Of a stretch of 64,000 bases of DNA, positions 1-64,000 are shown one piece after another. The translations under genes were made by a program, and so were the position numbers. Within the stretch, counting starts at the first letter, position 1, and each line of letters begins with the position of its first letter. The DNA comes from Verrucomicrobia bacterium LW23 (lineage in GTDB: Bacteria; Verrucomicrobiota; Verrucomicrobiia; Methylacidiphilales; UBA1321). The DNA is taken from assembly GCA_003054695.1 (NCBI GenBank), contig QAZA01000056.1:372001-436000 (forward strand). Reading direction: 5' to 3'. The notes under the pieces were generated by a model. That model was not told the origin of the DNA. It searched no databases and was given only the letters and a program-made list of their open reading frames with translations.

Positions 1-764
1 CCACCATCCCGACCAAGAAGCAGCAGGTGTTCTCCACCTACAGCGACAACCAGCCGGGCGTGGAAATCAAGGTACTGCAGGGCGAGCGCCCCATGTCGCG
101 CGACAACAAGCGCCTGGGCACGTTCCACCTCAACGACATCCCGCCCGCCCCGCGCGGCGTGCCGCAGATCGAAGTCACTTTTGACATCGACGTCAACGGC
201 ATCCTGCACGTGACGGCGAAGGACCTGGGCACCGGCAAGGAGCAGAAGATCTCCATCACCGGCTCCTCCGGCCTGAGCAAGGACGAAATCGAGCGCATGC
301 GCCAGGAAGCCGAAAGCCACGCCGAAGAGGACCGCAAGGCCCGCGAATCCGTGGAAATCCGCAACCAGGCCGACAGCTCCGCCTACAGCGCCGAGAAGCT
401 GCTGAAGGATCTGGCCGACAAGATCGACGACGCGAAGAAGAAGGAAGTCGAGAGCGAGATCAAGAAAGTGCGCGACGCCCTGGCCGGCACCGACACCGAC
501 GCAATTAAGAGCGCCTCGGAGTCGCTGACCGCGAAGCTCCAGGCCATCTCGCAAGAGCTCTACAGCAAAGTCGGCGGCGACGCAGCAGGCGCCGGCCCCG
601 GCGGTCCCGGAGCTGAAGGCTTCCCCGGCGGATTCCCCGGCGCAGGCTTCCCCGGCGCGGGTGCCGGAGCTGGCCCGCAAGGCGGCGCGTCCTCTTCCCC
701 CAAGGGCGGCAACGACAATGTTGTTGATGCCGACTTTGAGGTGGTGGATAAGGATAAGAAGTAA
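1..764 (+). CDS. dnaK: Chaperone DnaK (Hsp70), C-terminal part, 5' end outside window
   Basis: The frame is open from base 3, so this is the end of a longer gene; about 254 codons are present. It reads through the substrate-binding beta domain ([19 protein letters not shown] and [15 protein letters not shown]), then the charged helical lid with [11 protein letters not shown] Gly/Pro/Ala-rich disordered tail follows and ends in [11 protein letters not shown], equivalent to the EEVD-like tail of bacterial DnaK. As Hsp70 it binds exposed hydrophobic peptides in the cytoplasm with DnaJ and GrpE; the ATPase half lies upstream. groES and groEL follow on the same strand after an AT-rich insertion-like gene. 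Family assignment is certain; only the start is missing. Confidence 0.97.
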
Positions 765-779
765 GGCCGATTCTCTTAC

Positions 780-821
780 ATATGTACACATGGTGCACTG
801 ATGTGTGCCGTGTGTACATAT
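780..821. repeat. Perfect 11-bp inverted repeat after dnaK
   Basis: The arms ATATGTACACA (780-790) and TGTGTACATAT (811-821) are exact reverse complements around a 20-base loop. It begins 15 bases after the dnaK stop. There is no T-run, so a classical Rho-independent terminator is not obvious. It lies exactly where base composition changes from GC-rich dnaK to the AT-rich next gene, so it could be an operator, an mRNA-stabilising hairpin or an insertion boundary. Confidence 0.7.
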
Positions 822-855
822 TGCCAACCCCTACGGATGCTTACAGAGTAGAGTG

Positions 856-1725
856 ATGAAGAATCTAAAGGGCAAGAAATACGCTTTCACAAGGCATAGT
901 TTAAATCGCTTAACCGAAGGGGAGCGAAAGGTCCTATATATCTTTCCTCTTATTCAAAATCGATCTCATCTATATTTGAGTCAAATTATAGGCTGCTATA
1001 ATACGGCATTGGATCAGAATAAATCATCACTCGAACGTGAAATTGCTGAATCTTGTGCGCTGGAATTTACAATTTTGCTGGCAGGAGAAATTTACGAAGG
1101 GCTTCAGCAAGTTAAGAAAATATTTAATAACAGGGTGTCTCAAAGCATAGGTGATTTACCTGAGGAAATTGAAGAAATTAAAGACGATTTAAACGATACA
1201 AACAAAGACATTAAAATTATCCAATACATACGAGACAATATTTCGCATCATCGATCTCTGAAAGATCTTCCCTCGGCCCTCGACCAAATCGATCTTAACC
1301 AACACCAGACATTCTATAGGTCAGATCCCAGTTCAAATTATAAAAATAAGTTTTTTTACAATTTTGCGGCGAAAGCCCAAGAGGAAACGATTGTCTTGGG
1401 AGTGCGTCAAGTGATTCATTCTGAAGCAATGAAGCTTACTGAGGCCGCTAATAGAGCTAAGCCAGTAACTCTTGAGCAGGAAATGAAGATTGAGGATCTA
1501 AGAACTGAAGCTGAAAAATTGACAGCCGAAGCGCGCTCGATTGATTTGAAAAAAATATCAGAGAAGGTGCAGGAAATTTTTAGATTACTTTCGAGATACA
1601 TGGATTTCATTATCTTCACTCTTTGCGCGAAGCTTAATCTTGATAGACAAGATGTTTTACTGAGCAATGTGCCTTCGAGTAGTGAGCTTACGAGCAATTA
1701 CTTCTTCTACAGTAGAGAAGATTGA
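856..1725 (+). CDS. AT-rich hypothetical protein with HEPN-like RX4H motif
   Basis: A 289-residue soluble, mostly helical protein. I chose ATG 856 ([16 protein letters not shown]) over an in-frame GTG at 805, because the 805 start would place the 780-821 palindrome in the coding region. Residues 126-132 read RDNISHH, which fits the RX4-6H catalytic motif of HEPN ribonucleases in a helix context ([12 protein letters not shown]). The second half is rich in Glu and Lys and looks coiled-coil (about residues 195-240). Its codons are strikingly A/T-rich against the GC-rich chaperone genes on both sides, which suggests horizontal acquisition. HEPN is my inference from one motif; no membrane segment or signal peptide is seen. 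It could instead be an unrelated helical protein. Confidence 0.75.
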
Positions 1726-1739
1726 TTACACTTTCCAAA

Positions 1740-1754
1740 GTTCAGACACTGAAC
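1740..1754. promoter_or_regulatory. Palindrome upstream of groES, possible operator
   Basis: GTTCAG-ACA-CTGAAC is a perfect 6-bp inverted repeat with a 3-base spacer. It lies 38 bases before the groES start and just after the stop of the AT-rich gene. No CIRCE element (TTAGCACTC-N9-GAGTGCTAA) is visible here, so HrcA control is not supported. Role as an operator is a guess from position. Confidence 0.35.
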
Positions 1755-1792
1755 ACCTAACCCAAACCACAAACCCAAACACCATACCTACC

Positions 1793-2089
1793 ATGGCTGA
1801 TCCCAACGTACGCCCCCTGGGCGATCGCGTCCTTATCAAGGCGCTGGAAGAGAAGGAAGTCGTCCGCGGCGGCATTATCATTCCTGATTCCGCTAAGGAA
1901 AAACCCCAGGAAGCCCGCGTCGTCGCGCTCGGCTCCGGCAAGCGTGATGAGAAGGGCGAGAAGATCCCTTTTGAAGTCAAGGCCGGCGACCGCGTCCTCA
2001 TCAGCAAGTACGGCGGCACCGAGATCAAGATCGACGGCGAGACCTATCAGATCGTGCGTGAGGACGACATCCTCGGCATCCTTGGCTAA
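1793..2089 (+). CDS. groES: Co-chaperonin GroES (Hsp10)
   Basis: A 98-residue protein, the usual GroES length. It begins [19 protein letters not shown], carries the mobile-loop region [22 protein letters not shown], and ends [14 protein letters not shown]. It caps the GroEL cage as a heptamer during ATP-driven folding. ATG 1793 is preceded by a leader nearly free of G and with no Shine-Dalgarno sequence, so initiation is probably on unstructured leader RNA. groEL follows after 160 bases, longer than usual for a groESL pair. Confidence 0.98.
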
Positions 2090-2114
2090 CCACCAGCGTG
2101 ACGCCGGACCCTGC

Positions 2115-2180
2115 TGGGGGATGAGATCCGATGTTTTTTATCGAATATCGGCCTTTTCGCGGAATCGCCCGCGATGGGAC
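2115..2180 (+). other. Hairpins in the groES-groEL spacer
   Basis: The 160-base spacer contains two stem-loops: CCGAT...ATCGG (about 2128-2151) and TCGCGG-AATCG-CCCGCGA (about 2156-2174). There is no T-run after either. They may be mRNA processing or stability elements separating the two cistrons. The same-strand order and lack of a clear promoter suggest co-transcription. Confidence 0.35.
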
Positions 2181-2240
2181 ATTCTGACACAGCGTCCGCG
2201 TCAGTCCTTCGTAACTGAAAACATCAGAACCACAAAGTAA

Positions 2241-3890
<1,650 letters not shown>

Positions 3891-3927
3891 CCAGCGCGCC
3901 AGCGCGGGGCGCTGGACCCCTGTAGCT

Positions 3928-3950
3928 GACGGGCCCTTCGGGGGCCCGTC
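3928..3950 (+). terminator. GC-rich hairpin downstream of groEL
   Basis: GACGGGCCC and GGGCCCGTC form a 9-bp stem around a 5-base loop, 38 bases after the groEL stop. There is no following T-run, so it may act as a stabiliser or as a weak terminator upstream of the stronger one at 4041. Confidence 0.5.
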
Positions 3951-4040
3951 GCGACGGAGGGGATGCGGCGCCCCACATGCGTTGGCATGCGGAACAGAAG
4001 TCTTTGCTACGCAGCAAGATATTCCGACAGACAGTCAGCC

Positions 4041-4074
4041 AAAGAGCCGATCCTCACGGGTCGGCTCTTTTTTT
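4041..4074 (+). terminator. Rho-independent terminator
   Basis: AAAGAGCCGA and TCGGCTCTTT form a perfect 10-bp stem around a 10-base loop, followed directly by a run of T. This is the clearest intrinsic terminator in the window and should end the groEL transcript. It also argues against any translation start for the next gene upstream of it. Confidence 0.88.
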
Positions 4075-4128
4075 GTGAGCTTCAAGCTCGGTTTGACTTC
4101 GTTCCTGGCGCTTGGAATGCTAACGCCA

Positions 4129-4635
4129 ATGAAAAGCACCTTCGTGGCCGTAGCAGCTGTTGTGGTTGCAATGTCGATAACCTCTGCCTGGGCCGAGGAT
4201 AAGTCCACATCCGGCCCGGCCACCGCCGCCTCGCCGAAGCAGCTTCAGAAGATTTCGCCCCTCCTGCAGGTGGCTGACATGAAGAAATCGCTCGAGTTCT
4301 ATACAAAGAAGCTGGGCTTTGCGGTGAAATGGAAGGACGGAGATGGCTTTGCAATCCTCTCCCGCGACGGTTGCGATCTGTTCCTTGGCCAAAACCAGAC
4401 GAAAGTCGATTTGCGCAACAGCACGGCTCGAGCCAAAAAGGATGGCTTCGCCTCCTACGATCTGCATATCCACTGCGCCCCCGGCGCTGTGGATGCGCTT
4501 TGGAAGGAGTTCAGGAAGGCAGATGCCGAGATTCTGGAGAAGGACGGCCCGGTGAATCGGGAGTACGGCATCCGGGATTTTACTGTGGTCGATCCCGACG
4601 GATACCTGATTGTCTTTGGATCTCCGATTGACTGA
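4129..4635 (+). CDS. Secreted VOC (glyoxalase/bleomycin-resistance fold) protein
   Basis: A 168-residue protein. The start at ATG 4129 gives a classic signal peptide (MKST, then a hydrophobic core, then ITSAWA before the mature end); ATG 4117 is an alternative. An in-frame opening reaching 3982 is ruled out because it runs through the terminator at 4041-4074. The mature part is a single vicinal-oxygen-chelate unit: SPLLQVADMKKSLEFYTKKLGF, then WKDGDGFAILSRDGCDLFLGQ, then DFTVVDPDGYLIVFG. VOC domains act in metal-dependent lyase or dioxygenase reactions, or bind drugs. An exported one is unusual and its substrate cannot be told. Confidence 0.85.
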   Translation: MKSTFVAVAAVVVAMSITSAWAEDKSTSGPATAASPKQLQKISPLLQVADMKKSLEFYTKKLGFAVKWKDGDGFAILSRDGCDLFLGQNQTKVDLRNSTARAKKDGFASYDLHIHCAPGAVDALWKEFRKADAEILEKDGPVNREYGIRDFTVVDPDGYLIVFGSPID

Positions 4636-4690
4636 AAGGCTCATCAAGCTTCGGCCAAGGCGTCACGTCCCCGTCCGCGCCCTTTTGCCT

Positions 4691-5626
4691 CTACGCGGGC
4701 GCCTGCCGCTTTGGCGCCACGTACCACTCCCACCCTCGCACCAGCACTTCGTCGGCGGTGAGGGGACGCTCTAATTTTAGCCCGGCGATGTACTGCATGG
4801 CTCTGGCGACGGTGACGATCCACAGTAGCATGTACGGAATGTCGCGTGGCGTCCAGGCCGGCGTTGTATCGGCGGGGAGGATCCACGTGCCGGCCAGGCT
4901 GAGGAGGCACGCCGTGCAGGCGATTAGCGTCACCGCTATGCCAAAGGCCGGGCTGGGCACACGCCAGACGAGAGGCGAGAGGACGAGCGCCGTGATGGCC
5001 GCCGCGGCTACGCCCTCGTGCCAGTGGCCCTCGGCCATCCCGTAGAGGCCGAAGAGCAGCCCAAGCATCGTCATCGCCAATACGAGGCAAACGTCGCCAT
5101 CGTGGAGAAACCCTTTGCGCCACGCCTCCTGATGCTCTGCCAACGTTAGCTCCGGTTTCTCCTTCTGCGCTTTCTCCAGGTCAAGCCTCGCGATTTCGTC
5201 CGTCATCGGGCGCACCCATTCCTCCAGCCATACTATGCGACCGGCGCGCACGGAAGCGATAAGGAGCGCAACCTCTCGGGGAAGCAGGTAGAGGAAGAAA
5301 AAGAGGAAAAGGCTTATGGTGGTGTCCAGGTCGTAGCTACGCCTGGAGCTGCATGCCACAGAAATCCACGCGAGCACGATCAGCCCGCGGCATGCCTGGA
5401 TGTTAGTCCAGAACAGCCACCCGCTGCGCTGTTTCATTGTATAGGGAATCAGCCAGCCGATGCCGAAAATAAGCGCCGGTATCCACACAAAGAATACTCG
5501 CGAGTCCCAAGGCAACGTTGCCCACACGCTAGCGAAGAGCGCTACAACAAGGACTCGCAGGGAAATCTCGTAGCGCACGCTGCACAGAATATCCTTCGTG
5601 TTGCTTTGTGGCAAGGCTTGCATCAT
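4691..5626 (-). CDS. Polytopic membrane protein of unknown function
   Basis: A 311-residue protein starting at the second of two adjacent Met codons (MMQALPQSNTKDI). An open frame extends upstream but its composition is Arg-rich shadow sequence of the divergent esterase gene. About seven or eight hydrophobic segments are visible, for example LRVLVVALFASVWATLPW, VFFVWIPALIFGIGWLIPY and ISLFLFFFLYLLPREVALL. Between them lies a charged cytoplasmic-type loop with EIARLDLEKAQKEKPELTLAEHQEAWRK. I do not recognise the family. It ends facing the VOC gene and starts divergently from the SGNH gene, with 132 bases between the two starts. Confidence 0.75.
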   Translation of the reverse strand: MMQALPQSNTKDILCSVRYEISLRVLVVALFASVWATLPWDSRVFFVWIPALIFGIGWLIPYTMKQRSGWLFWTNIQACRGLIVLAWISVACSSRRSYDLDTTISLFLFFFLYLLPREVALLIASVRAGRIVWLEEWVRPMTDEIARLDLEKAQKEKPELTLAEHQEAWRKGFLHDGDVCLVLAMTMLGLLFGLYGMAEGHWHEGVAAAAITALVLSPLVWRVPSPAFGIAVTLIACTACLLSLAGTWILPADTTPAWTPRDIPYMLLWIVTVARAMQYIAGLKLERPLTADEVLVRGWEWYVAPKRQAPA

Positions 5627-5758
5627 GCTTCGTACCTTAACGGTGCGCCTGCGCGTTGATATTGCAATTTCGATTGCATCCCTCCGCGCCACCGCGTATT
5701 CCTGTGGGCCGATACTCCCGAACGCTGCGTTACGACACGGTTTGATACGCTCCACGCT

Positions 5759-6832
5759 ATGGCTTCCTCTCCCCATTCCGACTCCACGACCGTTCCCTCC
5801 CTGCAATGGCACAATCCCCAGGATTACGCGTGGGGGATTGACGGCAAGGGGTGGACGAACACGGTGCGCTATTACGACAGGCTGCCCGCCGCCGCGGAGG
5901 GGCGGGTGACCGAGAAGGTGTGGGGGCATTCGCGCACGCCTACGGGGTTTCATACGTACTTTGAGACGGACTCTCCGGCGATTCACGTGCGGTGGGAGAT
6001 GCGGGAGGACGTGTTGCAGGAGTGGAACATGTCGCGCTGCACGTACAGCGGGCTGGATTTATACGCGTGGGACGTGGCGACCGCGCGCTGGCGATGGGTG
6101 GCGGTGGCGGACAAGTTTGACAGCCGCGTTGCGCAGGTTCAACTGACGTCCGACCTGGCGCCGGTGCCTGCCGGCGGTGCTCGGCGCTATCTGCTGTACG
6201 GGCCGATGCGCAACCCGTTGGTGCGGTTGGAGATAGGTGTTCCGGCCGGGGCAGCGTTCACTCCCGTCCCGCGGGCGGCAAAGCAGATCGCCTTTTACGG
6301 CTCGTCCATCGTGCACGGTGCGTTTGCGTCGCGGCCGGGGATGAACCACGCGTCCATCCTGGGGCGCATGCTCGGGCGCTCCGTCATCAACCTGGGCTTC
6401 TCCGGCGCGGCGTGTATGGAACCCGCTATGGCTGAGCTGCTTGCGGAGCTGGATGTCGACATGGTGGTGGTGGACGCGCTGCCCAACATGCATGCCGAAA
6501 TGGTGAAATCCCGCGCGGAGGTTTTTCTGCGCATGCTTTGCACGGCGCGGCCGGAGCTGCCCATCGTTGTGATGGAAGATTTCCCCGTCACCAACGCCTG
6601 GATCCGCCCAACGGTCATGGCGCATCACGAGCAAAAATGGGCCCATCTGGCTCACGCTTTCGAGTCCGTGCGCCAGTCCGTCGCCAGCCCCGGCAAGCTC
6701 CACTACGTTACCGGGCGGGAGCAAATCGGCACCGACAACGAAGGGACGCTCGATTTGATCCATCCCAACGACTACGGCTACATGCTCATGGCCAACCACA
6801 TCCTCCCCGTCGCCCGCAAGGCGCTGGGTTAG
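5759..6832 (+). CDS. SGNH/GDSL-family esterase with N-terminal GxDLY domain
   Basis: A 357-residue protein. The N-terminal half (to about residue 165) is a beta-sandwich type domain holding the GxDLY signature (SGLDLYAWD near residue 97). The C-terminal half is an SGNH hydrolase: block I FYGSSIVHG (catalytic Ser near residue 181), a Gly block NLGFSGAA, DALPNMH as block III, and a catalytic DLIHPNDYGY near residue 335. This architecture is typical of carbohydrate O-acyl esterases. No signal peptide is seen at ATG 5759. Likely role is deacylation of an esterified sugar or metabolite; substrate is unknown. Confidence 0.88.
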   Translation: MASSPHSDSTTVPSLQWHNPQDYAWGIDGKGWTNTVRYYDRLPAAAEGRVTEKVWGHSRTPTGFHTYFETDSPAIHVRWEMREDVLQEWNMSRCTYSGLDLYAWDVATARWRWVAVADKFDSRVAQVQLTSDLAPVPAGGARRYLLYGPMRNPLVRLEIGVPAGAAFTPVPRAAKQIAFYGSSIVHGAFASRPGMNHASILGRMLGRSVINLGFSGAACMEPAMAELLAELDVDMVVVDALPNMHAEMVKSRAEVFLRMLCTARPELPIVVMEDFPVTNAWIRPTVMAHHEQKWAHLAHAFESVRQSVASPGKLHYVTGREQIGTDNEGTLDLIHPNDYGYMLMANHILPVARKALG

Positions 6833-6861
6833 AATGGCTTGGGCTAGCTAAAGCCTTCCCG

Positions 6862-8361
6862 TTACGCCGGCAAAAACTTCTCTTCCAGATAGTCGCAGAA
6901 GTATCTGGCGTTTGTCGACTCGCCGGTGGCCAGGCGCATCAGCTCCTGCGGGGTGTAGCGGCGGCCGTGGGCGTGGACGTTGGTGTTGAGCCACTTGCGC
7001 AGGCCCGCGTAGTGCCCGGACGCGATTTCCCCTGCCAGCGCGGGTACCTGGGTGTTGGCGGCGTGGAAGAGCTGGGCGGCGTTGAGAGTGCCCAGCGTGT
7101 AGGTGGGGAAGTAGCCGAAGCCGCCGCTGCACCAGTGGATGTCCTGCAGGCAGCCTTTGCCGTCGTCGGGCACTTTGAGGCCGAACAATTCCTCAAAGCG
7201 CGTATTCCACGCGTCGGGCAGGTCGGCTACGGAGAGCTTGCCTTCAATCAGGGCGTGCTCCATTTCAAAGCGTAGCAGAATGTGGAGGTTGTAGGTCACT
7301 TCGTCCGCGTCCACGCGGATAAAGCTGGGCTCCACCCGGTTGACAGCCAGCAAAAAGCTATCCAGCGGCACGGCGGCCACGCTGGGGAAAAACTCGATGG
7401 CGGTGGGGTACCAGTGCCGCCAGAAGGCGGCGCTGCGGCCCAGCTGGTTCTCCCACAGGCGTGATTGCGACTCGTGGATGCCGAGCGACACGGCCTCGCC
7501 CAGCGGTTGCGCCACGCGATCGGCAGGCAGGCCCTGGTCGTACATGGCGTGGCCGCACTCGTGCATCACCCCGAAAAGGGAGCTGGTGAAGTTCGTTTCG
7601 TCGTACCGCGTGGTAATGCGCACGTCGCGCGGGCCGGGGGAGCAGCAGAACGGGTGCGGCGAGACGTCCATGCGCCCGGCGTTAAAGTCAAAGCCGATCG
7701 CCTCTGAGATGACGCGGTTGAGTTTGGCTTGCTGGGCCTCCGGGTAGTTGCCCTTCAGCAGGTCCGCCGGTGTTGAGGCCGTGCGGGCGATAGCGGCGGG
7801 CAGCAGGGTGGCGATGCGTTGCTGCAGGTCCGCAAACAGGGGGCGCAGGTCGGCGGTGCGGGCGTCCTGCTCGTAGGAGTCCAGGAGTGTGTCGTAGCGG
7901 CTGGGGCAGGTGGCCCAGGCGTCGGCTTTCTCACGGCACAGCTCCACAATGCGGGTTAGTTTGGGTTGAAACAGTGCAAAGTTGGCGGTGCGGCGCGCTT
8001 CCAGCCATGCCTCGCGGGCCAGGCTGGAGGTGTGTGCCAGCTCCTGCACCAGGCGGGCGGGCAGTTTTAGCTGGCGGTCGTAGTCGCGGCGCCACTCGCG
8101 GATATTGGGGCCGGCGTCGATGTCCCCCTGCGCGCCGCCTTCCTCGCACTCCTGCAGCCACTCGCCAATCTCTGGTGCGGTGCCTTTGCTGTGCACAAGG
8201 CCTACCAGGTAGGAGAGCTGCTCGGCCCGGTACTCGACGCCGCGGGGGGGCAGGTTGGTGTCCTCGTCCCACTGCAGCAGGTTAACAACGTTGGCGATCA
8301 GGCCCAGCTCCTGGGAGTGGGCCAGCAGCTTGCGGTAGGCGTCCTTGGCGCTGGCGTTCAT
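6862..8361 (-). CDS. Carboxypeptidase Taq (M32 metallopeptidase)
   Basis: The start MNASAKDAYRKLLAHSQELG gives 499 residues, the normal M32 length; an open frame continues upstream without family similarity. The zinc-binding motif is MHECGHAMYDQGLP with His267 and His271. Other M32 signatures are NLLQWDEDTNLPPRG near the N-terminus and DVRITTRYDETNF before the zinc site. These cytoplasmic enzymes remove C-terminal residues from peptides with broad specificity. It is convergent with the SGNH gene (29 bases between stops) and divergent from the alpha/beta hydrolase. Confidence 0.95.
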   Translation of the reverse strand: MNASAKDAYRKLLAHSQELGLIANVVNLLQWDEDTNLPPRGVEYRAEQLSYLVGLVHSKGTAPEIGEWLQECEEGGAQGDIDAGPNIREWRRDYDRQLKLPARLVQELAHTSSLAREAWLEARRTANFALFQPKLTRIVELCREKADAWATCPSRYDTLLDSYEQDARTADLRPLFADLQQRIATLLPAAIARTASTPADLLKGNYPEAQQAKLNRVISEAIGFDFNAGRMDVSPHPFCCSPGPRDVRITTRYDETNFTSSLFGVMHECGHAMYDQGLPADRVAQPLGEAVSLGIHESQSRLWENQLGRSAAFWRHWYPTAIEFFPSVAAVPLDSFLLAVNRVEPSFIRVDADEVTYNLHILLRFEMEHALIEGKLSVADLPDAWNTRFEELFGLKVPDDGKGCLQDIHWCSGGFGYFPTYTLGTLNAAQLFHAANTQVPALAGEIASGHYAGLRKWLNTNVHAHGRRYTPQELMRLATGESTNARYFCDYLEEKFLPA

Positions 8362-8649
8362 AGCGTAGGCGGTAGTCTCCGGCACAGGGTTCCGGCCGGC
8401 GAGCGGGGCATTCGGCGCAGCGGCGCCCATCTCCCCGATGGGCATGGCCGTACCCGGCACCGGCGGAAAAATCCGTGCGGAATGCACAGTATGGCGGCGG
8501 AATGAACTATTGGCAACCCCGCACTTTTGAAACACAAGCGGACGCGCCCGGTAGCCCGTGCGGGACGGGACCCCAGAAGGGATCGCGACTTTTTGACGCA
8601 TGGCACTTTCCACCATGCCAGCGGATCAAGTATGGTGATAGGCACACGT

Positions 8650-9549
8650 ATGAATCGCCTTACCGGCCTTATTGCCGTAAGCATTTGCATTGCTATGTCT
8701 TGCATATCCACGCCCTCCGCTGCCGGCGCCCCCCTGTCCGCGTCCACCGACTCGCATGAGGTGAAATCCGACATCCCCTACCTGGGCGCCGGCCGGGCGG
8801 AGAAGCTCGACCTCTATCTTCCTGATAAAGCCAGGTTTACGGGCCCGCGCCCGGCCGTGGTAATGGTGCACGGCGGCGGCTGGTACGCGGGTGACAAAGC
8901 GACCCCGCGCGAGAAAGATATTGGCAGCACCCTGGCCAACGCCGGCTTCGCCGTCTTCTCCATCAACTACAAGCTCAACCGCTATGACGGCAAAAACCGC
9001 GACTCCACACTGCTGGAGCACGCCTGGCCCACCAACCTGCAGGACTGCCGCCAGGCCGTGCGCTTTGTCCGCCGCGAGGCCGCGACGTATAACGTTGATC
9101 CTGAGCGCATTGCATTGCTCGGCACCAGCGCGGGCGGGCACCTGAGCATGCTGGCCGCCTTTGCCCCGGCCACGCTCGCCGCCGGGGCGCAGGAGGACCA
9201 GTCCATCTCCAAGGATGTGAAGTGCGTCATTACCATGTACGCGCCGCATCACCTGCGCGACCGCACCAAATACTGGCCGACCGACCTGCTCGGCGAGGCG
9301 ATCATCCGCGACGCCTCCCCCGATACCTACTTTGCCAAGGGCGGCCCGCCCGTGCTGATTTTGCACGGCGATAAAGACACGCTGGTGCCGCCCAGTTACG
9401 CGAAGGATCTGGAAGCGCGGCTGACCCACGCCGGCGTGACGAGCCACCTGGTGTGGGTCCAGGGCGCCGGGCACAGCTTTCACTTCCATCCCTCAGGCCA
9501 TAATCTCTCCGGAACCGTGCGGGATTTTCTCGCCAAGTACATGAAATGA
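8650..9549 (+). CDS. Secreted alpha/beta hydrolase (esterase)
   Basis: A 299-residue enzyme. ATG 8650 is preceded by GATAGG at 7 bases and starts a signal peptide (MNRLTGLIAVSICIAMSCIS, then a likely cut after SAAG). Catalytic features are the oxyanion loop VHGGGWYAGD, nucleophile Ser160 in LLGTSAGGH, an acid in ILHGDKDTLVPP (Asp243 region) and His275 in GAGHSFHF. The HGGGW type with GTSAGG belongs to the hormone-sensitive-lipase/BD-FAE-like esterases, often acting on plant polysaccharide esters. It probably acts in the periplasm. Substrate is inferred only at the level of small esters. Confidence 0.92.
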   Translation: MNRLTGLIAVSICIAMSCISTPSAAGAPLSASTDSHEVKSDIPYLGAGRAEKLDLYLPDKARFTGPRPAVVMVHGGGWYAGDKATPREKDIGSTLANAGFAVFSINYKLNRYDGKNRDSTLLEHAWPTNLQDCRQAVRFVRREAATYNVDPERIALLGTSAGGHLSMLAAFAPATLAAGAQEDQSISKDVKCVITMYAPHHLRDRTKYWPTDLLGEAIIRDASPDTYFAKGGPPVLILHGDKDTLVPPSYAKDLEARLTHAGVTSHLVWVQGAGHSFHFHPSGHNLSGTVRDFLAKYMK

Positions 9550-9655
9550 GGCGGGTTGCGTAACCTGTGCCTTGTACCGGTCTCGCCCCATTTTTGGGGA
9601 GCTCTCTCGCTCGTTTCCCAAGCCGCGCCTTTCCATCGCCCCTGCCCAACCCTCT

Positions 9656-11107
9656 ATGTCCACCCCGTCTTCCTCTGGTCCCGGCTCCGAGTATCCTGAT
9701 CACCCCTCACGCGGCGAAGGTGCTCCGCATCCCTCCGTCCACCCCACGCTGCCGGAGCACGCGCTGCCGGAGCCGGAGGGCGGGCCCGCGGTGCCGGCAG
9801 GCAGACGCAAGCGGTGGTGGCAGGTGTTGTATATACAAGTTCTCATCGCTGTCGCCCTCGGCATCCTTACCGGCCACTTTTTTCCTGGCTGGGCCGGCAC
9901 CCTCAAGGTGCTGGGCGACGCGTTTATCGGCATGGTCAAGATGGTCATCGCGCCCATCATTTTCTGCACTATTGTGCACGGCATTGCCAGCACTCGCAAC
10001 CTGGGGCGCATCGGCGTCAAGGCGTTTATCTATTTTGACGTCGTCTCCACCCTGGCGCTCATCATCGGCCTGGTCGTCGTCAACTACATGCAGCCGGGCA
10101 AAGGCATGAACATGACGCCCGAGTACCTGCGCTCCCAAAGCGCTGCGGACCTCGAAAAGGTGAAGAAATTTGTCGACGACAGTAAAGCCCACAGCATGAA
10201 GGACTTCTTCCTCGACATCATCCCGCACTCCTACCTGGAGCCCTTCTCCAACGGCAAGATCCTGCAGGTGCTCTTCATCGCCATCCTTACCGGTATAGCC
10301 CTGGCTTCCCTGGGCGAGAGGGGGCACCCCGCCCTGCATGTGCTGGATCAGGTGGGGGCGATCGCCTTTGCGGTGATGGGGCTTATCGTTAAAGTGGCGC
10401 CGCTGGGGGACTTTGGCGCCATGGCCTTTACGGTGGGGCAGTTTGGCCTGGGCTCGCTGGCGCAGCTGCTGTACCTGATGGTGGGCTTTTACGTTACCGC
10501 CCTCATCTTTATTGTGGTGGTGCTGGGCAGCATATCCTGGTGGGCCGGCTTCTCCATCTTCCGCTTTATCAGCTACATACGCGACGAACTGCTGCTGGTG
10601 CTCGGCACCAGTTCGTCCGAAACAGCGCTGCCCGGCATGATGGAAAAGACGCGCCGCCTGGGCTGCGCCGACTCCACGGTCGGCTTTGTCATCCCCAGCG
10701 GCTACAGCTTTAACCTGGACGGCACCAACATTTACATCGCCATGGCCGTCCTCTTCCTCGCGCAGGCCACCAACACACACCTCTCCGTGTGGGACCAGAT
10801 TCTGGTGCTGGGCGTGGCGATGGTAAGCAGCAAAGGCGCCGCGGGCGTCACCGGCGCCGGGTTCGTCACCTTGGCCGCCACCCTCGCCGCCGTGCCCCAG
10901 GTTCCTATCGAGTCCCTCGCCATCCTGCTGGGCATCGACCGCTTTATGAGCGAGTGTCGCGCCCTCACCAACCTCGTTGGCAATGGCGTCGCCACTGTGG
11001 CCATCAGCCGCTGGGAGGGGGAAGTCACCCCCGAGCAACTCAACGCCCGAATGGTCCACACCGGCTTCGGCCCCGCCCCGCGCGCGGTGGATAAGGAAGT
11101 GGGGTAG
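9656..11107 (+). CDS. Dicarboxylate/amino acid:cation symporter (DAACS family, DctA/GltP-like)
   Basis: The start at ATG 9656 gives 483 residues; the frame is also open upstream to 9572. An unusually long Pro/Ser-rich cytoplasmic N-terminus of about 55 residues precedes the first membrane helix (VLYIQVLIAVALGILTGHFFP). Family signatures are the HP1 serine-rich loop LGTSSSETALPGMMEK, the TM7 motif PSGYSFNLDGTNIY, and the HP2/TM8 region GAAGVTGAGFVTLAATL with DRFMSECRALTNLVGN. It imports C4-dicarboxylates or acidic amino acids using an ion gradient. DctA itself usually reads P-T-G-Y, so the exact substrate is open. Confidence 0.95.
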   Translation: MSTPSSSGPGSEYPDHPSRGEGAPHPSVHPTLPEHALPEPEGGPAVPAGRRKRWWQVLYIQVLIAVALGILTGHFFPGWAGTLKVLGDAFIGMVKMVIAPIIFCTIVHGIASTRNLGRIGVKAFIYFDVVSTLALIIGLVVVNYMQPGKGMNMTPEYLRSQSAADLEKVKKFVDDSKAHSMKDFFLDIIPHSYLEPFSNGKILQVLFIAILTGIALASLGERGHPALHVLDQVGAIAFAVMGLIVKVAPLGDFGAMAFTVGQFGLGSLAQLLYLMVGFYVTALIFIVVVLGSISWWAGFSIFRFISYIRDELLLVLGTSSSETALPGMMEKTRRLGCADSTVGFVIPSGYSFNLDGTNIYIAMAVLFLAQATNTHLSVWDQILVLGVAMVSSKGAAGVTGAGFVTLAATLAAVPQVPIESLAILLGIDRFMSECRALTNLVGNGVATVAISRWEGEVTPEQLNARMVHTGFGPAPRAVDKEVG

Positions 11108-11153
11108 GGGGGAGGCGTGGGGGAGGGCAGCCGGCAGGCGCGAATCGAGCCAT

Positions 11154-11240
11154 CCCTCCGTGCAATCCGTGTTATCCGTGGTTCATTTTCAGTTCAAAGG
11201 GTCAGTCATGAACCACGCAAAACTCGGATTGTACGGAGGG
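11154..11240. repeat. Large imperfect inverted repeat between convergent genes
   Basis: Two 33-base arms (11154-11186 and 11208-11240) match as reverse complements at 29 positions around a 21-base loop. The outer ends are CCCTCCGT and ACGGAGGG. It fills the space between the symporter stop and the SNF2 helicase stop. It could be a bidirectional terminator or a small non-autonomous mobile element. Confidence 0.85.
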
Positions 11241-11276
11241 GAATATCCTCGACGATAGTCCGAAAGGCGACACTCT

Positions 11277-14200
11277 TTAAAGCTCCGGGATGCTTGAATC
11301 GCTCAGCAGGAACTCCAGATCCGCCATGGTGAGACTGGACGTAAAGCCTTGCTCGCCAAAGACATCCTTGAAGAGCTGGGCTTTGTGCTGCTGCAGCTGG
11401 TAAATCTTCTCCTCCACCGTGTCGCGCGTGACGAGGCGGTAGGCGATGACGGTGCGATCCTGGCCAATACGGTGCGTTCGGTCGATCGCCTGGGCTTCGA
11501 CGGCGGGGTTCCACCACGGGTCGTACAGGATCACGTAGCTCGCGCTCGTGAGGTTAAGGCCCGTGCCGGCCGCCTTGAGGCTGAGCAGGAACACCGCCGG
11601 GCGCGAGTCGTTCTGGAAATCCTCCACGATCTTGCCGCGATTCGTCGTCTGGCCCGTCAGCAGGTAATAGGGCCGCTCCTTGGCCTCAAGCTCGCGCTGC
11701 AAAATCTTGAGCATCTCCACAAACTGGCTGAATACCAACACCTTATGGCCGCCCGCATACAGCGGATCGATCAGATCAAAGAACGCCGAGGTTTTGCCGG
11801 AGCCCACGTTTTTCTTCGCGCCGGCCAGCGCGGGATGGCAGCAGATTTGCCGCAGCCGCGTCAACGCCGCCAGGGCGTGGATGCGCGTTTGCTGATCCGC
11901 GGGGTCCAACTGCGTCCAGGCCTGGCGCATGCGCATCAGCTCCGTCAGATAAAACTCGCGCTGAGCGGGCAGCAGTTCGCAGTCAATGCGCTCCTCAATG
12001 CGATCCGGCAGGTCGCGCGCCACCTGGCTCTTCAGGCGCCGCAGGATAAACGGGCGCATGCGCGCCGCCAGCCGTTGCCGGCCCTGGGGGCTGCCATCCT
12101 TGTCATACTGCTCCGCAAAGTGGGTGCGCCCCGGCAGGTAACCCGGCGCGATAAACTCGCTCAGGCTCCAGAGATCGAGCAGGCGATTCTCCAGCGGCGT
12201 GCCGGTCAGCGCCAGGCGATGGTCGCTTTGCAGCGAGCGCGCGGCGCGGGCGGCCAGGCTGTCGGGATTCTTGATGTACTGCGCTTCGTCCAGAATAATG
12301 GCGCTGAACGGAAACTTCTTTAGCTCAGCCACATCGCAACGCAGCAGCGCGTAGTTGGTAATGATAAGATCGTGCTGCGGAATCGTCCGCCGCAGGCTGT
12401 GCCGCTGTGTGCCGGCCGTCAGCACCAGCACCCGCAGGCCCGGCGTAAACTGCGCTGCCTCGCGCGCCCAGTTAAACACAACCGAACTGGGGCAAATCAC
12501 CAGCGAGGGGCCCGCGTTCTTCGTCTCGCGCAAATGCTGCAGCCAGGCCAGCGCCTGCACCGTTTTGCCCAGGCCCATGTCGTCCGCCAGAATGGCGCCC
12601 AGCTTAAGGGATGAGGAGTAGGCCAGGAAGTTCAGGCCCTCCCGCTGGTACGGGCGCAGTGTGGCGTGCAGGCCTTTCGGCAGCTCAATTTCCGGCACGC
12701 CTTCAAAGTCCTTAACGGCATCGCGCAGCTTGTTCAGCTCCCCCTGCCAGCTCGTGGTTGCCGAGCGCTCCAGCTTGGCCCATGTCTCTGCGTTGGAGCC
12801 ACTTAGCTGCATGGTGCTGACGCGTTGCTCCTCCTGCCGCATGCCCAGCCCTAGGTCGGCCAGCGCGGTGGCAAACTCGTCCAGCTCCTGCGCGTCCTCC
12901 TTGCTGATCCACGAGCCGTCCTTCAGCTTCACGTACGGGTCGGCCGTCTGGCGCAGCTTCATCCAGTCTTCTTCCGTCAGCTTAAGGCACTCCTCTTCCC
13001 ACTCGGTCTTGACAGTAAACCAGTCGATACCCGTAGACTGGATCTTGACCTTGGGAAAGAGCGAGCGCTTGTTTTCAATAAGCGCCTGGAACCTCTTGTT
13101 GCCAAAGCACTTCCACAGCGGCGAGCGATCCTGCCACAGCTTCACCACACGCGCGATCTCCCGCCCCGTAAGGTGCAGAAACACGCCCGGCTCGTCCGTA
13201 CGGCCGCACAGGTCGCCATTTTCCGCGCCCCACTGGTCCAGCCAGGTAAGCGCGCCTTCCACGTCGTGTTCCGCCGGGACTTCGTCCCAAACCTCGCCAA
13301 GTGGCTCGGCGATAACCACTTCCGCCTCCATGTACGTCTCGTCGCCATCCTCCGCCTCGTAGGCGGCGGCGGCCAGCGGGTTCACTGGCTCCTCAGTGCC
13401 ATGATGCGCGCTGTGGCCACTGGCGTGCCCATTGCCATTGGCATGGCCGCTGCCATTGGCGTGATGGTGCGAATCGTGCGCGCCGAGATCCTTGCCGTTG
13501 CCGTTGCGGTGCGCGCCGTTGCCATTTGCGCCTGCGCCGGCATCCTTATCCTTGCCATTGCCGTGGTGCCCGTTGCCGTTCCGCACCGCCGCAATCGCCG
13601 TTTTGGGCGAGGCCGACGCCCAGCCGCCATGCGTCCACTCCCACAAATGCCCGCCCTTTAGCGAGACGGCCTGCAGGCGAATGTTCAACATGTCATCGGG
13701 CGCCAGCGCAAACAGGAAGGTGACGTTGCAGCGGATCTGCCGCAAATGCTCGCGCACACCCGCCTGCAGGCCGGGGAATTTCTTGAGCAAACTGGGCAGC
13801 AAATTGCGCGCGCTGGCCGCCTGAAAACGCGATGGCCCGTTGCGCAGTGTTACCAGCAAAAGCTTGCGCGGCGGCCTCTCGCGAATGCGATAAAACCGCC
13901 CCCGCGCCAGCACCAGCTCAATATCCAGCGCCGCCGTTTCCTCATTGGCGCACAGGAAGAACGTGGCCTCCGACAGCGGAACTGCTTCGTCCTCACCCAC
14001 TTGCACCTCAAAATCGATGCTGATGTGCGTGGGCCGCGACCCGTTCTTACCGGCATCCGCCTTTAGCACGGGGACAATGCGCGCCGGCACGTGGGAGAAG
14101 TAAACGGAGGCGCCGTCCTCAAAATGCAGCCTTGTGTGGGAAGTTGCTGCGGGCAAAAGAGTTGCAGAGTCCGACGAAGCGGGCGGGGTGTCGCCCCATT

Positions 14201-14909
14201 GCTGCAGCCAGGCCAGCAGCGAGCGGTTGTCCGTCAGGAACGGGCTGCCATTCTTCTGCTTGTCGGACATCAAAAACGGCATGAAATCGTTCAGCCACCG
14301 CAGCATCGCCGCGTCCTCGTCCGTAAACATCTCCGGGCGATGCAACAGCTCCTGGCATAAACCCCTTACCTGGTGGTAGTTACGGCTGCCGTTGCGCACC
14401 TTGGCACTGTGCGCGCGCATGTCGATCGTCACCTCCGACCGCAAATGGATGATGTCCTTGCGCACCGTCCACACCAGCGAAAGATCGCGACGCGGCCCGC
14501 CGGTCGCCTCGGGCGGCGCCAGCCACAGCTGCAGCTCGCTCTGAAACTGCTCCAGCTCGTGCGCTCGTTGCTCCGCGGCAAAGTCGGGGCGATCCACCCA
14601 CGGCTGCAGGCACGCCGGCACGCGGCCGCCGGTGCGCAGCGCAATCTCCTGGCACAGGCGCCACGCAAGTTTGTCCGGGTTGGCTTCGCGGCAAATCACG
14701 CTCCACACCGCGGGGGAATCAAAGAAGTCGGGCAGATCTATCTGCTCGTGCTTCAAAATCTCCGTGAGTTGCAGCAACCGGTCAAACTCGTTCCGCGCGC
14801 GGAACAGCTTGACGATGGGCGCGGGGATCGCGGAGGGATCCATGCGCGCCGCGGGCATCGGCGGCTGCAGAACTCGTTCCCGTTTTTGAGCGGCGAGGTG
14901 CTTAGGCAT
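11277..14909 (-). CDS. SNF2-family DNA-dependent ATPase/helicase
   Basis: A 1210-residue protein. The long N-terminal region (1-740) is not a recognised catalytic domain. It includes a low-complexity Gly/Asn/His/Ala stretch at about residues 436-510 made of GNG, HHGNG and GHANGNGH units. The ATPase starts with LGAILADDMGLGKTVQALAWL (Walker A near 775), then DEAQYIKNP (Walker B near 871), LTGTPLENRLLDLWSL, and the second RecA lobe with KVLVFSQFVEML, LSLKAAGTGLNL and AIDRTHRIGQDRTVIAYRL near 1140. Bacterial SNF2 enzymes remodel protein-DNA or RNA polymerase complexes. It is followed by a convergent inverted repeat. Confidence 0.95.
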   Translation of the reverse strand: MPKHLAAQKRERVLQPPMPAARMDPSAIPAPIVKLFRARNEFDRLLQLTEILKHEQIDLPDFFDSPAVWSVICREANPDKLAWRLCQEIALRTGGRVPACLQPWVDRPDFAAEQRAHELEQFQSELQLWLAPPEATGGPRRDLSLVWTVRKDIIHLRSEVTIDMRAHSAKVRNGSRNYHQVRGLCQELLHRPEMFTDEDAAMLRWLNDFMPFLMSDKQKNGSPFLTDNRSLLAWLQQWGDTPPASSDSATLLPAATSHTRLHFEDGASVYFSHVPARIVPVLKADAGKNGSRPTHISIDFEVQVGEDEAVPLSEATFFLCANEETAALDIELVLARGRFYRIRERPPRKLLLVTLRNGPSRFQAASARNLLPSLLKKFPGLQAGVREHLRQIRCNVTFLFALAPDDMLNIRLQAVSLKGGHLWEWTHGGWASASPKTAIAAVRNGNGHHGNGKDKDAGAGANGNGAHRNGNGKDLGAHDSHHHANGSGHANGNGHASGHSAHHGTEEPVNPLAAAAYEAEDGDETYMEAEVVIAEPLGEVWDEVPAEHDVEGALTWLDQWGAENGDLCGRTDEPGVFLHLTGREIARVVKLWQDRSPLWKCFGNKRFQALIENKRSLFPKVKIQSTGIDWFTVKTEWEEECLKLTEEDWMKLRQTADPYVKLKDGSWISKEDAQELDEFATALADLGLGMRQEEQRVSTMQLSGSNAETWAKLERSATTSWQGELNKLRDAVKDFEGVPEIELPKGLHATLRPYQREGLNFLAYSSSLKLGAILADDMGLGKTVQALAWLQHLRETKNAGPSLVICPSSVVFNWAREAAQFTPGLRVLVLTAGTQRHSLRRTIPQHDLIITNYALLRCDVAELKKFPFSAIILDEAQYIKNPDSLAARAARSLQSDHRLALTGTPLENRLLDLWSLSEFIAPGYLPGRTHFAEQYDKDGSPQGRQRLAARMRPFILRRLKSQVARDLPDRIEERIDCELLPAQREFYLTELMRMRQAWTQLDPADQQTRIHALAALTRLRQICCHPALAGAKKNVGSGKTSAFFDLIDPLYAGGHKVLVFSQFVEMLKILQRELEAKERPYYLLTGQTTNRGKIVEDFQNDSRPAVFLLSLKAAGTGLNLTSASYVILYDPWWNPAVEAQAIDRTHRIGQDRTVIAYRLVTRDTVEEKIYQLQQHKAQLFKDVFGEQGFTSSLTMADLEFLLSDSSIPEL

Positions 14910-15225
14910 CGGGTTGGGAAGTATGCCGATCCTGGGGGATGCGGCAATCTTTCATTTCAGCGAATTGCATGAATCAGGTTGAAAAACGCGGCGGCTTTGG
15001 GGAAGGGCGCCCGCGTAACTGTTTGATAATCATCGTAATCACTAGATCATAGGCAAAAAGGGGTAAGGCTTTGCATAAGTATCAGCACCCTGCCCAAATC
15101 GCGCCACCGGCATCACCCTGGTAGTGACGCATAGCAACAGTGTCGCATCACCAACAGCGGGGGCTTGATAATGCATATCGGCACAAGCTAAGCAGGCGGA
15201 ATGCCGCTTTTGTGGCGAGGCCGCA
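14910..15225. other. Gene-free spacer between SNF2 and araC-type genes
   Basis: About 316 bases, moderately AT-rich around 15020-15060. It should hold the SNF2 promoter (minus strand) and the end of the AraC transcript. I see no tRNA, convincing small gene or long inverted repeat. Confidence 0.5.
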
Positions 15226-16155
15226 TTATTTTGCCGCGCCCTCGCGAATCTCTGCTGGCCGACGCCCCGTTTGCCGCCGAAACCACGTTGCAAAGTGAGA
15301 GTCCGACAGAAAGCCCAGCCGGTACGCCATCTCCTTGACGGGCATTAGCGAGGTCTCCAGCCATTGCTGTGACTGCCGCAGGCGTCGCAAATCCCAGTAG
15401 CGGCGCGGGCTCATGGCAAACTCCTGCACAAAAAGCCGGTTTAGATGCACGTCGCTCAGCCCCGTTGCCTGATGTAAGTTGTTGCGAGGGAAGGGCTCCG
15501 AAAGCGGCGCCTCGTTCAGAAGCCGGGCCGCGCGGAGCGGCCGGTCGTCGCCGGAGCGAAGGCGCGTCCAGCCGGATCCGCGACGCAAATGGACCTCCAG
15601 CCAGCCCCCCAGCCATGTCAGGAACAGCGCCTGAAGGCGAAGAAAGATGCGGGGATCCGTAAGTTGTTGCGCCTGAAGGCGATGGTAGGGGCGTGGGGCC
15701 TCCGGACGCGCGGCTGCGGGCGAGCGACCCTGGCGATGGGCCCCGCCCTTCCCAAAGTGTTGCCGCACAAGGCGATCCATTCGCACGGCGCCTCGCTCCA
15801 GCTCAGGATGCTCCGCGCCTGGAAAGGCGATGATCCTATCGCTCGACACAAAATTCACTCCGGAGGGCCACTCGTGCACAAAGTGGAGCGAAACAATGTG
15901 CGTACCCGGCGGGCACTCGCTGCGGCATTCCCCCTCGGGCAAAAAGCACCACATGCCCGGCGTAATTTCCGCCTGCTCGGCCGCCGTCGTCAGGCGCACG
16001 CAACCGCTGCGCACAAACCAGGCAAAGTGGCCTCTGTTGCGCACCGCCGTCATCACGGGGGAGGGGATCGGAGCGTCGTACACCCACACCAGTTCCGTGC
16101 GCAGGCACGACCACTCGTGCATCGGCAACAGCAGAGGTACCTCGGCGGCTGGCAT
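15226..16155 (-). CDS. AraC-family transcriptional regulator
   Basis: A 309-residue regulator starting MPAAEVPLLLPMHEW. The open frame continues upstream through the divergent gene but loses similarity there. The N-terminal half is a cupin-type sensor (ITPGMWCFLPEGECRSECPPGTHIVSLHF). The C-terminal 100 residues carry two helix-turn-helix motifs: HQATGLSDVHLNRLFVQEF and then PVKEMAYRLGFLSDSHFATWFRRQTGRRP, the AraC signature. It is divergent from the BNR propeller gene with a 90-base shared promoter region, so it likely activates that gene in response to a sugar or related ligand. Confidence 0.93.
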   Translation of the reverse strand: MPAAEVPLLLPMHEWSCLRTELVWVYDAPIPSPVMTAVRNRGHFAWFVRSGCVRLTTAAEQAEITPGMWCFLPEGECRSECPPGTHIVSLHFVHEWPSGVNFVSSDRIIAFPGAEHPELERGAVRMDRLVRQHFGKGGAHRQGRSPAAARPEAPRPYHRLQAQQLTDPRIFLRLQALFLTWLGGWLEVHLRRGSGWTRLRSGDDRPLRAARLLNEAPLSEPFPRNNLHQATGLSDVHLNRLFVQEFAMSPRRYWDLRRLRQSQQWLETSLMPVKEMAYRLGFLSDSHFATWFRRQTGRRPAEIREGAAK

Positions 16156-16245
16156 GTACACATGATAAAAACAGTAAGTAAAAGATAAAGGCAAAAAGTG
16201 AGTCCGTATTGCAGGTTGTGCCGCACAAGCGCACGATCTGTGCCC

Positions 16246-17808
16246 ATGCAATCGACTTTTCTTCTGGAGGACATCGCATCGTGGGATCGCTCCAAGCCCT
16301 TCATCCGCAACGCGGTACGTACGGATGGCTACCGCGGTATCTGGTACGCACTCGGGTTCAGGTTTGAGTATGGCGACAAGTACTCCGGCGGCCTTGGGAC
16401 ATACACCGCCAACCACGTGCCGATGGCGGAATACGCGCCGGCCGTTAATCGCACCTACTTTACGTACGGAGGCACCACAGGGCCGGAAAGGCGCGAACTC
16501 GTCATCATGGCAGGCAGCTACGACCATGGGACACGGAATGTCCCTCGCCCTGTTGCTCTGTATCTGGATGTGGCTGTGGATGATCCGCATGACAATGCTG
16601 CGCTTCGCGTGGATGAATCTGGTCACATATGGGTGATGAAAAGCGGTCGCGGAACCAAGCGCCCCGGACTGGTCTTCCGCAGCACAAAGCCGCATTCGCT
16701 CGACGAGTGGGAACTCGTTAGCGTGCATGAGTTTACGTACCCGCAAATCTGGAAACGCTGGCTTCCAGTTCCAGGGACATCTGGTGTCCCTGGGACACGC
16801 AATGTCCCGGCTAGCGACGGCTTCTTTCTGATGCTGACCCGCTACACCTCCCAGCCCGGCAAAGGCCCCGCGCGTAACCTCTTCTGCCAGAAGAGTTCCG
16901 GTGGCGGACGCGAGTGGGGGGATGTGCAACGTCTGGCCGATTTTGGCGGGCATTACCAGACGAGCGGCCAGTGGATCGAGCGCGATGCTGAGGGCAAGCC
17001 CACCGGCCGCGGCAAAGTATGCACGTTCTTCAACTATCACCCGGGCAGCGATGTCGACAAGCGCACAAACCTCTACTTCATGCAAACCACGGACGAAGGC
17101 AAGACGTGGACAACGGCATGCGGCCATCCTCTGGAACTCCCTCTCAAGCAAATACTTAACGATGCGCTTGTCATCAACTACGAGGCACAGGGGCGCTGCA
17201 TGTACACCTGCGATCTCACCTTCGACAAACACGGTAACCCGTTGCTGCTGTGCATTATATCCCGCAAAGGCGAGCCCGGGCCGGCCGGCGGTGACCGCGA
17301 GTGGACAGTGCTGCACTGGCAGCCCGGCCCCGGCACCCCCGCATGGAAAACCCACGTGGTGGCCGTATCCGACCACAATTACGACATGGGCAGCCTCATC
17401 GTTGTCGGCGACGAATGGCGCATTATCGGCCCGACGGACAAGGCCCCGCAGCAGTGGGGCACGGGTGGCGAAATGGCGCTGTGGATCAGCCGCGCCCCCG
17501 ATGCGCAGGGCAACCGTACGTGGACGCGCGAGAGCGCCATCACGGGCGAGAAATCCGTCCTGGGCCAGGCCAGCGAGTTTAACCACAGCTATGCCCGACG
17601 CGCCCTTGGCGCCGCCGAACCCACGGAATTTGCGGCTTTCTGGGCTGATGGCCACCCCGGCCATCTCACCAGGTCGCAGCTGTATGTATGCGACAGCACG
17701 GGTGCCCAAGTGCTGCGGCTGCCGTACAACATGCCCGGCGATTCGGCCACGCTTGCCCCGCTAAGCGCGGGGGATCTCGCCGTAACAAGCTTGCAGACAG
17801 CAGGTTAG
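16246..17808 (+). CDS. BNR/Asp-box beta-propeller protein (BNR_4-like)
   Basis: A 520-residue protein starting MQSTFLLEDIASWDR. It looks like a sialidase-fold propeller: GYRGIWYALGF and TYTANHVPMAEYAPAVNRTYFTYGG near the N-terminus, an Asp-box TTDEGKTW at about 281-288, then LTFDKHGNPLLLCI and NHSYARRALG. BNR_4 proteins include polysaccharide lyases and unknown sugar-active enzymes; no signal peptide is seen at this start. Two dispersed palindromic repeats are read in frame, at residues about 95-100 (HGTRNVP) and 177-188 (VPGTSGVPGTRNVP), probably as surface-loop insertions. A further unit lies just after the stop. Probably controlled by the divergent AraC protein. Confidence 0.88.
   Translation: MQSTFLLEDIASWDRSKPFIRNAVRTDGYRGIWYALGFRFEYGDKYSGGLGTYTANHVPMAEYAPAVNRTYFTYGGTTGPERRELVIMAGSYDHGTRNVPRPVALYLDVAVDDPHDNAALRVDESGHIWVMKSGRGTKRPGLVFRSTKPHSLDEWELVSVHEFTYPQIWKRWLPVPGTSGVPGTRNVPASDGFFLMLTRYTSQPGKGPARNLFCQKSSGGGREWGDVQRLADFGGHYQTSGQWIERDAEGKPTGRGKVCTFFNYHPGSDVDKRTNLYFMQTTDEGKTWTTACGHPLELPLKQILNDALVINYEAQGRCMYTCDLTFDKHGNPLLLCIISRKGEPGPAGGDREWTVLHWQPGPGTPAWKTHVVAVSDHNYDMGSLIVVGDEWRIIGPTDKAPQQWGTGGEMALWISRAPDAQGNRTWTRESAITGEKSVLGQASEFNHSYARRALGAAEPTEFAAFWADGHPGHLTRSQLYVCDSTGAQVLRLPYNMPGDSATLAPLSAGDLAVTSLQTAG
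16528..16544. repeat. Palindromic repeat unit inside BNR gene
   Basis: GGGACA-CGGAA-TGTCCC, a 6-bp-armed palindrome of 17 bases. It is translated as part of GTRNVP without disturbing the frame. Same family as units at 16774, 16792, 17830, 22514-22566, 44810-44844 and 47652-47686. Confidence 0.9.
16774..16808. repeat. Two tandem palindromic units inside BNR gene
   Basis: GGGACA-TCTGG-TGTCCC (16774-16790) and GGGACA-CGCAA-TGTCCC (16792-16808) are spaced exactly 18 bases apart, adding two hexapeptides (GTSGVP, GTRNVP). The single base between them is T. The reading frame relative to the palindrome is the same as at 16528. Confidence 0.92.
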
Positions 17809-17829
17809 TCTGATTCAGACGAAGGGGAA

Positions 17830-17846
17830 GGGACATGGAATGTCCC
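17830..17846. repeat. Palindromic unit between convergent genes
   Basis: GGGACA-TGGAA-TGTCCC lies 21 bases after the BNR stop and 25 bases before the caspase stop (minus strand). It is the intergenic form of the same repeat family and may also fold in the 3' end of both transcripts. Confidence 0.9.
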
Positions 17847-17871
17847 TCCCTTGCAGGGTGTGCCGCGCCGC

Positions 17872-19041
17872 CTAGTTGGCCTGCGGCGCCCGCACGCGCT
17901 TCGGCACTACCCACTCGTTGTCAATGTCATTGTACCCGGTGTAGCGCACCATGTAGAGGCCGCGCTCGCTCTTGACAACGGTGCCGGGCCACCACTTTTT
18001 GCGCCACTCAATCTCTACGGCGGTGCCGTTTTTCATCGGCAGGGTGGTGTCATACGGGCGCAGTTTATCGGCGCTCAGCCACGAGTCATAGCTTTTGGCC
18101 CAGCCGACCCAGGTTACCAGAAATTTGTCGTCCTTGCTGTCTAAGATCTTGACCTTGTACCACTTACCCTGGTCTTCTCCCTCCAGACGCTCGCCGGCGC
18201 GGGGTGCCTTCTTGCCGGTGGCCTTGGCTATTACCAGGCCGGGGGAGAAGAAAGTACCGGGGCGGGGCAGGTAGGTCGTGCGCTGGCCCTCCATAAACGA
18301 CATCTCGTCGTCCGCGTAAGTGGCTACCTCTTGCAGGGTTATGTCGCCATCGCCGTTCAGGTCAAGCAGCGGGCTGCCATTGATGGCGTCGGTCAGCACC
18401 TGGGTAAACGTCCAGTTGCCGGTGCTGGTGCTGCTGGCCTTGCTGCTCGTAAGCACAGCCATGGGGATTCGCCCGGCGTTGCGATAGACTTCTTCCTGAA
18501 GGGCGCCGCTGTAGCAGCAGTCGGCCGTCAGCAAAACGCGGTTACCCGGGAAGTTCTTGACGATAGATTTGACCACCGAGGCCATCCGCCAGTCTTCTTC
18601 CGTGTCGTAAGTCATCAGGCTAACGGGGCGCGTCGGCTGCTTGTAGTCACGCGATCCGTGGCCGGAATAGTAGAAGATAAATGTATCGCCCTTGCCGGCT
18701 TTTGCGGCAAATTCGGCCAGCTGTTCCTCCAGCTCTTCCCTGGTACCATCTTTGTTCTTGATGTACAGAATCTGCTCATCCGGCACACCGCGGTTTCGGT
18801 AGGCCTGAATCATCTTGTCATCCACGCGGCTGTGGTCCGGCCACGACGTGATGCTCTTGTCATCGTACTGGATTATGCCTGCAGCGAATATCCATGTCGA
18901 CTTGGGGTCCCACTCGTTGCGGGTGCCCTGTGCCGACGCAGCGGTGGCGCAGAGGAGCGCGGAAGTGCATACAAGCAGCGCCGCGGTGGCAATGCGGCGG
19001 AAAAGCATCCGGCCGGAGACAGCTGGTTCAGACGTGATCAT
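17872..19041 (-). CDS. Secreted caspase-fold peptidase with EF-hand loop and two chromo-barrel/Tudor-like domains
   Basis: A 389-residue protein. The ATG at 19041 has GAGG seven bases upstream and starts a signal peptide ending at about TAASAQ. The caspase domain (about 40-220) has catalytic His128 in FYYSGHGSR and Cys176 in TADCCYSG, the DxCxSG arrangement of metacaspases. Residues 227-238 (DLNGDGDITLQE) form a canonical EF-hand calcium loop. Two C-terminal repeats follow: 283-330 with FLVTWVGWAKSYDSWLSADK and 339-383 with YMVRYTGYNDIDNEWV. Both match the V-x-Y/W-x-G-W...W pattern of chromo-barrel/Tudor-knot/Agenet folds. Export, calcium loop and paired barrels together are unusual. Substrate and partner are unknown. 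Confidence 0.9.
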   Translation of the reverse strand: MITSEPAVSGRMLFRRIATAALLVCTSALLCATAASAQGTRNEWDPKSTWIFAAGIIQYDDKSITSWPDHSRVDDKMIQAYRNRGVPDEQILYIKNKDGTREELEEQLAEFAAKAGKGDTFIFYYSGHGSRDYKQPTRPVSLMTYDTEEDWRMASVVKSIVKNFPGNRVLLTADCCYSGALQEEVYRNAGRIPMAVLTSSKASSTSTGNWTFTQVLTDAINGSPLLDLNGDGDITLQEVATYADDEMSFMEGQRTTYLPRPGTFFSPGLVIAKATGKKAPRAGERLEGEDQGKWYKVKILDSKDDKFLVTWVGWAKSYDSWLSADKLRPYDTTLPMKNGTAVEIEWRKKWWPGTVVKSERGLYMVRYTGYNDIDNEWVVPKRVRAPQAN

Positions 19042-19355
19042 AAAGAAGCCTCGCGAATGGAGGCGGGTGGTTGAATGTGAAGGAGAAACGAACGCCTGGC
19101 CGCGACTTGTCGAAGAATTCAAACGGCTTTTCCCCGCCACCCAAGTGATGCCGCCGCCCTTTCGAGCGTGTCATTTCCAACACGTTACTCATTAGCTACA
19201 CGTAATCCGCGCCCGCTGCAAATGTTTGATGGGACCGAATCTCATTTTGGAGTGAACGAGAGGGCCCGAGGATCCCGCGCTTTCCATCCGCGCCAGCCAC
19301 TTGCCTGATGCGTTGTCAGCATCCACGTGCTACAATGCAGCCAACACTTGCACCC
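19042..19355. other. Gene-free spacer between divergent genes
   Basis: About 314 bases that must hold the promoters of the caspase gene (minus) and the next gene (plus). An in-frame extension of the caspase frame into this region (to 19140) has no signal-peptide logic. No repeat or RNA gene was recognised. Confidence 0.45.
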
Positions 19356-19898
19356 ATGATTTCCCTGGATAGCTCCCACTGGTCCGACATCACCCACGCG
19401 TACGGCATGGCTTCCGATATCCCCTTGCTGCTAAAGGCTTTGGAGAAGAATCCCGGCCCTCCCGCCGCCGCGCCCGCCGGCGCGCCCCACGCGGTGCGGC
19501 GCAGCGATACGTGGTTTCACCTGTGGAGTTGCCTGTGCCATCATGGCGATATTTACCCCGCAAGCTTTGCCGCGGTGCCGCACATTGTGCAGATTGGCCT
19601 GCGCGCCGCTGCGGCCGGGCCCATCTCATGCAACTTTATTCTCCTGCCCACGCGGGTGGAAATTGCCCATGCGCAGGCCGGGCGTGGCCCTGTGGTGTCC
19701 GAGACGCTGATGGAGTCCTTCCGCGCCGCCATTGCAAGGCTGCCGGAGCTTGTGGAGGCATGCCGCGCGCACGCCCCCTGGAGCGATGCCATGGTGCGGG
19801 CCGCGTGCGCCGCCACCGCCACGCTGGGCGGCCACCCGCGCTTTGCGGATGCGTTGCTGGAGCTGGATGAGCGCACTATTCAAAAGTTGTTGCGGTAG
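19356..19898 (+). CDS. Conserved hypothetical protein, possibly helical-repeat
   Basis: A 180-residue protein starting MISLDSSHWSDITHAYG; in-frame starts at 19308 and 19335 are possible and none has a clear ribosome site. The pattern SLDSSHW...HAYG.ASDIPLLLKALE, then W.HLWSCLCHHGDIYPASFAAVPHIVQI, resembles small helical proteins that I associate with HEAT-like immunity-type proteins. That is a weak recollection, not a domain match. The rest is Ala-rich helix ending in DALLELDERTIQKLLR. It precedes the phosphatase gene by 41 bases, so the two may be co-transcribed. Confidence 0.7.
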   Translation: MISLDSSHWSDITHAYGMASDIPLLLKALEKNPGPPAAAPAGAPHAVRRSDTWFHLWSCLCHHGDIYPASFAAVPHIVQIGLRAAAAGPISCNFILLPTRVEIAHAQAGRGPVVSETLMESFRAAIARLPELVEACRAHAPWSDAMVRAACAATATLGGHPRFADALLELDERTIQKLLR

Positions 19899-19939
19899 AA
19901 TGTCTTGTGGAGAGGGAACCGTCTGGAGTTTGTGTGAAC

Positions 19940-20401
19940 ATGGTGGATAAGGACACTTCGGCCCATCGCGCTGGCCGGCCCATGCGCATTCTGTTTGTGT
20001 GCGGCAAAAATCTGCGTCGCAGTCCCACAGCCGAGGCGTTGTATCGTAACGATCCCCGCGTGCAGGCGCGCAGTGCAGGTGTCAGCGACAAGGCGCGCCG
20101 TCGCGTGCGAAGCGGCGATCTTCTCTGGGCCGACCTGATTCTTGTGATGGAATCCAAGCACGCAGCGCGCCTGCGCGAAGCCTGGCGGGAGGCGGAGCCG
20201 TGCGATGCTTACGGGGAGGTGACCGCGGACGATAGCCTGCACCCGGACGCTAACGGGCTGCACGCCAGTAATTTGCCGCGTGTGGAATGCCTCGATATCC
20301 CGGACGAATTCGAGTTTGGTGACCCGGAGTTGGTTGAGCTTCTCAAGCAGTCGGTTGAGCCCTGGCTGACGGATGTGGAGGGGCCGCCTGAGGGGACGTA
20401 G
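19940..20401 (+). CDS. Low-molecular-weight protein-tyrosine-phosphatase-like protein
   Basis: A 153-residue protein with ATG 19940 chosen for a GGAG 11 bases upstream; MRILFVCGKN at 19982 is the domain start. The P-loop reads FVCGKNLRRSPTAEALY, fitting CX5RS with the nucleophilic Cys and Arg. The usual DPY/DPW acid loop is replaced by LDIPDEFEF, as in a compact LMW-PTP subgroup. The region around residues 80-115 differs from classical LMW-PTP and may recognise a different phospho-substrate. Cytoplasmic. Confidence 0.88.
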   Translation: MVDKDTSAHRAGRPMRILFVCGKNLRRSPTAEALYRNDPRVQARSAGVSDKARRRVRSGDLLWADLILVMESKHAARLREAWREAEPCDAYGEVTADDSLHPDANGLHASNLPRVECLDIPDEFEFGDPELVELLKQSVEPWLTDVEGPPEGT

Positions 20402-20525
20402 CGGCCCTGGATGGGTGGAGCTTGTCGTTTTCGCTTGAAGCCGGGCAAATCGGTGCTCATGTTCCTGCGTCGCCCTCTTGCGCCGAATCGTCCGGCGGGG
20501 CGGCATCCTTTTCGCATCCATTGCC

Positions 20526-21665
20526 ATGATTTTTTCCAGACCTACCACCTCTGCCCCGGCTGAAGACGGCCCTGTTCAGGACGTCAGCGGCAACCTGCCC
20601 GCCACCATGCGTGCGCTGGTGCTGCCTGCGCATAACCGCGATCTCGCCGCAGCCCTCGACTCGCTGCGCGTGGAGGAGCGGCCGTTGCCGGAACCCGGTC
20701 CGGGGCAAGTACTTGTGCGGATAGAGGCGGCCGGTTGCAATCCCTCGGATCTGACCTGCCTGCAGGGGCTCTACCCCGTGCCCGCAGCGCCGCCGCTGGT
20801 GCCGGGCTTCGAGGGAGCCGGCGTGGTGGTGCGGGCGGGTGCGAGCTGGCTGGGCAGTTGGCTACTGGGCCGGCGCGTGGCGTGCGGCGGCGGCTTTACG
20901 GTAGGCGGCGGCGGAACCTGGGCCGAGTATTGCCTGACGGACGCCGAGGCATGCATCCCTCTCTCGCGCGAGATGAGTCTGGAGCAAGGTGCCAGCCTCA
21001 TCGTTAACCCGTTGACAGCCATGGGGTTGCTGGACATGGCGCGACGTGGCGGCCATCGTGCCATTGTGCAAAATGCGGCGGGCGGGCAGGTGGGGACGAT
21101 GCTGGCACGCCTGTGCGCAGATGCCCGCGTGCCGCTGATTAACGTTGTGCGCCGCACGTTGCAGGCCGAGGAAATGCGCGCAGCCGGCCAGCACATTGTG
21201 CTCGATTCCTCCTCGCCCGACTTTGCTGCGGAGCTGCGCGATACGTGCCGGCGCTACGAGGCCTCCATCGCCTTTGACGCCGTGGGCGGGACTGCGACGG
21301 CGCTGCTTTTTGACGCGTTGCCGGCGGGCGGAACGGTGGTTGTGTACGGCGCGCTGGATGCGGAGTTGTGCGGAGGGATCAGCCCGTACGACGTGGTGTT
21401 TCAACGCAAGTCCCTGCAGGGGTTTTACTTGCCGCAGTATCTGAAGGAGCAGGGGCCGCTGCGGCTCCGCGATATGTCGCACAAAGCGCAGAGGCTGATC
21501 CTGCGCGGGCGCCTCTCTACGCAAGTGCGTGAGCGCGTGACGCTTGTGGAGTTTCCGGAGGCGATCAAGCGCTACGCTGCGGCCATGTCGTGGGGCAAAG
21601 TGATCCTGGTGCCCGGACGAAACTCCAGCCTCGCGTTCAAGGCACCGCCGAATCCGGTGTACTGA
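20526..21665 (+). CDS. Zinc-independent MDR oxidoreductase (quinone oxidoreductase/enoyl reductase-like)
   Basis: A 379-residue protein from ATG 20526; domain homology begins at MRALVLPAHN (20607), so the true start could be there. GroES-like N-terminal domain: ERPLPEPGPGQVLVRIEAAGCNPSDL and PLVPGFEGAGVVVRAG. The Rossmann half reads HRAIVQNAAGGQVGTMLARLC, then AFDAVGGTATALLFDALPAGGTVVVYG. Zinc ligands of alcohol dehydrogenases are absent. It likely reduces a quinone or unsaturated carbonyl with NAD(P)H. The substrate is not predictable from sequence. Confidence 0.92.
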   Translation: MIFSRPTTSAPAEDGPVQDVSGNLPATMRALVLPAHNRDLAAALDSLRVEERPLPEPGPGQVLVRIEAAGCNPSDLTCLQGLYPVPAAPPLVPGFEGAGVVVRAGASWLGSWLLGRRVACGGGFTVGGGGTWAEYCLTDAEACIPLSREMSLEQGASLIVNPLTAMGLLDMARRGGHRAIVQNAAGGQVGTMLARLCADARVPLINVVRRTLQAEEMRAAGQHIVLDSSSPDFAAELRDTCRRYEASIAFDAVGGTATALLFDALPAGGTVVVYGALDAELCGGISPYDVVFQRKSLQGFYLPQYLKEQGPLRLRDMSHKAQRLILRGRLSTQVRERVTLVEFPEAIKRYAAAMSWGKVILVPGRNSSLAFKAPPNPVY

Positions 21666-21677
21666 GCTGGAACCTGA

Positions 21678-22889
21678 GTGCAAGTGCCTGTCAACCAGGC
21701 TGTTACTGCGAGACTAACCGTGCCCGCCAAACACCCCGCTACTTCAAGGGCAGTCGCATCCCGGCGCCGCGATGCCCCGGCGCCGCTGCCTCCGCTGCCC
21801 ACGCTTGCGGAGTTTGCCAGGCCCCTGGTGGGTTGGTACCGCCGGGCGGGGCGCGACTTGCCGTGGAGACGGACGAAGGATTCGTATGCCATTGCGGTAT
21901 CGGAGTTTATGTTGCAGCAGACGCAGGTGACAACCGTGCTGCCTTACTACGATCGCTGGCTGCGTCTCTTCCCCACCTGGCAGGCGCTGGCGGAGGCGCC
22001 CGAGGGGGCCGTGCTAAAGGCCTGGGAGGGCCTGGGCTACTATCGCCGCGTGCGCAATCTGCAGCGCCTTGCCAAAGTCGTCGCGGAGTCCCCGACCGGC
22101 CGCCTGCCCGAGACCGCCGCCGGGTTGCTGGAGCTTCCGGGCATAGGCCCGTACACGGCCAGTGCGATTGCCAGCATTGCGCATAACGAGCCAACAGCCG
22201 TGCTTGACGGTAATGTCATCCGCGTCCTCACCCGGCAACTGGCCTATGGCGAAGACGTTGCCAAGCCGGCGGTTCAGGAGACGTTACGTGCTGCAGCACA
22301 AGCACTTCTGGATCCCGAAACGCCAGCCGATTTCAACCAGGCCATTATGGAGCTGGGCGCTGTCCTCTGCACGCCGCGCGGGCCGCAGTGCCTCGTGTGT
22401 CCCGTGCGCTTGCCCTGCAAGGCTGCCGCGGAGGGAGATCCGCTGCGCTACCCCGTCAAGGAACGCGCGGATACGACGGAAGTGCATGAAGTTGTTTCTG
22501 TTATGAAGCGTGAGGGACATGCTTCGTCCCAGGAACGTGCTTTGTCCCAGGGACATGCAATGTCTCTGACGCGCTATTTGTGCGAGGAGATCCCCCCAGG
22601 CGAGCGCAATCACGGCCTCTGGCGCTTCCCGCGATTTGATGCGGAAACGATGCGCGAAGAGGCGGAATTGTGCGCGTTTACCTATGGCATTACCAGGTAC
22701 CGCGTGCGCCTGCGCGCCGTCCTTGCATCTCCGTCCAGCCTAAGTGTTTGCGAGGAAACAGAAGGCGGGCAACCCGCCGGCACAGCGCCCGGCGCACGCT
22801 GGCTAACGGCGCAAGAGATTGAGGCTCTGCCATTTGCGTCGGCCCATCGAAAAATCGCCACGCTTTTGCTTGAGCGCGAATTAAAATAA
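21678..22889 (+). CDS. mutY: A/G-specific adenine glycosylase MutY
   Basis: A 403-residue enzyme if GTG 21678 is used; the first ~40 residues are not conserved and a later start is possible. It removes adenine mispaired with 8-oxoguanine. Visible features are catalytic Glu76 in SEFMLQQTQV, helix-hairpin-helix LELPGIGPYTASAI, Asp177 in LDGNVIRVL, and the [4Fe-4S] ligands Cys231, Cys238, Cys241 and Cys247 (C-x6-C-x2-C-x5-C). The NUDIX-like C-terminal domain follows. Between them, residues about 279-297 are three repeat-encoded hexapeptides (GHASSQ, ERALSQ, GHAMSL), an in-frame insertion of the dispersed palindromic repeat in the interdomain linker. Confidence 0.96.
   Translation: MQVPVNQAVTARLTVPAKHPATSRAVASRRRDAPAPLPPLPTLAEFARPLVGWYRRAGRDLPWRRTKDSYAIAVSEFMLQQTQVTTVLPYYDRWLRLFPTWQALAEAPEGAVLKAWEGLGYYRRVRNLQRLAKVVAESPTGRLPETAAGLLELPGIGPYTASAIASIAHNEPTAVLDGNVIRVLTRQLAYGEDVAKPAVQETLRAAAQALLDPETPADFNQAIMELGAVLCTPRGPQCLVCPVRLPCKAAAEGDPLRYPVKERADTTEVHEVVSVMKREGHASSQERALSQGHAMSLTRYLCEEIPPGERNHGLWRFPRFDAETMREEAELCAFTYGITRYRVRLRAVLASPSSLSVCEETEGGQPAGTAPGARWLTAQEIEALPFASAHRKIATLLLERELK
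22514..22566. repeat. Three tandem palindromic units inside mutY
   Basis: Units start at 22514, 22532 and 22550, exactly 18 bases apart. The first (GGGACA-TGCTT-CGTCCC) and third (GGGACA-TGCAA-TGTCTC) are near-perfect; the middle is degenerate. They are translated in a different frame from the BNR copies, giving GHAxSQ-type hexapeptides. Confidence 0.9.
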
Positions 22890-22917
22890 GTTCCGGACTC
22901 CGCCACGCTCATCCGGC

Positions 22918-23694
22918 TCACCCGCGCTTGCCTGCTTTGTCTGCTCGCCGCATCTCGCGCAGCAGGCTGTATTTCATCCACACCTCGCGGGCATTGCCCA
23001 GAGCAATATCCCAGCCAATGGCGCCGTCGAGAAAGCCGCGCTTGAGAATAAAACCGCGCAGCAGGCGTACGGAGGAGTGGAGCAGGGGAGCTACGGGGCC
23101 GGCCTTCTTCCCCTTCTCATAAGCGGTTAGGGCCCAAAGCTTTGCGTACTTGCTAATGCACTCGTTGCGGTCCTCGGCGTCCCGGTAGGTAAAGTGGCGC
23201 AGATGGCCGGGGAGCGTGCGGGTGGGGCCGTCCAGCTCCATGCGCTCGTGCACTCGGCCGCCGGCAAAGTGCGCCTTATCGCGAAGAAAGAGGCGAACAA
23301 GCGGGTCCGGGTACCAATCGCCGTAGCGAATCCAGCGGCCCCGGTATTGCACCATGCGGCGGAAGATGTAACCGGCAACAGCCTCAGCACCAGCGCCTTC
23401 CGCGCGAAGTGTGCGGATGGCCGCGGCTAGCTCTTCGTCGATCTCCTCGTCGGCATCGATGCTGAGCACCCACGGGTGCGAGGCCTGTGCAAGGGCAAAG
23501 TTTTTTTGGCCGACGTACCCCAGCCAGTCCTGGTGCATCACGCGTGCGCCAAAGCTCTCCGCAATGGCGCGTGTGTTGTCGGTGCTGCCGCTGTCGATGA
23601 CGACGATTTCGTCCACCAGTGGCGCGGCACTGGCGAGGCAGCGGGGGAGGTCCTGCTCTTCGTTCAGGGTAATAAGGCAGGCGGATATTTTCAT
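22918..23694 (-). CDS. Family 2 glycosyltransferase (lipopolysaccharide core WaaE/KdtX-like)
   Basis: A 258-residue protein starting MKISACLITLNEEQDL. The GT-A fold signatures are EIVVIDSGSTDNTRAIAESFGARV, QKNFALAQASHPWVLSIDADEEI (DxD-type metal site) and the acceptor region YRGRWIRYGDWYPDPLVRLFLR with GGRVHERMELDGP. This matches the WaaE/KdtX group that adds a sugar to the LPS inner core at the cytoplasmic membrane face. The C-terminus is basic and amphipathic. It is convergent with mutY (28 bases) and divergent from a small gene. Confidence 0.92.
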   Translation of the reverse strand: MKISACLITLNEEQDLPRCLASAAPLVDEIVVIDSGSTDNTRAIAESFGARVMHQDWLGYVGQKNFALAQASHPWVLSIDADEEIDEELAAAIRTLRAEGAGAEAVAGYIFRRMVQYRGRWIRYGDWYPDPLVRLFLRDKAHFAGGRVHERMELDGPTRTLPGHLRHFTYRDAEDRNECISKYAKLWALTAYEKGKKAGPVAPLLHSSVRLLRGFILKRGFLDGAIGWDIALGNAREVWMKYSLLREMRRADKAGKRG

Positions 23695-23771
23695 GCGTGT
23701 CATTCAATCGTCACGTAAACAAATGGATAACCTCATTGACGCCCTCTGCCGCTTCGACATATTGTCGCCAC

Positions 23772-23948
23772 ATGAGAACCTTCCTGGTTACCTTCGCCGA
23801 CGGTGAGAAGCTGGAAATCAAGGGCAAAACCCTTATCACCGAAGGCCCCTTCACGATTATCGTAGGCAGCGAGGAAACTCCTCAGCTTTACGTGGCATCG
23901 TTTCCCAGTCATTACGTCAAGTATATCAAGGAAGTAACTGCTAAGTAA
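23772..23948 (+). CDS. Small hypothetical protein (58 aa)
   Basis: It starts MRTFLVTFADGEKLEIKGK and reads as a compact beta-rich protein ending FPSHYVKYIKEVTAK. An upstream in-frame ATG at 23697 would overlap the divergent glycosyltransferase start and lacks support. Codon use fits the genome. No family is recognised. It stands alone between a divergent and a convergent gene. Confidence 0.65.
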   Translation: MRTFLVTFADGEKLEIKGKTLITEGPFTIIVGSEETPQLYVASFPSHYVKYIKEVTAK

Positions 23949-24002
23949 GCACTTACGCATGCCTTCCACCCGGGCGTCCGGCCTGATTTGTCATGCCGGA
24001 CG

Positions 24003-25694
24003 TCACGCGGGAGGGCGTGCCGGCTCCTCTCCTCCGGTGGCACCGGGTTCGGTCGGCGCATGACTGTCACGCAGCTTTTCGGGCGGGATCGGCGGCGCCG
24101 GGAAAAGGGCGCTGACGCCAAGCGTAACAAGGGTGCCGGCCATGACCGCCCAGGGGAAGGCCAGGATTGGTTTGCCGGGATCAAACGGCGTGTCCGTGCC
24201 GCGTAAGGCCAGGGCTGTCAGCTGGTTGTGCACGTTGCCGTAAAGGATGCTGACCGACACGATGCCCGCCGCCATACCGACCAGGTTGCCTAGATCGCTC
24301 CCACGCGTTTTGCAGATGAGGCCCAGCAGAAATACGCCGAGCAGCGAGCCGTACGTGTAGGACGTCATGCCAAAGATGATGGGCAGCACCCCGATGTCGG
24401 GATGGGAGAGCGCAATCCAGGCCGTCAGCACGCCGACGGCGGAGAGCAGCCCCGCAAACACCACCGTGCCCCAGGCTGTGCAGCGCACCATTTCCGTCTC
24501 CGAGGCCTTTGGGTTGAAATAGGGCCGGTACCAGTCGCGCGAGTAGCTGGTGGCCAACGCGTTAAGGGCGGTGCTGAGCGATCCCATGGCTGTCGCAAAA
24601 ATGCCGGCCAGCAACAGGCCGCGCAGGCCGGGGCCGAGCTCGTTGACGATAAAGTAGGCAAACACGTTCCCCTTAGGCTTGCCGTCGGCCATAATGTAGT
24701 CCCGCGGGTTTTGCTGGTAGTACACCGCAAGCAAAATGCCGATGACCAGGAAGCCGACGACCACCGGGATGTCCATCAGGCCGCTGCCGACAACCGCCAG
24801 CTGGCTGCGCTTGTGGTCCTTGGCCGTCAGCATGCGCTGCACCATGTCCTGATCGGTGCCATGCGTGGCCATCGTCATGAAGGTGCCGCCGATGATGCCC
24901 GCCCACAGGGTGTAGGGCGTTTGCAGGATGTAAGTGAAGTTCTGCCAGGCACTTCTGTCCGTTGAGATGCCGTAGTCAAAGAAGGCGAGGTTGCCCGGCC
25001 TGGTAAACGCGGCGGTAACAGAGCCCCACCCGCCAATGTGGTGCAGCAAAAACCAGGTGGCCGCAAACAGGCCGCCGTACATCATGGTGGCCTGAATCAC
25101 GTCCGTCCACACCACCGCCTTGATGCCGCCAATGGCCGTGTAAACCGTTGTAATGGCAGCTATAAAGATAATGCCTGCCGTGTACAGCCACAGGCGCCCG
25201 CCGAGGGTAAGCGACTGGTTGGCCGCAAAGTACTCCCACAGCACCACTACGATGACCGCCGCAACGTAAAGCCTTGAGCCGCTGGCCAATACGCGCGTTA
25301 CCAGAAAGAGCGCCGATGCGGCGTTTTTGGTGTAAATGCCAAAGCGAATTTCCAGGAACTCGTAGATGGAGAAGACGTTATAGTCGTAAAACGGCTTGAT
25401 GAACAGGTACGCCACCACCACGCGCGCCAATACTGTGCCAATGGCCAGCTGCACATACGTAAAGTTATGATGCAGAAAGCCTTCCTGCGGCGCGCCTATA
25501 AACGTGGCCGCCGAAATTTCCGCGGCCAGAATGGAGGCCATGACGGCCCACCACGGCATATTGCGCCCCCCCATCGCAAACTCGTCCATTGTGTTTTGCT
25601 TGCGACTGGGCCAGAGGCCTACAATGAGAATAAGCGCAAAATAGGTGCCGACGGCAAGGCCATCGACCAGTAATGCAAATGTGTAGGCGGACAT
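24003..25694 (-). CDS. Sodium:solute symporter (SSS family)
   Basis: A 563-residue integral membrane protein starting MSAYTFALLVDGLAVG; the open frame upstream lacks membrane character. About 13 helices are visible. Family marks are GGRNMPWWAVMASILAAEISAATFIGAP, YAFLEIRFG-like YEFLEIRFGIYTK, TAIGGIKAVVWTDVIQATMMYGG and GSLSTALNALATSYSRDWYRP. SSS proteins import sugars, amino acids, sialic acid or vitamins with Na+. No linked catabolic gene points to a substrate. C-terminus is Pro-rich and cytoplasmic. Confidence 0.94.
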   Translation of the reverse strand: MSAYTFALLVDGLAVGTYFALILIVGLWPSRKQNTMDEFAMGGRNMPWWAVMASILAAEISAATFIGAPQEGFLHHNFTYVQLAIGTVLARVVVAYLFIKPFYDYNVFSIYEFLEIRFGIYTKNAASALFLVTRVLASGSRLYVAAVIVVVLWEYFAANQSLTLGGRLWLYTAGIIFIAAITTVYTAIGGIKAVVWTDVIQATMMYGGLFAATWFLLHHIGGWGSVTAAFTRPGNLAFFDYGISTDRSAWQNFTYILQTPYTLWAGIIGGTFMTMATHGTDQDMVQRMLTAKDHKRSQLAVVGSGLMDIPVVVGFLVIGILLAVYYQQNPRDYIMADGKPKGNVFAYFIVNELGPGLRGLLLAGIFATAMGSLSTALNALATSYSRDWYRPYFNPKASETEMVRCTAWGTVVFAGLLSAVGVLTAWIALSHPDIGVLPIIFGMTSYTYGSLLGVFLLGLICKTRGSDLGNLVGMAAGIVSVSILYGNVHNQLTALALRGTDTPFDPGKPILAFPWAVMAGTLVTLGVSALFPAPPIPPEKLRDSHAPTEPGATGGEEPARPPA

Positions 25695-26090
25695 CGACCT
25701 GCAAAGACACCAGATTCCGCCCTGCGACGCAAACGCGATTTTGCGCAGAGGGCAGGAAAATGTCGTGACAGGGGGAGGTGGCGGCTTTCGAGCATGAGCG
25801 GGGCTATCCGGTACCATGAGCCAGATTCATGATGTGCCCCAATATTATCAGTTGCAATCAAGTTAATATGCGTTACAATCTTGGACCTGTCGTAATTCAC
25901 TCAACTTTTACCAATAGTGGTCGATATCAAAAGGAAAACAGGTCCGTCGCAAGCGGACAGCGTTTCCGGCGTTGACACCGATTCGCCATTCGTATAAACA
26001 GGTTTTTACTCAAAAAGAAAGAAGAAGCAGCCGATCGTGGGCGATTAGCTGAGAAACAGCACAGGGCTGTTCGTATCCTCGGTACTCCAT
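25695..26090. other. Gene-free divergent promoter region
   Basis: About 396 bases between the symporter start and the phosphoesterase start. AT-rich at 25840-25930. It holds one good plus-strand promoter candidate (see next entry) and presumably the symporter promoter on the minus strand. Confidence 0.5.
25972..26000 (+). promoter_or_regulatory. Candidate sigma-70 promoter for the phosphoesterase
   Basis: TTGACA at 25972-25977 is a consensus -35. TATAAA follows at 25993-25998 after 15 bases, or TAAACA at 25995 after 17 bases, inside a longer AT-rich run. This would give a leader of roughly 85 bases before ATG 26091. Confidence 0.5.
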
Positions 26091-26894
26091 ATGCGAATTC
26101 TCGCCGTCTCCGATCTCCACTTTCAGGAGCAACATTTTGCCTGGGTGGCACAGCAGGCGCCTCACTTCGACCTCGTTATTGTCGCCGGTGATCTGCTCGA
26201 TCTCTTTGCCTTCGGCCGCACCTCCATCGATACCCAGGTGCGCGACGTCACCTCGTTCCTTACCGATATCCGCCTCAACTGCAACGCTTTAGCCGTGTGC
26301 AGCGGAAATCACGATCTGTGGGCCACGCGCGACCTGCGCTGGCTGCATCTTCCCCCCAGCCGTAACCCGCAGGAGGAAAAACTTGGCGGCACCTTCATCG
26401 GCGACGGCGGCAGTGCAATTGTGCCCGGCACCCGCCTCCTTGTCACCTGCTGCCCCTGGGCCGCCGAGTCCGACGAAGACACGCAGCGCCTCGCTACCCT
26501 GCTGGAGCACGGCAACGCCCTGCGCAACAGCGGTACCGACGCCTGGCTGTGGGTGTGCCACGAGCCCCCGCACCTGTCCCGCACCGGCCGAACCACCGAG
26601 AAGGTGGAGGGCAGCCCGCTGATCAGCCAGCTGGTACTGAAGTATCAGCCCGACTTTGTCTTCTGCGGCCACGTGCACGGCGCGCCCTTTGATGGCGGCC
26701 TGCCCTTTGATCAGATCGTCGATACCTGGTGCTTTAACCCCGGCTGCCCGGACCGCCGCAAGCAGCTTCCCGAGCCCCCCAGCATTATCCTGGACCTCGC
26801 CGCCGGCCAGGCCGTGTGGCGCTGGGGCAGCATGGAAAAGCGCGCCTTTGTGGAAAGCCCGATTGCCCTGGCAGCCTACGCCTCCGCTGCGTAA
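26091..26894 (+). CDS. Calcineurin-like metallophosphoesterase
   Basis: A 267-residue protein. The metal-binding motifs occur in order: SDLHF (D-x-H) at the N-terminus, VIVAGDLLDL (GD), CSGNHDLWA (GNHD), CHEPPH, and CGHVHGAPFDGG (GHxH). These define a complete two-metal site. It lacks a signal peptide, so it is cytoplasmic. Substrates in this superfamily range from cyclic nucleotides to DNA, and nothing in the context narrows it. Confidence 0.93.
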   Translation: MRILAVSDLHFQEQHFAWVAQQAPHFDLVIVAGDLLDLFAFGRTSIDTQVRDVTSFLTDIRLNCNALAVCSGNHDLWATRDLRWLHLPPSRNPQEEKLGGTFIGDGGSAIVPGTRLLVTCCPWAAESDEDTQRLATLLEHGNALRNSGTDAWLWVCHEPPHLSRTGRTTEKVEGSPLISQLVLKYQPDFVFCGHVHGAPFDGGLPFDQIVDTWCFNPGCPDRRKQLPEPPSIILDLAAGQAVWRWGSMEKRAFVESPIALAAYASAA

Positions 26895-26930
26895 GGCGGC
26901 TCCTGAGAGGGGGGGGGCCTCCCGTCCCGG

Positions 26931-27557
26931 CTAGCCGCACGCGGAGCGAATGCCTGCGCGCAGGGCGTCAAACTCCGCATCCGCCAGCACAGGCGTAAGA
27001 CTTTCGCCCAGAGCATCTTCCGTCAGCGGAAGGTTGACGTCGATCCACGACTTGCAGCCCTCGAAGGCCGAGGACCACGCCAGCACGCGCGGCTGGGGCA
27101 GGGCGTGCACGCGGCAGATAATCGCGTGGATCCCGTCTTCGCCGCCGTAGCAGAAGCGCTCCTCGATAACATCTTCATTCCAAATGTGATACGGCGCCAG
27201 CGCCTTCACTTTGGCCCAGTCCTCCAGAAACCAGATGTCCGCGGCCGACACGTCGGCCACCCAGCGGATCGGCACCGCGTAGTCGGGCGATTTCTCCGGC
27301 AGCTGGCCGATCAGGTCCGCCGCCTCGGGCCGCGTGCGCGCAAGTTGCTGGTGGTACAACGTGGGGAAGAGCCAGAACCGCCGGTGCGCCACGGTAAAGC
27401 CGCTGCGCCCTTCTGCGATGCCGCCCTTGCGCAAAATCAGGGCCTGCCGGCCGCGGCCCAGGGCTTCCACAATCACCGCCCAGTCCTTAAACGCGGGCGA
27501 AACGACCCCGGAGTGGAGCGGCACTGGAAGGACGGAGGGAGATGCGGAAGTGATCAT
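26931..27557 (-). CDS. DUF1802 family protein
   Basis: A 208-residue protein; MITSASPSVLPVPLHSG is taken as the start. It carries the DUF1802 pattern AFKDWAVIVEALGRGRQALILRKGGI, then FTVAHRRFWLFPTLYHQQ, and IRWVADVSAADIWFLEDW. Function of the family is unknown. It lies downstream of pgsA on the same strand with 60 bases between, so may be co-transcribed. Confidence 0.88.
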   Translation of the reverse strand: MITSASPSVLPVPLHSGVVSPAFKDWAVIVEALGRGRQALILRKGGIAEGRSGFTVAHRRFWLFPTLYHQQLARTRPEAADLIGQLPEKSPDYAVPIRWVADVSAADIWFLEDWAKVKALAPYHIWNEDVIEERFCYGGEDGIHAIICRVHALPQPRVLAWSSAFEGCKSWIDVNLPLTEDALGESLTPVLADAEFDALRAGIRSACG

Positions 27558-27617
27558 AAAGCTTTGATAGAAAGGAGGTAAGATAGGCGGCACGTGGCAT
27601 GTGGCACGTGGCCTGGC

Positions 27618-28349
27618 TCAGGCGGAGGTAGAAAGGCCGGCCTTGCCCGCAACCTTGTGAGCAGAAGCGGACGCCGCCGCCTTGCGCTGCGCAGGCACGG
27701 GCGCCGGCGTCGCGATGGGCGAAGCGCCTACGTCAGGTGTAACTTGCTGTGCAGCACTGGTTTCCGCTTCTGGAGCGTCAGCATCGAAGAGGCCGCGATT
27801 CTTGTAAAAATAGAGGCCGCCGGAGACCACCGTAATGAGCAAAGCCACCCAGTAAAGCGCTGGTATGATCCACGCAAGACCCTGCGCCAAAGCGCTTTCT
27901 GCCAAATGCAAATCGCGCAGCGCCAGCACGGTCAGCGAGGCGCAAATCGCGACAATTTGCGCCACGGTTTTGTACTTGCCCGCGCGCTCCGCCGGCAAAA
28001 TAATCTGCTTGTTGGCGGCCACCGTCCGCAGGCCCGTTACCAGAAACTCGCGCGTGATAATGGCGACTACCATCCACATGGGGGCCATGCTCCGTTCAAT
28101 AAGCGCGATGAGTGCCGCGCTGATAAGCACCTTATCCGCAAGGGGATCCAGCAGTTTCCCAAGATCGGTTACCAGGTTGTAGCGGCGCGCTATCTCGCCA
28201 TCCAGCCAGTCCGTAAGGCTGGCCAGCACAAACAGGGCTAGCGCCGTAACCCCGCTGTAGGCCCAGGGCAGAGACATGCTCGCGACGAAAAGGGCGCACA
28301 TGACCAGCCGGGCAAGCGTGAGTTGATTGGCGAGGTTAAGGTTGCGCAT
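27618..28349 (-). CDS. pgsA: CDP-diacylglycerol--glycerol-3-phosphate 3-phosphatidyltransferase
   Basis: A 243-residue membrane enzyme starting MRNLNLANQLTLARLVM. The CDP-alcohol phosphotransferase motif D-G-x2-A-R-x8-G-x3-D-x3-D is complete in DWLDGEIARRYNLVTDLGKL with DPLADK following. Four to six helices surround it. It makes phosphatidylglycerol phosphate, the committed step to anionic phospholipids. The last ~60 residues are an Ala/Pro-rich hydrophilic tail not found in most PgsA. Confidence 0.94.
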   Translation of the reverse strand: MRNLNLANQLTLARLVMCALFVASMSLPWAYSGVTALALFVLASLTDWLDGEIARRYNLVTDLGKLLDPLADKVLISAALIALIERSMAPMWMVVAIITREFLVTGLRTVAANKQIILPAERAGKYKTVAQIVAICASLTVLALRDLHLAESALAQGLAWIIPALYWVALLITVVSGGLYFYKNRGLFDADAPEAETSAAQQVTPDVGASPIATPAPVPAQRKAAASASAHKVAGKAGLSTSA

Positions 28350-28502
28350 AGCGGCAAAAGTGCAGGTGCAGCCGGCTCAGGCAGACGCGCAAGCCTGCCT
28401 GGGAAGGCATCAGACCATAGTCAAGTTTTCGCGCAAACCCTGCCTGCTTCAACATCATTTTGCAAAAAAATAGTGGGCAGCCCCGGCGATTTTACCCGGT
28501 CG

Positions 28503-29780
28503 TCACGCAATTTTTGCAGCGCGTCGACGCAAAGTGCCGGCCTCAGCGGCCCCGCCCCGCTTCTCCATAAGCAACGAGAGATGCACCAGCGCCTGCTTCT
28601 GCCGCGGATCCAGATAGATCGCTCGCCGGTAGCTGCGCTCCGCCTGCGCGCCGTTGCCTCGGGCCTCCGCCAGTACGCCGCTGAGGCAATGCGCACCCGC
28701 GTGCAAGCGGTCCGCCTGAAGCGCCTCCTCACAGACTCGCTCGGCGTCCGCGTACCGGCCCGCATCCGCAAGCCTGCGGGCTTCCGCAACCAGCTGGTCG
28801 GTCCCCGTCCGGGGAGGCGGAGGAGGCTGCGGCGCCTGCGGTTGCGGCGCCGTCCTGAGGGCCTTCCTGGCAATATCCTGGCGCGGGCGAGGGCGGGAGG
28901 CACCTGCTGGCTCCGGCGGGGCTTGCTCCGCCGGGGACGGAAGTGGCGCTGCCATGACTTGCTGGTAGGCAAACTGCCCGGCGTCACCCGCCTGAGAAAA
29001 ATGCCTGCGGTCGAGGCTCATCGCCTCTGCGTGCCCCACAAAGAGAAGGCCGTCGCCTTTAAGACGGCGCCGAATGGCGGAGAGGAGGCAGTTTCGCGCA
29101 TCCTCCGACAGATAGATCAACAAATTGCGACAAAAGACAACATCGTAAAGTCCGTCGCCCCGAGCTCCCTGTTCCGACGCACCGGCCACCGGAAGCCCGT
29201 GCAAAACGTTGAGCTGTAACCAGTTAATGGGGGTGCCATAATGCGGGTCGATCTCAAAGACGCCTTCCGCCACCTGGTTGAAGTAGTCATCGCGAATCCG
29301 CATGTTCTTGCCACGGAATGAGTTATAGCCATAAACACCGGCACGGGCCACCTGCAGCAGCCTCTTGCTGATATCCACGGCGTCCACGCGAATAGATTCC
29401 AGCTTCATCCCGCCCTTAAGTAGCGCAATGACAATGGAATACGCCTCCTCCCCCGTGGAACATGGCGCACATAACACGCGGATGACAGGCTGCGGCGATT
29501 GCCATGCCCAAAGTTGCCGGGCTCGTCCCTGCAATAGCGCAAACGCGCCGTCATCGCGAAAAAACCAAGTCTCCGGCACCACCAGCTCCTCCACAAGTGC
29601 CTGGAGTTCAAGGCTATCGCGATGGAGTAGATCCATGTAGGCCGCAACGGTCAGCGGCGCCAATGCATGCAACCGCGTAGCAACAGCATGTTGCAACGCG
29701 GTGCGCCCCAGCCGGCTGGGCTCGAGCCCAATGGTGCGCGATAACAGGCTCTCCAGCGGAGCGTACTCTGGGGTAGCCAT
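28503..29780 (-). CDS. CheR-type methyltransferase with C-terminal TPR repeats (WspC-like)
   Basis: A 425-residue protein. CheR N-terminal helices come first, then ELVVPETWFFRDDGAFALL, the SAM site VLCAPCSTGEEAYSIVIALL, VDAVDISKRLLQVARAGVYG and the late CRNLLIYLSEDARNCLL. After a Pro-rich linker at about 290-335, two or more TPR-like helices follow (LVAEARRLADAGRYADAERVCEEAL and HCLSGVLAEARGNGAQAERSYRRAI). This is the WspC-like architecture, methylating a chemoreceptor. It follows cheW by 78 bases. No receptor, CheA or CheB is in view. Confidence 0.92.
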   Translation of the reverse strand: MATPEYAPLESLLSRTIGLEPSRLGRTALQHAVATRLHALAPLTVAAYMDLLHRDSLELQALVEELVVPETWFFRDDGAFALLQGRARQLWAWQSPQPVIRVLCAPCSTGEEAYSIVIALLKGGMKLESIRVDAVDISKRLLQVARAGVYGYNSFRGKNMRIRDDYFNQVAEGVFEIDPHYGTPINWLQLNVLHGLPVAGASEQGARGDGLYDVVFCRNLLIYLSEDARNCLLSAIRRRLKGDGLLFVGHAEAMSLDRRHFSQAGDAGQFAYQQVMAAPLPSPAEQAPPEPAGASRPRPRQDIARKALRTAPQPQAPQPPPPPRTGTDQLVAEARRLADAGRYADAERVCEEALQADRLHAGAHCLSGVLAEARGNGAQAERSYRRAIYLDPRQKQALVHLSLLMEKRGGAAEAGTLRRRAAKIA

Positions 29781-29858
29781 GGATGGCGGAAAAGCGTTGA
29801 CGTGGACGACGGGAAGTAGCGGCCGGACGCTTCAGCGCGCAGCGGCGGTGATACAAAT

Positions 29859-30365
29859 CTAGCGCGATTTAGCGGCGCGGGCGAGCATTTCCTGCAATTC
29901 CGCCGGCAAAACGTGCTCCAGATTCAGCAACTGAATCATCCGCTTGTCATGCATGGCCACCCGGCCCAGATAGCTCTCGTCGCTCAGTTCTATGCCGCTG
30001 GACTGCAGCCTGGCGCGGTCCACTTCCACCGTCTCCGTCACGCGCTCGCCCAGAACGGCAAGCATCGTGCGCCCTTGCACAGGCGCGCTGCTGGCGCCTG
30101 CGGCATGCTTGCACGTGCACTCCGTAACAACAATGCGTGTACTGAGCCAGGGAGCACATGGCTGCTTCAGCATCAACATCTTCAAATCCAGCAGCGGAAC
30201 CACCATGCCGCGGTAGGAGATAAGCCCGACAATATAGTCAGGCGCGTTGGGGACAGGGCGGGCATCAATACGAGGGATTACCTCCACAATCTGGAGCACA
30301 TCCAGTCCGTAAATATCGGGACCGAGATGCAGGAGCAGCAACATCAGTTGCGATTCAGTATCCAC
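29859..30365 (-). CDS. CheW-like coupling protein (WspB-like)
   Basis: A 168-residue single-domain CheW. It begins MDTESQLMLLLLHLGPDIYGLDVLQIVEVIPRI, then ARPVPNAPDYIVGLISYRGMVVPLLDLKML, the CheW core. A small insertion near residue 85-100 (ECTCKHAAGASSAPVQGR) contains two Cys and a His. It should couple a receptor to a CheA-type kinase. With the downstream CheR-TPR gene it resembles part of a Wsp-type surface-sensing set. Confidence 0.9.
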   Translation of the reverse strand: MDTESQLMLLLLHLGPDIYGLDVLQIVEVIPRIDARPVPNAPDYIVGLISYRGMVVPLLDLKMLMLKQPCAPWLSTRIVVTECTCKHAAGASSAPVQGRTMLAVLGERVTETVEVDRARLQSSGIELSDESYLGRVAMHDKRMIQLLNLEHVLPAELQEMLARAAKSR

Positions 30366-31011
30366 GGTAAATAGGAAAAGAAAAAGGGGACCTCACCTAT
30401 AGCTTTTACGTATGGCTTTGTAGCAAGGCCACAAAAGCATGCGCAAATACGCATTTCAGGCAAAGCCCCCTTTTTGATCGTGGAACAAGCCGCTGACGAG
30501 CGGTAGCCTTGCATCAAGGTCCCGCCAACGCATTCCGGCAGCTTCGCCACGAGAGTAGAGTGCCAGCCTGCGCCTGAGCATAAAATGCTCAAGTCTTCGT
30601 CAGGACGGCGCCCATCAAGGAGATTACCCCGCAAATACCGTGCAAGCAGTGCTTTTTGCCCCTCTTATTTAAAGGGGGGAGACGACAGGAGAATCTCCGC
30701 CTTCCAGTAAAGGCATGGCGTCGAATAAACTCTCACGTGTTTAGCCTCCCTTAGAGTGTATCGGGAAAAAACGTTCTGGCTTAGATCTCGAGTACCACAG
30801 GGTAAAGGGTAGTTGCAATCCAATCAGGGGACTATGAAGATGGGCGACGCTATTGCAATAGCAATAGCGCATGCCTTTTCAACGTCCGGCCTGGCGAATT
30901 GCAGTTAAAATCAAAGAACAAAAGGCAAATCGTTTGAAGACGCTTTCAATATAACATCGGCCCCGCATTTGTACAAGCGGTAAGTTTGTCTGAACCCCAT
31001 TATCTCCCCAA
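30366..31011. other. Gene-free, hairpin-rich region between pheT and cheW
   Basis: A 646-base region with no credible gene; the only open frames are short and lack protein character. Serial stem-loops occur: CCGCT-GACG-AGCGG (30490-30503), CCTT-GCATC-AAGG (30507-30519), TGAGCAT-AAA-ATGCTCA (30575-30591), and GCCTT...AAGGC near 30703-30718. A long-range pairing links GGCTTTG (30413-30419) to CAAAGCC (about 30460-30466) and AAAAGGGG to CCCCTTTT outside it. On the minus strand all of this would be the cheW leader. I see no match to known riboswitch cores. Confidence 0.5.
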
Positions 31012-33387
31012 CTACTCCCGGAATGTACAATTCAATGCCTTTTGCAAACGCCCTTTCACCTGCTCGTGCCAGGCATTGACTTCTTTCTCCGTCAATGTTC
31101 GGTCATTGGCGCGATATGTCAAGCCGTAGGCAAGCGATTTCTTGTCGGCCGCAATCTTCTCGCCCTTCGCGTCTGTAAAAATGTCGAAAAGCAGAACTTG
31201 TTCCAGCGCAGGGATTTGTGAGGCCAGTATCACCCGCTTCACCTCGTCGTGCGTCATCGCTAAATCGGTCACCACCGCAATATCGCGGCGCACGGCGGGA
31301 TAGGCAGGCAGCGGGCGGAATGTCGGCACCACCTCGTCCGCCAGCAGCCAGGCATCCAGCTGGTACTCCGCATAAAACACGGCGGTCTTGATCCCAAACT
31401 CCTTGAGGACAGAGGGAGCCACCGGCCCCGCCTCGAGTCGCGCTGTCAAGGGGATGCCGGCCTGCGTTTCCAGAAAATCCGTAACTCCTTTCAGATCAAA
31501 GAGATCCGCGCCGCGTGACGCCTGCCACCAGGCTGCCTCCGCCGCCTCGCCGGCCAGCAGCAGGCCCAGGCGAATCGGCTCCCCGGCAAACCCGGTCGTC
31601 TCCACTACCGCCGGCTGAGCGGACGAGTCCTGACCCGGCGCCGCAGGTGTGTAAACGCGGCCCAACTCAAACAGCATCAACTGCTTAACGCCGCGGGAGA
31701 TGTTGCGGGCCACAACGCCAAGCAGCCCGCCCTTAAGGCTGGGCCGCATATGAGTGTACTGCTCGTTGAGCGGGTTGAGCAGCTCCACGCTGGGTAGTCC
31801 GCCCGTAACCTGTTTCTCCACAAGCACATCTGTCACGCATTCGTCCCAGCCGCGCGAGGCCAGATTCTTGCGAAGCTGGCGGGTGCGAATCTCAACGCGA
31901 TCGGGCACCGACTCCGGGCTGACGCCAAGCGTAAGGCACGCGGGAACCGCTGCAAGTCCATGCAATCGAGCCACTTCCTCAATAAGGTCGATCTCCCGCG
32001 CCAGGTCCGCGCGGAAGGTCGGGATGCGCCAGCGCGTCTGCCCGCTCCGGCCATCAGCCTTGCCGTCGGCCAGAAGCTCAAGGCCCAGGGCAGCCAACCA
32101 AATGTTAACTTGATCCGGGCTTACAGAAGTCCCCAGGACCTTCTCCACCCGCTCGTGGCGCAACCATACCGGCGCCGGTGATTCCGGAAGTTCTCCAACC
32201 ACAATGGGTTGCGAGGATACAGAGCCGCCCGCCACCTTCAGTATCAGCTCGATTGCACGGTCGCGCGCGGTTAGCACGCCTTGCGGATCAACCCGGCGCT
32301 CGTAGCGGTAGCTCGAGTCCGACATCAGCCCCAGGCGGCGGCTGGTATGGCGTACGCGCGTGGGCTCAAACCACGCGGATTCCAGCAAAATCTCTGTCGT
32401 TGTGTCACTTACGCTGGTTGCGAGCCCGCCCATCACACCCGCAATGGCAACCGCGCCGGAGAGGTCGGCGATGACGAGGTCGACCTGCTTCAGTTCGTGC
32501 TCCTTGCCGTCCAGCGCTACTATTTTTTCCCCGGGCTTGGCCTGGCGCACCAGTATGGCGGGGGCTGTAAGCTTTTGGGCGTCAAAGGCATGCAGGGGCT
32601 GTCCGGTCTCCCACAGCACGTAGTTGGTGACATCCACCACATTATTGATGGAGCGCGCCCCCATCGCCTCAACCTTGGCGCGAAGCCAGTCGGGGCTGGG
32701 GCCCACTTTAATGCCGGATATCGTCACCGCACCGTAAAGGCGGCACCCGTCGGACATGCGGTCCACCGTCCAGGCGCTCCTAGGCAAACTGTGCGATGCC
32801 AGTTCCTCAAAGCGGGGAAATGCCCGCTTTTTGAGTTTGCCCACACCGATCGCGGCCATTTCGCGCGCCATGCCGATGTAGCTCAGCAGGTCCGGGCGGT
32901 TCGGCGTGATTTCCACAGTAAACACGCTGTTGACTGGCTGGTACTCGTGAAACACCATGCCCAGCGGCGCGTCCTCGGGCAGAATCAGCAGCCCCTCGGA
33001 GTCCCCCGTAAGGTTCAGCTCCTTGGCGGAGCAAAGCATGCCCTGGCTCAGCTCGCCCCGCAGTTTCGACTCCTTAATCTTAAGCCCGCCGGGAAGCTCC
33101 GCCCCAGGCAGAGCGAGGGGGACTTTGTCGCCCTCCTTAAAGTTCTTGGCGCCGCAAACAATCTGCCGCTGTCCCGTACCGTCGAGCACCTGGCAAAGCC
33201 GCAGTCGGTCTGCATTCGGGTGCTGCACAAAGCTAAGAACTTGCCCCACAACAAGATGCGGGCTTACTACACCTTGGGTTTCAACGGACTCGGTTTCCGT
33301 GCCCGCCATCGTCAGCCGATCCAGCACGTCCGCCAGCGGCAGCTCCAGCGCAATATATTCCTCCAGCCAGCGAAGCAAAAATTTCAT
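31012..33387 (-). CDS. pheT: Phenylalanine--tRNA ligase beta subunit
   Basis: A 791-residue protein of normal length, starting MKFLLRWLEEYIALELPL. Domains in order are the N-terminal B1 core with EMAP-type tRNA-binding fold (HLVVGQVLSFVQHPNADRLRLCQV), B3/B4 editing region (TPNRPDLLSYIGMAREMA, NNVVDVTNYVLWETGQPLHAFD), B5, the catalytic-like core with HMRPSLKGGLL and MLFELGRVY, and the C-terminal FDX-ACB (PAYPAVRRDIAVVTD and LTYRANDRTLTEKEVN). It forms a heterotetramer with PheS, which is not in this window. Confidence 0.98.
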   Translation of the reverse strand: MKFLLRWLEEYIALELPLADVLDRLTMAGTETESVETQGVVSPHLVVGQVLSFVQHPNADRLRLCQVLDGTGQRQIVCGAKNFKEGDKVPLALPGAELPGGLKIKESKLRGELSQGMLCSAKELNLTGDSEGLLILPEDAPLGMVFHEYQPVNSVFTVEITPNRPDLLSYIGMAREMAAIGVGKLKKRAFPRFEELASHSLPRSAWTVDRMSDGCRLYGAVTISGIKVGPSPDWLRAKVEAMGARSINNVVDVTNYVLWETGQPLHAFDAQKLTAPAILVRQAKPGEKIVALDGKEHELKQVDLVIADLSGAVAIAGVMGGLATSVSDTTTEILLESAWFEPTRVRHTSRRLGLMSDSSYRYERRVDPQGVLTARDRAIELILKVAGGSVSSQPIVVGELPESPAPVWLRHERVEKVLGTSVSPDQVNIWLAALGLELLADGKADGRSGQTRWRIPTFRADLAREIDLIEEVARLHGLAAVPACLTLGVSPESVPDRVEIRTRQLRKNLASRGWDECVTDVLVEKQVTGGLPSVELLNPLNEQYTHMRPSLKGGLLGVVARNISRGVKQLMLFELGRVYTPAAPGQDSSAQPAVVETTGFAGEPIRLGLLLAGEAAEAAWWQASRGADLFDLKGVTDFLETQAGIPLTARLEAGPVAPSVLKEFGIKTAVFYAEYQLDAWLLADEVVPTFRPLPAYPAVRRDIAVVTDLAMTHDEVKRVILASQIPALEQVLLFDIFTDAKGEKIAADKKSLAYGLTYRANDRTLTEKEVNAWHEQVKGRLQKALNCTFRE

Positions 33388-33643
33388 AAAAAGTGTATAA
33401 GATCCTTAATTCCAGTTGATTGCGGAATCAGCGTGAGCGATGGGCGACCCCGAAGCGGCCGGTCGGCGAAGGGGAGAATTATGCCATGACGGGTGCATCC
33501 GTCAAACGGCAATATCGTGCCAAACGGGGGTGAATACCCGGTTTTTTTAAAGGAATTACACCGTGAAGGGTTGCGCAATGAGGGTTCTGGAAGCTTATTG
33601 AAGGGGAAAAATGTAGGGATTTAACAAAGGGAGAATCTATTTT

Positions 33644-35983
33644 ATGACATCTGTATCCGGCAGTGGAATCGAAAGAATGGCCTTTATCGGCGATTATGTT
33701 CCCCGCAAGTGCGGAATTGCCACCTTTACGTACGACGTTCGCGAAGCCGTGGCGAAGCAATTCCCTCATACAGAAAGCTTTATCGTTCCGGTCAACGATC
33801 TTTCCGAAGGGTACGAGTATCCCCCCGAGGTGCGCTTTGAGTTCATGGAGGGCGAGCTCGAATCCTACCTTCGTGCTGCCGACTACATCAACTTTGGCCA
33901 CGTGGATGTTGTCTCGCTGCAACACGAATTCGGCATCTACGGCGGCCCCGCGGGAAGCTTCATTTTGCCGTTGATGCGCGACTTAAGAGTGCCTGTGGTA
34001 ACAACTCTGCACACCGTGTTGCAAAAGCCCAATGCCGACCAGCGCCTGGTGATGAAGGAGCTGACCGCTCTGTCCGCCCGGCTTGTTGTGATGGGCGAAA
34101 AGGGAAAGACCATGCTGACAGAGATTTACAGCGTGCCCGAGGAGAAAATTGATGTCATCCCGCACGGCATTCCCGACATGCCGTTTATCGATCCCAACTT
34201 TTATAAGGATCAGTTTGGCGTGGAGGGGAAGCATGTACTGTTAACATTTGGTTTACTATCACCCAATAAGGGGATCGAAGTCGCCCTCCGCACGCTGCCC
34301 AAGATCGTCAAGGAGTTCCCCGACCTCGTTTACATCATCCTGGGTGCCACCCACCCCAATCTGGTGCGGCAACATGGCGAGTCCTATCGCCAAAGCCTCG
34401 AGCGGATGGCGCAAAGTCTTGGAGTGGAGAGGCATGTGAGCTTCTATAATCGATTTGTGAACATTGAGGAATTAAAAAGTTTTCTTGGCGTCGCTGATAT
34501 CTACATCACCCCTTACCTCAACGCCGCACAAATCACCTCCGGCACCCTGGCATACGCTGTAGGATGCGGAAAGGCCGTAGTATCAACACCTTACTGGCAT
34601 GCGGAGGAGTTGCTGGCCGAAGATCGCGGCGTCCTCGTCCCGTTCGGCGATACGGACGCCCTGGCGAGGGAGGTTATCGGATTGCTTCGCGACGATCAGC
34701 GTCGTCATGCCATGCGCAAGCGCGCTTACATGTTCGGCCGCAATATGATATGGAGCCAGACGGCCGGCTTGTACATGGCCTCCTTTGAGAAGGCGAGAAG
34801 CTCCCGCGTGCATGCGGCGCCACAGCGCCTCCACGTCCGTACGCTGGAGCAAGAGCCGCTGGAGCTCCCCCGAATGAACCTGAGCCACCTGATCCAGATG
34901 TCGGATGCAACAGGAATGCTACAGCATGCAACATACACCTTCCGCAACTTTAGTGAGGGCTATTGCACAGACGACAACGCCCGCGCCCTGATTCTATGCG
35001 TGCTGCTGGAAGAACTTGAGCTGGAAGTTCCAGAGCTCAAGCGACTTAGCAAAAGCTACGCATCGTTCCTCAACTACGCGTTTGATCGCGATCAGCGACG
35101 CTTTCGTAACTTCATGAGCTTTGACCGCCGTTGGCTGGAGGACGTGGGATCGACCGACAGCCAGGCACGCGCGCTCTGGTGCCTGGGCACGTGTGTCGGC
35201 CGCTCCTCCCACCGCGATTTGCAGTACTGGGCTGCGGATCTGTTCGATAAGGCGCTTCCTAACCTGTTGGAAGCCAGTAGCATACGAACGTGGGCCTTTA
35301 CGCTGCTTGGCATCTACGAGTATTTCCGCCGCTTTAACGGCGACCGCTTTGTTGCTGCCGCGCGAGACAATCTCACCGCCCGGATTCTCGATCAGTATGA
35401 CCAGCATGCCGGTGATAACTGGTTGTGGTTCGAAGACAAAGTCACCTATGCCAATGCCCGGATTCCCCAGGTGCTTATTTTGGGCGGGCGCTGGGCGGAC
35501 AACCCCCGCGCCTACGACGTAGGCCTGAAAAGCCTGCGCTGGCTGCTGAATGTGCAGACGAGCGAGGCCGGCCACTTCCGCCCCATTGGCTCCAACGGCT
35601 GGTATCCCCGCGGCGAGAAGCCTGCAGCCTTTGATCAGCAGCCTATCGAGGCTCACGGCACCGTTTCCGCATGCCTGGAGGCGTACCGTACAACAAATGA
35701 TAACTTTTGGTATGAGAAGGCGCGCCGCGCGTTCGAGTGGTTCTTGGGGCGCAACGACCTTGGACTCTCACTTCACGATCCGGCCACAGGAGGGTGTTGC
35801 GACGGGCTTCATGTCGACCGCATTAACCTGAATCAGGGCGCCGAATCAACTCTCGCATTTTTGATCGCGCAGGCGGAAATGCTTCTGCTGGAGAATGATC
35901 TGAAAGCATTCATGAAGCCGCGCGAACGTGAAATTCAGCCCTACGACGAAAGTGCGCCCCCCGCGAAGGAGACGAAAAAATAG
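33644..35983 (+). CDS. GT4 glycosyltransferase fused to an alpha/alpha-toroid domain
   Basis: A 779-residue protein. AAGGGAGAA lies 11 bases before ATG 33644. Residues 1-385 form a GT-B family 4 transferase (DYVPRKCGIATFTYDVREAV, SLQHEFGIYGGPAG, TLHTVLQKPNADQ, LLTFGLLSPNKGIEVAL, ITPYLNAAQITSGTLAYAVGCGKAV). Residues about 410-765 form a helical toroid (DDNARALILCVLLEEL, TDSQARALWCLGTCVG, RPIGSNGWYPRG, DQQPIEAHGTVSACLEAY) like glycoside-processing (alpha/alpha)6 barrels. It is followed after 74 bases by a GH130 gene. The pair probably builds or recycles a mannoside. Confidence 0.93.
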   Translation: MTSVSGSGIERMAFIGDYVPRKCGIATFTYDVREAVAKQFPHTESFIVPVNDLSEGYEYPPEVRFEFMEGELESYLRAADYINFGHVDVVSLQHEFGIYGGPAGSFILPLMRDLRVPVVTTLHTVLQKPNADQRLVMKELTALSARLVVMGEKGKTMLTEIYSVPEEKIDVIPHGIPDMPFIDPNFYKDQFGVEGKHVLLTFGLLSPNKGIEVALRTLPKIVKEFPDLVYIILGATHPNLVRQHGESYRQSLERMAQSLGVERHVSFYNRFVNIEELKSFLGVADIYITPYLNAAQITSGTLAYAVGCGKAVVSTPYWHAEELLAEDRGVLVPFGDTDALAREVIGLLRDDQRRHAMRKRAYMFGRNMIWSQTAGLYMASFEKARSSRVHAAPQRLHVRTLEQEPLELPRMNLSHLIQMSDATGMLQHATYTFRNFSEGYCTDDNARALILCVLLEELELEVPELKRLSKSYASFLNYAFDRDQRRFRNFMSFDRRWLEDVGSTDSQARALWCLGTCVGRSSHRDLQYWAADLFDKALPNLLEASSIRTWAFTLLGIYEYFRRFNGDRFVAAARDNLTARILDQYDQHAGDNWLWFEDKVTYANARIPQVLILGGRWADNPRAYDVGLKSLRWLLNVQTSEAGHFRPIGSNGWYPRGEKPAAFDQQPIEAHGTVSACLEAYRTTNDNFWYEKARRAFEWFLGRNDLGLSLHDPATGGCCDGLHVDRINLNQGAESTLAFLIAQAEMLLLENDLKAFMKPREREIQPYDESAPPAKETKK

Positions 35984-36057
35984 CAAACATACAAATCGCC
36001 ATGAGTAACCCCCTGGGAAGCAATTGCCCGCCTCACCAAGCATAAGGAGTTGATGAT

Positions 36058-37515
36058 ATGGATGTTACACGAACAGGAATCGTCCTGAAACCTAATTCCG
36101 CCCGCGTCCTCTACCGGGCGTACGAAACCGGCGACGATCAGGCCTCCCTTCGCATACTGGCCCGCGTGCTTTCGCTTTCCGAGGAGGAAGTGACTGCTAC
36201 ATTAGAGCAGGTAATGCGAGAGTTTACCTCAAGGCATCAAAAGCTGCATGACCACTTTCTTCGGCGGTACGAGCAGGTGCGTTATTTAATGCCTACGGAT
36301 CAACCACTTACAGAGAACAGGCGCCTCCTCATTGGCGCCTATTTTACGCTGGAGTACTCGCTGGAGGCCGCCGCCCTTTTCAACCCAAGTATGGTGCCAC
36401 ATCCGGATCAAACCGATATGCCGCCAGGCTGGGTACGCTTTATCGTAAGCCTTCGCGCCACTGGCGAGGGGCACATTTCCTCCATCGTTTTTCGCAGCGG
36501 CACCGTAAGCCCGGTGGGTGCCATTTCCATTGATCCTGCGTCGCGTTTCGTCACAACGCCGGAGGCGATTCCCCACCCTTCGTATGAGAAGTCGTTGTTT
36601 CTAAGGAAGTTACAGGAGCTTGGCATGGTGGACGCCGTCGTCGATACAGTCATGGATATTCTGCCGGATGTCTTTACGATCGATCAACTCATCCAGGAGG
36701 TCAGCTTCCTTCGGCGGCATACCAGGCACCGGAATTCCGAGTTCGACGCCACGGTAAGTCGTATCATTAACCTCGCCAGATCGAACTACGAAGTAGTATA
36801 TACCAGAGATCAGCCTCTCTCCGAGCGGGTCATTTTTCCGACGGCGCCTAACGAGACGAGAGGAATCGAAGACGCGCGCTTTGTTCGATTTACCGAGAAT
36901 GACGGATCCGTCTCCTACATAGCAACTTATACAGCATTTGATGGCCGCGTTACCATTCCTCAGCTATTAGAGACAGAAGACTTCCTGCATTTTCGCATTA
37001 GCACACTTAATGGTCCGGAAGTTCAGAATAAGGGGATGGCTCTGTTCCCTCGAAAGGTGAACGGAAGATACACTATGCTTTCAAGGCAGGATGGCGAGAA
37101 TAACTTTATTATGTACTCAGACGATCTTCACTTCTGGTACGCAAAAGAGCCACTCATTCGCCCGAGCTTCCCCTGGGAATTCGTGAAAGTCGGCAACTGC
37201 GGCTCACCAATTGAGACGGAAGAGGGCTGGCTTGTCATTAGCCACGGTGTCGGTGCCATGCGTAAATATTCAATCGGCGCCTTCTTGCTCGATCTGAATG
37301 ATCCCAGCAAGGTGATTGCCCGTCTGAGCCGGCCGTTGCTGGCGCCAGACGAAACGGAACGCGAAGGATACGTGCCCAATGTTGTCTACACATGCGGCGC
37401 TATGGTGCACAAAAGAATTCTCATTCTGCCTTATGCGATGTCGGATACCGCAAGTTCGTTCGCTACAGTGCCCCTGGATGCATTGCTGAGCGCAATGGAT
37501 AGAGTAAAGAGCTGA
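36058..37515 (+). CDS. GH130 family glycoside phosphorylase
   Basis: A 485-residue enzyme with SD AAGGAG upstream of ATG 36058. It has the GH130 five-bladed propeller marks GIEDARFVRF (ED-x-R), TYTAFDGR, NKGMALFPRKVNGRY, SRQDGENNF, and GNCGSPIETEEGWLVISHGVG. The helical N-terminal 150 residues are typical of the long subgroup. GH130 enzymes phosphorolyse beta-mannosides to mannose 1-phosphate. Gene order with the GT4-toroid protein suggests one pathway, perhaps intracellular mannan or glycan reserve. Confidence 0.93.
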   Translation: MDVTRTGIVLKPNSARVLYRAYETGDDQASLRILARVLSLSEEEVTATLEQVMREFTSRHQKLHDHFLRRYEQVRYLMPTDQPLTENRRLLIGAYFTLEYSLEAAALFNPSMVPHPDQTDMPPGWVRFIVSLRATGEGHISSIVFRSGTVSPVGAISIDPASRFVTTPEAIPHPSYEKSLFLRKLQELGMVDAVVDTVMDILPDVFTIDQLIQEVSFLRRHTRHRNSEFDATVSRIINLARSNYEVVYTRDQPLSERVIFPTAPNETRGIEDARFVRFTENDGSVSYIATYTAFDGRVTIPQLLETEDFLHFRISTLNGPEVQNKGMALFPRKVNGRYTMLSRQDGENNFIMYSDDLHFWYAKEPLIRPSFPWEFVKVGNCGSPIETEEGWLVISHGVGAMRKYSIGAFLLDLNDPSKVIARLSRPLLAPDETEREGYVPNVVYTCGAMVHKRILILPYAMSDTASSFATVPLDALLSAMDRVKS

Positions 37516-37546
37516 GCATCCACATTGGCAACCGGTTGGCGAATAA

Positions 37547-38239
37547 CTACTTGCGCGGAAACTGCTCTATCGCGCTTTCCGCCGCCATTATTACGAGATC
37601 CGCCATCCCCGTGAAAAGTCCGTGCTCAACCAGGCCCGGCACGCGGCTCAGTTCCGCTGCAAGGTCGGTGGGGTTGGCGATTTTGCCAAAGTGGCAATCG
37701 AGAATGAGATTGCCCTGATCGGTATAGAAGTGCTTGTCAGCGTTTACTTTATCCTGGCGGATCGTCGCTTGGATGGAATACGTTGCTTCCAGCCACGACT
37801 GAACAGCAGCCGAGGCAAACGGAATGACTTCGCACGGGAGCGGGAACTTGCCGAGGTGCGTCACCTGCTTGCTGGAGTCTGTGACGATGACGAGCTTATT
37901 TGAACAAAAGGCAACAATTTTTTCTCTCAACAGTGCGCCCCCACCCCCTTTAATCAGGTGAAGCGAGGGATCAAATTCATCGGCGCCATCAATCGTGAGA
38001 TCAATCTGCCCCGCTCGCTCCAGGGCGACGAGGGGGATGCCGAGTTGCGTCGCCAGTTCCCTGCTGCGCTCCGAAGTTGGGATGCCTGTGATGCGGAGGC
38101 CGGCTGCCACGCGGGCTGCAATCGCGCGGATGGCGTGCGCAGCCGTGCTTCCGGTTCCAAGTCCCACAACCATACCATCTTGCACAAGCTCCACGGCAGC
38201 TTCTGCAGCGCGCTTCTGTTGTTCCTGAAGATTCTTCAC
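37547..38239 (-). CDS. rpiA: Ribose-5-phosphate isomerase A
   Basis: A 230-residue protein, normal for RpiA. Signatures are GMVVGLGTGSTAAHAI near the N-terminus, ITGIPTSERSRELA, DLTIDGADEFDPSLHLIKGGG, ALLREKIVA, and FPLPCEVIPFA. It interconverts ribose 5-phosphate and ribulose 5-phosphate in the pentose phosphate pathway. It is convergent with the GH130 gene (31 bases between stops). Confidence 0.97.
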   Translation of the reverse strand: MKNLQEQQKRAAEAAVELVQDGMVVGLGTGSTAAHAIRAIAARVAAGLRITGIPTSERSRELATQLGIPLVALERAGQIDLTIDGADEFDPSLHLIKGGGGALLREKIVAFCSNKLVIVTDSSKQVTHLGKFPLPCEVIPFASAAVQSWLEATYSIQATIRQDKVNADKHFYTDQGNLILDCHFGKIANPTDLAAELSRVPGLVEHGLFTGMADLVIMAAESAIEQFPRK

Positions 38240-38306
38240 CCGCCATGTATCTCATGCTTTTGTCGCGGATCCCAGCATGAATTCGCGTCTCGAATCGATT
38301 GTGACC

Positions 38307-39125
38307 TTAACGTGTTGATGTCCAAATACCTTCGGCATAAGGCACAGTCCACACAGCAGGATGCGCGAGGCGATGCCCAAAATAGCCGTCCTCTCCATAA
38401 GTTGTTCCATGATCGGAACATACGACATACATCCAGGGCTCCGGCCGGGAGTCCATTGCCGCGCAAAGTGCCGGCCACTGGCTATCCACATAGCGAAGCG
38501 CCGCCGCATGGCTGTCAAGAGTGTCGCAAGGCTGAGGCGAACTCGTTAAGGTATTGATATAAAAATAGTTAGGCTGATGAATAGCGCTGACATTTATGAA
38601 GAGAAACTGAAGTTGCCTCGGGCTGGAAGCTTTCAGTAGCTGATGTGCCAGACTAAACTGGTTAGCCGCGGAGTCTTGCGCAGTTACGCCAAGCGTTGGG
38701 TTCCAGTAACTTGCGTCAAAAAGGAAAGGCAGTTGGCGACTGAGGGCCGTTTGCCTGTTGAAAAAGCCCACGCCTCCAATACACATGGTGTTGTATCCTG
38801 TTAACTTCAGGCCCGTCACCAGGTCCGCAGCTTCAAAAACAAACGTGTGCGGCCCGCTTGTTTCGCTTCCCGCAAAGCGCGCGGCCCAAAGTCTTTCCGC
38901 TTTAGTATATTGAGGCTTTGACGGCGTGGGGAGAAATCCCGCAAAAAAGCTGGTGTGGGCGGCGTAGGTAAAACTTCCCGGGGAATGCCTCTCCTCCCAG
39001 CTTCCGCCAATAAAGGAAGCAAGGTGCGGAGTGTTTCCGGATTTAAGTTCTTGATGGGCAACGTCATAGCGCAGGGTATCGAGCGTGACAAAAAGGATAT
39101 TGTGATTGCCGACAATTTGCCTCAT
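38307..39125 (-). CDS. Sulfatase-fold metal-dependent hydrolase (STM4013/SEN3800-like)
   Basis: A 272-residue protein. MRQIVGNHNILFVTLDTLRYDVA is taken as start because GAGG lies 9 bases before it; an in-frame ATG 42 bases upstream has no ribosome site. Alkaline-phosphatase-superfamily marks are FVTLDTLRYD (metal Asp), PGSFTYAAHTSFFAGFLP in place of the sulfatase Cys site, and VVCSDHGTTYGEDGYFGHR. The compact size and opening match the STM4013/SEN3800 hydrolases. The partner genes usually found with that family are not present here. Substrate unknown. Confidence 0.85.
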   Translation of the reverse strand: MRQIVGNHNILFVTLDTLRYDVAHQELKSGNTPHLASFIGGSWEERHSPGSFTYAAHTSFFAGFLPTPSKPQYTKAERLWAARFAGSETSGPHTFVFEAADLVTGLKLTGYNTMCIGGVGFFNRQTALSRQLPFLFDASYWNPTLGVTAQDSAANQFSLAHQLLKASSPRQLQFLFINVSAIHQPNYFYINTLTSSPQPCDTLDSHAAALRYVDSQWPALCAAMDSRPEPWMYVVCSDHGTTYGEDGYFGHRLAHPAVWTVPYAEGIWTSTR

Positions 39126-39312
39126 GGGTAAAGGCCTCGGTGGGGAAAATGCGTGTGGTGTTGACATTTGTTGTATGATCTCAAATAAAAATGCTTAAAA
39201 TCTGGGCTATACAAAGGCGCGTTAAGACCCTAGGATTCGCGGAGTTTTTGCAATGGGGCGGGTTTTCGAAACTCGTGCCTTACCGTAAAGCGGCGGAAAG
39301 AGTGATGCTATT

Positions 39313-40719
39313 ATGAAACGCTTTTATTATGCGGACGCCACCAATAAGCCGAGGGGTCCGGTCAATTTTGAAGAACTGAAAATGCTGGCTGCCGCGGGAA
39401 CCATTCGCGAGAACACCAACGTATTTCCCGAGGGCGCCAAGGCCTGGATCAAGTGGGGGGAGGTGCTGAAGGCCGAAGCCCCGCCCGCGCCTGCTCCGGC
39501 GCCCGCGCTGCCTCCCGCTCTTTCGGTGGAGCCAGCACCGGAACCGGTTCGTGCTGCGGCACCCACATTGGTAACGTCGACCAGCGCGGTTAGCCCCGCT
39601 CCATCCAGCGACGTTGCGGAAGTTGTAAAGCCCGCTGCATCAACTGCTTACGCTCCTGCGGCTTCAGCTTACAATCCGGCAGCTCAGCAGCCCGTGGCCT
39701 ACGTGGCGCCGGAGCCTCAGCCTGCCCAGGCGTATACCCCTCCCGCGACACAGACTTCGCCTGTCGCACCTGTTACTTCCTCAGCGCCAACAACTTCTGC
39801 GCCGCTGCAGTCGGCTGCGCCGGTCCGTATCGGGCCTCCGATGCTTCCTGTTTCCAAACCGGCGCCGACTCCCGAGCCGGAGGTGGTTGTTGAGCCTGAG
39901 CCTGTTGTTGCGCCTGCATCCGCGGAGCCAGAACCCGTTATCCATGTGGAGGATGCGTCGGGAGCGACGACGACTCAGGCAGGCAGTCCCGCAATGGCCT
40001 GGCTGGAATCGCCCGCCGAAGCCGCGCCGGCTGCGGCGCAGACGAGCTGGCCGCCTGTCGAGCAGGCTCAGCCCGTTGTGGAGCCCTCGTTGGAGCGCGC
40101 CGCGCCCCCGTCGCTAACCTCGACCGGGGAGACTTCGCAGACGCGCCGCGGTCCGCGGATGCGTCGCGAAACGCGCGATACACTTTCGGGAACTGTTTCT
40201 GGCGCACTGACTTCCAGCGGACAAGACCGTGCAGCGGCGAAGGCCCGCGAGCAGCAAAAGCGGAAGGCTTTGCCGGTGACATTTGGCTCCATCGTGTGGG
40301 GCTTCTTACTCGTTATCGGCCAGTGCTTTATGCTTCCGTGGACGTTGATCTACAACTCGGCCATTACCCTTGGTGAATGGGGGCGGGCCGGGGAGTTGCC
40401 GACAAAGGATTCCGAGTTCAAAGCACTTACGTTTCTGCTTGTGGTGATTCGACCTGGAATCCACCTTATCTTTACCATCCTGGGTATCCTGGGCTCCATC
40501 GGTTATGCCGGTTTTATGGTGATGCTATTGATGAATAGCAATATGCTCTCAGCCATCGCAACTGGGGTGGGAGCCCTTTTAGGTGGTATTATATCTGTCT
40601 ATTTCCTCAATGTATATGTAGCGCTCATATTCGAAAGCGGTGCATTGATACTTTCGATCTATAACAGCCTTAGTAGTATTGATAAGAAGACGGAAGACAG
40701 AGCTGCGAGCAGCGAATAA
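39313..40719 (+). CDS. GYF_2-domain membrane protein
   Basis: A 468-residue protein. The first ~52 residues are a GYF_2-type domain (RFYYADATNKPRGPVNFEEL, then WIKWGEVL), which binds proline-rich peptides. A 230-residue Ala/Pro/Val-rich disordered linker follows. The C-terminal ~150 residues contain three hydrophobic segments (SIVWGFLLVIGQCFMLPWTL, FLLVVIRPGIHLIFTILGIL, GFMVMLLMNSNMLSAIATGV) and a cytoplasmic end. This Pro-rich linker could itself be a GYF ligand. Typical of PVC and delta-type genomes; function unknown. Confidence 0.85.
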   Translation: MKRFYYADATNKPRGPVNFEELKMLAAAGTIRENTNVFPEGAKAWIKWGEVLKAEAPPAPAPAPALPPALSVEPAPEPVRAAAPTLVTSTSAVSPAPSSDVAEVVKPAASTAYAPAASAYNPAAQQPVAYVAPEPQPAQAYTPPATQTSPVAPVTSSAPTTSAPLQSAAPVRIGPPMLPVSKPAPTPEPEVVVEPEPVVAPASAEPEPVIHVEDASGATTTQAGSPAMAWLESPAEAAPAAAQTSWPPVEQAQPVVEPSLERAAPPSLTSTGETSQTRRGPRMRRETRDTLSGTVSGALTSSGQDRAAAKAREQQKRKALPVTFGSIVWGFLLVIGQCFMLPWTLIYNSAITLGEWGRAGELPTKDSEFKALTFLLVVIRPGIHLIFTILGILGSIGYAGFMVMLLMNSNMLSAIATGVGALLGGIISVYFLNVYVALIFESGALILSIYNSLSSIDKKTEDRAASSE

Positions 40720-41211
40720 GCGCGTCATATGGCAACTCTGCCGTGTTGTTACGGATCTTCCGTCACAGTCACAGGGCGGCAGAAGGCGCTCGAAATTGCG
40801 GATTCGCTTACGCGCGGGACGGCCGAAGACGCATTGCGGCGAGCTTGGGGATATTGCGGAACGCATTGGTACCCAACGGGATCTGTTTGTCCTGAGGTTT
40901 TGTGAAAATCGGGTACGACAACCCGAGGTGTTTAGGCTATACTGAAAAGACGGAGCGAGGATTTTGCCCTCGCGTTATCGCACTTTTGGTGAGAAATATG
41001 CGCAAGAAGCCGAGGTTTGATGCGTATTTTCTCCAATCCACTCTGCTTGCGGGCAGGTGATTGCTGGCGCGATGTCCGGCCACTTTTTTTGGTTTCTATT
41101 GATATCATTTTTCATCATTTCAGTTGGGCTTCACAATATTCATACATCCATCCTTAGCGCTGTGCTTTTTGCTCGGGAGAAAGACAGCGCCTTACATCTG
41201 TACATTTGGCT
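40720..41211. other. Gene-free spacer with 5' UTR hairpins
   Basis: About 490 bases. Stem-loops GCGAGG-N7-CCTCGC (40955-40973) and GCGCTGT...ACAGCGC (41157-41190) are seen; the second ends 21 bases before the NYN gene start and may affect its translation. No credible gene on either strand. Confidence 0.5.
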
Positions 41212-42225
41212 ATGAGCGAGATTGACAGCAAACTTACACGCATTGGGGTTTTTTACGACGGCAACTATTTTTTTCACGTCAGCAATTATTATTACTATTC
41301 GCATCCGCGTCGTGCCCGGCTAAGCATTCCCGGGTTGCATGAGTTTATCCGCGAGGAAGTTGCGCGGGCGGAGAAAGTGGATACTCGCTATTGCCAGGTG
41401 GTTGACTCTCACTACTTCCGCGGGCGGCTTCCCGCTCACGAGGCCAACGCGCGCCATAAGTTGTTGCAGGAGAGGGTGTTTGACGATATTCTGATGAAGG
41501 AGGGTGTGATTACCCACTATTTGCCGCTCGGCCGCCAGGGCGAGAAGGGGATTGATGTCTGGCTTGCGTTGGAAGCCTTTGAACTCGCGCTGTTTAAGAA
41601 GTTTAATGTGCTGGTGCTGATCGTTTGCGATGGCGACTACGTGCCGCTGGTGCGCAAGCTCAATACGCTCGGCACTCGCGTCATGGTGTTGGGCTGGGAT
41701 TTCCAGTTTGTGGATGAGCTGGGTAATGACCGGTCCACTACCACCTCCCGTCAATTGTTGGGGGAAGTGACGTATCCGCTTCTCATGCACTCGGTTATCG
41801 ATGACAAGGCGCGCGGGAAGGAGCAGCTGATTCAGGAGCTTTTTGTCTACAAGGACGCTTTTGACGCTCAAAGTCGAACGGCCGGCGGTGTGCCTGCGCA
41901 GGCGATGTTGGCGCAGCCGGTTCCCGGCGCGGATGTGCCTGCGTTTCAAGGACGTATCGTTTCGCTCAAGGAGGGGTACGGCTTTGTGAGTACGGAGGTT
42001 CCGGGCAAGAATCTGTTCTTCTTCTGGCAGGATCTCGTCGAGATCGACTTTAATGACCTGCGGCCAGGGGACATCGTGCAGTACGTGCGTGGTCGGAACG
42101 ATCGAGGGGACTGTGCGCGCGAGATTACTCGCGTCGATCCCGGCTCCGCCCTGCTAAAGGGCGAGCATGCGCTGGTGAACGGCGATACCGATCCGATCGC
42201 GGGAGACCGGGGGTCTGAGGAGTAG
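41212..42225 (+). CDS. NYN-domain ribonuclease-like protein with C-terminal cold-shock-like domain
   Basis: A 337-residue protein. The N-terminal two thirds are a NYN/PIN-like fold: RIGVFYDGNYFFHVSNYYYY with the first acidic site, GEKGIDVWLALEAFELA (second acid), and VLIVCDGDYVPLVRKLNTLGTRVMVLGW (third acid). Residues about 243-315 are a cold-shock/S1-type beta barrel (FQGRIVSLKEGYGFVSTEVPGKNLFFFW, then LRPGDIVQYVRGRNDRGDCAREI). The fusion suggests a nuclease targeted to RNA. ATG 41212 is preferred over the TTG two codons earlier. Confidence 0.9.
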   Translation: MSEIDSKLTRIGVFYDGNYFFHVSNYYYYSHPRRARLSIPGLHEFIREEVARAEKVDTRYCQVVDSHYFRGRLPAHEANARHKLLQERVFDDILMKEGVITHYLPLGRQGEKGIDVWLALEAFELALFKKFNVLVLIVCDGDYVPLVRKLNTLGTRVMVLGWDFQFVDELGNDRSTTTSRQLLGEVTYPLLMHSVIDDKARGKEQLIQELFVYKDAFDAQSRTAGGVPAQAMLAQPVPGADVPAFQGRIVSLKEGYGFVSTEVPGKNLFFFWQDLVEIDFNDLRPGDIVQYVRGRNDRGDCAREITRVDPGSALLKGEHALVNGDTDPIAGDRGSEE

Positions 42226-42233
42226 GGGCGCAA

Positions 42234-45173
42234 TTAGCGAAGGCGGAGCGTCATCCGGACAACAGTGTGGTCGTCCGGGTCACGCGCTAGTGTGAAGCCG
42301 GCTTTGATGCACACGCGTTGCATGGCCCTGTTCTCGGTGAAAGTGTCGCAAAGCAGGTGGTCAAGTCCTTCAGCGCGAGCTACTTCCACAAGGCGAAGCA
42401 GAAGCGCGGTTCCAATCCCGGCCGACTGCCATGCGTCGCTGATCAGCATGGCAAACTCCCCGTCGTTGCAAGTGAGGGAGCGGCTCAGGCGGCCTACCGC
42501 GACAATTTGCCCTGAACCGGTGAGTCCGGCAATTGCCTGGGCGCTGGCGCTTTCACCTGGAGCTGCGCTGGCTGCGGTTCGAGGCGGAGCTTCCTCCCCG
42601 GCCAGCGGTTCCACCACGATCGCAATTTCGCGATCGTAGTCGTTAAAGCAGACGCGTGTAAGACGTTCATGTGTAACGCGTTGCTGCAAGTCGATGTGAT
42701 GGAAGTACCGGGAGTAGACACTTTCCTCGGATAGCGTGCTGTGAAAGCGCACGATCGCCGGCTCGTCGTCCGGGCGAATGGGGCGAGCCAAAAAGGTGCG
42801 TCCGCTTTTGGTGTGAAGCGGAGCCGCGTACTGGGCCGGGTAGGGGCGGATGGCCGGTCGCGGAAGTTCGGCATCCGTATAGGTGACGGGATGGAGGGTG
42901 GCGTGGCACGCGGCCGCGAGAAAGAGGGAGGCCGGCTGGCCTTCGACGGTGGAGGAGAGTGTGGCGACGAGCGGATTAATGGCGAAGCGTTCCAGCCGGG
43001 GTTGCTCAACCGCAAGCTGGCTAAAGCGCACCAGAACTTCCTCCAGCACAGTTACATCCATCGGCGCAAAGCCGCACTCGCCACGCAGCGCGGATGAGAT
43101 GCGGGTGCGCTCAATCATGCGGCGCGCCAGCGTGGAGGTGAGGGGCGGAAGGCCAACGCTCGTGTCCTGAAGGACGTCGCTGAGCGGCCCGCCGGTGCCA
43201 AAAACGAGCACAGGCCCGAATTCGGGATCTGACACAAGTTCCAGCCGCAGAGGAAGTTGCGTTGGCTGGTGGGTGCAGCTGTCCGTCTGGCCGAGGGGAC
43301 GTGTGGTAAAGGTGGAGGCCTCCGTCTCCGTGGTTGCGGGGATGCCGTAGAGTTGAAGCAGGGCAAGCGCTTCGCTACGGGCGAGTTGTGTACGTCCTTG
43401 CAGCAGAGCGCTTTGCAGAATGGCGGCGGCCTGCTGTTGGCGGACGTTTTGCGTCAGGAACTCCTGTGGCGTAGGCGCGGGCGTCTCGTACAGGGCGCGG
43501 ATGCCGAGGGTGAAGCGCCAGAGGTAGCCGAAAAGGCGCGCTGGTGTGTCCGCGTAGGGGAAGACCGGGATGCGGGCGCGCACCAGAATGTCGGATGCCG
43601 TTTCGGTTTCCGGGCCACCCATCCAGCTTGCCAGCACGGGCTTACCCCAGGGCAGTTGCTCCTGGGAGAGGGCGGTGGCGATGGCGGCGGGGTCGGCGCC
43701 TGGCTGGCGGGCATAGATGAGCAGGATGCCGTCGATGTTCGGATCTTGCGCAAAGAGTTGAAGCGCAGCGCGATAGCAATCGCCGTCGGCGCCGCCACCG
43801 AGATCCAGCGGATGAGGCAGCGGCTGGGGCAGCGCGGGGACGGCTTTGCACAGAGCGTTTGCCGTTGCCTCTGAGGGCGTGGCGAGGGTACCGCCGCTGA
43901 GGACAAGGGCGTCCGCGGCCAGCAGAGCCGGGCCGACGGCGTTGCTGATGATACCCAGGCGCCCGCCCCGCGGCCGGGGTTGCTTGGCCAGCAGGTGCGC
44001 CATATAGAACATCTCGGCTATCGTGTTGACGCGCAACACACTGGAGCGACGGAAGGCGGCCTCGATGATGCTGTCCTCATTGGCGGCGCGCAGCAATTGG
44101 GCGGCTTCTGCGTCAGCGGGGCGAATGCCCGGCTGGCCGGAGAGGAACGGAGGCGCGTAGGACCAGGCCGAGGCGGAGCTGGACGGCGCGGTGCGAAGGG
44201 CAGCGCTGCGGCTGCGCCCGGCTTTGAGCACGATAATGGGCTTGGTCAGCGCTGTTTCGCGGGCGGCGGATATGAAGGAGCGGGCTTCGCCCAGCGTCTC
44301 CATCGATATCACAATGCTCTCTGTCTCAACGTCTTCCCCAAAATAGCTGAGCAGGTCGCCCCAGGCGACATCGGCCATGCCGCCCGTGCTGACAAATGCG
44401 CTGAGTCCGATACCTTCGCCGCGGCACCAGTCGATAATGGCGGTGCCCATGGCGCCGCTGTGCGCCAAAAAGGCCACTTTACCGGGCGGCGAGTCCATCT
44501 CCGAGAAGGTGAGGTTTAATCCGTGCCGGGGGCGCATGAAGCCGAACGAGCCGGGGCCGAGGACTCGCATGGGAGGCGTGCCGGGCGGAGGTGCCTCGCG
44601 GGTAACGGCGCGGATGATATCGGAGTACGCCAGGCGTGAGCGGTCGTCTGACAGCGGGGCGGTTTCCAGAGGCAGGACGACGGCGAAGCGTACGCCGGCC
44701 GCCACGCAGGCTCGGAGGGCTCCCGGGAGGAACCCCGCGCTACAAAACAGCATGGCAAGTTCGACGGAAGCGCCACTTACAGAAGGGGATGTGGCGCCCG
44801 AGGTGTCAGGGACATGGGATGTCTCAGGGACACGGATTGTCCCACCTTCCTGCGAGGTGCTTAAAACCGCGGCCAACGTATCGTCCGCCACAGCTGTGCG
44901 AAGGCGAAGCTTCCAGCGCCCTTGTGTGGCGTTGTGAAGCAGGCGGCCGGCGTTGGTGTCGGCCGCGGGCCCGCTGGATGGCGTGCCTTTTGTGGGGGGA
45001 TCGGTTATGATGACCGCCGAGCGTGGCTCAAAAAAGCTCTCGAGAGAGACCGTGCCGCGCAGTTTGCGCGAGGCGAGGGAGCTGGGTGCGGCGGGGCTTT
45101 CCGTGGCCGCTGCCGAACGGGGAGCGGTCACGCCAGGTTGTTCAACGTCAACGGGTTGGGTGGGCTGAGCCAC
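42234..45173 (-). CDS. NDP-forming acyl-CoA synthetase/ATP-grasp protein fused to GNAT acetyltransferase (PatZ-like)
   Basis: A 979-residue protein. The N-terminal part is the CoA-binding and succinyl-CoA-ligase-like region (VLGPGSFGFMRPRHGLNLTFS, AFLAHSGAMGTAIIDWC, STGGMADVAWGDLLSYFGED, PIIVLKAGRSRSAA). An ATP-grasp region follows, then a C-terminal GNAT domain from about 800 (FLARPIRPDDEPAIVRFHSTLSEESVYSRYF, then SDAWQSAGIGTALLLRLVEVA). This is the architecture of PatZ protein acetyltransferases. Residues about 110-128 (GTIRVPETSHVPDTSG) are encoded by the dispersed palindromic repeat. The GTG start overlaps the previous stop by one base (TAGTG), so translation is coupled. Confidence 0.93.
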   Translation of the reverse strand: MAQPTQPVDVEQPGVTAPRSAAATESPAAPSSLASRKLRGTVSLESFFEPRSAVIITDPPTKGTPSSGPAADTNAGRLLHNATQGRWKLRLRTAVADDTLAAVLSTSQEGGTIRVPETSHVPDTSGATSPSVSGASVELAMLFCSAGFLPGALRACVAAGVRFAVVLPLETAPLSDDRSRLAYSDIIRAVTREAPPPGTPPMRVLGPGSFGFMRPRHGLNLTFSEMDSPPGKVAFLAHSGAMGTAIIDWCRGEGIGLSAFVSTGGMADVAWGDLLSYFGEDVETESIVISMETLGEARSFISAARETALTKPIIVLKAGRSRSAALRTAPSSSASAWSYAPPFLSGQPGIRPADAEAAQLLRAANEDSIIEAAFRRSSVLRVNTIAEMFYMAHLLAKQPRPRGGRLGIISNAVGPALLAADALVLSGGTLATPSEATANALCKAVPALPQPLPHPLDLGGGADGDCYRAALQLFAQDPNIDGILLIYARQPGADPAAIATALSQEQLPWGKPVLASWMGGPETETASDILVRARIPVFPYADTPARLFGYLWRFTLGIRALYETPAPTPQEFLTQNVRQQQAAAILQSALLQGRTQLARSEALALLQLYGIPATTETEASTFTTRPLGQTDSCTHQPTQLPLRLELVSDPEFGPVLVFGTGGPLSDVLQDTSVGLPPLTSTLARRMIERTRISSALRGECGFAPMDVTVLEEVLVRFSQLAVEQPRLERFAINPLVATLSSTVEGQPASLFLAAACHATLHPVTYTDAELPRPAIRPYPAQYAAPLHTKSGRTFLARPIRPDDEPAIVRFHSTLSEESVYSRYFHHIDLQQRVTHERLTRVCFNDYDREIAIVVEPLAGEEAPPRTAASAAPGESASAQAIAGLTGSGQIVAVGRLSRSLTCNDGEFAMLISDAWQSAGIGTALLLRLVEVARAEGLDHLLCDTFTENRAMQRVCIKAGFTLARDPDDHTVVRMTLRLR
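44810..44844. repeat. Two tandem palindromic units inside the acyl-CoA synthetase gene
   Basis: GGGACA-TGGGA-TGTCTC (44810-44826) and GGGACA-CGGAT-TGTCCC (44828-44844), 18 bases apart. A degenerate third copy is likely at 44792-44808. Read on the minus strand in the same relative frame as the BNR copies (GTIRVP, ETSHVP). Confidence 0.9.
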
Positions 45174-45703
45174 TAGAACCTCTGGGGGATGGACTGGCGC
45201 TCTTTCAGCGTGGGATTTTTCAGTTCGTCGGCGGGGTTGGTGCGCCGAACCATCCGCTTCTCCTTCTCAACCTGCTCGGTTGTCATGCGCGAGCGGCGCA
45301 CTTCTTCCTCCAGCTTCTTGCGCTCGTCCTCGTTCAGCGGAACGCTTCCGCTCGGCTTGGGGCCGCCGCGGGAGCCGCGGATCTCTGCGCTTTTTTCTTC
45401 CGCGTTCAGGATGGCGGAGGTGGGGTCCGGCTTGGTCGCGGCGGGTTTGTCCGCAGTTTTATCAGCAGTGTTGGAAGTGGTTACGGCTGTGGCCTTTTTG
45501 GCTTTGGGCGCCGGGGTGGCGGGCGAGGTCGTGGTGGAGGCGGCCTTGGTCTTGGCGGGCTTTGTCTTCGGCTTCGGAGCCGGGGCGGACTCGTTGGAGG
45601 CGGGCGTTGCTTCCTGGCAAGGTGCCGGCGTGGGGACTGCGATGATTATAGCGGCGATCAGGGCAAACGCGCTGCGGCTCAGGGTAAGGGTCCTCGTCTT
45701 CAT
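45173..45703 (-). CDS. Secreted Lys/Ala/Pro-rich hypothetical protein
   Basis: A 176-residue protein starting MKTRTLTLSRSAFALIAAIIIAV, a clear signal peptide with a cut near APCQ. Mature region is disordered (AP, KP and TK repeats, residues 35-100), then a charged helix with EDERKKLEEEVRRSRMTTEQVEKEKR. It overlaps by one base with the following acyl-CoA synthetase start, an operon link with no obvious functional logic. No family recognised. Confidence 0.8.
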   Translation of the reverse strand: MKTRTLTLSRSAFALIAAIIIAVPTPAPCQEATPASNESAPAPKPKTKPAKTKAASTTTSPATPAPKAKKATAVTTSNTADKTADKPAATKPDPTSAILNAEEKSAEIRGSRGGPKPSGSVPLNEDERKKLEEEVRRSRMTTEQVEKEKRMVRRTNPADELKNPTLKERQSIPQRF

Positions 45704-45902
45704 GCTTAGGGGTGAGTATACGCCCGGACTGGTGGATTGGCGAGTGGCGATTGCGCAGATTGGCGGGCAGAAAATGCGGCAAACTTTACCAGCGGGCTCG
45801 CTTCGTGCCCCGGAAAGCCGTAGAATAGTCTGGTGGCCGGTCTCGCCTCGCGATTTTTACCTGCCACTTGCTGTTATCTCCTGTTACCTGGAATCGGAAT
45901 TT

Positions 45903-46604
45903 ATGGACCTTGCATTCTTCGGCCAGCGTGTGGAGGAGATCGCTTTGGCCGGCATCTTTTTTATTCTGACTGCCAGTTACCTGTGGGCAGTCATCAGCGC
46001 GTTCGAAAACGGGCGCCAGGATCACATCGGGGCGTTGGCCTTACTGCTTGTGGTTGTGCTACTTCTGTGGAGGATCGACGGGGCGGACTCAGATCCGTTT
46101 ACCTATTACCAGAAGGTGGCGCGGGGAATATTCAAGGCCCTTGTGGGGGGCGATGGCTTGCATGGATTGCTGGCGCTGGGGGTGTTTGTGCTGGGGGCGT
46201 TTATGTTTTGTATGGGGCTGGCGTTCTTTATCAGTCAGCGGGCCATTCAGCGGGTGCCGACAATTCTGGGCTCCATGGATGCCTCGCAAGGGCGCGAGTA
46301 CGACTTGTTGCGGGCAGCGGTTGTCGCTGCGGATGGCATTGTGGTGGAGGGACTTATCATTCGGCGGGGGCGCCTGGAAAAGACTGACCTGGTGTGCGAG
46401 GACGGCACCCGGTACGATTTGGTGGGCGCTTTGCTTTCCAGGCATCCGCCCCGCCTGATTTTGCCCGACGGGCGGGCCCTGGGGTTGGGACTGCGGAAGC
46501 CGGGTGTGGACTCCCCGGCCCTGGTACCGCCGCCACCGCTTCCTCCGCATCTTGCACAGCCTAAGGTAGATATGAAGCGTTGGGAAGATGATTTGCAATG
46601 GTAA
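45903..46604 (+). CDS. Hypothetical membrane protein
   Basis: A 233-residue protein from ATG 45903 (MDLAFFGQRVEEIALAG). The frame stays open far upstream but that part overlaps the divergent gene and is rejected. Three membrane segments are visible: ALAGIFFILTASYLWAVISAF, IGALALLLVVVLLLW, and LLALGVFVLGAFMFCMGLAF. The soluble C-terminal half includes VVEGLIIRRGRLEKTDLVCEDGTRYDLVGALLSRHPPR and a Pro-rich tail. Family not recognised. Confidence 0.75.
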   Translation: MDLAFFGQRVEEIALAGIFFILTASYLWAVISAFENGRQDHIGALALLLVVVLLLWRIDGADSDPFTYYQKVARGIFKALVGGDGLHGLLALGVFVLGAFMFCMGLAFFISQRAIQRVPTILGSMDASQGREYDLLRAAVVAADGIVVEGLIIRRGRLEKTDLVCEDGTRYDLVGALLSRHPPRLILPDGRALGLGLRKPGVDSPALVPPPPLPPHLAQPKVDMKRWEDDLQW

Positions 46605-46667
46605 TGCAGTTGGTAGATTCCAAATAACGCTTTAGCTTTGGTCATCGATTTGTTATTTAATGCATTT

Positions 46668-47636
46668 ATGGGGAAATCGTCGTTAAAGCAGGTGAAAACA
46701 GAAGCTTGTGTAGGCGATGAATGCGTAGATGCTTTCCTGAATCATCTGCGGCATGAGCGTATGGTATCGCCGTTAACGGTGCGCAATTATGAGCAGGCGC
46801 TGCGGGAGTGCGCGGAGGCGACAGGGGTGGCGACCAAACCGGGGGGCTGGGCGCTGGCGCAGCGGGCCGGTTTCAAGATGTGGTTGTACCAGCTAACCCA
46901 GGGGCGAAAGCTGGGGACGGCGAGTGTTCGGCTGCGGTTTGCAGCGCTGCGATCGTTTTATAAGTGGTTGTGTATCAAGGGGTCCGCAGCGGTGAATCCC
47001 TTGGAGGGGATGCGTTTGCCGGGGGCGCCGCGGCGGTTGCCGCAGGTGATGTCGGAGGCGGGCGTAACGCGGTTGCTGGAGGCGCCGCGGCGCAAATACG
47101 ACGCGCAGGCTGCGCCGTCGCCGGGCAGGCAGCGTCGGTATACGGAATGGCAAATGTGGCGGGATATCGCGTGGCTGGAAGTCTTCTACAGCGGCGGCCT
47201 GCGTATCGCGGAGTTGGCGGCGTTGCGCCGTGGAGATGTTGACATGAGCGCAGGCTTTGTGCGTGTGCTTGGCAAGGGCGGCAAGGAAAGACTTTGCCTT
47301 TTGGGCGAGCCCGCGGCGGATGCTCTGCGTGCGTACCTGACGCAGTGCCCGCATGAGGGGGCCGAGCTTTTTGTATCGGAGCGGGGAAAAGCTCTGACTT
47401 GCCGGCATATCCAGTTGGCTCTCAAGGAGTTCCTGGCGATTGCCGGGCTGGATGAGAAGATGACGCCGCATAAATTGCGGCACTCCTTTGCCACGCATAT
47501 GTTGGATAACGGGGCGGATTTGCGAAGTGTGCAGGAGTTGCTTGGTCACGCAAATCTCACCACAACACAGATTTACACCAGTGTGAGTGCGGCCAGGCTT
47601 CGCAAGGCGTACGATGCGGCACATCCCCGGGCGTAA
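46668..47636 (+). CDS. xerC: Tyrosine recombinase XerC/XerD-type
   Basis: A 322-residue recombinase from ATG 46668; TTG 46638 is an alternative. The N-terminal SAM-like core-binding domain starts VDAFLNHLRHERMVSPLTVRNYEQAL. The catalytic set is visible: Arg in YSGGLRIAELAAL, Lys in LGKGGKERLCLL, HKLRHSFATHML (H-x2-R), LLGHANLTTTQIYT (His and the nucleophile Tyr). This matches Xer recombinases that resolve chromosome dimers at dif, rather than phage integrases. No dif-like site was recognised nearby. Confidence 0.93.
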   Translation: MGKSSLKQVKTEACVGDECVDAFLNHLRHERMVSPLTVRNYEQALRECAEATGVATKPGGWALAQRAGFKMWLYQLTQGRKLGTASVRLRFAALRSFYKWLCIKGSAAVNPLEGMRLPGAPRRLPQVMSEAGVTRLLEAPRRKYDAQAAPSPGRQRRYTEWQMWRDIAWLEVFYSGGLRIAELAALRRGDVDMSAGFVRVLGKGGKERLCLLGEPAADALRAYLTQCPHEGAELFVSERGKALTCRHIQLALKEFLAIAGLDEKMTPHKLRHSFATHMLDNGADLRSVQELLGHANLTTTQIYTSVSAARLRKAYDAAHPRA

Positions 47637-47651
47637 CATTTGGGGAAGAGA

Positions 47652-47686
47652 GGGACATTGCATGTCCCAGGGACACGTAATGTCCC
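47652..47686. repeat. Two tandem palindromic units between convergent genes
   Basis: GGGACA-TTGCA-TGTCCC (47652-47668) and GGGACA-CGTAA-TGTCCC (47670-47686), 18 bases apart, starting 15 bases after the xer stop and ending 25 bases before the stop of the minus-strand gene. Confidence 0.93.
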
Positions 47687-47711
47687 TGACATGCGGGGTG
47701 GTTAGCCCAGG

Positions 47712-48803
47712 CTAATCCGACTCCGCAGGCTTCCTGCGGGGCACGGGCGTTGCGTTGGTGGCACTGGGCTTGGCAGCGGCGGCTTCCTCGGGGGAGAGCG
47801 GGGTGGCTTTGTGGGTGGCGCGTAGGTCGAAAGTACGGGTGACGCGGTTAAAGACGCCGGGGACAGGGCGGCGGGCGCTGTCGACAAGTTCGGCCATAAA
47901 CTCGTAGCGGCCGGGTTTAAGGCCGGTCCAGAAGCTTGGCTTCTCGTCCGTCACGTAGTCCTCCTGGTTGTTGACGCGGAAGCGGAGCATGTAGCCTTTG
48001 CCAATGGGCGCGTTCTGGGTGAGGAAATCGAGCCAGACAGTGCTGGTGTCGTCGGCGTCCTGCACGCCGCTGGTGGGCAGGTTGAGGGTAAGGAGCGGGG
48101 TGTTGGGCACCACAAAGTTGAGGAAGTTTTTACGGCCGACGTAAAAGGAGGTAAGGGCGAAGGACTGCGGGTTGCCCAGCGCGCGGCCGTCGGCCTTGAC
48201 GGCAAAGGCGCGGATAAGGTGGCCGCCTTCCGCCATGTTTTTGAGGACGAGGGGCTGCCGGGTATCGTGCACGGCAACGGGGGCGTCGTTGTCGATGATG
48301 ACGTGGAGGCGGTTGCCGAACTCGGCCAACGTGTAGTTTTCGACCTCGAAGAGGATCTCCACGGTGTTGATCGGTTTGCCGGGCTCCTGAGAGGTGGCGG
48401 GCTGCACGACCTCGCCGTGGCGCGGGCTGACGATGCGCACGTGCACGGGTTTGCTGGGATCGTTGGCCTGGCCGTCAAAGCCGACGCGGGCTTCGGTGGC
48501 GCGCTTGACTTCCGCTTTAGCGGTCGGGGCCGGCTTTGGCGGGGCGGGCGCGGGAGGTGATGGGGCCGCGGGGGCGGGGGACGGAGCCGGCGCGGTTGCG
48601 GTTGGGGCTGCCTCCTCGGGCGTGACAGGGGTGGCGCGGGGGGCGACGGGGATGTCCTCGGGCGGGGGCTCGACGGGTGCGCCGCCGGAGGGTTGCTGAG
48701 CCGTGGTGGTGACCGGGCTGAGCGCCGCAAGCGCGATTACCGAGGCGAGGGCGGCGGTGCGGATGAGGAGGCGGGCTGCGGGTGCGAAGGGAAACCTGGT
48801 CAC
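47712..48803 (-). CDS. Secreted proline-rich protein with C-terminal beta domain
   Basis: A 363-residue protein from GTG 48803, which begins a signal-type segment (VTRFPFAPAARLLIRTAAL, then ALAALSPVTTTAQ). The frame is open upstream into the next gene's end. A Pro/Ala-rich disordered region (about 35-105) precedes a beta-rich domain (VHVRIVSPRHGEVV, INTVEILFEVENYTL, LHVIIDNDAPVAVHD, HLIRAFAVKADGRAL, GYMLRFRVNNQEDYV). The phrase VEILFEVENYTL resembles Ig-like or DUF-type periplasmic domains. Start uncertain; family not recognised. Confidence 0.75.
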   Translation of the reverse strand: MTRFPFAPAARLLIRTAALASVIALAALSPVTTTAQQPSGGAPVEPPPEDIPVAPRATPVTPEEAAPTATAPAPSPAPAAPSPPAPAPPKPAPTAKAEVKRATEARVGFDGQANDPSKPVHVRIVSPRHGEVVQPATSQEPGKPINTVEILFEVENYTLAEFGNRLHVIIDNDAPVAVHDTRQPLVLKNMAEGGHLIRAFAVKADGRALGNPQSFALTSFYVGRKNFLNFVVPNTPLLTLNLPTSGVQDADDTSTVWLDFLTQNAPIGKGYMLRFRVNNQEDYVTDEKPSFWTGLKPGRYEFMAELVDSARRPVPGVFNRVTRTFDLRATHKATPLSPEEAAAAKPSATNATPVPRRKPAESD

Positions 48804-48885
48804 CCGCCTACTTAAGAGCGAAGCGGGCAGTGTTGCGAGCACAAAAGCATAGTGCGGGCGGCAGGCGTGCGGTGCGGACGTGCGG

Positions 48886-49386
48886 CTAATCGTCGTCTTC
48901 TTCCAGCTCTTCCTGGCTTTTGTGCTTTTTGTGCTGCTCCTTCTCCAGGGCGCGGCGGATGCGCTCCAGGTCGTCGCTGCGGTCGTCGGCTTCATCCCAC
49001 ACGTCCTGGCTTACAAACATGGGGGCGTGGCCTTGCAGGGCTATGGCGAGGCAATCGCTGGGGCGGGCATCGATCTCGATGACCTTTTTGTGGATCTCGT
49101 TCTCCGCCTTGAGGATGATGCGGGCGTAGTAGGTGTTGTTGTGTAGCTCGTTGATGACCACGCGCTGCACTTTGACATCGAACGCGCGGAAGATGAGGCT
49201 GATGAGCTCGTGCGTGAGGGGGCGCTCGCTGCGGTCGCCGCGCAGGGACATGGCAATGGCGCGGCCCACCGTAATTTCGACATGGATGACGAAGCATTTT
49301 TCTTCGTTGCCCACGTAAACGGCGTGCGTTTGAGAATCCACGGGGAATACCCCCAGGACTTCGACCTTCACCACGTCTTTATTCAC
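48886..49386 (-). CDS. Bifunctional nuclease (BFN) domain protein
   Basis: A 166-residue protein. GTG 49386 gives VNKDVVKVEVLGVFPVDSQTHAVYVG, the usual BFN start. The domain continues CFVIHVEITVGRAIAMSL, RPLTHELISLIFRAFDVKVQRVVINEL, and YYARIILKAENEIHKKVIEIDARPSDCLAIALQG. The family is reported as acting on DNA and RNA in plants and archaea, though not firmly shown for bacteria. The acidic C-terminal tail (EELEEDDD) is extra. It lies upstream of the secreted protein on the same strand. Confidence 0.9.
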   Translation of the reverse strand: MNKDVVKVEVLGVFPVDSQTHAVYVGNEEKCFVIHVEITVGRAIAMSLRGDRSERPLTHELISLIFRAFDVKVQRVVINELHNNTYYARIILKAENEIHKKVIEIDARPSDCLAIALQGHAPMFVSQDVWDEADDRSDDLERIRRALEKEQHKKHKSQEELEEDDD

Positions 49387-49475
49387 AATAATATCAAGTA
49401 CCACCGAAGCAGGTGGAAAACAAGGCGATCTGAAGATTTCGCAGCAAAACAAAGTGCGAAGGCCAGGGCACGACA

Positions 49476-49508
49476 AAGGCGCCCACCCGTGCGCGGGCGC
49501 GGCGCCTT
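49476..49508. terminator. GC-rich hairpin between BFN and FHA genes
   Basis: AAGGCGCC (49476-49483) and GGCGCCTT (49501-49508) form an 8-bp stem with internal GC pairing. On the minus strand the distal arm is followed by TTTG, so it may terminate the FHA transcript before the BFN gene. Confidence 0.55.
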
Positions 49509-49559
49509 GTTGCGGCGTTGCAGGTGTGCTGTGCCGTGCGGTGTCGATCTGTTCGGACG

Positions 49560-51170
49560 TTACATGAAGAAGAGCCTGGCCAGCAGGAGGCCTGCGGCGA
49601 TGCCCGTGCCGGCGCCGCCGATGAAGGCGAACGTGAGGTTGACCCAGGGTGTGCTGGGCATCACCACCTGCACGACGGGGGCGGGGGTGGCGGGCACGTT
49701 AATGATGGGCGCGGGGGCCATTGCAAAACCGGGCGCCATGGGGGCGGCGGCCTGCTGCGGGGCCGGGTCGCCCCAGCCGGGTGCGGGCATGGCGGTGGAG
49801 GACATGCCTGGCGAGCCCGTGTAGTTGTCGCGAGCGCGGGCGGCGGCCGCCGCGGCGTTCTTCTCAGCAACGGCCATGGCTTCCGCAGGCAGGATTTTTT
49901 CCGTGGGGCGGTTGAGGCCGATCTTGGGCAGGGGCTGCGTGCCGCTGGGGGAGTCCTCGCCCGGCGCGTCAAAGGCGGAAGGCGTGGCGGGTTTGCTGAT
50001 GACCGGAGGCACCGGCGCGGGGGCCATGGTGGGCCCGGCGGAGGTGGCGCTGCCCCGGCCGTACTGGGAGCCCGGGCGGATGCCGCCGCCGCTTGGTGCG
50101 GGCTGGATACCAGCGCCGAAGTTGGAGGGTGTGACAGGCGGGGGGGTGGTTTGCGCGGGGGCTGCATCGACGGCGTTGGCCTGGCGGTCCTGGCGCTCCA
50201 GCCCAAAGTTGAGCTTGCTGGTGGGGACCTTGGGGCCCGCGGTGGCGACCTCGCCGTTGGGCAGGGGGCTTACACGGTATTGCTCAAACACGCCGCTCTT
50301 TTTGGGCTGCGGGGTAATGATTATCTCGCCGTTCTCACCCACGCGCGCCGAGGGGGGAGGGGGCTCGGGTTCCAGGCGCCGTGCGGAGATGGGAGTGTTA
50401 AGCACGCCGGAGGGCAGGCGCTTTTTGGGCAGGGGCACCGTGCTACCGCGCTCCAGGGTGGGGGCGGGGGTGGAGATATCGCCGGAGATGGGGGGCGTGG
50501 GGTTGATGGGGCCGCTTGACTTTTTGGGCAGCAGCCCGCTGTCCGAGGAGCCCATGCGCGGCGCGAGGCGCGGGGAGACGGGCTTGAGCGGGCCTGCCGC
50601 TGCCTCGCCGCCATTGGCAACAGGGCCGCGCTGCAAGGGGCCGGCCGTAGGCGTGCCGGGCGCCGGGGTGGCTTCGCGTGGGTCAAAGCGGATGGCGGGC
50701 AGGCTTTCGGTGGGGCGGCGCAGGGGGCCGGAGGCGCTGGGGCGCGTGGACGCGGAGGCGCCGGCCTGGAAAAACTTCATGCTGCGGGTGCCGGTGGCCT
50801 CCTCGTGGGCCGGGGCGGGCTGGGCGGCGGGCGCCTGGGCTGGCAAAGCTTTGCCGACGGGCAGCGGTGCGGTAGGGACGGGCGCAGTCTCGGGCTCCAC
50901 GGAGAAGCTCACCAGGCCAAACTGCAGCATATCGCCAAACTTGATACGATGGACCCCCTTGATGCGCTCGCGGTTCAGCATCGTGCCGTTGGCGCTGGCC
51001 AGGTCTTCCACGTACAGGTTGTCGTCGCGATTGATCAGGATCGCGTGCCGCCGGCTGACGGAGGCGTCTTCGATGAAGATGTAGCTTTGCTCATCCCGGC
51101 CTACCGAGTGGGTGCCAGGAGGGAGCGGAAGGGCCTGTTGGGTGGCGGAGTTTCGGATCTTGTAAATCAC
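49560..51170 (-). CDS. FHA-domain protein with proline-rich linker and C-terminal anchor
   Basis: A 536-residue protein. GTG 51170 is chosen because AGGA lies 7 bases upstream and the FHA domain starts at once (VIYKIRNSATQQALPLPPG). The phosphothreonine-binding set is GRDEQSYIFIEDASVSRRHA (Gly-Arg, Ser, His) and LEDLASANGTMLN-like VEDLASANGTMLNRERI. A long Pro/Ala/Gly linker (about 100-470) follows, then one C-terminal membrane helix (WVNLTFAFIGGAGTGIAAGLLL). The protein is probably tail-anchored with FHA in the cytoplasm. The frame is open to ATG 51413, giving an alternative start. Confidence 0.87.
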   Translation of the reverse strand: MIYKIRNSATQQALPLPPGTHSVGRDEQSYIFIEDASVSRRHAILINRDDNLYVEDLASANGTMLNRERIKGVHRIKFGDMLQFGLVSFSVEPETAPVPTAPLPVGKALPAQAPAAQPAPAHEEATGTRSMKFFQAGASASTRPSASGPLRRPTESLPAIRFDPREATPAPGTPTAGPLQRGPVANGGEAAAGPLKPVSPRLAPRMGSSDSGLLPKKSSGPINPTPPISGDISTPAPTLERGSTVPLPKKRLPSGVLNTPISARRLEPEPPPPSARVGENGEIIITPQPKKSGVFEQYRVSPLPNGEVATAGPKVPTSKLNFGLERQDRQANAVDAAPAQTTPPPVTPSNFGAGIQPAPSGGGIRPGSQYGRGSATSAGPTMAPAPVPPVISKPATPSAFDAPGEDSPSGTQPLPKIGLNRPTEKILPAEAMAVAEKNAAAAAARARDNYTGSPGMSSTAMPAPGWGDPAPQQAAAPMAPGFAMAPAPIINVPATPAPVVQVVMPSTPWVNLTFAFIGGAGTGIAAGLLLARLFFM

Positions 51171-51852
51171 GATGTTATCCTGGTTGGGGGTAGGTGTGGC
51201 CGGCGGGTTCAAGGCGATGTCAGGCGTTGCGAAGGCTTGTGCCAGGTGGAAGGGGGGGATGCGCTGCGCTGGGAGAAGACTTCGCCCGTGCGGCGCCTCA
51301 TACTCTCGCCCGGTTGCGGGGGCAACGCGAAGTGAGAGAGAGTGGAATGAGAGCGTGCCTGGGATTGTGCGGCGCTGGGGGGTGAGGGTCGCGTGCTTTC
51401 TGTTCTCCGCCATCGGGTTACGCGGGCCTGCCCTGGTTCCTGGCCCGTTGGTTGTTCATGCGCGCGATCTCGTTGCCTTGCCTGCTGGTGCTGATCCTAC
51501 CACATTCTCCTTCAATATCCAGCGAGAGATTCACAAAAGTGAAAGATTCTTTCGCTAATTAATGAAGATCTTTACGTGGCAGTAATGCTTTACAACTCGC
51601 AGCATTCATGACGAGGCTTTCATTAGTGGAGAATAGTTCTTATCGCAGTTTTGGCAGTTATATTGCTCAACTAGCAAAGAAGCATCCTGTCGTCCTTATG
51701 CTTATCGGTCCATCTTGTTGGAACATGAGCTGAAAGTTTTACGCCATGCGGTAAATTCACCCAGCCCCTCCCACTTCTTGCTCTACATCGCCACGCCACT
51801 TCGCGTACCGTAGCTCGCGGCCCTTGTCTACTGCATCTCTGCTCCTCCGCCA
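51171..51852. other. Gene-free divergent region upstream of FHA and histidine kinase genes
   Basis: About 680 bases. The first 240 hold the open extension of the FHA frame. The rest (51560-51780) is AT-rich and should carry both promoters. No tRNA or long repeat seen. Confidence 0.45.
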
Positions 51853-54800
51853 ATGTCCACACCGACACCTGTCCCTCCGGGCGCCACGGAAGCCGCCGCT
51901 GCCCCTGCACCTGCCGCTGCGGTGCGTGCGCCTAAGGCATCCCTGCATGCGCCGCCGCCGCCCCGCAAGCTGCGGCTGACGACCCGCGTGCTGGTGTGGT
52001 TTTATGTCGTCTCCCTGGGGCCCCTTGTGCTGCTGGCCTTTAGCACATGGTGGATGTCCTCCCGACAGCTGGAGACGATTATGCTGGCGCACCTGGCCTC
52101 GGTGGCCACGGACAAGGAGCACCAGATCCGCAATTACATCCTGGAGCGCAACCGCGATATGCAGCTGATGGCCCAGCTGCCCTATGTCTCCACCTCCACG
52201 CTGGAGCTTTTGGAGGCAATCTCAAAGTATGGCCTTAACTCGTTGCAGCACAAGACGGTTACGGGACAGGTGAAGCCGTTTTTCGAATACTTTGTCTCCC
52301 ACCAGGCGTATACGGATCTTTATATCTTTAAGCCGGATGGCGAGGAGATTTTCAGCCTCAGCGGCCGGCACGATTTTGGCAAGGATCTCGACAACGGCCC
52401 GTATCGCGGCTCGCACCTGGCTGCGGCGTTCAGCCGCTCGGTCCGCGAGGACAAGATTGCGTTTGCGGACTTTGATCTTTACCCCGGCAGTGTTGAGCCG
52501 GCGGCGTTCTTTACCACGCCCATCAAATCGCAGGGCAAAATCATCGGCGTCCTCGCACTGCGGATGAACAACAAGGAGATCTACGACGTCGTCAACGACT
52601 ACGTGGGCCTGGGTAAGACGGGCGAAACCGTGGTGGCCACCAAGCGGCAAAACGAGATCCTGTTTATTTCCCCCACGCGTCACTTCAAAAACCTCTCCGC
52701 CCCGCCGCGCGCCTGGCAAAAGTCGCAGCAAAACCCGGTGAATATAGCGCTGGAGGGGTACCCGGGCCAGGGCACCATTCTCGATTATCGCGGTCGCCCG
52801 TCGGTAGCAGTGTGGCGGTACATGAGCGACCTGAACTGGGCGCTGGTGGTCAAGATCGACAAGGACGAGGCGTATGCCCCGGTGGCTGAGCTCCAGTACA
52901 CCTCGGGCTGGCTGGCGTTCTTTACCTTTTGCCTCGTCTCGGTAATGGCCATCCTTGCGGCGCGGCGCCTGGCCATGCCGCTGGCGGCGCTGACGGCCGG
53001 CGCGGAGGCTCTGGAGCGCGGCAAGTGGGAGGAGGTGGCCGTTAACAGCACGGATGAAATCGGCGACCTGGCCCGCGCGTTTAACAAAATGGGCCGCGAA
53101 CTGGCCTCGCGCGAGGAGGCCCTGCGCGCCGCGGAGCGCAATTACCGGGCCATCTTTGAGAATGCCGCCGAGGGTATCTTTCAGATGCGCCTGGAGGGTG
53201 GATTCATCACCGCCAACCCCGCCATGGCGCGCCATCTGGGCTACTCCTCCGCGCAGGAGCTGCTGGACGCGCTCTCCAACCGGGGCTTCCCCTTCGCCCG
53301 CGTGGCCCGCGCCAAAGAGTTTGAGCAGCAGCTGCATACGCAGGGCCAGACACTCAAATTTGAGTGCGAACTGCACCGCCTGGACGGCAAGATTCTCTGG
53401 TTTGTCATCAACGCCCGCACGGTTACCAAAGAGACCGACCAGGGCCCTCAACTCGTCTTCGAAGGCACCCTGCAGGACATCAACAGCCGGCGCCAGGCGG
53501 AGGCCTGCCTTCGCGAGGCCAATGAACAGCTGGAAACCCGCGTGGCCGATCGCACCCGACAGCTTAGTGCGGCCAACGATAACCTGCAGGCCGCCAAAAA
53601 GCAGGCGGACGAGGCCAACCAGGCCAAAAGCCAGTTCCTGGCCAACATGTCGCATGAGATCCGCACCCCGCTCAACTCCATCCTGGGCTTTAGCGACCTG
53701 CTCAAACTTGAGCCGAGCCTGAAGGACAAGGCGGCCCGGTACGTGGAGGCCATAACCGCCAGCGGCCGCACGCTGCTCACCCTCATCAACGACATCCTCG
53801 ATCTCTCCAAAATCGAGGCCGGCAAGCTGGAGCTGAATTACGAGAGCACCAACCTCTACACGCTGCTTAACGAGATCCGCCAGGTCTTCTCGCTCAAAGC
53901 CAGCGAGGCCGGTATCGAGCTGATCGTTGACATCCAGGAAGGCACGCCGACCGGCCTGCTGATGGACGAAGTGCGCATCCGCCAGGTGCTGTTTAACATG
54001 GTGGGCAACGCCCTTAAGTTTACGGAGCAAGGCTACGTGTGTGTGCGATGCCGCGTGGCCCCCGCGAAGAACGCCAACGAGGTGGAGCTGACGCTGGAAG
54101 TGGAAGACACGGGCATCGGCATCTCCAAACGCGAGCAAGCCCGTGTGTTTGAGGCGTTTACGCAGGTAACCGGCCAAAGCACCCGCAAATACGGCGGCAC
54201 CGGCCTTGGCCTCACCATCACCTCGCGCCTGGTCAACATGATGGGCGGCACTATGAGCCTGGACAGCGAACCCGGCGTTGGCTCCACGTTCCGCATCGTG
54301 TTCGCCACCGTCGCGGTCTCCTCCGGCGACGCCTCGCTTGCTCTGCGCGGCCAGCCGGGCGGCGCCCCCATGCGGGATGCCAAAGGCTTCCCCGCCCTCA
54401 AGCCCAGCATCATCCTCGCCTGCGACGATACCGAGCTGCACCTGCTGCTGCTGCGCGGCTACTTTGACGGCACGCCCCACCGCCTGCACACCACCGGCAC
54501 GGGGGGTGAGCTGCTCGACGCCGCGCGCCGGCTTTGCCCCGACATCATCCTTGTGGATTCTACGCTGCCCGACATGCTCGGCGTCGACGCCGCCGCCAAA
54601 CTGCGGCAGATTGCGGTGACGGCGCGCGTCCCCATTATTTTGCTGAGCGCCAGCGCCAGCCTGGAGGAGGAGAGACTCTTCCGCAAAGCCTCCAATGGTT
54701 TTTTGCGCAAACCCTTCTCCCGCGAGCAGTTAGGGGAGGAGCTTGCACGCTTTCTCCCGGCGGCCGACGGCACAGCCCCGGCGTATCGCCCCGCCGCCGC

Positions 54801-55791
54801 CCCGGCCGCGCCCGCGGACCCGCGGCGCACGGGCGACGCCGCCACGCGTCGCACCGGCGCCCGGGTGGTCACGGCCGACACCGCGTCTCCCGCCTCCGCC
54901 TCGCTGAACGCGCGAGGCCAGGCTCCCGCAAACGGCGTGGCTGGCGCGGGTAACGGGGAGGGGACCGCGCCCGCGGACTTTGGATCCCCTGGCGCCGAGC
55001 TGGAAGCCGCCGCCGCATCCGCCGGGGTACGGCCGGATGCTGATGACGCCGGCACAGGGAACGGCACGGGCAGCGTTCCCGACAAGCACACTGCCAGGAC
55101 ACCCGAATCTGGCGCCGCCGGCGAGGTAGCAGCCGCGACAGGCCTGGGCCACGACGGCCAACCCGCCTGGGAGGTTCGGGCCGCCGACGTTGCGTTCGGG
55201 AATGCAGGTGGCGCATCCGCAAACGCACCCGCTGCGGATGGCGCCGCAGGAGCGCCTGGAGCGCGGGGCGGGACTGCCGTGCCGTCCGGTGCTCCGGGCG
55301 CAGGCTCGGCCCCGCCACGCGGCATCGGCCAGGCCGCGCCCTACGGCACAGGCGCCGGCGCAGCCATGGCGGATTCCGGCGCCGGGCTCTCCCCGCGCAG
55401 CAGCCGCCGCCCCGGGCAGGCCGCCCCGGCGGGAAGCATCACCGCCAGCCCGACCAGCATTGCCGCCGCCGCCATCGCCCCCGTCTCCGCCGGCCCGCGC
55501 GTGGAGCGCCCGACCGAGCTCCTGGACGCCCTGCGCCTCCTGGAGAGCGCCTGGGCCCCGCTGCGGGACTCGCCCAACATCGACGAGGTGGAATCCTTCG
55601 CCAACCGCCTCAGCGCCCTGGGCGACCAGCACGCCTGGCCGGAGCTGACCAAATACGGCAACACCCTCTCCCGCCAGGCCTCCGAGTTCGACATCGAAAA
55701 CATGCCCCGCACCCTCGAGTCCTACCCCACCCTTCTCGCCCAGGCCGAGTCCCTCGCCGCATCAGCCGCGGAAGGCAGCGCCACGACATAG
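51853..55791 (+). CDS. Membrane-bound hybrid histidine kinase (Cache-HAMP-PAS-HK-REC)
   Basis: A 1312-residue protein. Order: cytoplasmic Ala/Pro N-tail; TM1 ([21 protein letters not shown], ~46-68); extracytoplasmic Cache-type sensor to ~345; TM2 ([18 protein letters not shown]); HAMP; PAS ([19 protein letters not shown]); coiled coil; HisKA with His601 in [19 protein letters not shown]; ATPase with [16 protein letters not shown] and GTGLGLTI; receiver with Asp902 in [11 protein letters not shown] and the Lys in LRKPFS. Then an Ala/Gly/Pro linker of about 230 residues and a final helical module (1218-1305) resembling HPt but with no phosphoryl His. No response regulator partner is adjacent. 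Confidence 0.94.
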
Positions 55792-55897
55792 CCGCCGCGC
55801 CCGCCGCCGGGGCTCGCAAGCTTTTCCAAAAATTTCTAATAAAGACGCTTGACCCATCGGCTTACCCCGTGCTTTACTCCACTTCCCTCAAACAACT

Positions 55898-55972
55898 GGT
55901 CCCATCGTCTAGTGGTTAGGACACTGCCCTCTCAAGGCAGATGCACGGGTTCGAATCCCGTTGGGACTACCA
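55898..55972 (+). tRNA. tRNA-Glu(CTC)
   Basis: A complete cloverleaf. Acceptor strands GGTCCCA and TGGGACT pair with one G-U; D arm GTCT...GGAC; anticodon arm CTGCC-CTCTCAA-GGCAG with anticodon CTC; variable loop ATGC; T arm ACGGG-TTCGAAT-CCCGT; discriminator A and an encoded CCA end. The CTC anticodon reads GAG. Encoded CCA is common in this kind of genome. Confidence 0.96.
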
Positions 55973-56097
55973 TTGTTGCGCTGCCTTTTTGTGTCGGGTG
56001 CCTGCCTTTGCATTAAGGCGTACGTTCTGTTTTCTCGCACATGGCGACTTGTAGATGTGTAGCACTTGTGCTTCAGAGGGACATGGGCTGGCATACC

Positions 56098-56568
56098 ATG
56101 ACCAGGGTTGCAGTTTGCCTCGGGCTCCCCATTTTTTTCATGGCGGCAATTTTCGCTGGTCCATGGATCTACGCGGTATGCACCCAGAACGCAGGCTGGT
56201 TCAATCGCGCCGAGATGGAAAGCCTCGTTGCGCAAGTGCGACAGCATCAGTTTGTGGGGGACAAGTACTTCGCGTGGACCATGGTCTCCGGCAAAGCCAC
56301 GCTCCTCCCCGGCACTGAGGAGGGAAACGCCCTGCTCGCCCGGCGCTCACAAGAGGGAAAGCTGACCATCGCCATCATCACCCGCGACTACCACCACGCC
56401 GGCGTCTTCGGCTTCGCCTGGTCAGAGGCCGGTTTCAGCCCCACGATGGATGTGGCGTACAGCGATCCCAATCGCCTCATCCTCGACGTTCCCTCGTCCA
56501 TCTGCTACACCCGCAAGGGGCTGCAAATCGACGCCCACTGGTGGGAAGTCTTCAACGATTTGAATTAA
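56098..56568 (+). CDS. Hypothetical protein with N-terminal membrane anchor
   Basis: A 156-residue protein from MTRVAVCLGLPIFFMAAIFAGPWI, one N-terminal membrane or signal segment. An upstream start at 56041 is possible and would read through a decayed copy of the dispersed repeat (LQRDMGWHTM). The rest is a small beta domain with TLLPGTEEGNALLARR and VPSSICYTRKGLQIDAHWW. Family not recognised. Confidence 0.7.
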   Translation: MTRVAVCLGLPIFFMAAIFAGPWIYAVCTQNAGWFNRAEMESLVAQVRQHQFVGDKYFAWTMVSGKATLLPGTEEGNALLARRSQEGKLTIAIITRDYHHAGVFGFAWSEAGFSPTMDVAYSDPNRLILDVPSSICYTRKGLQIDAHWWEVFNDLN

Positions 56569-56601
56569 GCGGGCCGGGGCGCAGCCCCCCTATTGCCCGT
56601 C

Positions 56602-57114
56602 CTACAGCCCGTTGCTCAGCACAACGGTGTAGAAGTAGAAGCAGCCACCGGCGGCGGCGAGGGCGAGGAGGAGGATGGCGATGAGCCAGGGGGACTTATT
56701 CAGCGCGTCGGGGTTGGGCTTTTCCACCGGGCTGGCGTTGAGGAACTTGGCGGGGCGGCCGTCGCTGCGGCTGTCGGAGAGGCTTTCGCGCGGGCTGGGG
56801 TCGGGCAGGCGCAGGGCGGGCGGGGAGAATTCGCTGTCGTACAGGAGCTCCACGTTGCCGAAGCGGACGATGTCGTTGCGGCGCAGTTTTTGCTCGGAGA
56901 TGCGCTCGCCGTTCACGCGGGTGCCGTTGGTGCTGTCGAGGTCGCGCACTTTGTAGTCCTGCTCGTCCAGCACCAGCTCGGCGTGGTGGCCGGAGACGCT
57001 GCTGTGCTCAATTTGCAGGCCGTTGTCGGCAAGGCGGCCCACGGGGATGGTGACTTCCTTGAGCTCGTAGGTGACGCCCTGAAATTCCTCGGATTGACCA
57101 ATAAGCTTCGGCAT
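56602..57114 (-). CDS. Short FHA-domain protein with C-terminal anchor
   Basis: A 170-residue protein. The FHA core is IPVGRLADNGLQIEHSSVSGHHAELVL (Gly-Arg, Ser, His) and VRDLDSTNGTRVNGERI, complete for phosphothreonine binding. After a short Pro/Ser linker, one C-terminal hydrophobic helix (SPWLIAILLLALAAAGGCFYF) anchors it in the membrane. It is a small relative of the FHA protein at 49560. No Ser/Thr kinase is in the window. Confidence 0.92.
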   Translation of the reverse strand: MPKLIGQSEEFQGVTYELKEVTIPVGRLADNGLQIEHSSVSGHHAELVLDEQDYKVRDLDSTNGTRVNGERISEQKLRRNDIVRFGNVELLYDSEFSPPALRLPDPSPRESLSDSRSDGRPAKFLNASPVEKPNPDALNKSPWLIAILLLALAAAGGCFYFYTVVLSNGL

Positions 57115-57227
57115 AGGTGCTGGTGTGGAGATCGATCGGACTGTTCGCTCGGCACCGGTGGCTTCAGCCGGCCGAACTTTGTGCGGCGCGGCGCGGTGGC
57201 TACCATCGGTGCCAGAGAGATATACCG

Positions 57228-58400
57228 TCAGCTCTTGGACTTATCAATCATTTTGCTGAATTCTTCGAAAAAGTAGGACGCGTCGTGCGGCCCGGGGCTG
57301 GCCTCGGGGTGGTATTGCACGGAAAACAGCGGCAACTCGCGGTGACGCAGGCCTTCGCAGGTGTTGTCATTCAGATTCACGTGCGTCACTTCCACTTCCT
57401 TAGGCAGCGTGTCGGAGTCCACCGCAAAGCCGTGGTTTTGGGAGGTGATGGCGACTCGGCCGGTGGTGAGATCCTTGACGGGCTGGTTGCCGCCGCGGTG
57501 GCCAAATTTCAGCTTAAACGTCTTGCCGCCAAGGGCATAGCTTACCACCTGGTGACCGAGGCAGATGCCAAAGAGCGGCTTTTTGCCGACGATGCCGCGC
57601 ACGATGTCGTGCATGTAGGTCAGCGCTTCGGGATCGCCCGGGCCGGGCGAGAGGAAAATGCCGTCGGGGTTGGATTCGAGGGCCTTCTCGGGCGTGGTGG
57701 TGGCGGGCACCACGCGCACTTTAAAGCCGTGCTGGCGCAGGCGGCGCAGGATGTTCTTTTTGATGCCGAAGTCGTACGCCACAATGTTGTGCTTTACGGG
57801 GGGCAGCGGCTGCAGGTAGTCCTCGCCCGTAAGCGGGGGGGCGCCGGAGGGGCGGGTGCCGCGAACGAGCGACCACTTGCGGCTGAGCTTGTCCTCGGGA
57901 TCCCAGTCGTACGGGGCGGCGCAGGTGATCTCCTTGACGAAGTCGCGGCCGAGGTAGGAGAACTCGCGCGCGAGGGCGACGGCGGCCTTGTCGCTGATGT
58001 TCTCCGAGGTAATGACGCCGCGCACGGCGCCGCCTACGCGCAGCAGCTTGGTCAGCGCGCGGGTATCGATGCCGGCCAGGCCGGGGATATGGTGGCGGCG
58101 CAGGTAGCTGTCGAGGCTTTCGCGGCTGCGCCAGGAGCTGGGCTGGCCGCACAGCTCGCGCACTACAAAGCCGGAGACCTGGGGCGCGTCGCTCTCGTTG
58201 TCCAGCTCGTTTACGCCATAGTTGCCGATGTGCGGGTAGGTCATCGTCACAATCTGCCCGCGGTAGCTGGGGTCGGTCAGGATTTCCTGATACCCGGTCA
58301 TCGAGGTGTTGAAGCAGACTTCGCCGGGGGAGGTGACGGGCGCGCCAAAGGCTTCGCCATGGTAGACGGTGCCGTTTTCGAGTGCGAGGATGGCCTTCAT
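57228..58400 (-). CDS. carA: Carbamoyl-phosphate synthase small subunit
   Basis: A 390-residue enzyme from MKAILALENGTVYHGEAFG. The N-terminal domain reads GEVCFNTSMTGYQEILTDPSY, and IPGLAGIDTRALTKLLR. The glutaminase half carries LSPGPGDPEALTY, the nucleophile in LFGICLGHQVVSYALGG, GHRGGNQPV, and the catalytic HPEASPGPHDASYFF. It supplies ammonia to CarB, which is absent here. It feeds pyrimidine and arginine synthesis. Confidence 0.97.
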   Translation of the reverse strand: MKAILALENGTVYHGEAFGAPVTSPGEVCFNTSMTGYQEILTDPSYRGQIVTMTYPHIGNYGVNELDNESDAPQVSGFVVRELCGQPSSWRSRESLDSYLRRHHIPGLAGIDTRALTKLLRVGGAVRGVITSENISDKAAVALAREFSYLGRDFVKEITCAAPYDWDPEDKLSRKWSLVRGTRPSGAPPLTGEDYLQPLPPVKHNIVAYDFGIKKNILRRLRQHGFKVRVVPATTTPEKALESNPDGIFLSPGPGDPEALTYMHDIVRGIVGKKPLFGICLGHQVVSYALGGKTFKLKFGHRGGNQPVKDLTTGRVAITSQNHGFAVDSDTLPKEVEVTHVNLNDNTCEGLRHRELPLFSVQYHPEASPGPHDASYFFEEFSKMIDKSKS

Positions 58401-59617
58401 TGAGAGTGGATGGGGAACGTATGCGATGCGTGCTGGGCGAGAGAAAGCGCCGCGCCGGCTCCGCTGCACATTGAGGGGCAGCAGTGCGGGCAGGGCGCAT
58501 CAATCTAGCATAAAAGTACGATGTGGCGGTGTCCCTTGAACAGCATTTTCGCACGCCATGGCCATCCGCCACGGGGATTTAACATTGCGCGGGTGGGGGG
58601 GCGGGCATGGGGATTTGTGGCTATGCCCTCCCAACCTCCTCGGCCATGCTATACTCTGGGCGCAATGCGCCAAAAGTGGGATTTGGACCCATCTGCGAAA
58701 AGCACGCACGTATGCACCACACAGAAAACTCCGTCCGGGGTGTATGCTCTGCCCCAGGCGGAGTTATTTCTGCACTGCACGTTGCGCTTTAGTTTGCTTT
58801 GCAGTTTCCATCTCCTGCTTCATTACCGCAGGGTGGAAAGGGGGTAGAGGAAACGGGGCGTCCTTATCAGGTGTATGGATTGCGTCCTCGCTTACACCGT
58901 TTCCTCCTTAAATTGGCGTCCTGTCGTAAAGAGGTAAGGCTTGGCCGCCTTCGTTCATTACTGACGTTGCTGCCACCTATTTCTCCGTGCTTATCTTTTC
59001 TTTTCAGCCTTAGGGAGATTTATGTGGCATTTTTTTGCACTGACCCTGTCGACCCCATGCTATGTTTACACACCACTTGCTGAGGAGACCTGATATGTCC
59101 TGCAACTGACAACTAGCGTGAACATCAGGCGGCCAAGTCTTAAGGTGAATATAACCCGTATACAGGCTGGCGCAACTGGTAATCTGCAGAAAATAGCAAA
59201 AAAGTTATGCTCTTTTCTTCATCCAATAAAATGCATTAAGCATAGATAGTGCCATTCTCAAGTCGCGCGAAGCGAAAGTGCGATCTCCGGCCAGTTATAG
59301 TCAAGTTTTTCTCCCTCACTCCGTTCCTCCCTTTATACTTCGCGCTCTTTGCGTCCTTCGTGCGTCCTTCGCGCCCTTAGCGTGAAACAATCGCAACGTG
59401 GCGCAACCCCTTTTCGTACATCGGTAACGTATGGGCATTTACGCGCTCAGGACGCAAAGAGCGCGAAGGAGGGAGGGGAGACAGTGATAAATTGTCGGGG
59501 GGCGGTAGCTCAGGGCTAATCGCATGCTGGAATTTTGGCGCGGGTTATGCTTTATTTCTGACTTCCCGCTCCGTATCCCCGGCTCCGGGCCGGCCTTTTC
59601 TTTGCAATTCCTTTTCC
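58401..59617. other. Long gene-free region with tandem hairpins and an inverted repeat
   Basis: About 1.2 kb with no convincing gene. Visible structure: AACTCCG...CGGAGTT with inner GGGG/CCCC (58727-58765); TTTCC...GGAAA with inner CCTGC/GCAGG (about 58805-58838); a perfect 10-bp pair GAGGAAACGG/CCGTTTCCTC (58847-58906); three GCGTCCT copies at about 58858, 58882 and 58916; and the inverted repeat at 59338-59468. On the minus strand the first hairpin is followed by TTTT, a possible attenuator or terminator upstream of carA. Confidence 0.55.
59338..59468. repeat. Perfect 20-bp inverted repeat with 91-base interior
   Basis: Arms at 59338-59357 and 59449-59468 are exact reverse complements; both include CGCTCTTTGCGTCC or its complement. 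The interior repeats related GCGTCCTTCG motifs. It lies between carA (minus) and the beta-CASP nuclease gene (plus). Confidence 0.85.
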
Positions 59618-60988
59618 GTGCAACTCACTAACCTTACGCGCGCCAATGAGATAGGCGCGAACAGCTATCTTCTGGACTTCGGCGACGACGGCCGCGTTGT
59701 GCTCGACGCCGGCATGCATCCGCGCCAGGAGGGCCTGGCCGGCCTGCCTAATCTGGACCGCGTGCCTGTCGACTCCGTGGACGCCATCTTTGTCAGCCAC
59801 GCGCACCACGACCACATTGGCGCCCTGCCCATTTTGCAGCGCGAGCAACCCGGCGCGCGCGTTTTTATGAGCGAGGCCACATCGTTTCTGTCGGAGCCCC
59901 TGCTGCATAACTCCGTGGAGATTATGAAGAAGCAGCGCATGGAGCGCGGCGTGCTGGAGTACCCGCTGTTTACCCACAAGGAGCTGGACGTGCAGGCGCG
60001 CACCTGGCAGTGCTGCGGCACCAACCGTGCCTGGTCCCTCAAAGGCTACCCCGATCCCGACGACGACGAGCCGCTGCGCTTTACCTTCCACGACGCCGGC
60101 CACATTCTCGGCAGCGTGGGCATTGAGCTGGAGCACCGTGGCCGGCGCATTTTCTACACGGGCGACGTGAATTTTCAGCCGCAAACGCTGATGAAAGGGG
60201 CCGACTTTCCCAGGGAGCGCATCGATACTCTGATGATCGAGACCACGCGCGGCGCCCACCAGCCGCCGGAGGGCTACAGCCGGCACGAGGAAGTGAACCG
60301 GCTGCTGCAGGCCATTCAGGAGACGTTTGACCGGGGCGGCGCCGTGCTGATCCCCGTTTTTGCGCTGGGCAAAACGCAGGAGCTGCTTGCGCTGCTGCAC
60401 TTTCTGCAAAAGGCGCGCCGCCTGCCGCCCAACCCCATCTACATAGGCGGCCTCGGCCGCACCTTCAGCAGCGTGTACGACAAGCTGGCCGGCCGCAGCC
60501 ATCGCAGCCACAGCAATCTCTCCCTGCTGGGCCACATTGCGCCGCAGGTGATGGACGGCAAGCTGGCGCGGCAGATTAAGGTGAAGAAGGGCCACATCTA
60601 CCTTATCTCCAGCGGTATGATGACCGAGCGCACGCTCAGCAACATCTTTGCCCAGAACTTTCTGCCCAACCCCAATCACGCCATCTTTTTCGTCGGCTAC
60701 TGCGACCCCGAAAGCCCCGCCGGCCGCCTGCGCGCCGCCGGCCAGGGCGGCAACGTGGTGCTGACCCCGGAGGTTGGCGAGCAACCGGTGCGCTGCCGCG
60801 TGGAGTACTTTGATATGACGGCCCACGCCCAGCGCGAGGATCTGCTGGGCTACATCAAGGCGGTAAACCCCCGGGTGTGCGTGCTTGTCCATGGCGATCC
60901 GCCCGCGCTGGAGTGGTTTAAGGCCGAGCTGGCCGATACGGGGATCAAAGTCGTCCTGCCCCCGCCGGGCGAGGCGATTGTGGTGTAG
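59618..60988 (+). CDS. Metallo-beta-lactamase/beta-CASP RNA nuclease-like protein
   Basis: A 456-residue protein from GTG 59618 ([22 protein letters not shown]); the frame is open upstream without similarity. Zinc motifs in order: [15 protein letters not shown] (HxHxDH), [13 protein letters not shown] (motif III), YTGDVNF (motif IV), and a C-terminal [14 protein letters not shown] His site. The beta-CASP insertion holds [22 protein letters not shown] and [19 protein letters not shown]. Such enzymes cut or trim RNA (CPSF73/RNase J superfamily). A cysteine pair (QCCGTNRA) lies before the beta-CASP domain. Confidence 0.93.
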
Positions 60989-61057
60989 CACCCACCGCAA
61001 CGCGCCGCTAATATCCACTCTTGGAATCCCCCCGTGATATGTGCTAGGTTGAAGGAA

Positions 61058-62359
61058 ATGGACACACAAGATGGGGCCGAGCCGGGCTCCACGACCCACG
61101 GGGCTTGCCTGGCCGCGCCTGCCCCCACTACTGCCGAAAAACCGCATCCTGCGGCGCCCGAAGACTTTGTCTTTGACTCCATCGACGACGCGATTGAGGA
61201 CATACGCGCAGGGAAAATGATCATCGTCGTCGACGACGCCGACCGCGAGAACGAGGGCGACCTGCTGATGGCGGCGGAGAAAGTCACGCCCGCCGCCGTC
61301 AACTTTATGGCGGTGCACGCGCGCGGGATGATCTGCGCCCCTATCGTTCAGCAACGCGCGGAGCAACTGGGACTGACGAGCATGGTGGCCCGCAACGAGG
61401 AAAGCCAGCGCACGGATTTTACCATCACCGTCGACGCCGCAGAAGGCGTGACGACCGGTATCAGCGCCAGCGATCGGGCCCACACCATCCGCCTGCTGGC
61501 CAGCGCCACCACGCGGCCGGGGGATATCGTGCGGCCCGGCCACATTTTTCCGCTCAAAGCCAAGGTGGGCGGCGTGTTGCAGCGCGCGGGGCACACGGAG
61601 GCGGCGGTCGACTTTGCGCGCCTGGCCGGCTTCGATGCGTCCGGCGTTATTTGCGAGATCATGCGCGAGGACGGCGAGATGGCGCGCCTGCCGGATCTCA
61701 TTGAGTACAAGAAGAAGCACGGCCTGCGCCTGTGCACCGTGCAGGATCTCATTGCCTACCGCCGCGCCCGCGAGCGCCTGGTGCAGTTTGAGGAAGTGGT
61801 GAAAATGCCGACCGACTTCGGCGATTTCGACCTCTACATGTACCGCTCGCTTATCGATCACCACCACCACTTTGCCCTGGTGCGCGGCGACGTGAACACC
61901 GAAGAGCCGGTGCTGGTGCGCGTACACAGCGAGTGCCTGACGGGCGACGTGTTTGGCAGCCGGCGGTGCGACTGCGGCCCGCAGCTGCAACGCGCGCTGG
62001 AGCTTATCGACAAAGCCGGCCGCGGCGTCCTGGTTTATATGCGGCAAGAGGGCCGCGGCATCGGCATCGCCAACAAAATCCGCGCCTACAAACTGCAGGA
62101 GCAAGGCCTGGACACGTTGGAAGCCAACATCCACCTGGGCTTCCCCGGCGACCTGCGGGAGTACGGCCTCGGCGCGCAGATTCTAACGCACCTCGGCGTC
62201 AAGAACATCCGCCTGATGACCAACAACCCCAAGAAAGTCATCGGCCTCGCCGGCTACTGCCTCAAAATAGTCGGCACCGAACCCATCCGCATCCCCCCCA
62301 ACGAGCACAACAAAGAGTACCTGCTGACGAAGAAGCTGAAGATGGGGCATATGTTGTAG
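61058..62359 (+). CDS. ribBA: Bifunctional RibBA: DHBP synthase and GTP cyclohydrolase II
   Basis: A 433-residue enzyme from [10 protein letters not shown] with AGG nine bases before it; GTG 61034 is an alternative. RibB half: [41 protein letters not shown] and [33 protein letters not shown]. RibA half: [21 protein letters not shown] (zinc Cys ligands), [18 protein letters not shown] and [23 protein letters not shown]. Together they make both precursors of riboflavin. No FMN riboswitch is visible in the 69-base upstream gap. The N-terminal 45 residues are Ala/Pro-rich and extra. Confidence 0.97.
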
Positions 62360-62371
62360 TCCAATCAAGTT

Positions 62372-62503
62372 CCCCCTCTATCCCCACTTAGCGGCTTCGT
62401 CCCCCTTCGTGCGAAACAATCTGATTCAGTCGCTGTAAAGGCTTCGGATCGCAGATAGTTTCGCACGAAGGGGGACGAAGCCGCTAAGTGGGGATAGAGG
62501 GGG
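62372..62503. repeat. Perfect 46-bp inverted repeat between convergent genes
   Basis: Left arm 62372-62417 and right arm 62458-62503 are identical reverse complements over all 46 bases, around a 40-base interior (62418-62457). It lies 12 bases after the ribBA stop and 19 bases before the stop of the minus-strand GxxExxY gene. Arm ends are CCCCCTCTAT and GCGAAAC. No open frame of note inside. It may be a bidirectional terminator or a hairpin mobile element. Confidence 0.95.
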
Positions 62504-62522
62504 GAAACTGACGGAGGACCCT

Positions 62523-62921
62523 TTAAGGATGGGAACGAGGTCTCCAATGATTGTTGATCAGGCGATGAACATTTCCTTTTAGCAGTGCGGCCCCAAAATT
62601 AATAAGCAGGCCAAGGCGTATGTTGGAAAGCCTGATGTAGGTGATTGTTTGCTTTTTATGAACGCTCAGTAGTTGCTCTACAGATTTGAGCTCAATAAGT
62701 ACCAGGTTTTCAACAATCAGATCAGCTCTGTAGGCATCTACAAAGCTTCGGTTACCATAGGTAAAGGAAATAGGCTTTTGTGTTTCCACATAGTATCCTT
62801 GCCGTGTGAGCTCGTCGGCCAGCACGAGTTCGTAAACGGACTCGAGCAATCCTGGGCCCAACTCACAGTGGATTTCGTATGATTTTTGAATGATACGGCT
62901 CGCAATGTGTTCTTCGTCCAT
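62523..62921 (-). CDS. GxxExxY protein (PD-(D/E)XK-like)
   Basis: A 132-residue protein with the signature ELGPGLLESVYELVL (G-x2-E-x2-Y) near the N-terminus and the nuclease-like core RADLIVENLVLIELKSVEQLL (D...E-x-K). It ends YIRLSNIRLGLLINFGAALLKGN. GxxExxY proteins are frequent singletons of unknown role. It is noticeably less GC-rich than its neighbours and sits 10 bases downstream of nuoD on the same strand, so it looks like an insertion into the nuo operon. Confidence 0.9.
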   Translation of the reverse strand: MDEEHIASRIIQKSYEIHCELGPGLLESVYELVLADELTRQGYYVETQKPISFTYGNRSFVDAYRADLIVENLVLIELKSVEQLLSVHKKQTITYIRLSNIRLGLLINFGAALLKGNVHRLINNHWRPRSHP

Positions 62922-62931
62922 AGTCGTTATC

Positions 62932-64000
62932 CTACCGATCCACCTCCCCCAGCACGATGTCGATGCTGCCCAGGATGGTGACGGCGTCGGCGAGTTTGTG
63001 GCCGAGGCACATGTCTTCCAGCAGGGTGAGGTTGATGAGGGAGGGGGGGCGGACCCGGTAGCGGTAGGGCTTTGGCGTGCCGTCGCTTATGAGGTGGAAG
63101 CCCAGCTCTCCTTTCGGGCTCTCGATCCGGCTGTAAATCTGGCCGGCGGGCGGCTTGAAGTTGCGTAGTTTGTTGGGGGGCGGCGCCACGGGGCCTTCGG
63201 GGATGTCCTTGAGCGCTTGGCGCAGGATGTTGAGGGATTCGCGCATCTCCAGCAGGCGCAGCATAAAGCGGTCGTAGCAGTCGCCGATCTCGCCCAGGGG
63301 GACACGGAAGGTGAAGCGGTTGTAGATGCCGTAGCTGTCGACTTTGCGCAGATCGTAGTCCACACCGCTGGCGCGCAGGCACGGGCCGGTGATGCCCGCG
63401 TTGATGGCGTCGTCGCGGTGCAGGATGCCGATGCGCTGCGTGCGGGTGCGCACAATTTCGTTCTCCGTCAGCAGGCGCTCAAACTCGTCGAGGAACCGCG
63501 GGAAGCGGTCCACCAGTGCGCGGGTGCGGTCCAGCCAGCCGGGGGGCAAGTCCGCGCGGCAGCCGCCGAAGCGGAAGAAATTGCACATCATGCGCGCGCC
63601 GGTGGCCTGCTCAAAGAGATCCAGGATGTGCTCGCGCTCCTGCAGTGCATAAAGCAGGGGCGTGCCGATAGCGCCCAGATCGTTCAGCAAAAAGCCGGCC
63701 AGGGCCACATGGTTGACCAGGCGGGTGAGCTCGGCCGTGATGACGCGGATGTGCTCCGCGCGCTCCGGCACAGCCAGGCCCGCAAGTTTCTCCACCGCAG
63801 CCACATAGGCCCAGTTGTTGGTGAGCGAGCAGAAGTAGTCCAGCCGGTCCGTGTAGGGGATGGAGGAGAGCCACGTAATGCTCTCGGCCAGCTTCTCGTG
63901 ATTGCGGTGGAGGTAGCCAAAAACCGGCCGCAGTTTCACCACCGTCTCGCCGTCCAGAGTAACGTCCATGCGAAACACCCCGTGCGTGCTGGGGTGCTGC
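62932..64000 (-). CDS. nuoD: NADH-quinone oxidoreductase subunit D, 5' end outside window
   Basis: The frame continues to the window end: before MDVTLDGET it reads [10 protein letters not shown], the conserved NuoD start, so only a few N-terminal residues are missing. Signatures are [67 protein letters not shown] and [37 protein letters not shown] at the C-terminus. It is the 49-kDa subunit that helps form the quinone site of complex I. Other nuo genes should lie beyond 64000. Confidence 0.97.

Follow-up and report, generated by a model that had tools for sequence, protein, structure and literature searches.

A signal-bearing caspase-fold peptidase with an EF-hand-type loop and two Tudor/Agenet-like barrels in a verrucomicrobial genome

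The stretch of DNA analysed here (the window, 64,000 nucleotides from Verrucomicrobia bacterium LW23) holds the gene of a caspase-fold cysteine peptidase with a signal sequence, a single EF-hand-type loop shortly after the active site, and two C-terminal barrels of the Tudor/Agenet kind. The protein is real, well conserved and of a described kind. Kaur, Iyer, Subramanian and Aravind reported secreted bacterial chromo-like domains in 2018, with caspase among the commonest partners, and their paper describes such domains joined to caspase-like peptidases from planctomycetes, cyanobacteria, bacteroidetes and chloroflexi (PMC5906684). An earlier note on this DNA, made from the letters alone, had dissected the protein correctly, and its exported caspase, EF loop and caged chromo/Tudor barrels all stand; its claim that the architecture was unknown among bacterial caspases was mistaken because of these published fusions, and its suggestion of host targeting is dealt with below. 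The constant place of the EF loop within the protease, and a change in which of the two barrels carries the complete aromatic cage, were not found in the part of the literature that was accessible, and are modest, testable additions. The features of the gene and its product are as follows.

17872 to 19041, minus strand: gene of the secreted caspase-EF loop-Tudor-Tudor protein, 389 aa; ATG at 19041, stop at 17874-17872
18928 to 19041, minus strand: signal peptide, residues 1-38; MLFRRIATAALLVCTSALLCATAASA followed by Q, with an A-x-A site and likely cleavage after A37
18271 to 18912, minus strand: caspase-fold peptidase domain, approximately residues 44-257, from the Peptidase_C14 match (97-194) and fold search
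18658 to 18660, minus strand: catalytic His128 (YYSGHG), invariant in 43/43 and aligned with the metacaspase His motif
18514 to 18516, minus strand: catalytic Cys176 (ADCCYSG), with Asp174 two residues ahead; both invariant in 43/43 and aligned with the TbMCA2 catalytic position and Asp211
18328 to 18363, minus strand: EF-hand loop DLNGDGDITLQE, residues 227-238, about 51 residues past the catalytic Cys, from motif, conservation and model
18052 to 18195, minus strand: barrel 1, residues 283-330, from model and fold search; cage positions Y295, W311, W314 and Y318 (complete)
17884 to 18027, minus strand: barrel 2 (Agenet), residues 339-386; cage positions W351, Y367, Y370 and D374 (the fourth being Asp)

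The open reading frame comprises 389 codons plus a stop and stays open upstream as far as a GTG at 19140, while a second in-frame ATG at 19008 opens the hydrophobic segment MLFRRIATAALLVCTSALLCATAASAQG, which has the look of a classical signal peptide. Judged by its N-terminal sequence, the product is therefore predicted to be exported from either ATG (19041 or 19008). Residues 10-37 are helical in the AlphaFold2 model, and a crude hydrophobicity scan finds a hydrophobic N-terminus in 41 of the 43 family members, so that the signal peptide proposed in the earlier note is borne out. Several homologues, for instance those from Ignavibacteriota, have lipoprotein-like N-termini, which fits action at the envelope.

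The core is that of a peptidase of family C14 of the orthocaspase/metacaspase type, with the His-Cys dyad set in GHG and DCxSG motifs and a Pfam Peptidase_C14 score of 28.2 bits against a cut-off of 21.4 (residues 97-194). The earlier note had placed the dyad exactly, and R72, D74, H128, D174 and C176 are all invariant in 43 of 43 homologues; the invariance of the dyad, together with conservation of the EF loop among the same homologues, indicates that these features of the window are not due to chance. AlphaFold2, given the 43-row alignment as input, models the full protein with a mean pLDDT of 92.8 and a pTM of 0.87. In a fold search of the PDB the core returns MALT1, legumain and metacaspases on top, with E values down to 9e-9, as well as caspase-9, and comparison of the family profile with PDB sequences returns AtMC4, TbMCA2 and GSU0716 for the same region. 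Asp211 of TbMCA2 is a residue of the pocket for Arg or Lys (PMC6426788). Comparison of the S1 pockets aligns D174 with this residue, and the invariant D74 sits one residue off Asp95, the acidic S1 residue of TbMCA2, at a place where the alignment is uncertain. Cleavage after Arg or Lys at P1 is thus a prediction that D174 fits.

Compared to the metacaspases and the paracaspase (AtMCA-IIf, TbMCA2 and MALT1; C14B), with which it shares the caspase fold, the His-Cys dyad and the Asp before the Cys, the window protein differs in its export signal and C-terminal Tudor barrels, in the low identity of the fold matches (10-17%), and in having an EF-hand loop, which may replace the metacaspase calcium site or add to it. 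Legumain (C13) is likewise an extracytoplasmic cysteine peptidase with a caspase-like fold (match E 1e-7), but the Pfam C13 score of the window protein is under the cut-off, and the protein has Tudor barrels and no legumain pro-domain.

The loop at residues 227-238 has acidic residues or Asn at positions 1, 3 and 5, Gly at 6, a hydrophobic residue at 8 and Glu at 12, and in the model its residues 233-235 (positions 7-9 of the loop) form a short strand that leads into a helix at 236-251, as in a canonical EF loop. Among the 43 homologues the characteristic residues are retained at D1 (40/43), D/N3 (40/43), D/N5 (39/43), G6 (36/43), I/V/L8 (43/43) and E/D12 (40/43), and the spacing from the catalytic Cys is 51 or 52 residues in 40 of 43. 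The calcium loop of the earlier note is thus confirmed in position, motif and conservation. A paired helix-loop-helix EF-hand is not seen in the model, and Pfam EF-hand_5 falls under its cut-off on the window protein; since the helix ahead of the loop (211-220) stops six residues short of it, the model suggests a single EF-like loop rather than a paired EF-hand. Relatives without barrels, from Bacteroidota and Caenarcaniphilales (L076, L077, L078 and L080), keep the loop at the same spacing, which argues that it belongs to a caspase subtype rather than being a domain added to it. These relatives are short caspases of 237-276 aa that lack a signal sequence and have the core at their very N-terminus. 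An EF-hand motif is known in a few archaeal orthocaspases (PMC6426788). The loop was not found in about 40 caspases of other clades, nor its pattern in the three other C14 proteins of the window genome, and the idea that it is a general feature of bacterial caspases was rejected, as most of the other C14 proteins examined lack it; two of these (L008 and L015) do have a similar loop, somewhat farther from the Cys. Only three Rifleibacteriota members (L051, L054 and L056) have clearly lost the loop, yet they keep the catalytic dyad intact, so that not every member can depend on calcium; these three are natural controls for calcium dependence.

The two C-terminal barrels are SH3-like five-strand barrels of Tudor-type sequence and fold and belong to the Royal family (Tudor/Agenet/chromo/MBT), as the earlier note had anticipated; it gave the second barrel as residues 339-383. 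Barrel 2 matches Pfam Agenet at 34.1 bits against a cut-off of 27 (residues 342-386); the Chromo and Tudor-knot matches of barrel 1 are under their cut-offs, yet the barrel is clear in the model, and among the 43 aligned members Tudor-knot is found in 35 and Agenet in 29. Modelled alone, the barrels reach a pLDDT of 95.4, and a fold search with them returns NtAGDP3, ADCP1, FMRP/FXR, Sgf29, L3MBTL3, 53BP1 and SETDB1; most of the 31 PDB matches with E<=1e-3 are to plant Agenet readers of H3K9me2, FMRP/FXR, MBT, 53BP1 and Sgf29. Plant Agenet pairs and FXR2 also enter on the tail when the full model is searched, and the family profile finds EAF3/MRG chromo-barrels and FXR1/FMRP tandem Tudors among PDB sequences. 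The bacterial SH3 domain is absent from the best 50 fold matches of the barrels, and the SH3b cell-wall-binder fold was rejected for them on this ground. Joint superposition of the pair on known tandem Tudors is poor (rmsd 8-14 A, TM about 0.4), which indicates that the single barrels match and their mutual arrangement differs. With the chromo-barrel of MRG15/EAF3, the tandem Tudor of FMRP/FXR and the Agenet pairs of plant ADCP1/AGDP, the barrels share the fold, the YxA...hY.G[YW]...W..EWV motif and the cage positions; unlike those, they are bacterial, extracytoplasmic by prediction, fused to a protease and differently placed, and their ligand binding is a prediction.

Alignment with the MRG/EAF3 barrels was used to set the cage positions. 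In 27 of 35 members, at least one barrel retains all four cage residues. Neither a cell-wall fold nor a missing cage, two outcomes that the earlier note had named as telling against its reading, was seen. In the clade that includes the window protein (n=10; support 94 in the caspase-domain tree) the fourth cage residue of barrel 2 is Asp in all ten members, a single change on that tree, and the barrel 1 cage is complete in eight; among the other 25 proteins, the cage is complete in barrel 2 in 19 to 21 and in barrel 1 in two. From these aligned positions it looks as though the barrel that holds the full reader site changed in the Planctomycetota/Verrucomicrobiota clade, a sequence pattern drawn from that one clade. 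Methyl-lysine is a candidate ligand. Aromatic cages also bind other cations or act as plain peptide grooves, and we know of no bacterial Tudor- or chromo-like barrel with a demonstrated ligand.

A profile scan of species genomes yielded about 43 relatives, most of them with both barrels. The order caspase, loop, barrels recurs in about 40 relatives from some ten phyla, nearly all with a signal sequence; absence of the architecture elsewhere, which the earlier note had also named as telling against its reading, was therefore not seen. The relatives come from Planctomycetota, Verrucomicrobiota, Myxococcota, Acidobacteriota, Rifleibacteriota, Melainabacteria, Spirochaetota, Elusimicrobiota, Ignavibacteriota, Bacteroidota and Vulcanimicrobiota, mostly as metagenome bins, several of them from ponds, groundwater and other environments, and this wide but patchy distribution would fit horizontal spread. 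Two full-length relatives (44% and 28% identity) were found in 388 genomes of the same phylum, and a one-barrel version is present in the same order. A single-sequence scan of genome contigs gave no match, and a plasmid search gave matches to the caspase core only. One 212-aa relative (L004, 1414-2052) stops soon past the catalytic Cys and is perhaps a truncated gene, the frame of another (L046) is apparently shifted, and the frame of one homologue also matches phosphatase families of the DSP/PTP type (PF22741, E 2.7e-19), an apparent further fusion. Within the window genome the gene is single-copy, with no full-length paralogue, and it is the only Agenet match, no second Agenet gene having been found. 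Three other C14 caspase genes lie within about 10 kb on another contig (C14, 86940-96964), one of them in a very long frame of 1669 codons. The neighbours of the gene in the window are these.

11277 to 14909, minus strand: SNF2-type helicase
15226 to 15960, minus strand: AraC-family regulator
16198 to 17808, plus strand: BNR_4 repeat protein
19907 to 20401, plus strand: low-molecular-weight phosphatase

None of the four looks functionally tied to the caspase. Among the relatives, no conserved neighbour gene or partner was found, the only recurrences being the gene's own antisense ORFs and the synteny of close Ignavibacteria genomes, and the neighbourhood therefore gives no independent pointer to a substrate.

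In its export signal, caspase-like domain and barrels with conserved cage aromatics, the window protein is of the type described by Kaur et al. (PMC5906684), whose proteins also combine a signal peptide and caspase-like domain with tandem caged barrels in planctomycetes and other Gram-negative carriers and count the EF-hand among linked domains; an EF loop at a fixed place inside the caspase domain and the cage change between barrels are not described in the accessible part of that paper.

From the sequence, fold class, conservation and export signal we infer, as the somewhat favoured reading of the whole protein, an envelope protease that needs calcium and is directed to its targets by the barrels, with calcium dependence, P1 preference, barrel ligand and location of action as its predicted elements. 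The Sec signal would take this clan CD (C14) cysteine peptidase out of the cytoplasm, probably to the periplasm or outer surface, where the loop downstream of the active site may bind extracytoplasmic calcium and help to order the active conformation. The barrels would act as a targeting module, keeping the enzyme bound to amine groups, peptide-linked and possibly N-methylated, of the envelope or extracellular matrix; tethered in this way in the periplasm, at the cell surface or within the matrix, it would cleave proteins on site, most likely after a basic residue.

How far calcium acts as a switch is nearly an even matter. The loop may be a structural site that merely stabilises an exported fold, as suggested by its being single and unpaired and by its presence in signal-less, barrel-less relatives, which makes it a fixed part of the caspase subtype; extracytoplasmic calcium is, moreover, usually high and steady. 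Against this, the loop lies near the active site in sequence, and metacaspase activity is gated by calcium. PMC6426788 cites Klemencic and Funk 2018 in this connection. The barrels, for their part, could be generic anchors to peptides or cell wall, SH3b-like in function, that simply tether the protease to murein or matrix peptides, a possibility we consider real if distinctly the less probable one. It would agree with the parallel fusions of bacterial SH3 and chromo-like domains to caspases, zincins and beta-lactamases noted in PMC5906684, with the loss of barrel 1 cage positions in many lineages, and with apparently exported proteins, from other genomes of the same class, that have two or three Agenet barrels and no protease, which point to a general extracytoplasmic module; the fold and sequence matches, however, are to Tudor/Agenet/MBT and not to SH3b, and a plain anchor would have no need of the full cage kept in at least one barrel by most members. 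In three such proteins (L007, L009 and L025) the two or three tandem Agenet/Tudor barrels precede a C-terminal region that is lipocalin-like.

Two further readings are very improbable. The resemblance of the barrels to chromatin readers is what prompts the idea, raised in the earlier note, of an effector acting on eukaryotic host histones or surface proteins, but the relatives are mostly metagenome bins, several of them environmental, spread over about ten phyla, the signal is of the ordinary Sec type with no secretion-system context, and bacterial chromo-like domains are regarded in PMC5906684 as ancestral to the eukaryotic ones; neither neighbours nor carriers gave supporting context, and the host-directed chromatin effector was rejected. 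Scarcely better is the prospect of a defence or programmed-death caspase of cytoplasmic type with an incidental leader. All 43 members do match the model of the EACC1-associated caspase (NCBIfam NF047832), the window protein over residues 58-247, and there is a weak PADLOC 'caspase' match; the score of 62.9 bits nevertheless compares with a cut-off of 140, a Pfam/NCBIfam search of the immediate neighbours found no EACC1 gene or defence match, and nearly all members keep the signal sequence. With similarity to PADLOC and EACC1 weak only, the defence-system caspase was rejected.

Methyl-lysine reading by bacterial chromo-like domains has itself been proposed as a hypothesis (PMC5906684). A more speculative extension of the targeted-protease reading, to which we give a rather small chance, is an extracellular "read-and-cut" system, in which a calcium-dependent caspase would be recruited by tandem readers of methyl-lysine or another methylammonium to modified envelope or matrix proteins, in a design ancestral to eukaryotic chromatin readers, barrel 1 having taken over the full-cage role from barrel 2 in the Planctomycetota/Verrucomicrobiota clade. 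The window protein is compact, with about 350 residues in its mature form, and combines a predicted protease activity with a discrete calcium site and two barrels modelled at high confidence. It is well suited to testing the proposal that the readers of histone marks in eukaryotes arose from extracellular peptide readers of bacteria, and to learning what exported bacterial caspases do.

Follow-up and report, generated by a model that had tools for sequence, protein, structure and literature searches.

A dispersed palindrome and an adjacent GxxExxY gene, a putative RecB/Cas4-like nuclease, as a likely REPIN/RAYT-like system in Verrucomicrobia bacterium LW23

Behind nuoD in Verrucomicrobia bacterium LW23, in the 64,000-nt stretch of contig QAZA01000056.1 analysed here (the window), a small gene of unusual composition stands beside a perfect inverted repeat of exceptional length, and the question raised by this locus is whether the two belong together and, if so, which of them serves the other. 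The features concerned are the following.

62372..62417, plus strand: left arm, 46 nt, a perfect reverse complement of its partner on the right (from the sequence)
62418..62457, no strand: interior (loop) of the palindrome, 40 nt, with pairing continued through its first and last 6 nt but for one mismatch
62458..62503, plus strand: right arm of the palindrome, 46 nt, with three CRCNAAG-like units (from the sequence)
62464-62470, 62474-62480 and 62482-62488: the right-arm units CACGAAG, GACGAAG and CGCTAAG, with a mirror set in the left arm
62523..62921, minus strand: GxxExxY gene, 132 aa, predicted nuclease of the PD-(D/E)XK superfamily (profiles, alignment and fold model)
59329..59477, no strand: second palindrome, 37-nt arms, 81% complementary, fitting the repeat grammar given below with one substitution

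The perfect 46-bp repeat around a 40-base interior described in the original prediction was borne out when the arms were compared, and an inverted-repeat search extends them to 52 nt at 98%. Among inverted repeats with arms no more than 300 bp apart it is the longest in the window, the runner-up reaching 37 nt at 81%. Folded as RNA, the palindrome has a computed energy of -115.5 kcal/mol, as against -45.5 (sd 4.0) for shuffled sequences (z -17.4). It lies between two convergent genes, on the 3' side of the GxxExxY gene only.

The gene itself is assigned to its family by profile scores far above the cut-offs (128.2 bits to TIGR04256, cut-off 35; 121.9 bits to PF13366/PDDEXK_3, cut-off 22). Its composition is indeed distinct, as had been proposed: the GC content is 44.9% compared with 61.1% for the window, and values equally low occur in 19 of 1273 sliding windows of 399 bp. 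It starts 10 bp from the nuoD stop (62932) and is the last gene before the convergent ribBA. In this genome nuoD forms the 3' portion of a 688-aa nuoCD open reading frame (L226 4933-6999), whereas nuoC and nuoD are separate in relative G002 (L228). The earlier description of the gene as inserted in the nuo operon thus holds for its position directly behind nuoD and is less well founded as regards the simple interruption of an intact operon, because the nuo cluster is arranged otherwise in the one relative inspected (nuoD, ribBA and the GxxExxY gene were identified by profile, and nuoM, nuoN and the gene order of the relative were named by eye from lists of open reading frames).

A whole-genome search of both strands places the window palindrome in at least 41 positions, its own included; this count was obtained by merging 86 search rows by hand and is a lower bound, 40 of 85 first-look candidates having been scored. 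The original prediction was to be given up if the repeat were single-copy in the genome or were found in relatives without the gene; besides the multiple copies just described, no match at E 0.001 was seen in 39 relatives (own genome excluded). Both arms are paired in 35 copies of the analysed set (two L044 rows and 6 single-arm hits being left out), so the family consists of inverted pairs at high copy number. In these 35 copies arms differ on average by 5.2 positions within a copy and by 7.7 between copies, a separation reached in 0 of 5000 permutations. Along with three others, the window copy comes nearest to the family consensus, and among the rows compared it is one of two with fully identical arms. 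One copy of this family (L044 ~1961-2121) is interrupted by a small palindrome (TTAGACCAATTCGC...GCGAATTGGTCTTA) that has TTA at either edge; the same small palindrome is also found beside the gene at L032 (~1308-1475), and perhaps represents another mobile family with a 3-bp duplication.

The genome contains four GxxExxY genes, and nearly all palindrome copies stand without one; in the dispersed copies inspected there is no room for a gene. The check for such genes near copies, which had been proposed at the outset, shows that all four adjoin multi-copy palindromes, each of the other three having a family of its own (72, 80 and 74 rows in genome searches for L031, L032 and L033). At L031 a single family occupies both sides of the gene, and a genome search with either flank gives the other as its best match; at L032 the flanks are likewise mutual best matches of one family, with a second type of palindrome lying between on one side; at L033 the palindrome is on the right, and on the left there is one arm of that kind. 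For comparison, with about 40 copies in 6.6 Mb, simple arithmetic gives a chance of ~0.3% per gene for adjacency within 200 bp. Different palindrome families also cluster in the same stretches of the genome (G000:C45:545740-546036 and similar).

Alignment of 42 GxxExxY proteins shows that G22, G24, E27, Y30, D67, Q91, G104, L106, N108 and F109 are invariant and that E77, K79 and Y95 are nearly so (at least 90%), a pattern that we take to match the D...ExK...QxxxY nuclease site. The window protein has both the GxxExxY motif and the D...ExK active-site residues, and the L032 protein has altered residues at the ExK position of the others. A structure model of the window protein (pLDDT 94.5, pTM 0.88) finds as its best solved match in Foldseek 4ic1 (SSO0001; E 7e-4), presumably a Cas4 protein, followed by AddAB, MGME1 and phage-type exonucleases. 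In VIA-align the match to 4ic1 has a Z of 9.2 (rmsd 4.1 over 102 residues), the next row has 8.1, and Hjc (6.3) and the XisH-type 2okf (5.4) stand lower, middling Z values being common. We therefore regard the protein, with moderate confidence, as having a RecB/Cas4-like PD-(D/E)XK fold and as a putative nuclease. By sequence, a single solved relative was matched (E 0.47), and matches in PHROGs were weak (best E 0.0065). A phage origin was considered and set aside, as the window protein has no match in the phage collection; relatives of a Sphingomonas GxxExxY protein occur in 8 plasmid records.

The association is not confined to this genome. Eighty GxxExxY loci were kept from a scan of named genomes. 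Six of them had too little sequence at one end; among the other 74, a repeat common to both flanks (score of at least 25) was seen in 35, as against 6 of 444 positions obtained by shifting within these loci. Read inward from each side, the repeat in most loci follows the grammar TCACGCAAAG-N-CGCAAAG-N-CGCAAAG, with changes specific to each family. For 65 of the 74 genes such a triple unit is found no farther than 150 bp away, compared with 1.5% of 1675 controls, the grammar having been learnt on the same loci, and it points inward on both sides in 25 loci and in 0 controls. With one substitution allowed, the grammar also matches the palindrome arm in the window; of 1500 stretches of 130 bp drawn at random from the window, 4 match at this level. 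Among 29 loci of the window's order that were unused for learning, 14 contain the grammar, versus 1.6% of 305 controls. As a universal rule the regular expression was rejected, since the other 15 validation loci fail it and other unit types were found there; most failing loci prove, in a sequence-blind search, to have other units in the same layout (e.g., ACGGAATTA, ACAGGATTA and CATGAAG), and the repeat of the L033 gene and the left palindrome at L032 lie outside the expression even with three substitutions. The sequence-blind search detects inverted flank repeats with a score of at least 16 in 53 of 75 loci (the 80 less 5 dropped) and 28 of 33 further ones, i.e., in 81 of 108, as against 9 of 1623 shifted controls; the remaining 27 score below 16. 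Within the 72 repeats with a score of at least 18, internal identity is 46% at lag 8, 33% at lag 9 and 33% at lag 10 over a background of 22-27%. Across bacterial phyla, then, inverted repeats border GxxExxY genes, usually with three tandem 7-9-bp units per side. In two species of Sphingomonas the arrangement repeat-gene-repeat lies between fabD-like and fabG-like genes, as named from reading of open reading frames (L117, L127 ~7965-8425).

The sequence of the repeat goes with that of the protein. Over the 81 loci with a score of at least 16 (thus leaving out the 27 of 108 below it), repeat similarity falls as protein distance grows (Mantel r -0.56, 0 of 2000 permutations), and the correlation persists when pairs of at least 60% identity are removed (r -0.50, 0 of 2000 permutations); in this test the repeats of minus-strand loci were kept in contig orientation with both sides compared, and the proteins were re-oriented. 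For 12 pairs of genes from the same genome the repeat similarity is 0.16-0.32, compared with a mean of 0.35; sharing a host thus does not make repeats more similar, and it is the gene that they follow.

A closer comparison is offered by three genomes of one genus, in which G004 and G006 have one GxxExxY gene each and G002 has no match to the family. In G004 this gene separates nuoE from nuoF and is framed by two identical 32-nt repeats. Matches to the G004-type repeat number 56+59 (115) in G004, 71+71 in G006 and 1+1 (2) in G002, and the reversed pattern gives 0 in all; the pattern requires 9-bp spacing, and low counts for G005 and G010, where the third unit is spaced 8 bp, are uninformative. 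In this genus the palindromes are therefore abundant only in the two genomes that hold a GxxExxY gene. Sequence identity between G002 and G004, measured at two nuo loci, is 95-96%. From 20 G004 palindromes the flanks of 14 were searched in G002, where all 14 were found and 12 aligned on both sides, and the palindrome is absent at all 12; between the aligned flanks lie 9-39 bp in 8 of the 12 and 74-352 bp of other sequence in the remaining 4, with no target duplication visible by eye. Clean insertion is not proven by these sites, because the short intergenic sequences differ too much. Inspection by eye of the nuoE/F junction shows gene-length stretches bounded by such repeats in G006, G008, G007, G010 and G005; in G003 a palindrome without a gene is present, G011 has nested repeats, and G002, G001, G009 and G000 lack such a repeat at this position. 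Since counterparts of the G004 gene thus occupy the same junction, G002 may have lost the gene and its palindromes rather than always having lacked them. The loops of the G004 palindromes are mostly unrelated (21 of 190 pairs score at least 16), while the repeats differ on average by 0.6 of 26 bases, a combination that simple copying of whole elements leaves unexplained. The ends of these palindromes read TTTTTG...CAAAAA or TTTTAG...CTAAAA, and are mostly matched within a copy (L245-L264).

Taken together, these results make it likely that the window contains a gene-adjacent copy of a dispersed palindrome along with its probable partner, a small RecB/Cas4-like GxxExxY nuclease, in a REPIN/RAYT-like system whose cutting and movement we infer. 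The original prediction of a mobile hairpin with a nuclease passenger is upheld insofar as hairpin and gene form one unit, on evidence from outside the window, and is not upheld as to the role of passenger: the roles are probably reversed, with the putative nuclease as the engine that spreads the hairpins. In the mechanism that we envisage, the nuclease would recognise its own triple-unit repeat, probably as a hairpin or cruciform, and would cut at or near the ends of the palindrome; host repair might then copy or paste the released palindrome into intergenic DNA, leaving no long duplication of the target, much as RAYTs do for REPINs. The perfect arms of the window copy would fit recent copying or arm-by-arm homogenisation.

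Three other readings were weighed against this one. The window hairpin could be an oversized transcription terminator, in keeping with its position between convergent genes and its very stable fold. However, no run of T follows either arm (as judged by eye), some 40 other copies exist in the genome, and the arms far exceed the size of a terminator, as the original prediction had also argued; this reading is very improbable, although a secondary terminator effect is possible. A second reading, in which the palindromes are miniature elements moved by a DDE or HUH (RAYT) transposase encoded elsewhere and GxxExxY genes merely hitch-hike between two of them, gains from the presence of 5 Y1_Tnp matches in the genome, two of which (L242, L243) have long inverted repeats of their own, an arrangement resembling the TIRtrons described in passages of PMC3733652. 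Yet palindromes of the tested families are absent from the 1.5-kb flanks of all 5 Y1_Tnp loci, for which reason a RAYT was rejected as the mover, and the adjoining repeats go with the GxxExxY protein across phyla. The target-site duplication by which a MITE would be recognised was not found in consistent form in 35 copies of the window family or at 28 GxxExxY gene loci. We consider the hitch-hiking account unlikely.

In a third reading, which we hold equally unlikely, the nuclease belongs to the host or its defences, and the palindromes are sites that it binds for regulation or protection and that selection, as opposed to movement, maintains. Such an account would accord with the fact that several related genomes have GxxExxY at one and the same place, the nuoE/F junction, which indicates that the gene can be inherited vertically, and with a weak PADLOC match to an RT-associated PDDEXK protein (E 0.0034). 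Against it, the palindromes differ within a sister pair that is ~95% identical where compared, a change too fast for stable host sites, and the repeats flank the GxxExxY genes themselves in a family-specific manner.

If the reading of the nuclease as the engine is carried beyond this genome, GxxExxY nucleases would drive unrecognised, phylum-spanning REPIN-like mobile systems, in which every such small RecB/Cas4-like enzyme recognises a code particular to it, made up of three tandem 7-9-mers, and multiplies matching palindromes in its host, gene and code diversifying together; many unexplained repeats of the types CACGCAAAG-CGCAAAG, ACACGGAG, ACAGGATTA and ACGGAATTA would be their products. 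We lean towards this generalisation by a little more than an even chance. If it is true, it would provide a function for a widespread uncharacterised nuclease family and an origin for many dispersed palindromic repeats across bacterial phyla, and it would mean that an unrelated enzyme has also come to drive REPIN-like dispersal, with a pairing of enzyme and code that can be tested directly in vitro.

In the literature searched (open-access articles, preprints excluded), GxxExxY receives passing mentions only, and none of the repeat unit strings was found. Of known enzymes, Cas4, AddB and lambda-type exonucleases are alike in being the best solved fold matches and in sharing the residues of what we take to be the D...ExK...QxxxY motif; they are unlike in that the GxxExxY protein has only 132 aa, and the fold matches are moderate. 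The nearest printed precedent found is the Thiomargarita hupL MITE, for which passages of PMC4853749 suggest derivation from an element with a YhgA-type PD-(D/E)XK_2 endonuclease; as described there, it differs in protein family (PF12784 as opposed to PF13366 here), in having 10-bp direct and 19-bp inverted repeats, and in being described from one genome. TIRtrons, in which according to passages of PMC3733652 a small RAYT-like gene lies between long terminal inverted repeats, some of them also dispersed as families, are similar in having one small gene between inverted repeats, but their enzyme belongs to another superfamily; the same passages describe CGTC REPs without a dedicated transposase. 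The REP/REPIN-RAYT systems are a close parallel: there, too, palindromes are scattered through the genome and stand next to a nuclease-type gene, a genome has several types, each served by an enzyme of its own, copy number goes with the presence of the gene, and the two arms co-vary. Passages of PMC8049555 and PMC3686654 describe RAYTs as present in one copy, passed on vertically and linked to how abundant REPINs are, and those of PMC3116915 report compensatory changes between REPIN arms. Unlike these systems, in which the enzyme is a Y1 HUH transposase and the repeat a GTAG-tagged stem-loop of 20-40 bp, the enzyme here is of the PD-(D/E)XK type and the arms consist of three tandem 7-9-mers; on reading the 46-nt window arms, neither a GTAG nor a CGTC tag was present at either end. 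Since the enzyme is not that of a RAYT, the GxxExxY system would work like REPIN/RAYT and not be a member of it, and the analysis as a whole suggests that GxxExxY-repeat systems are a little-noticed kind of self-spreading DNA, with an enzyme unlike those known to spread such hairpins.
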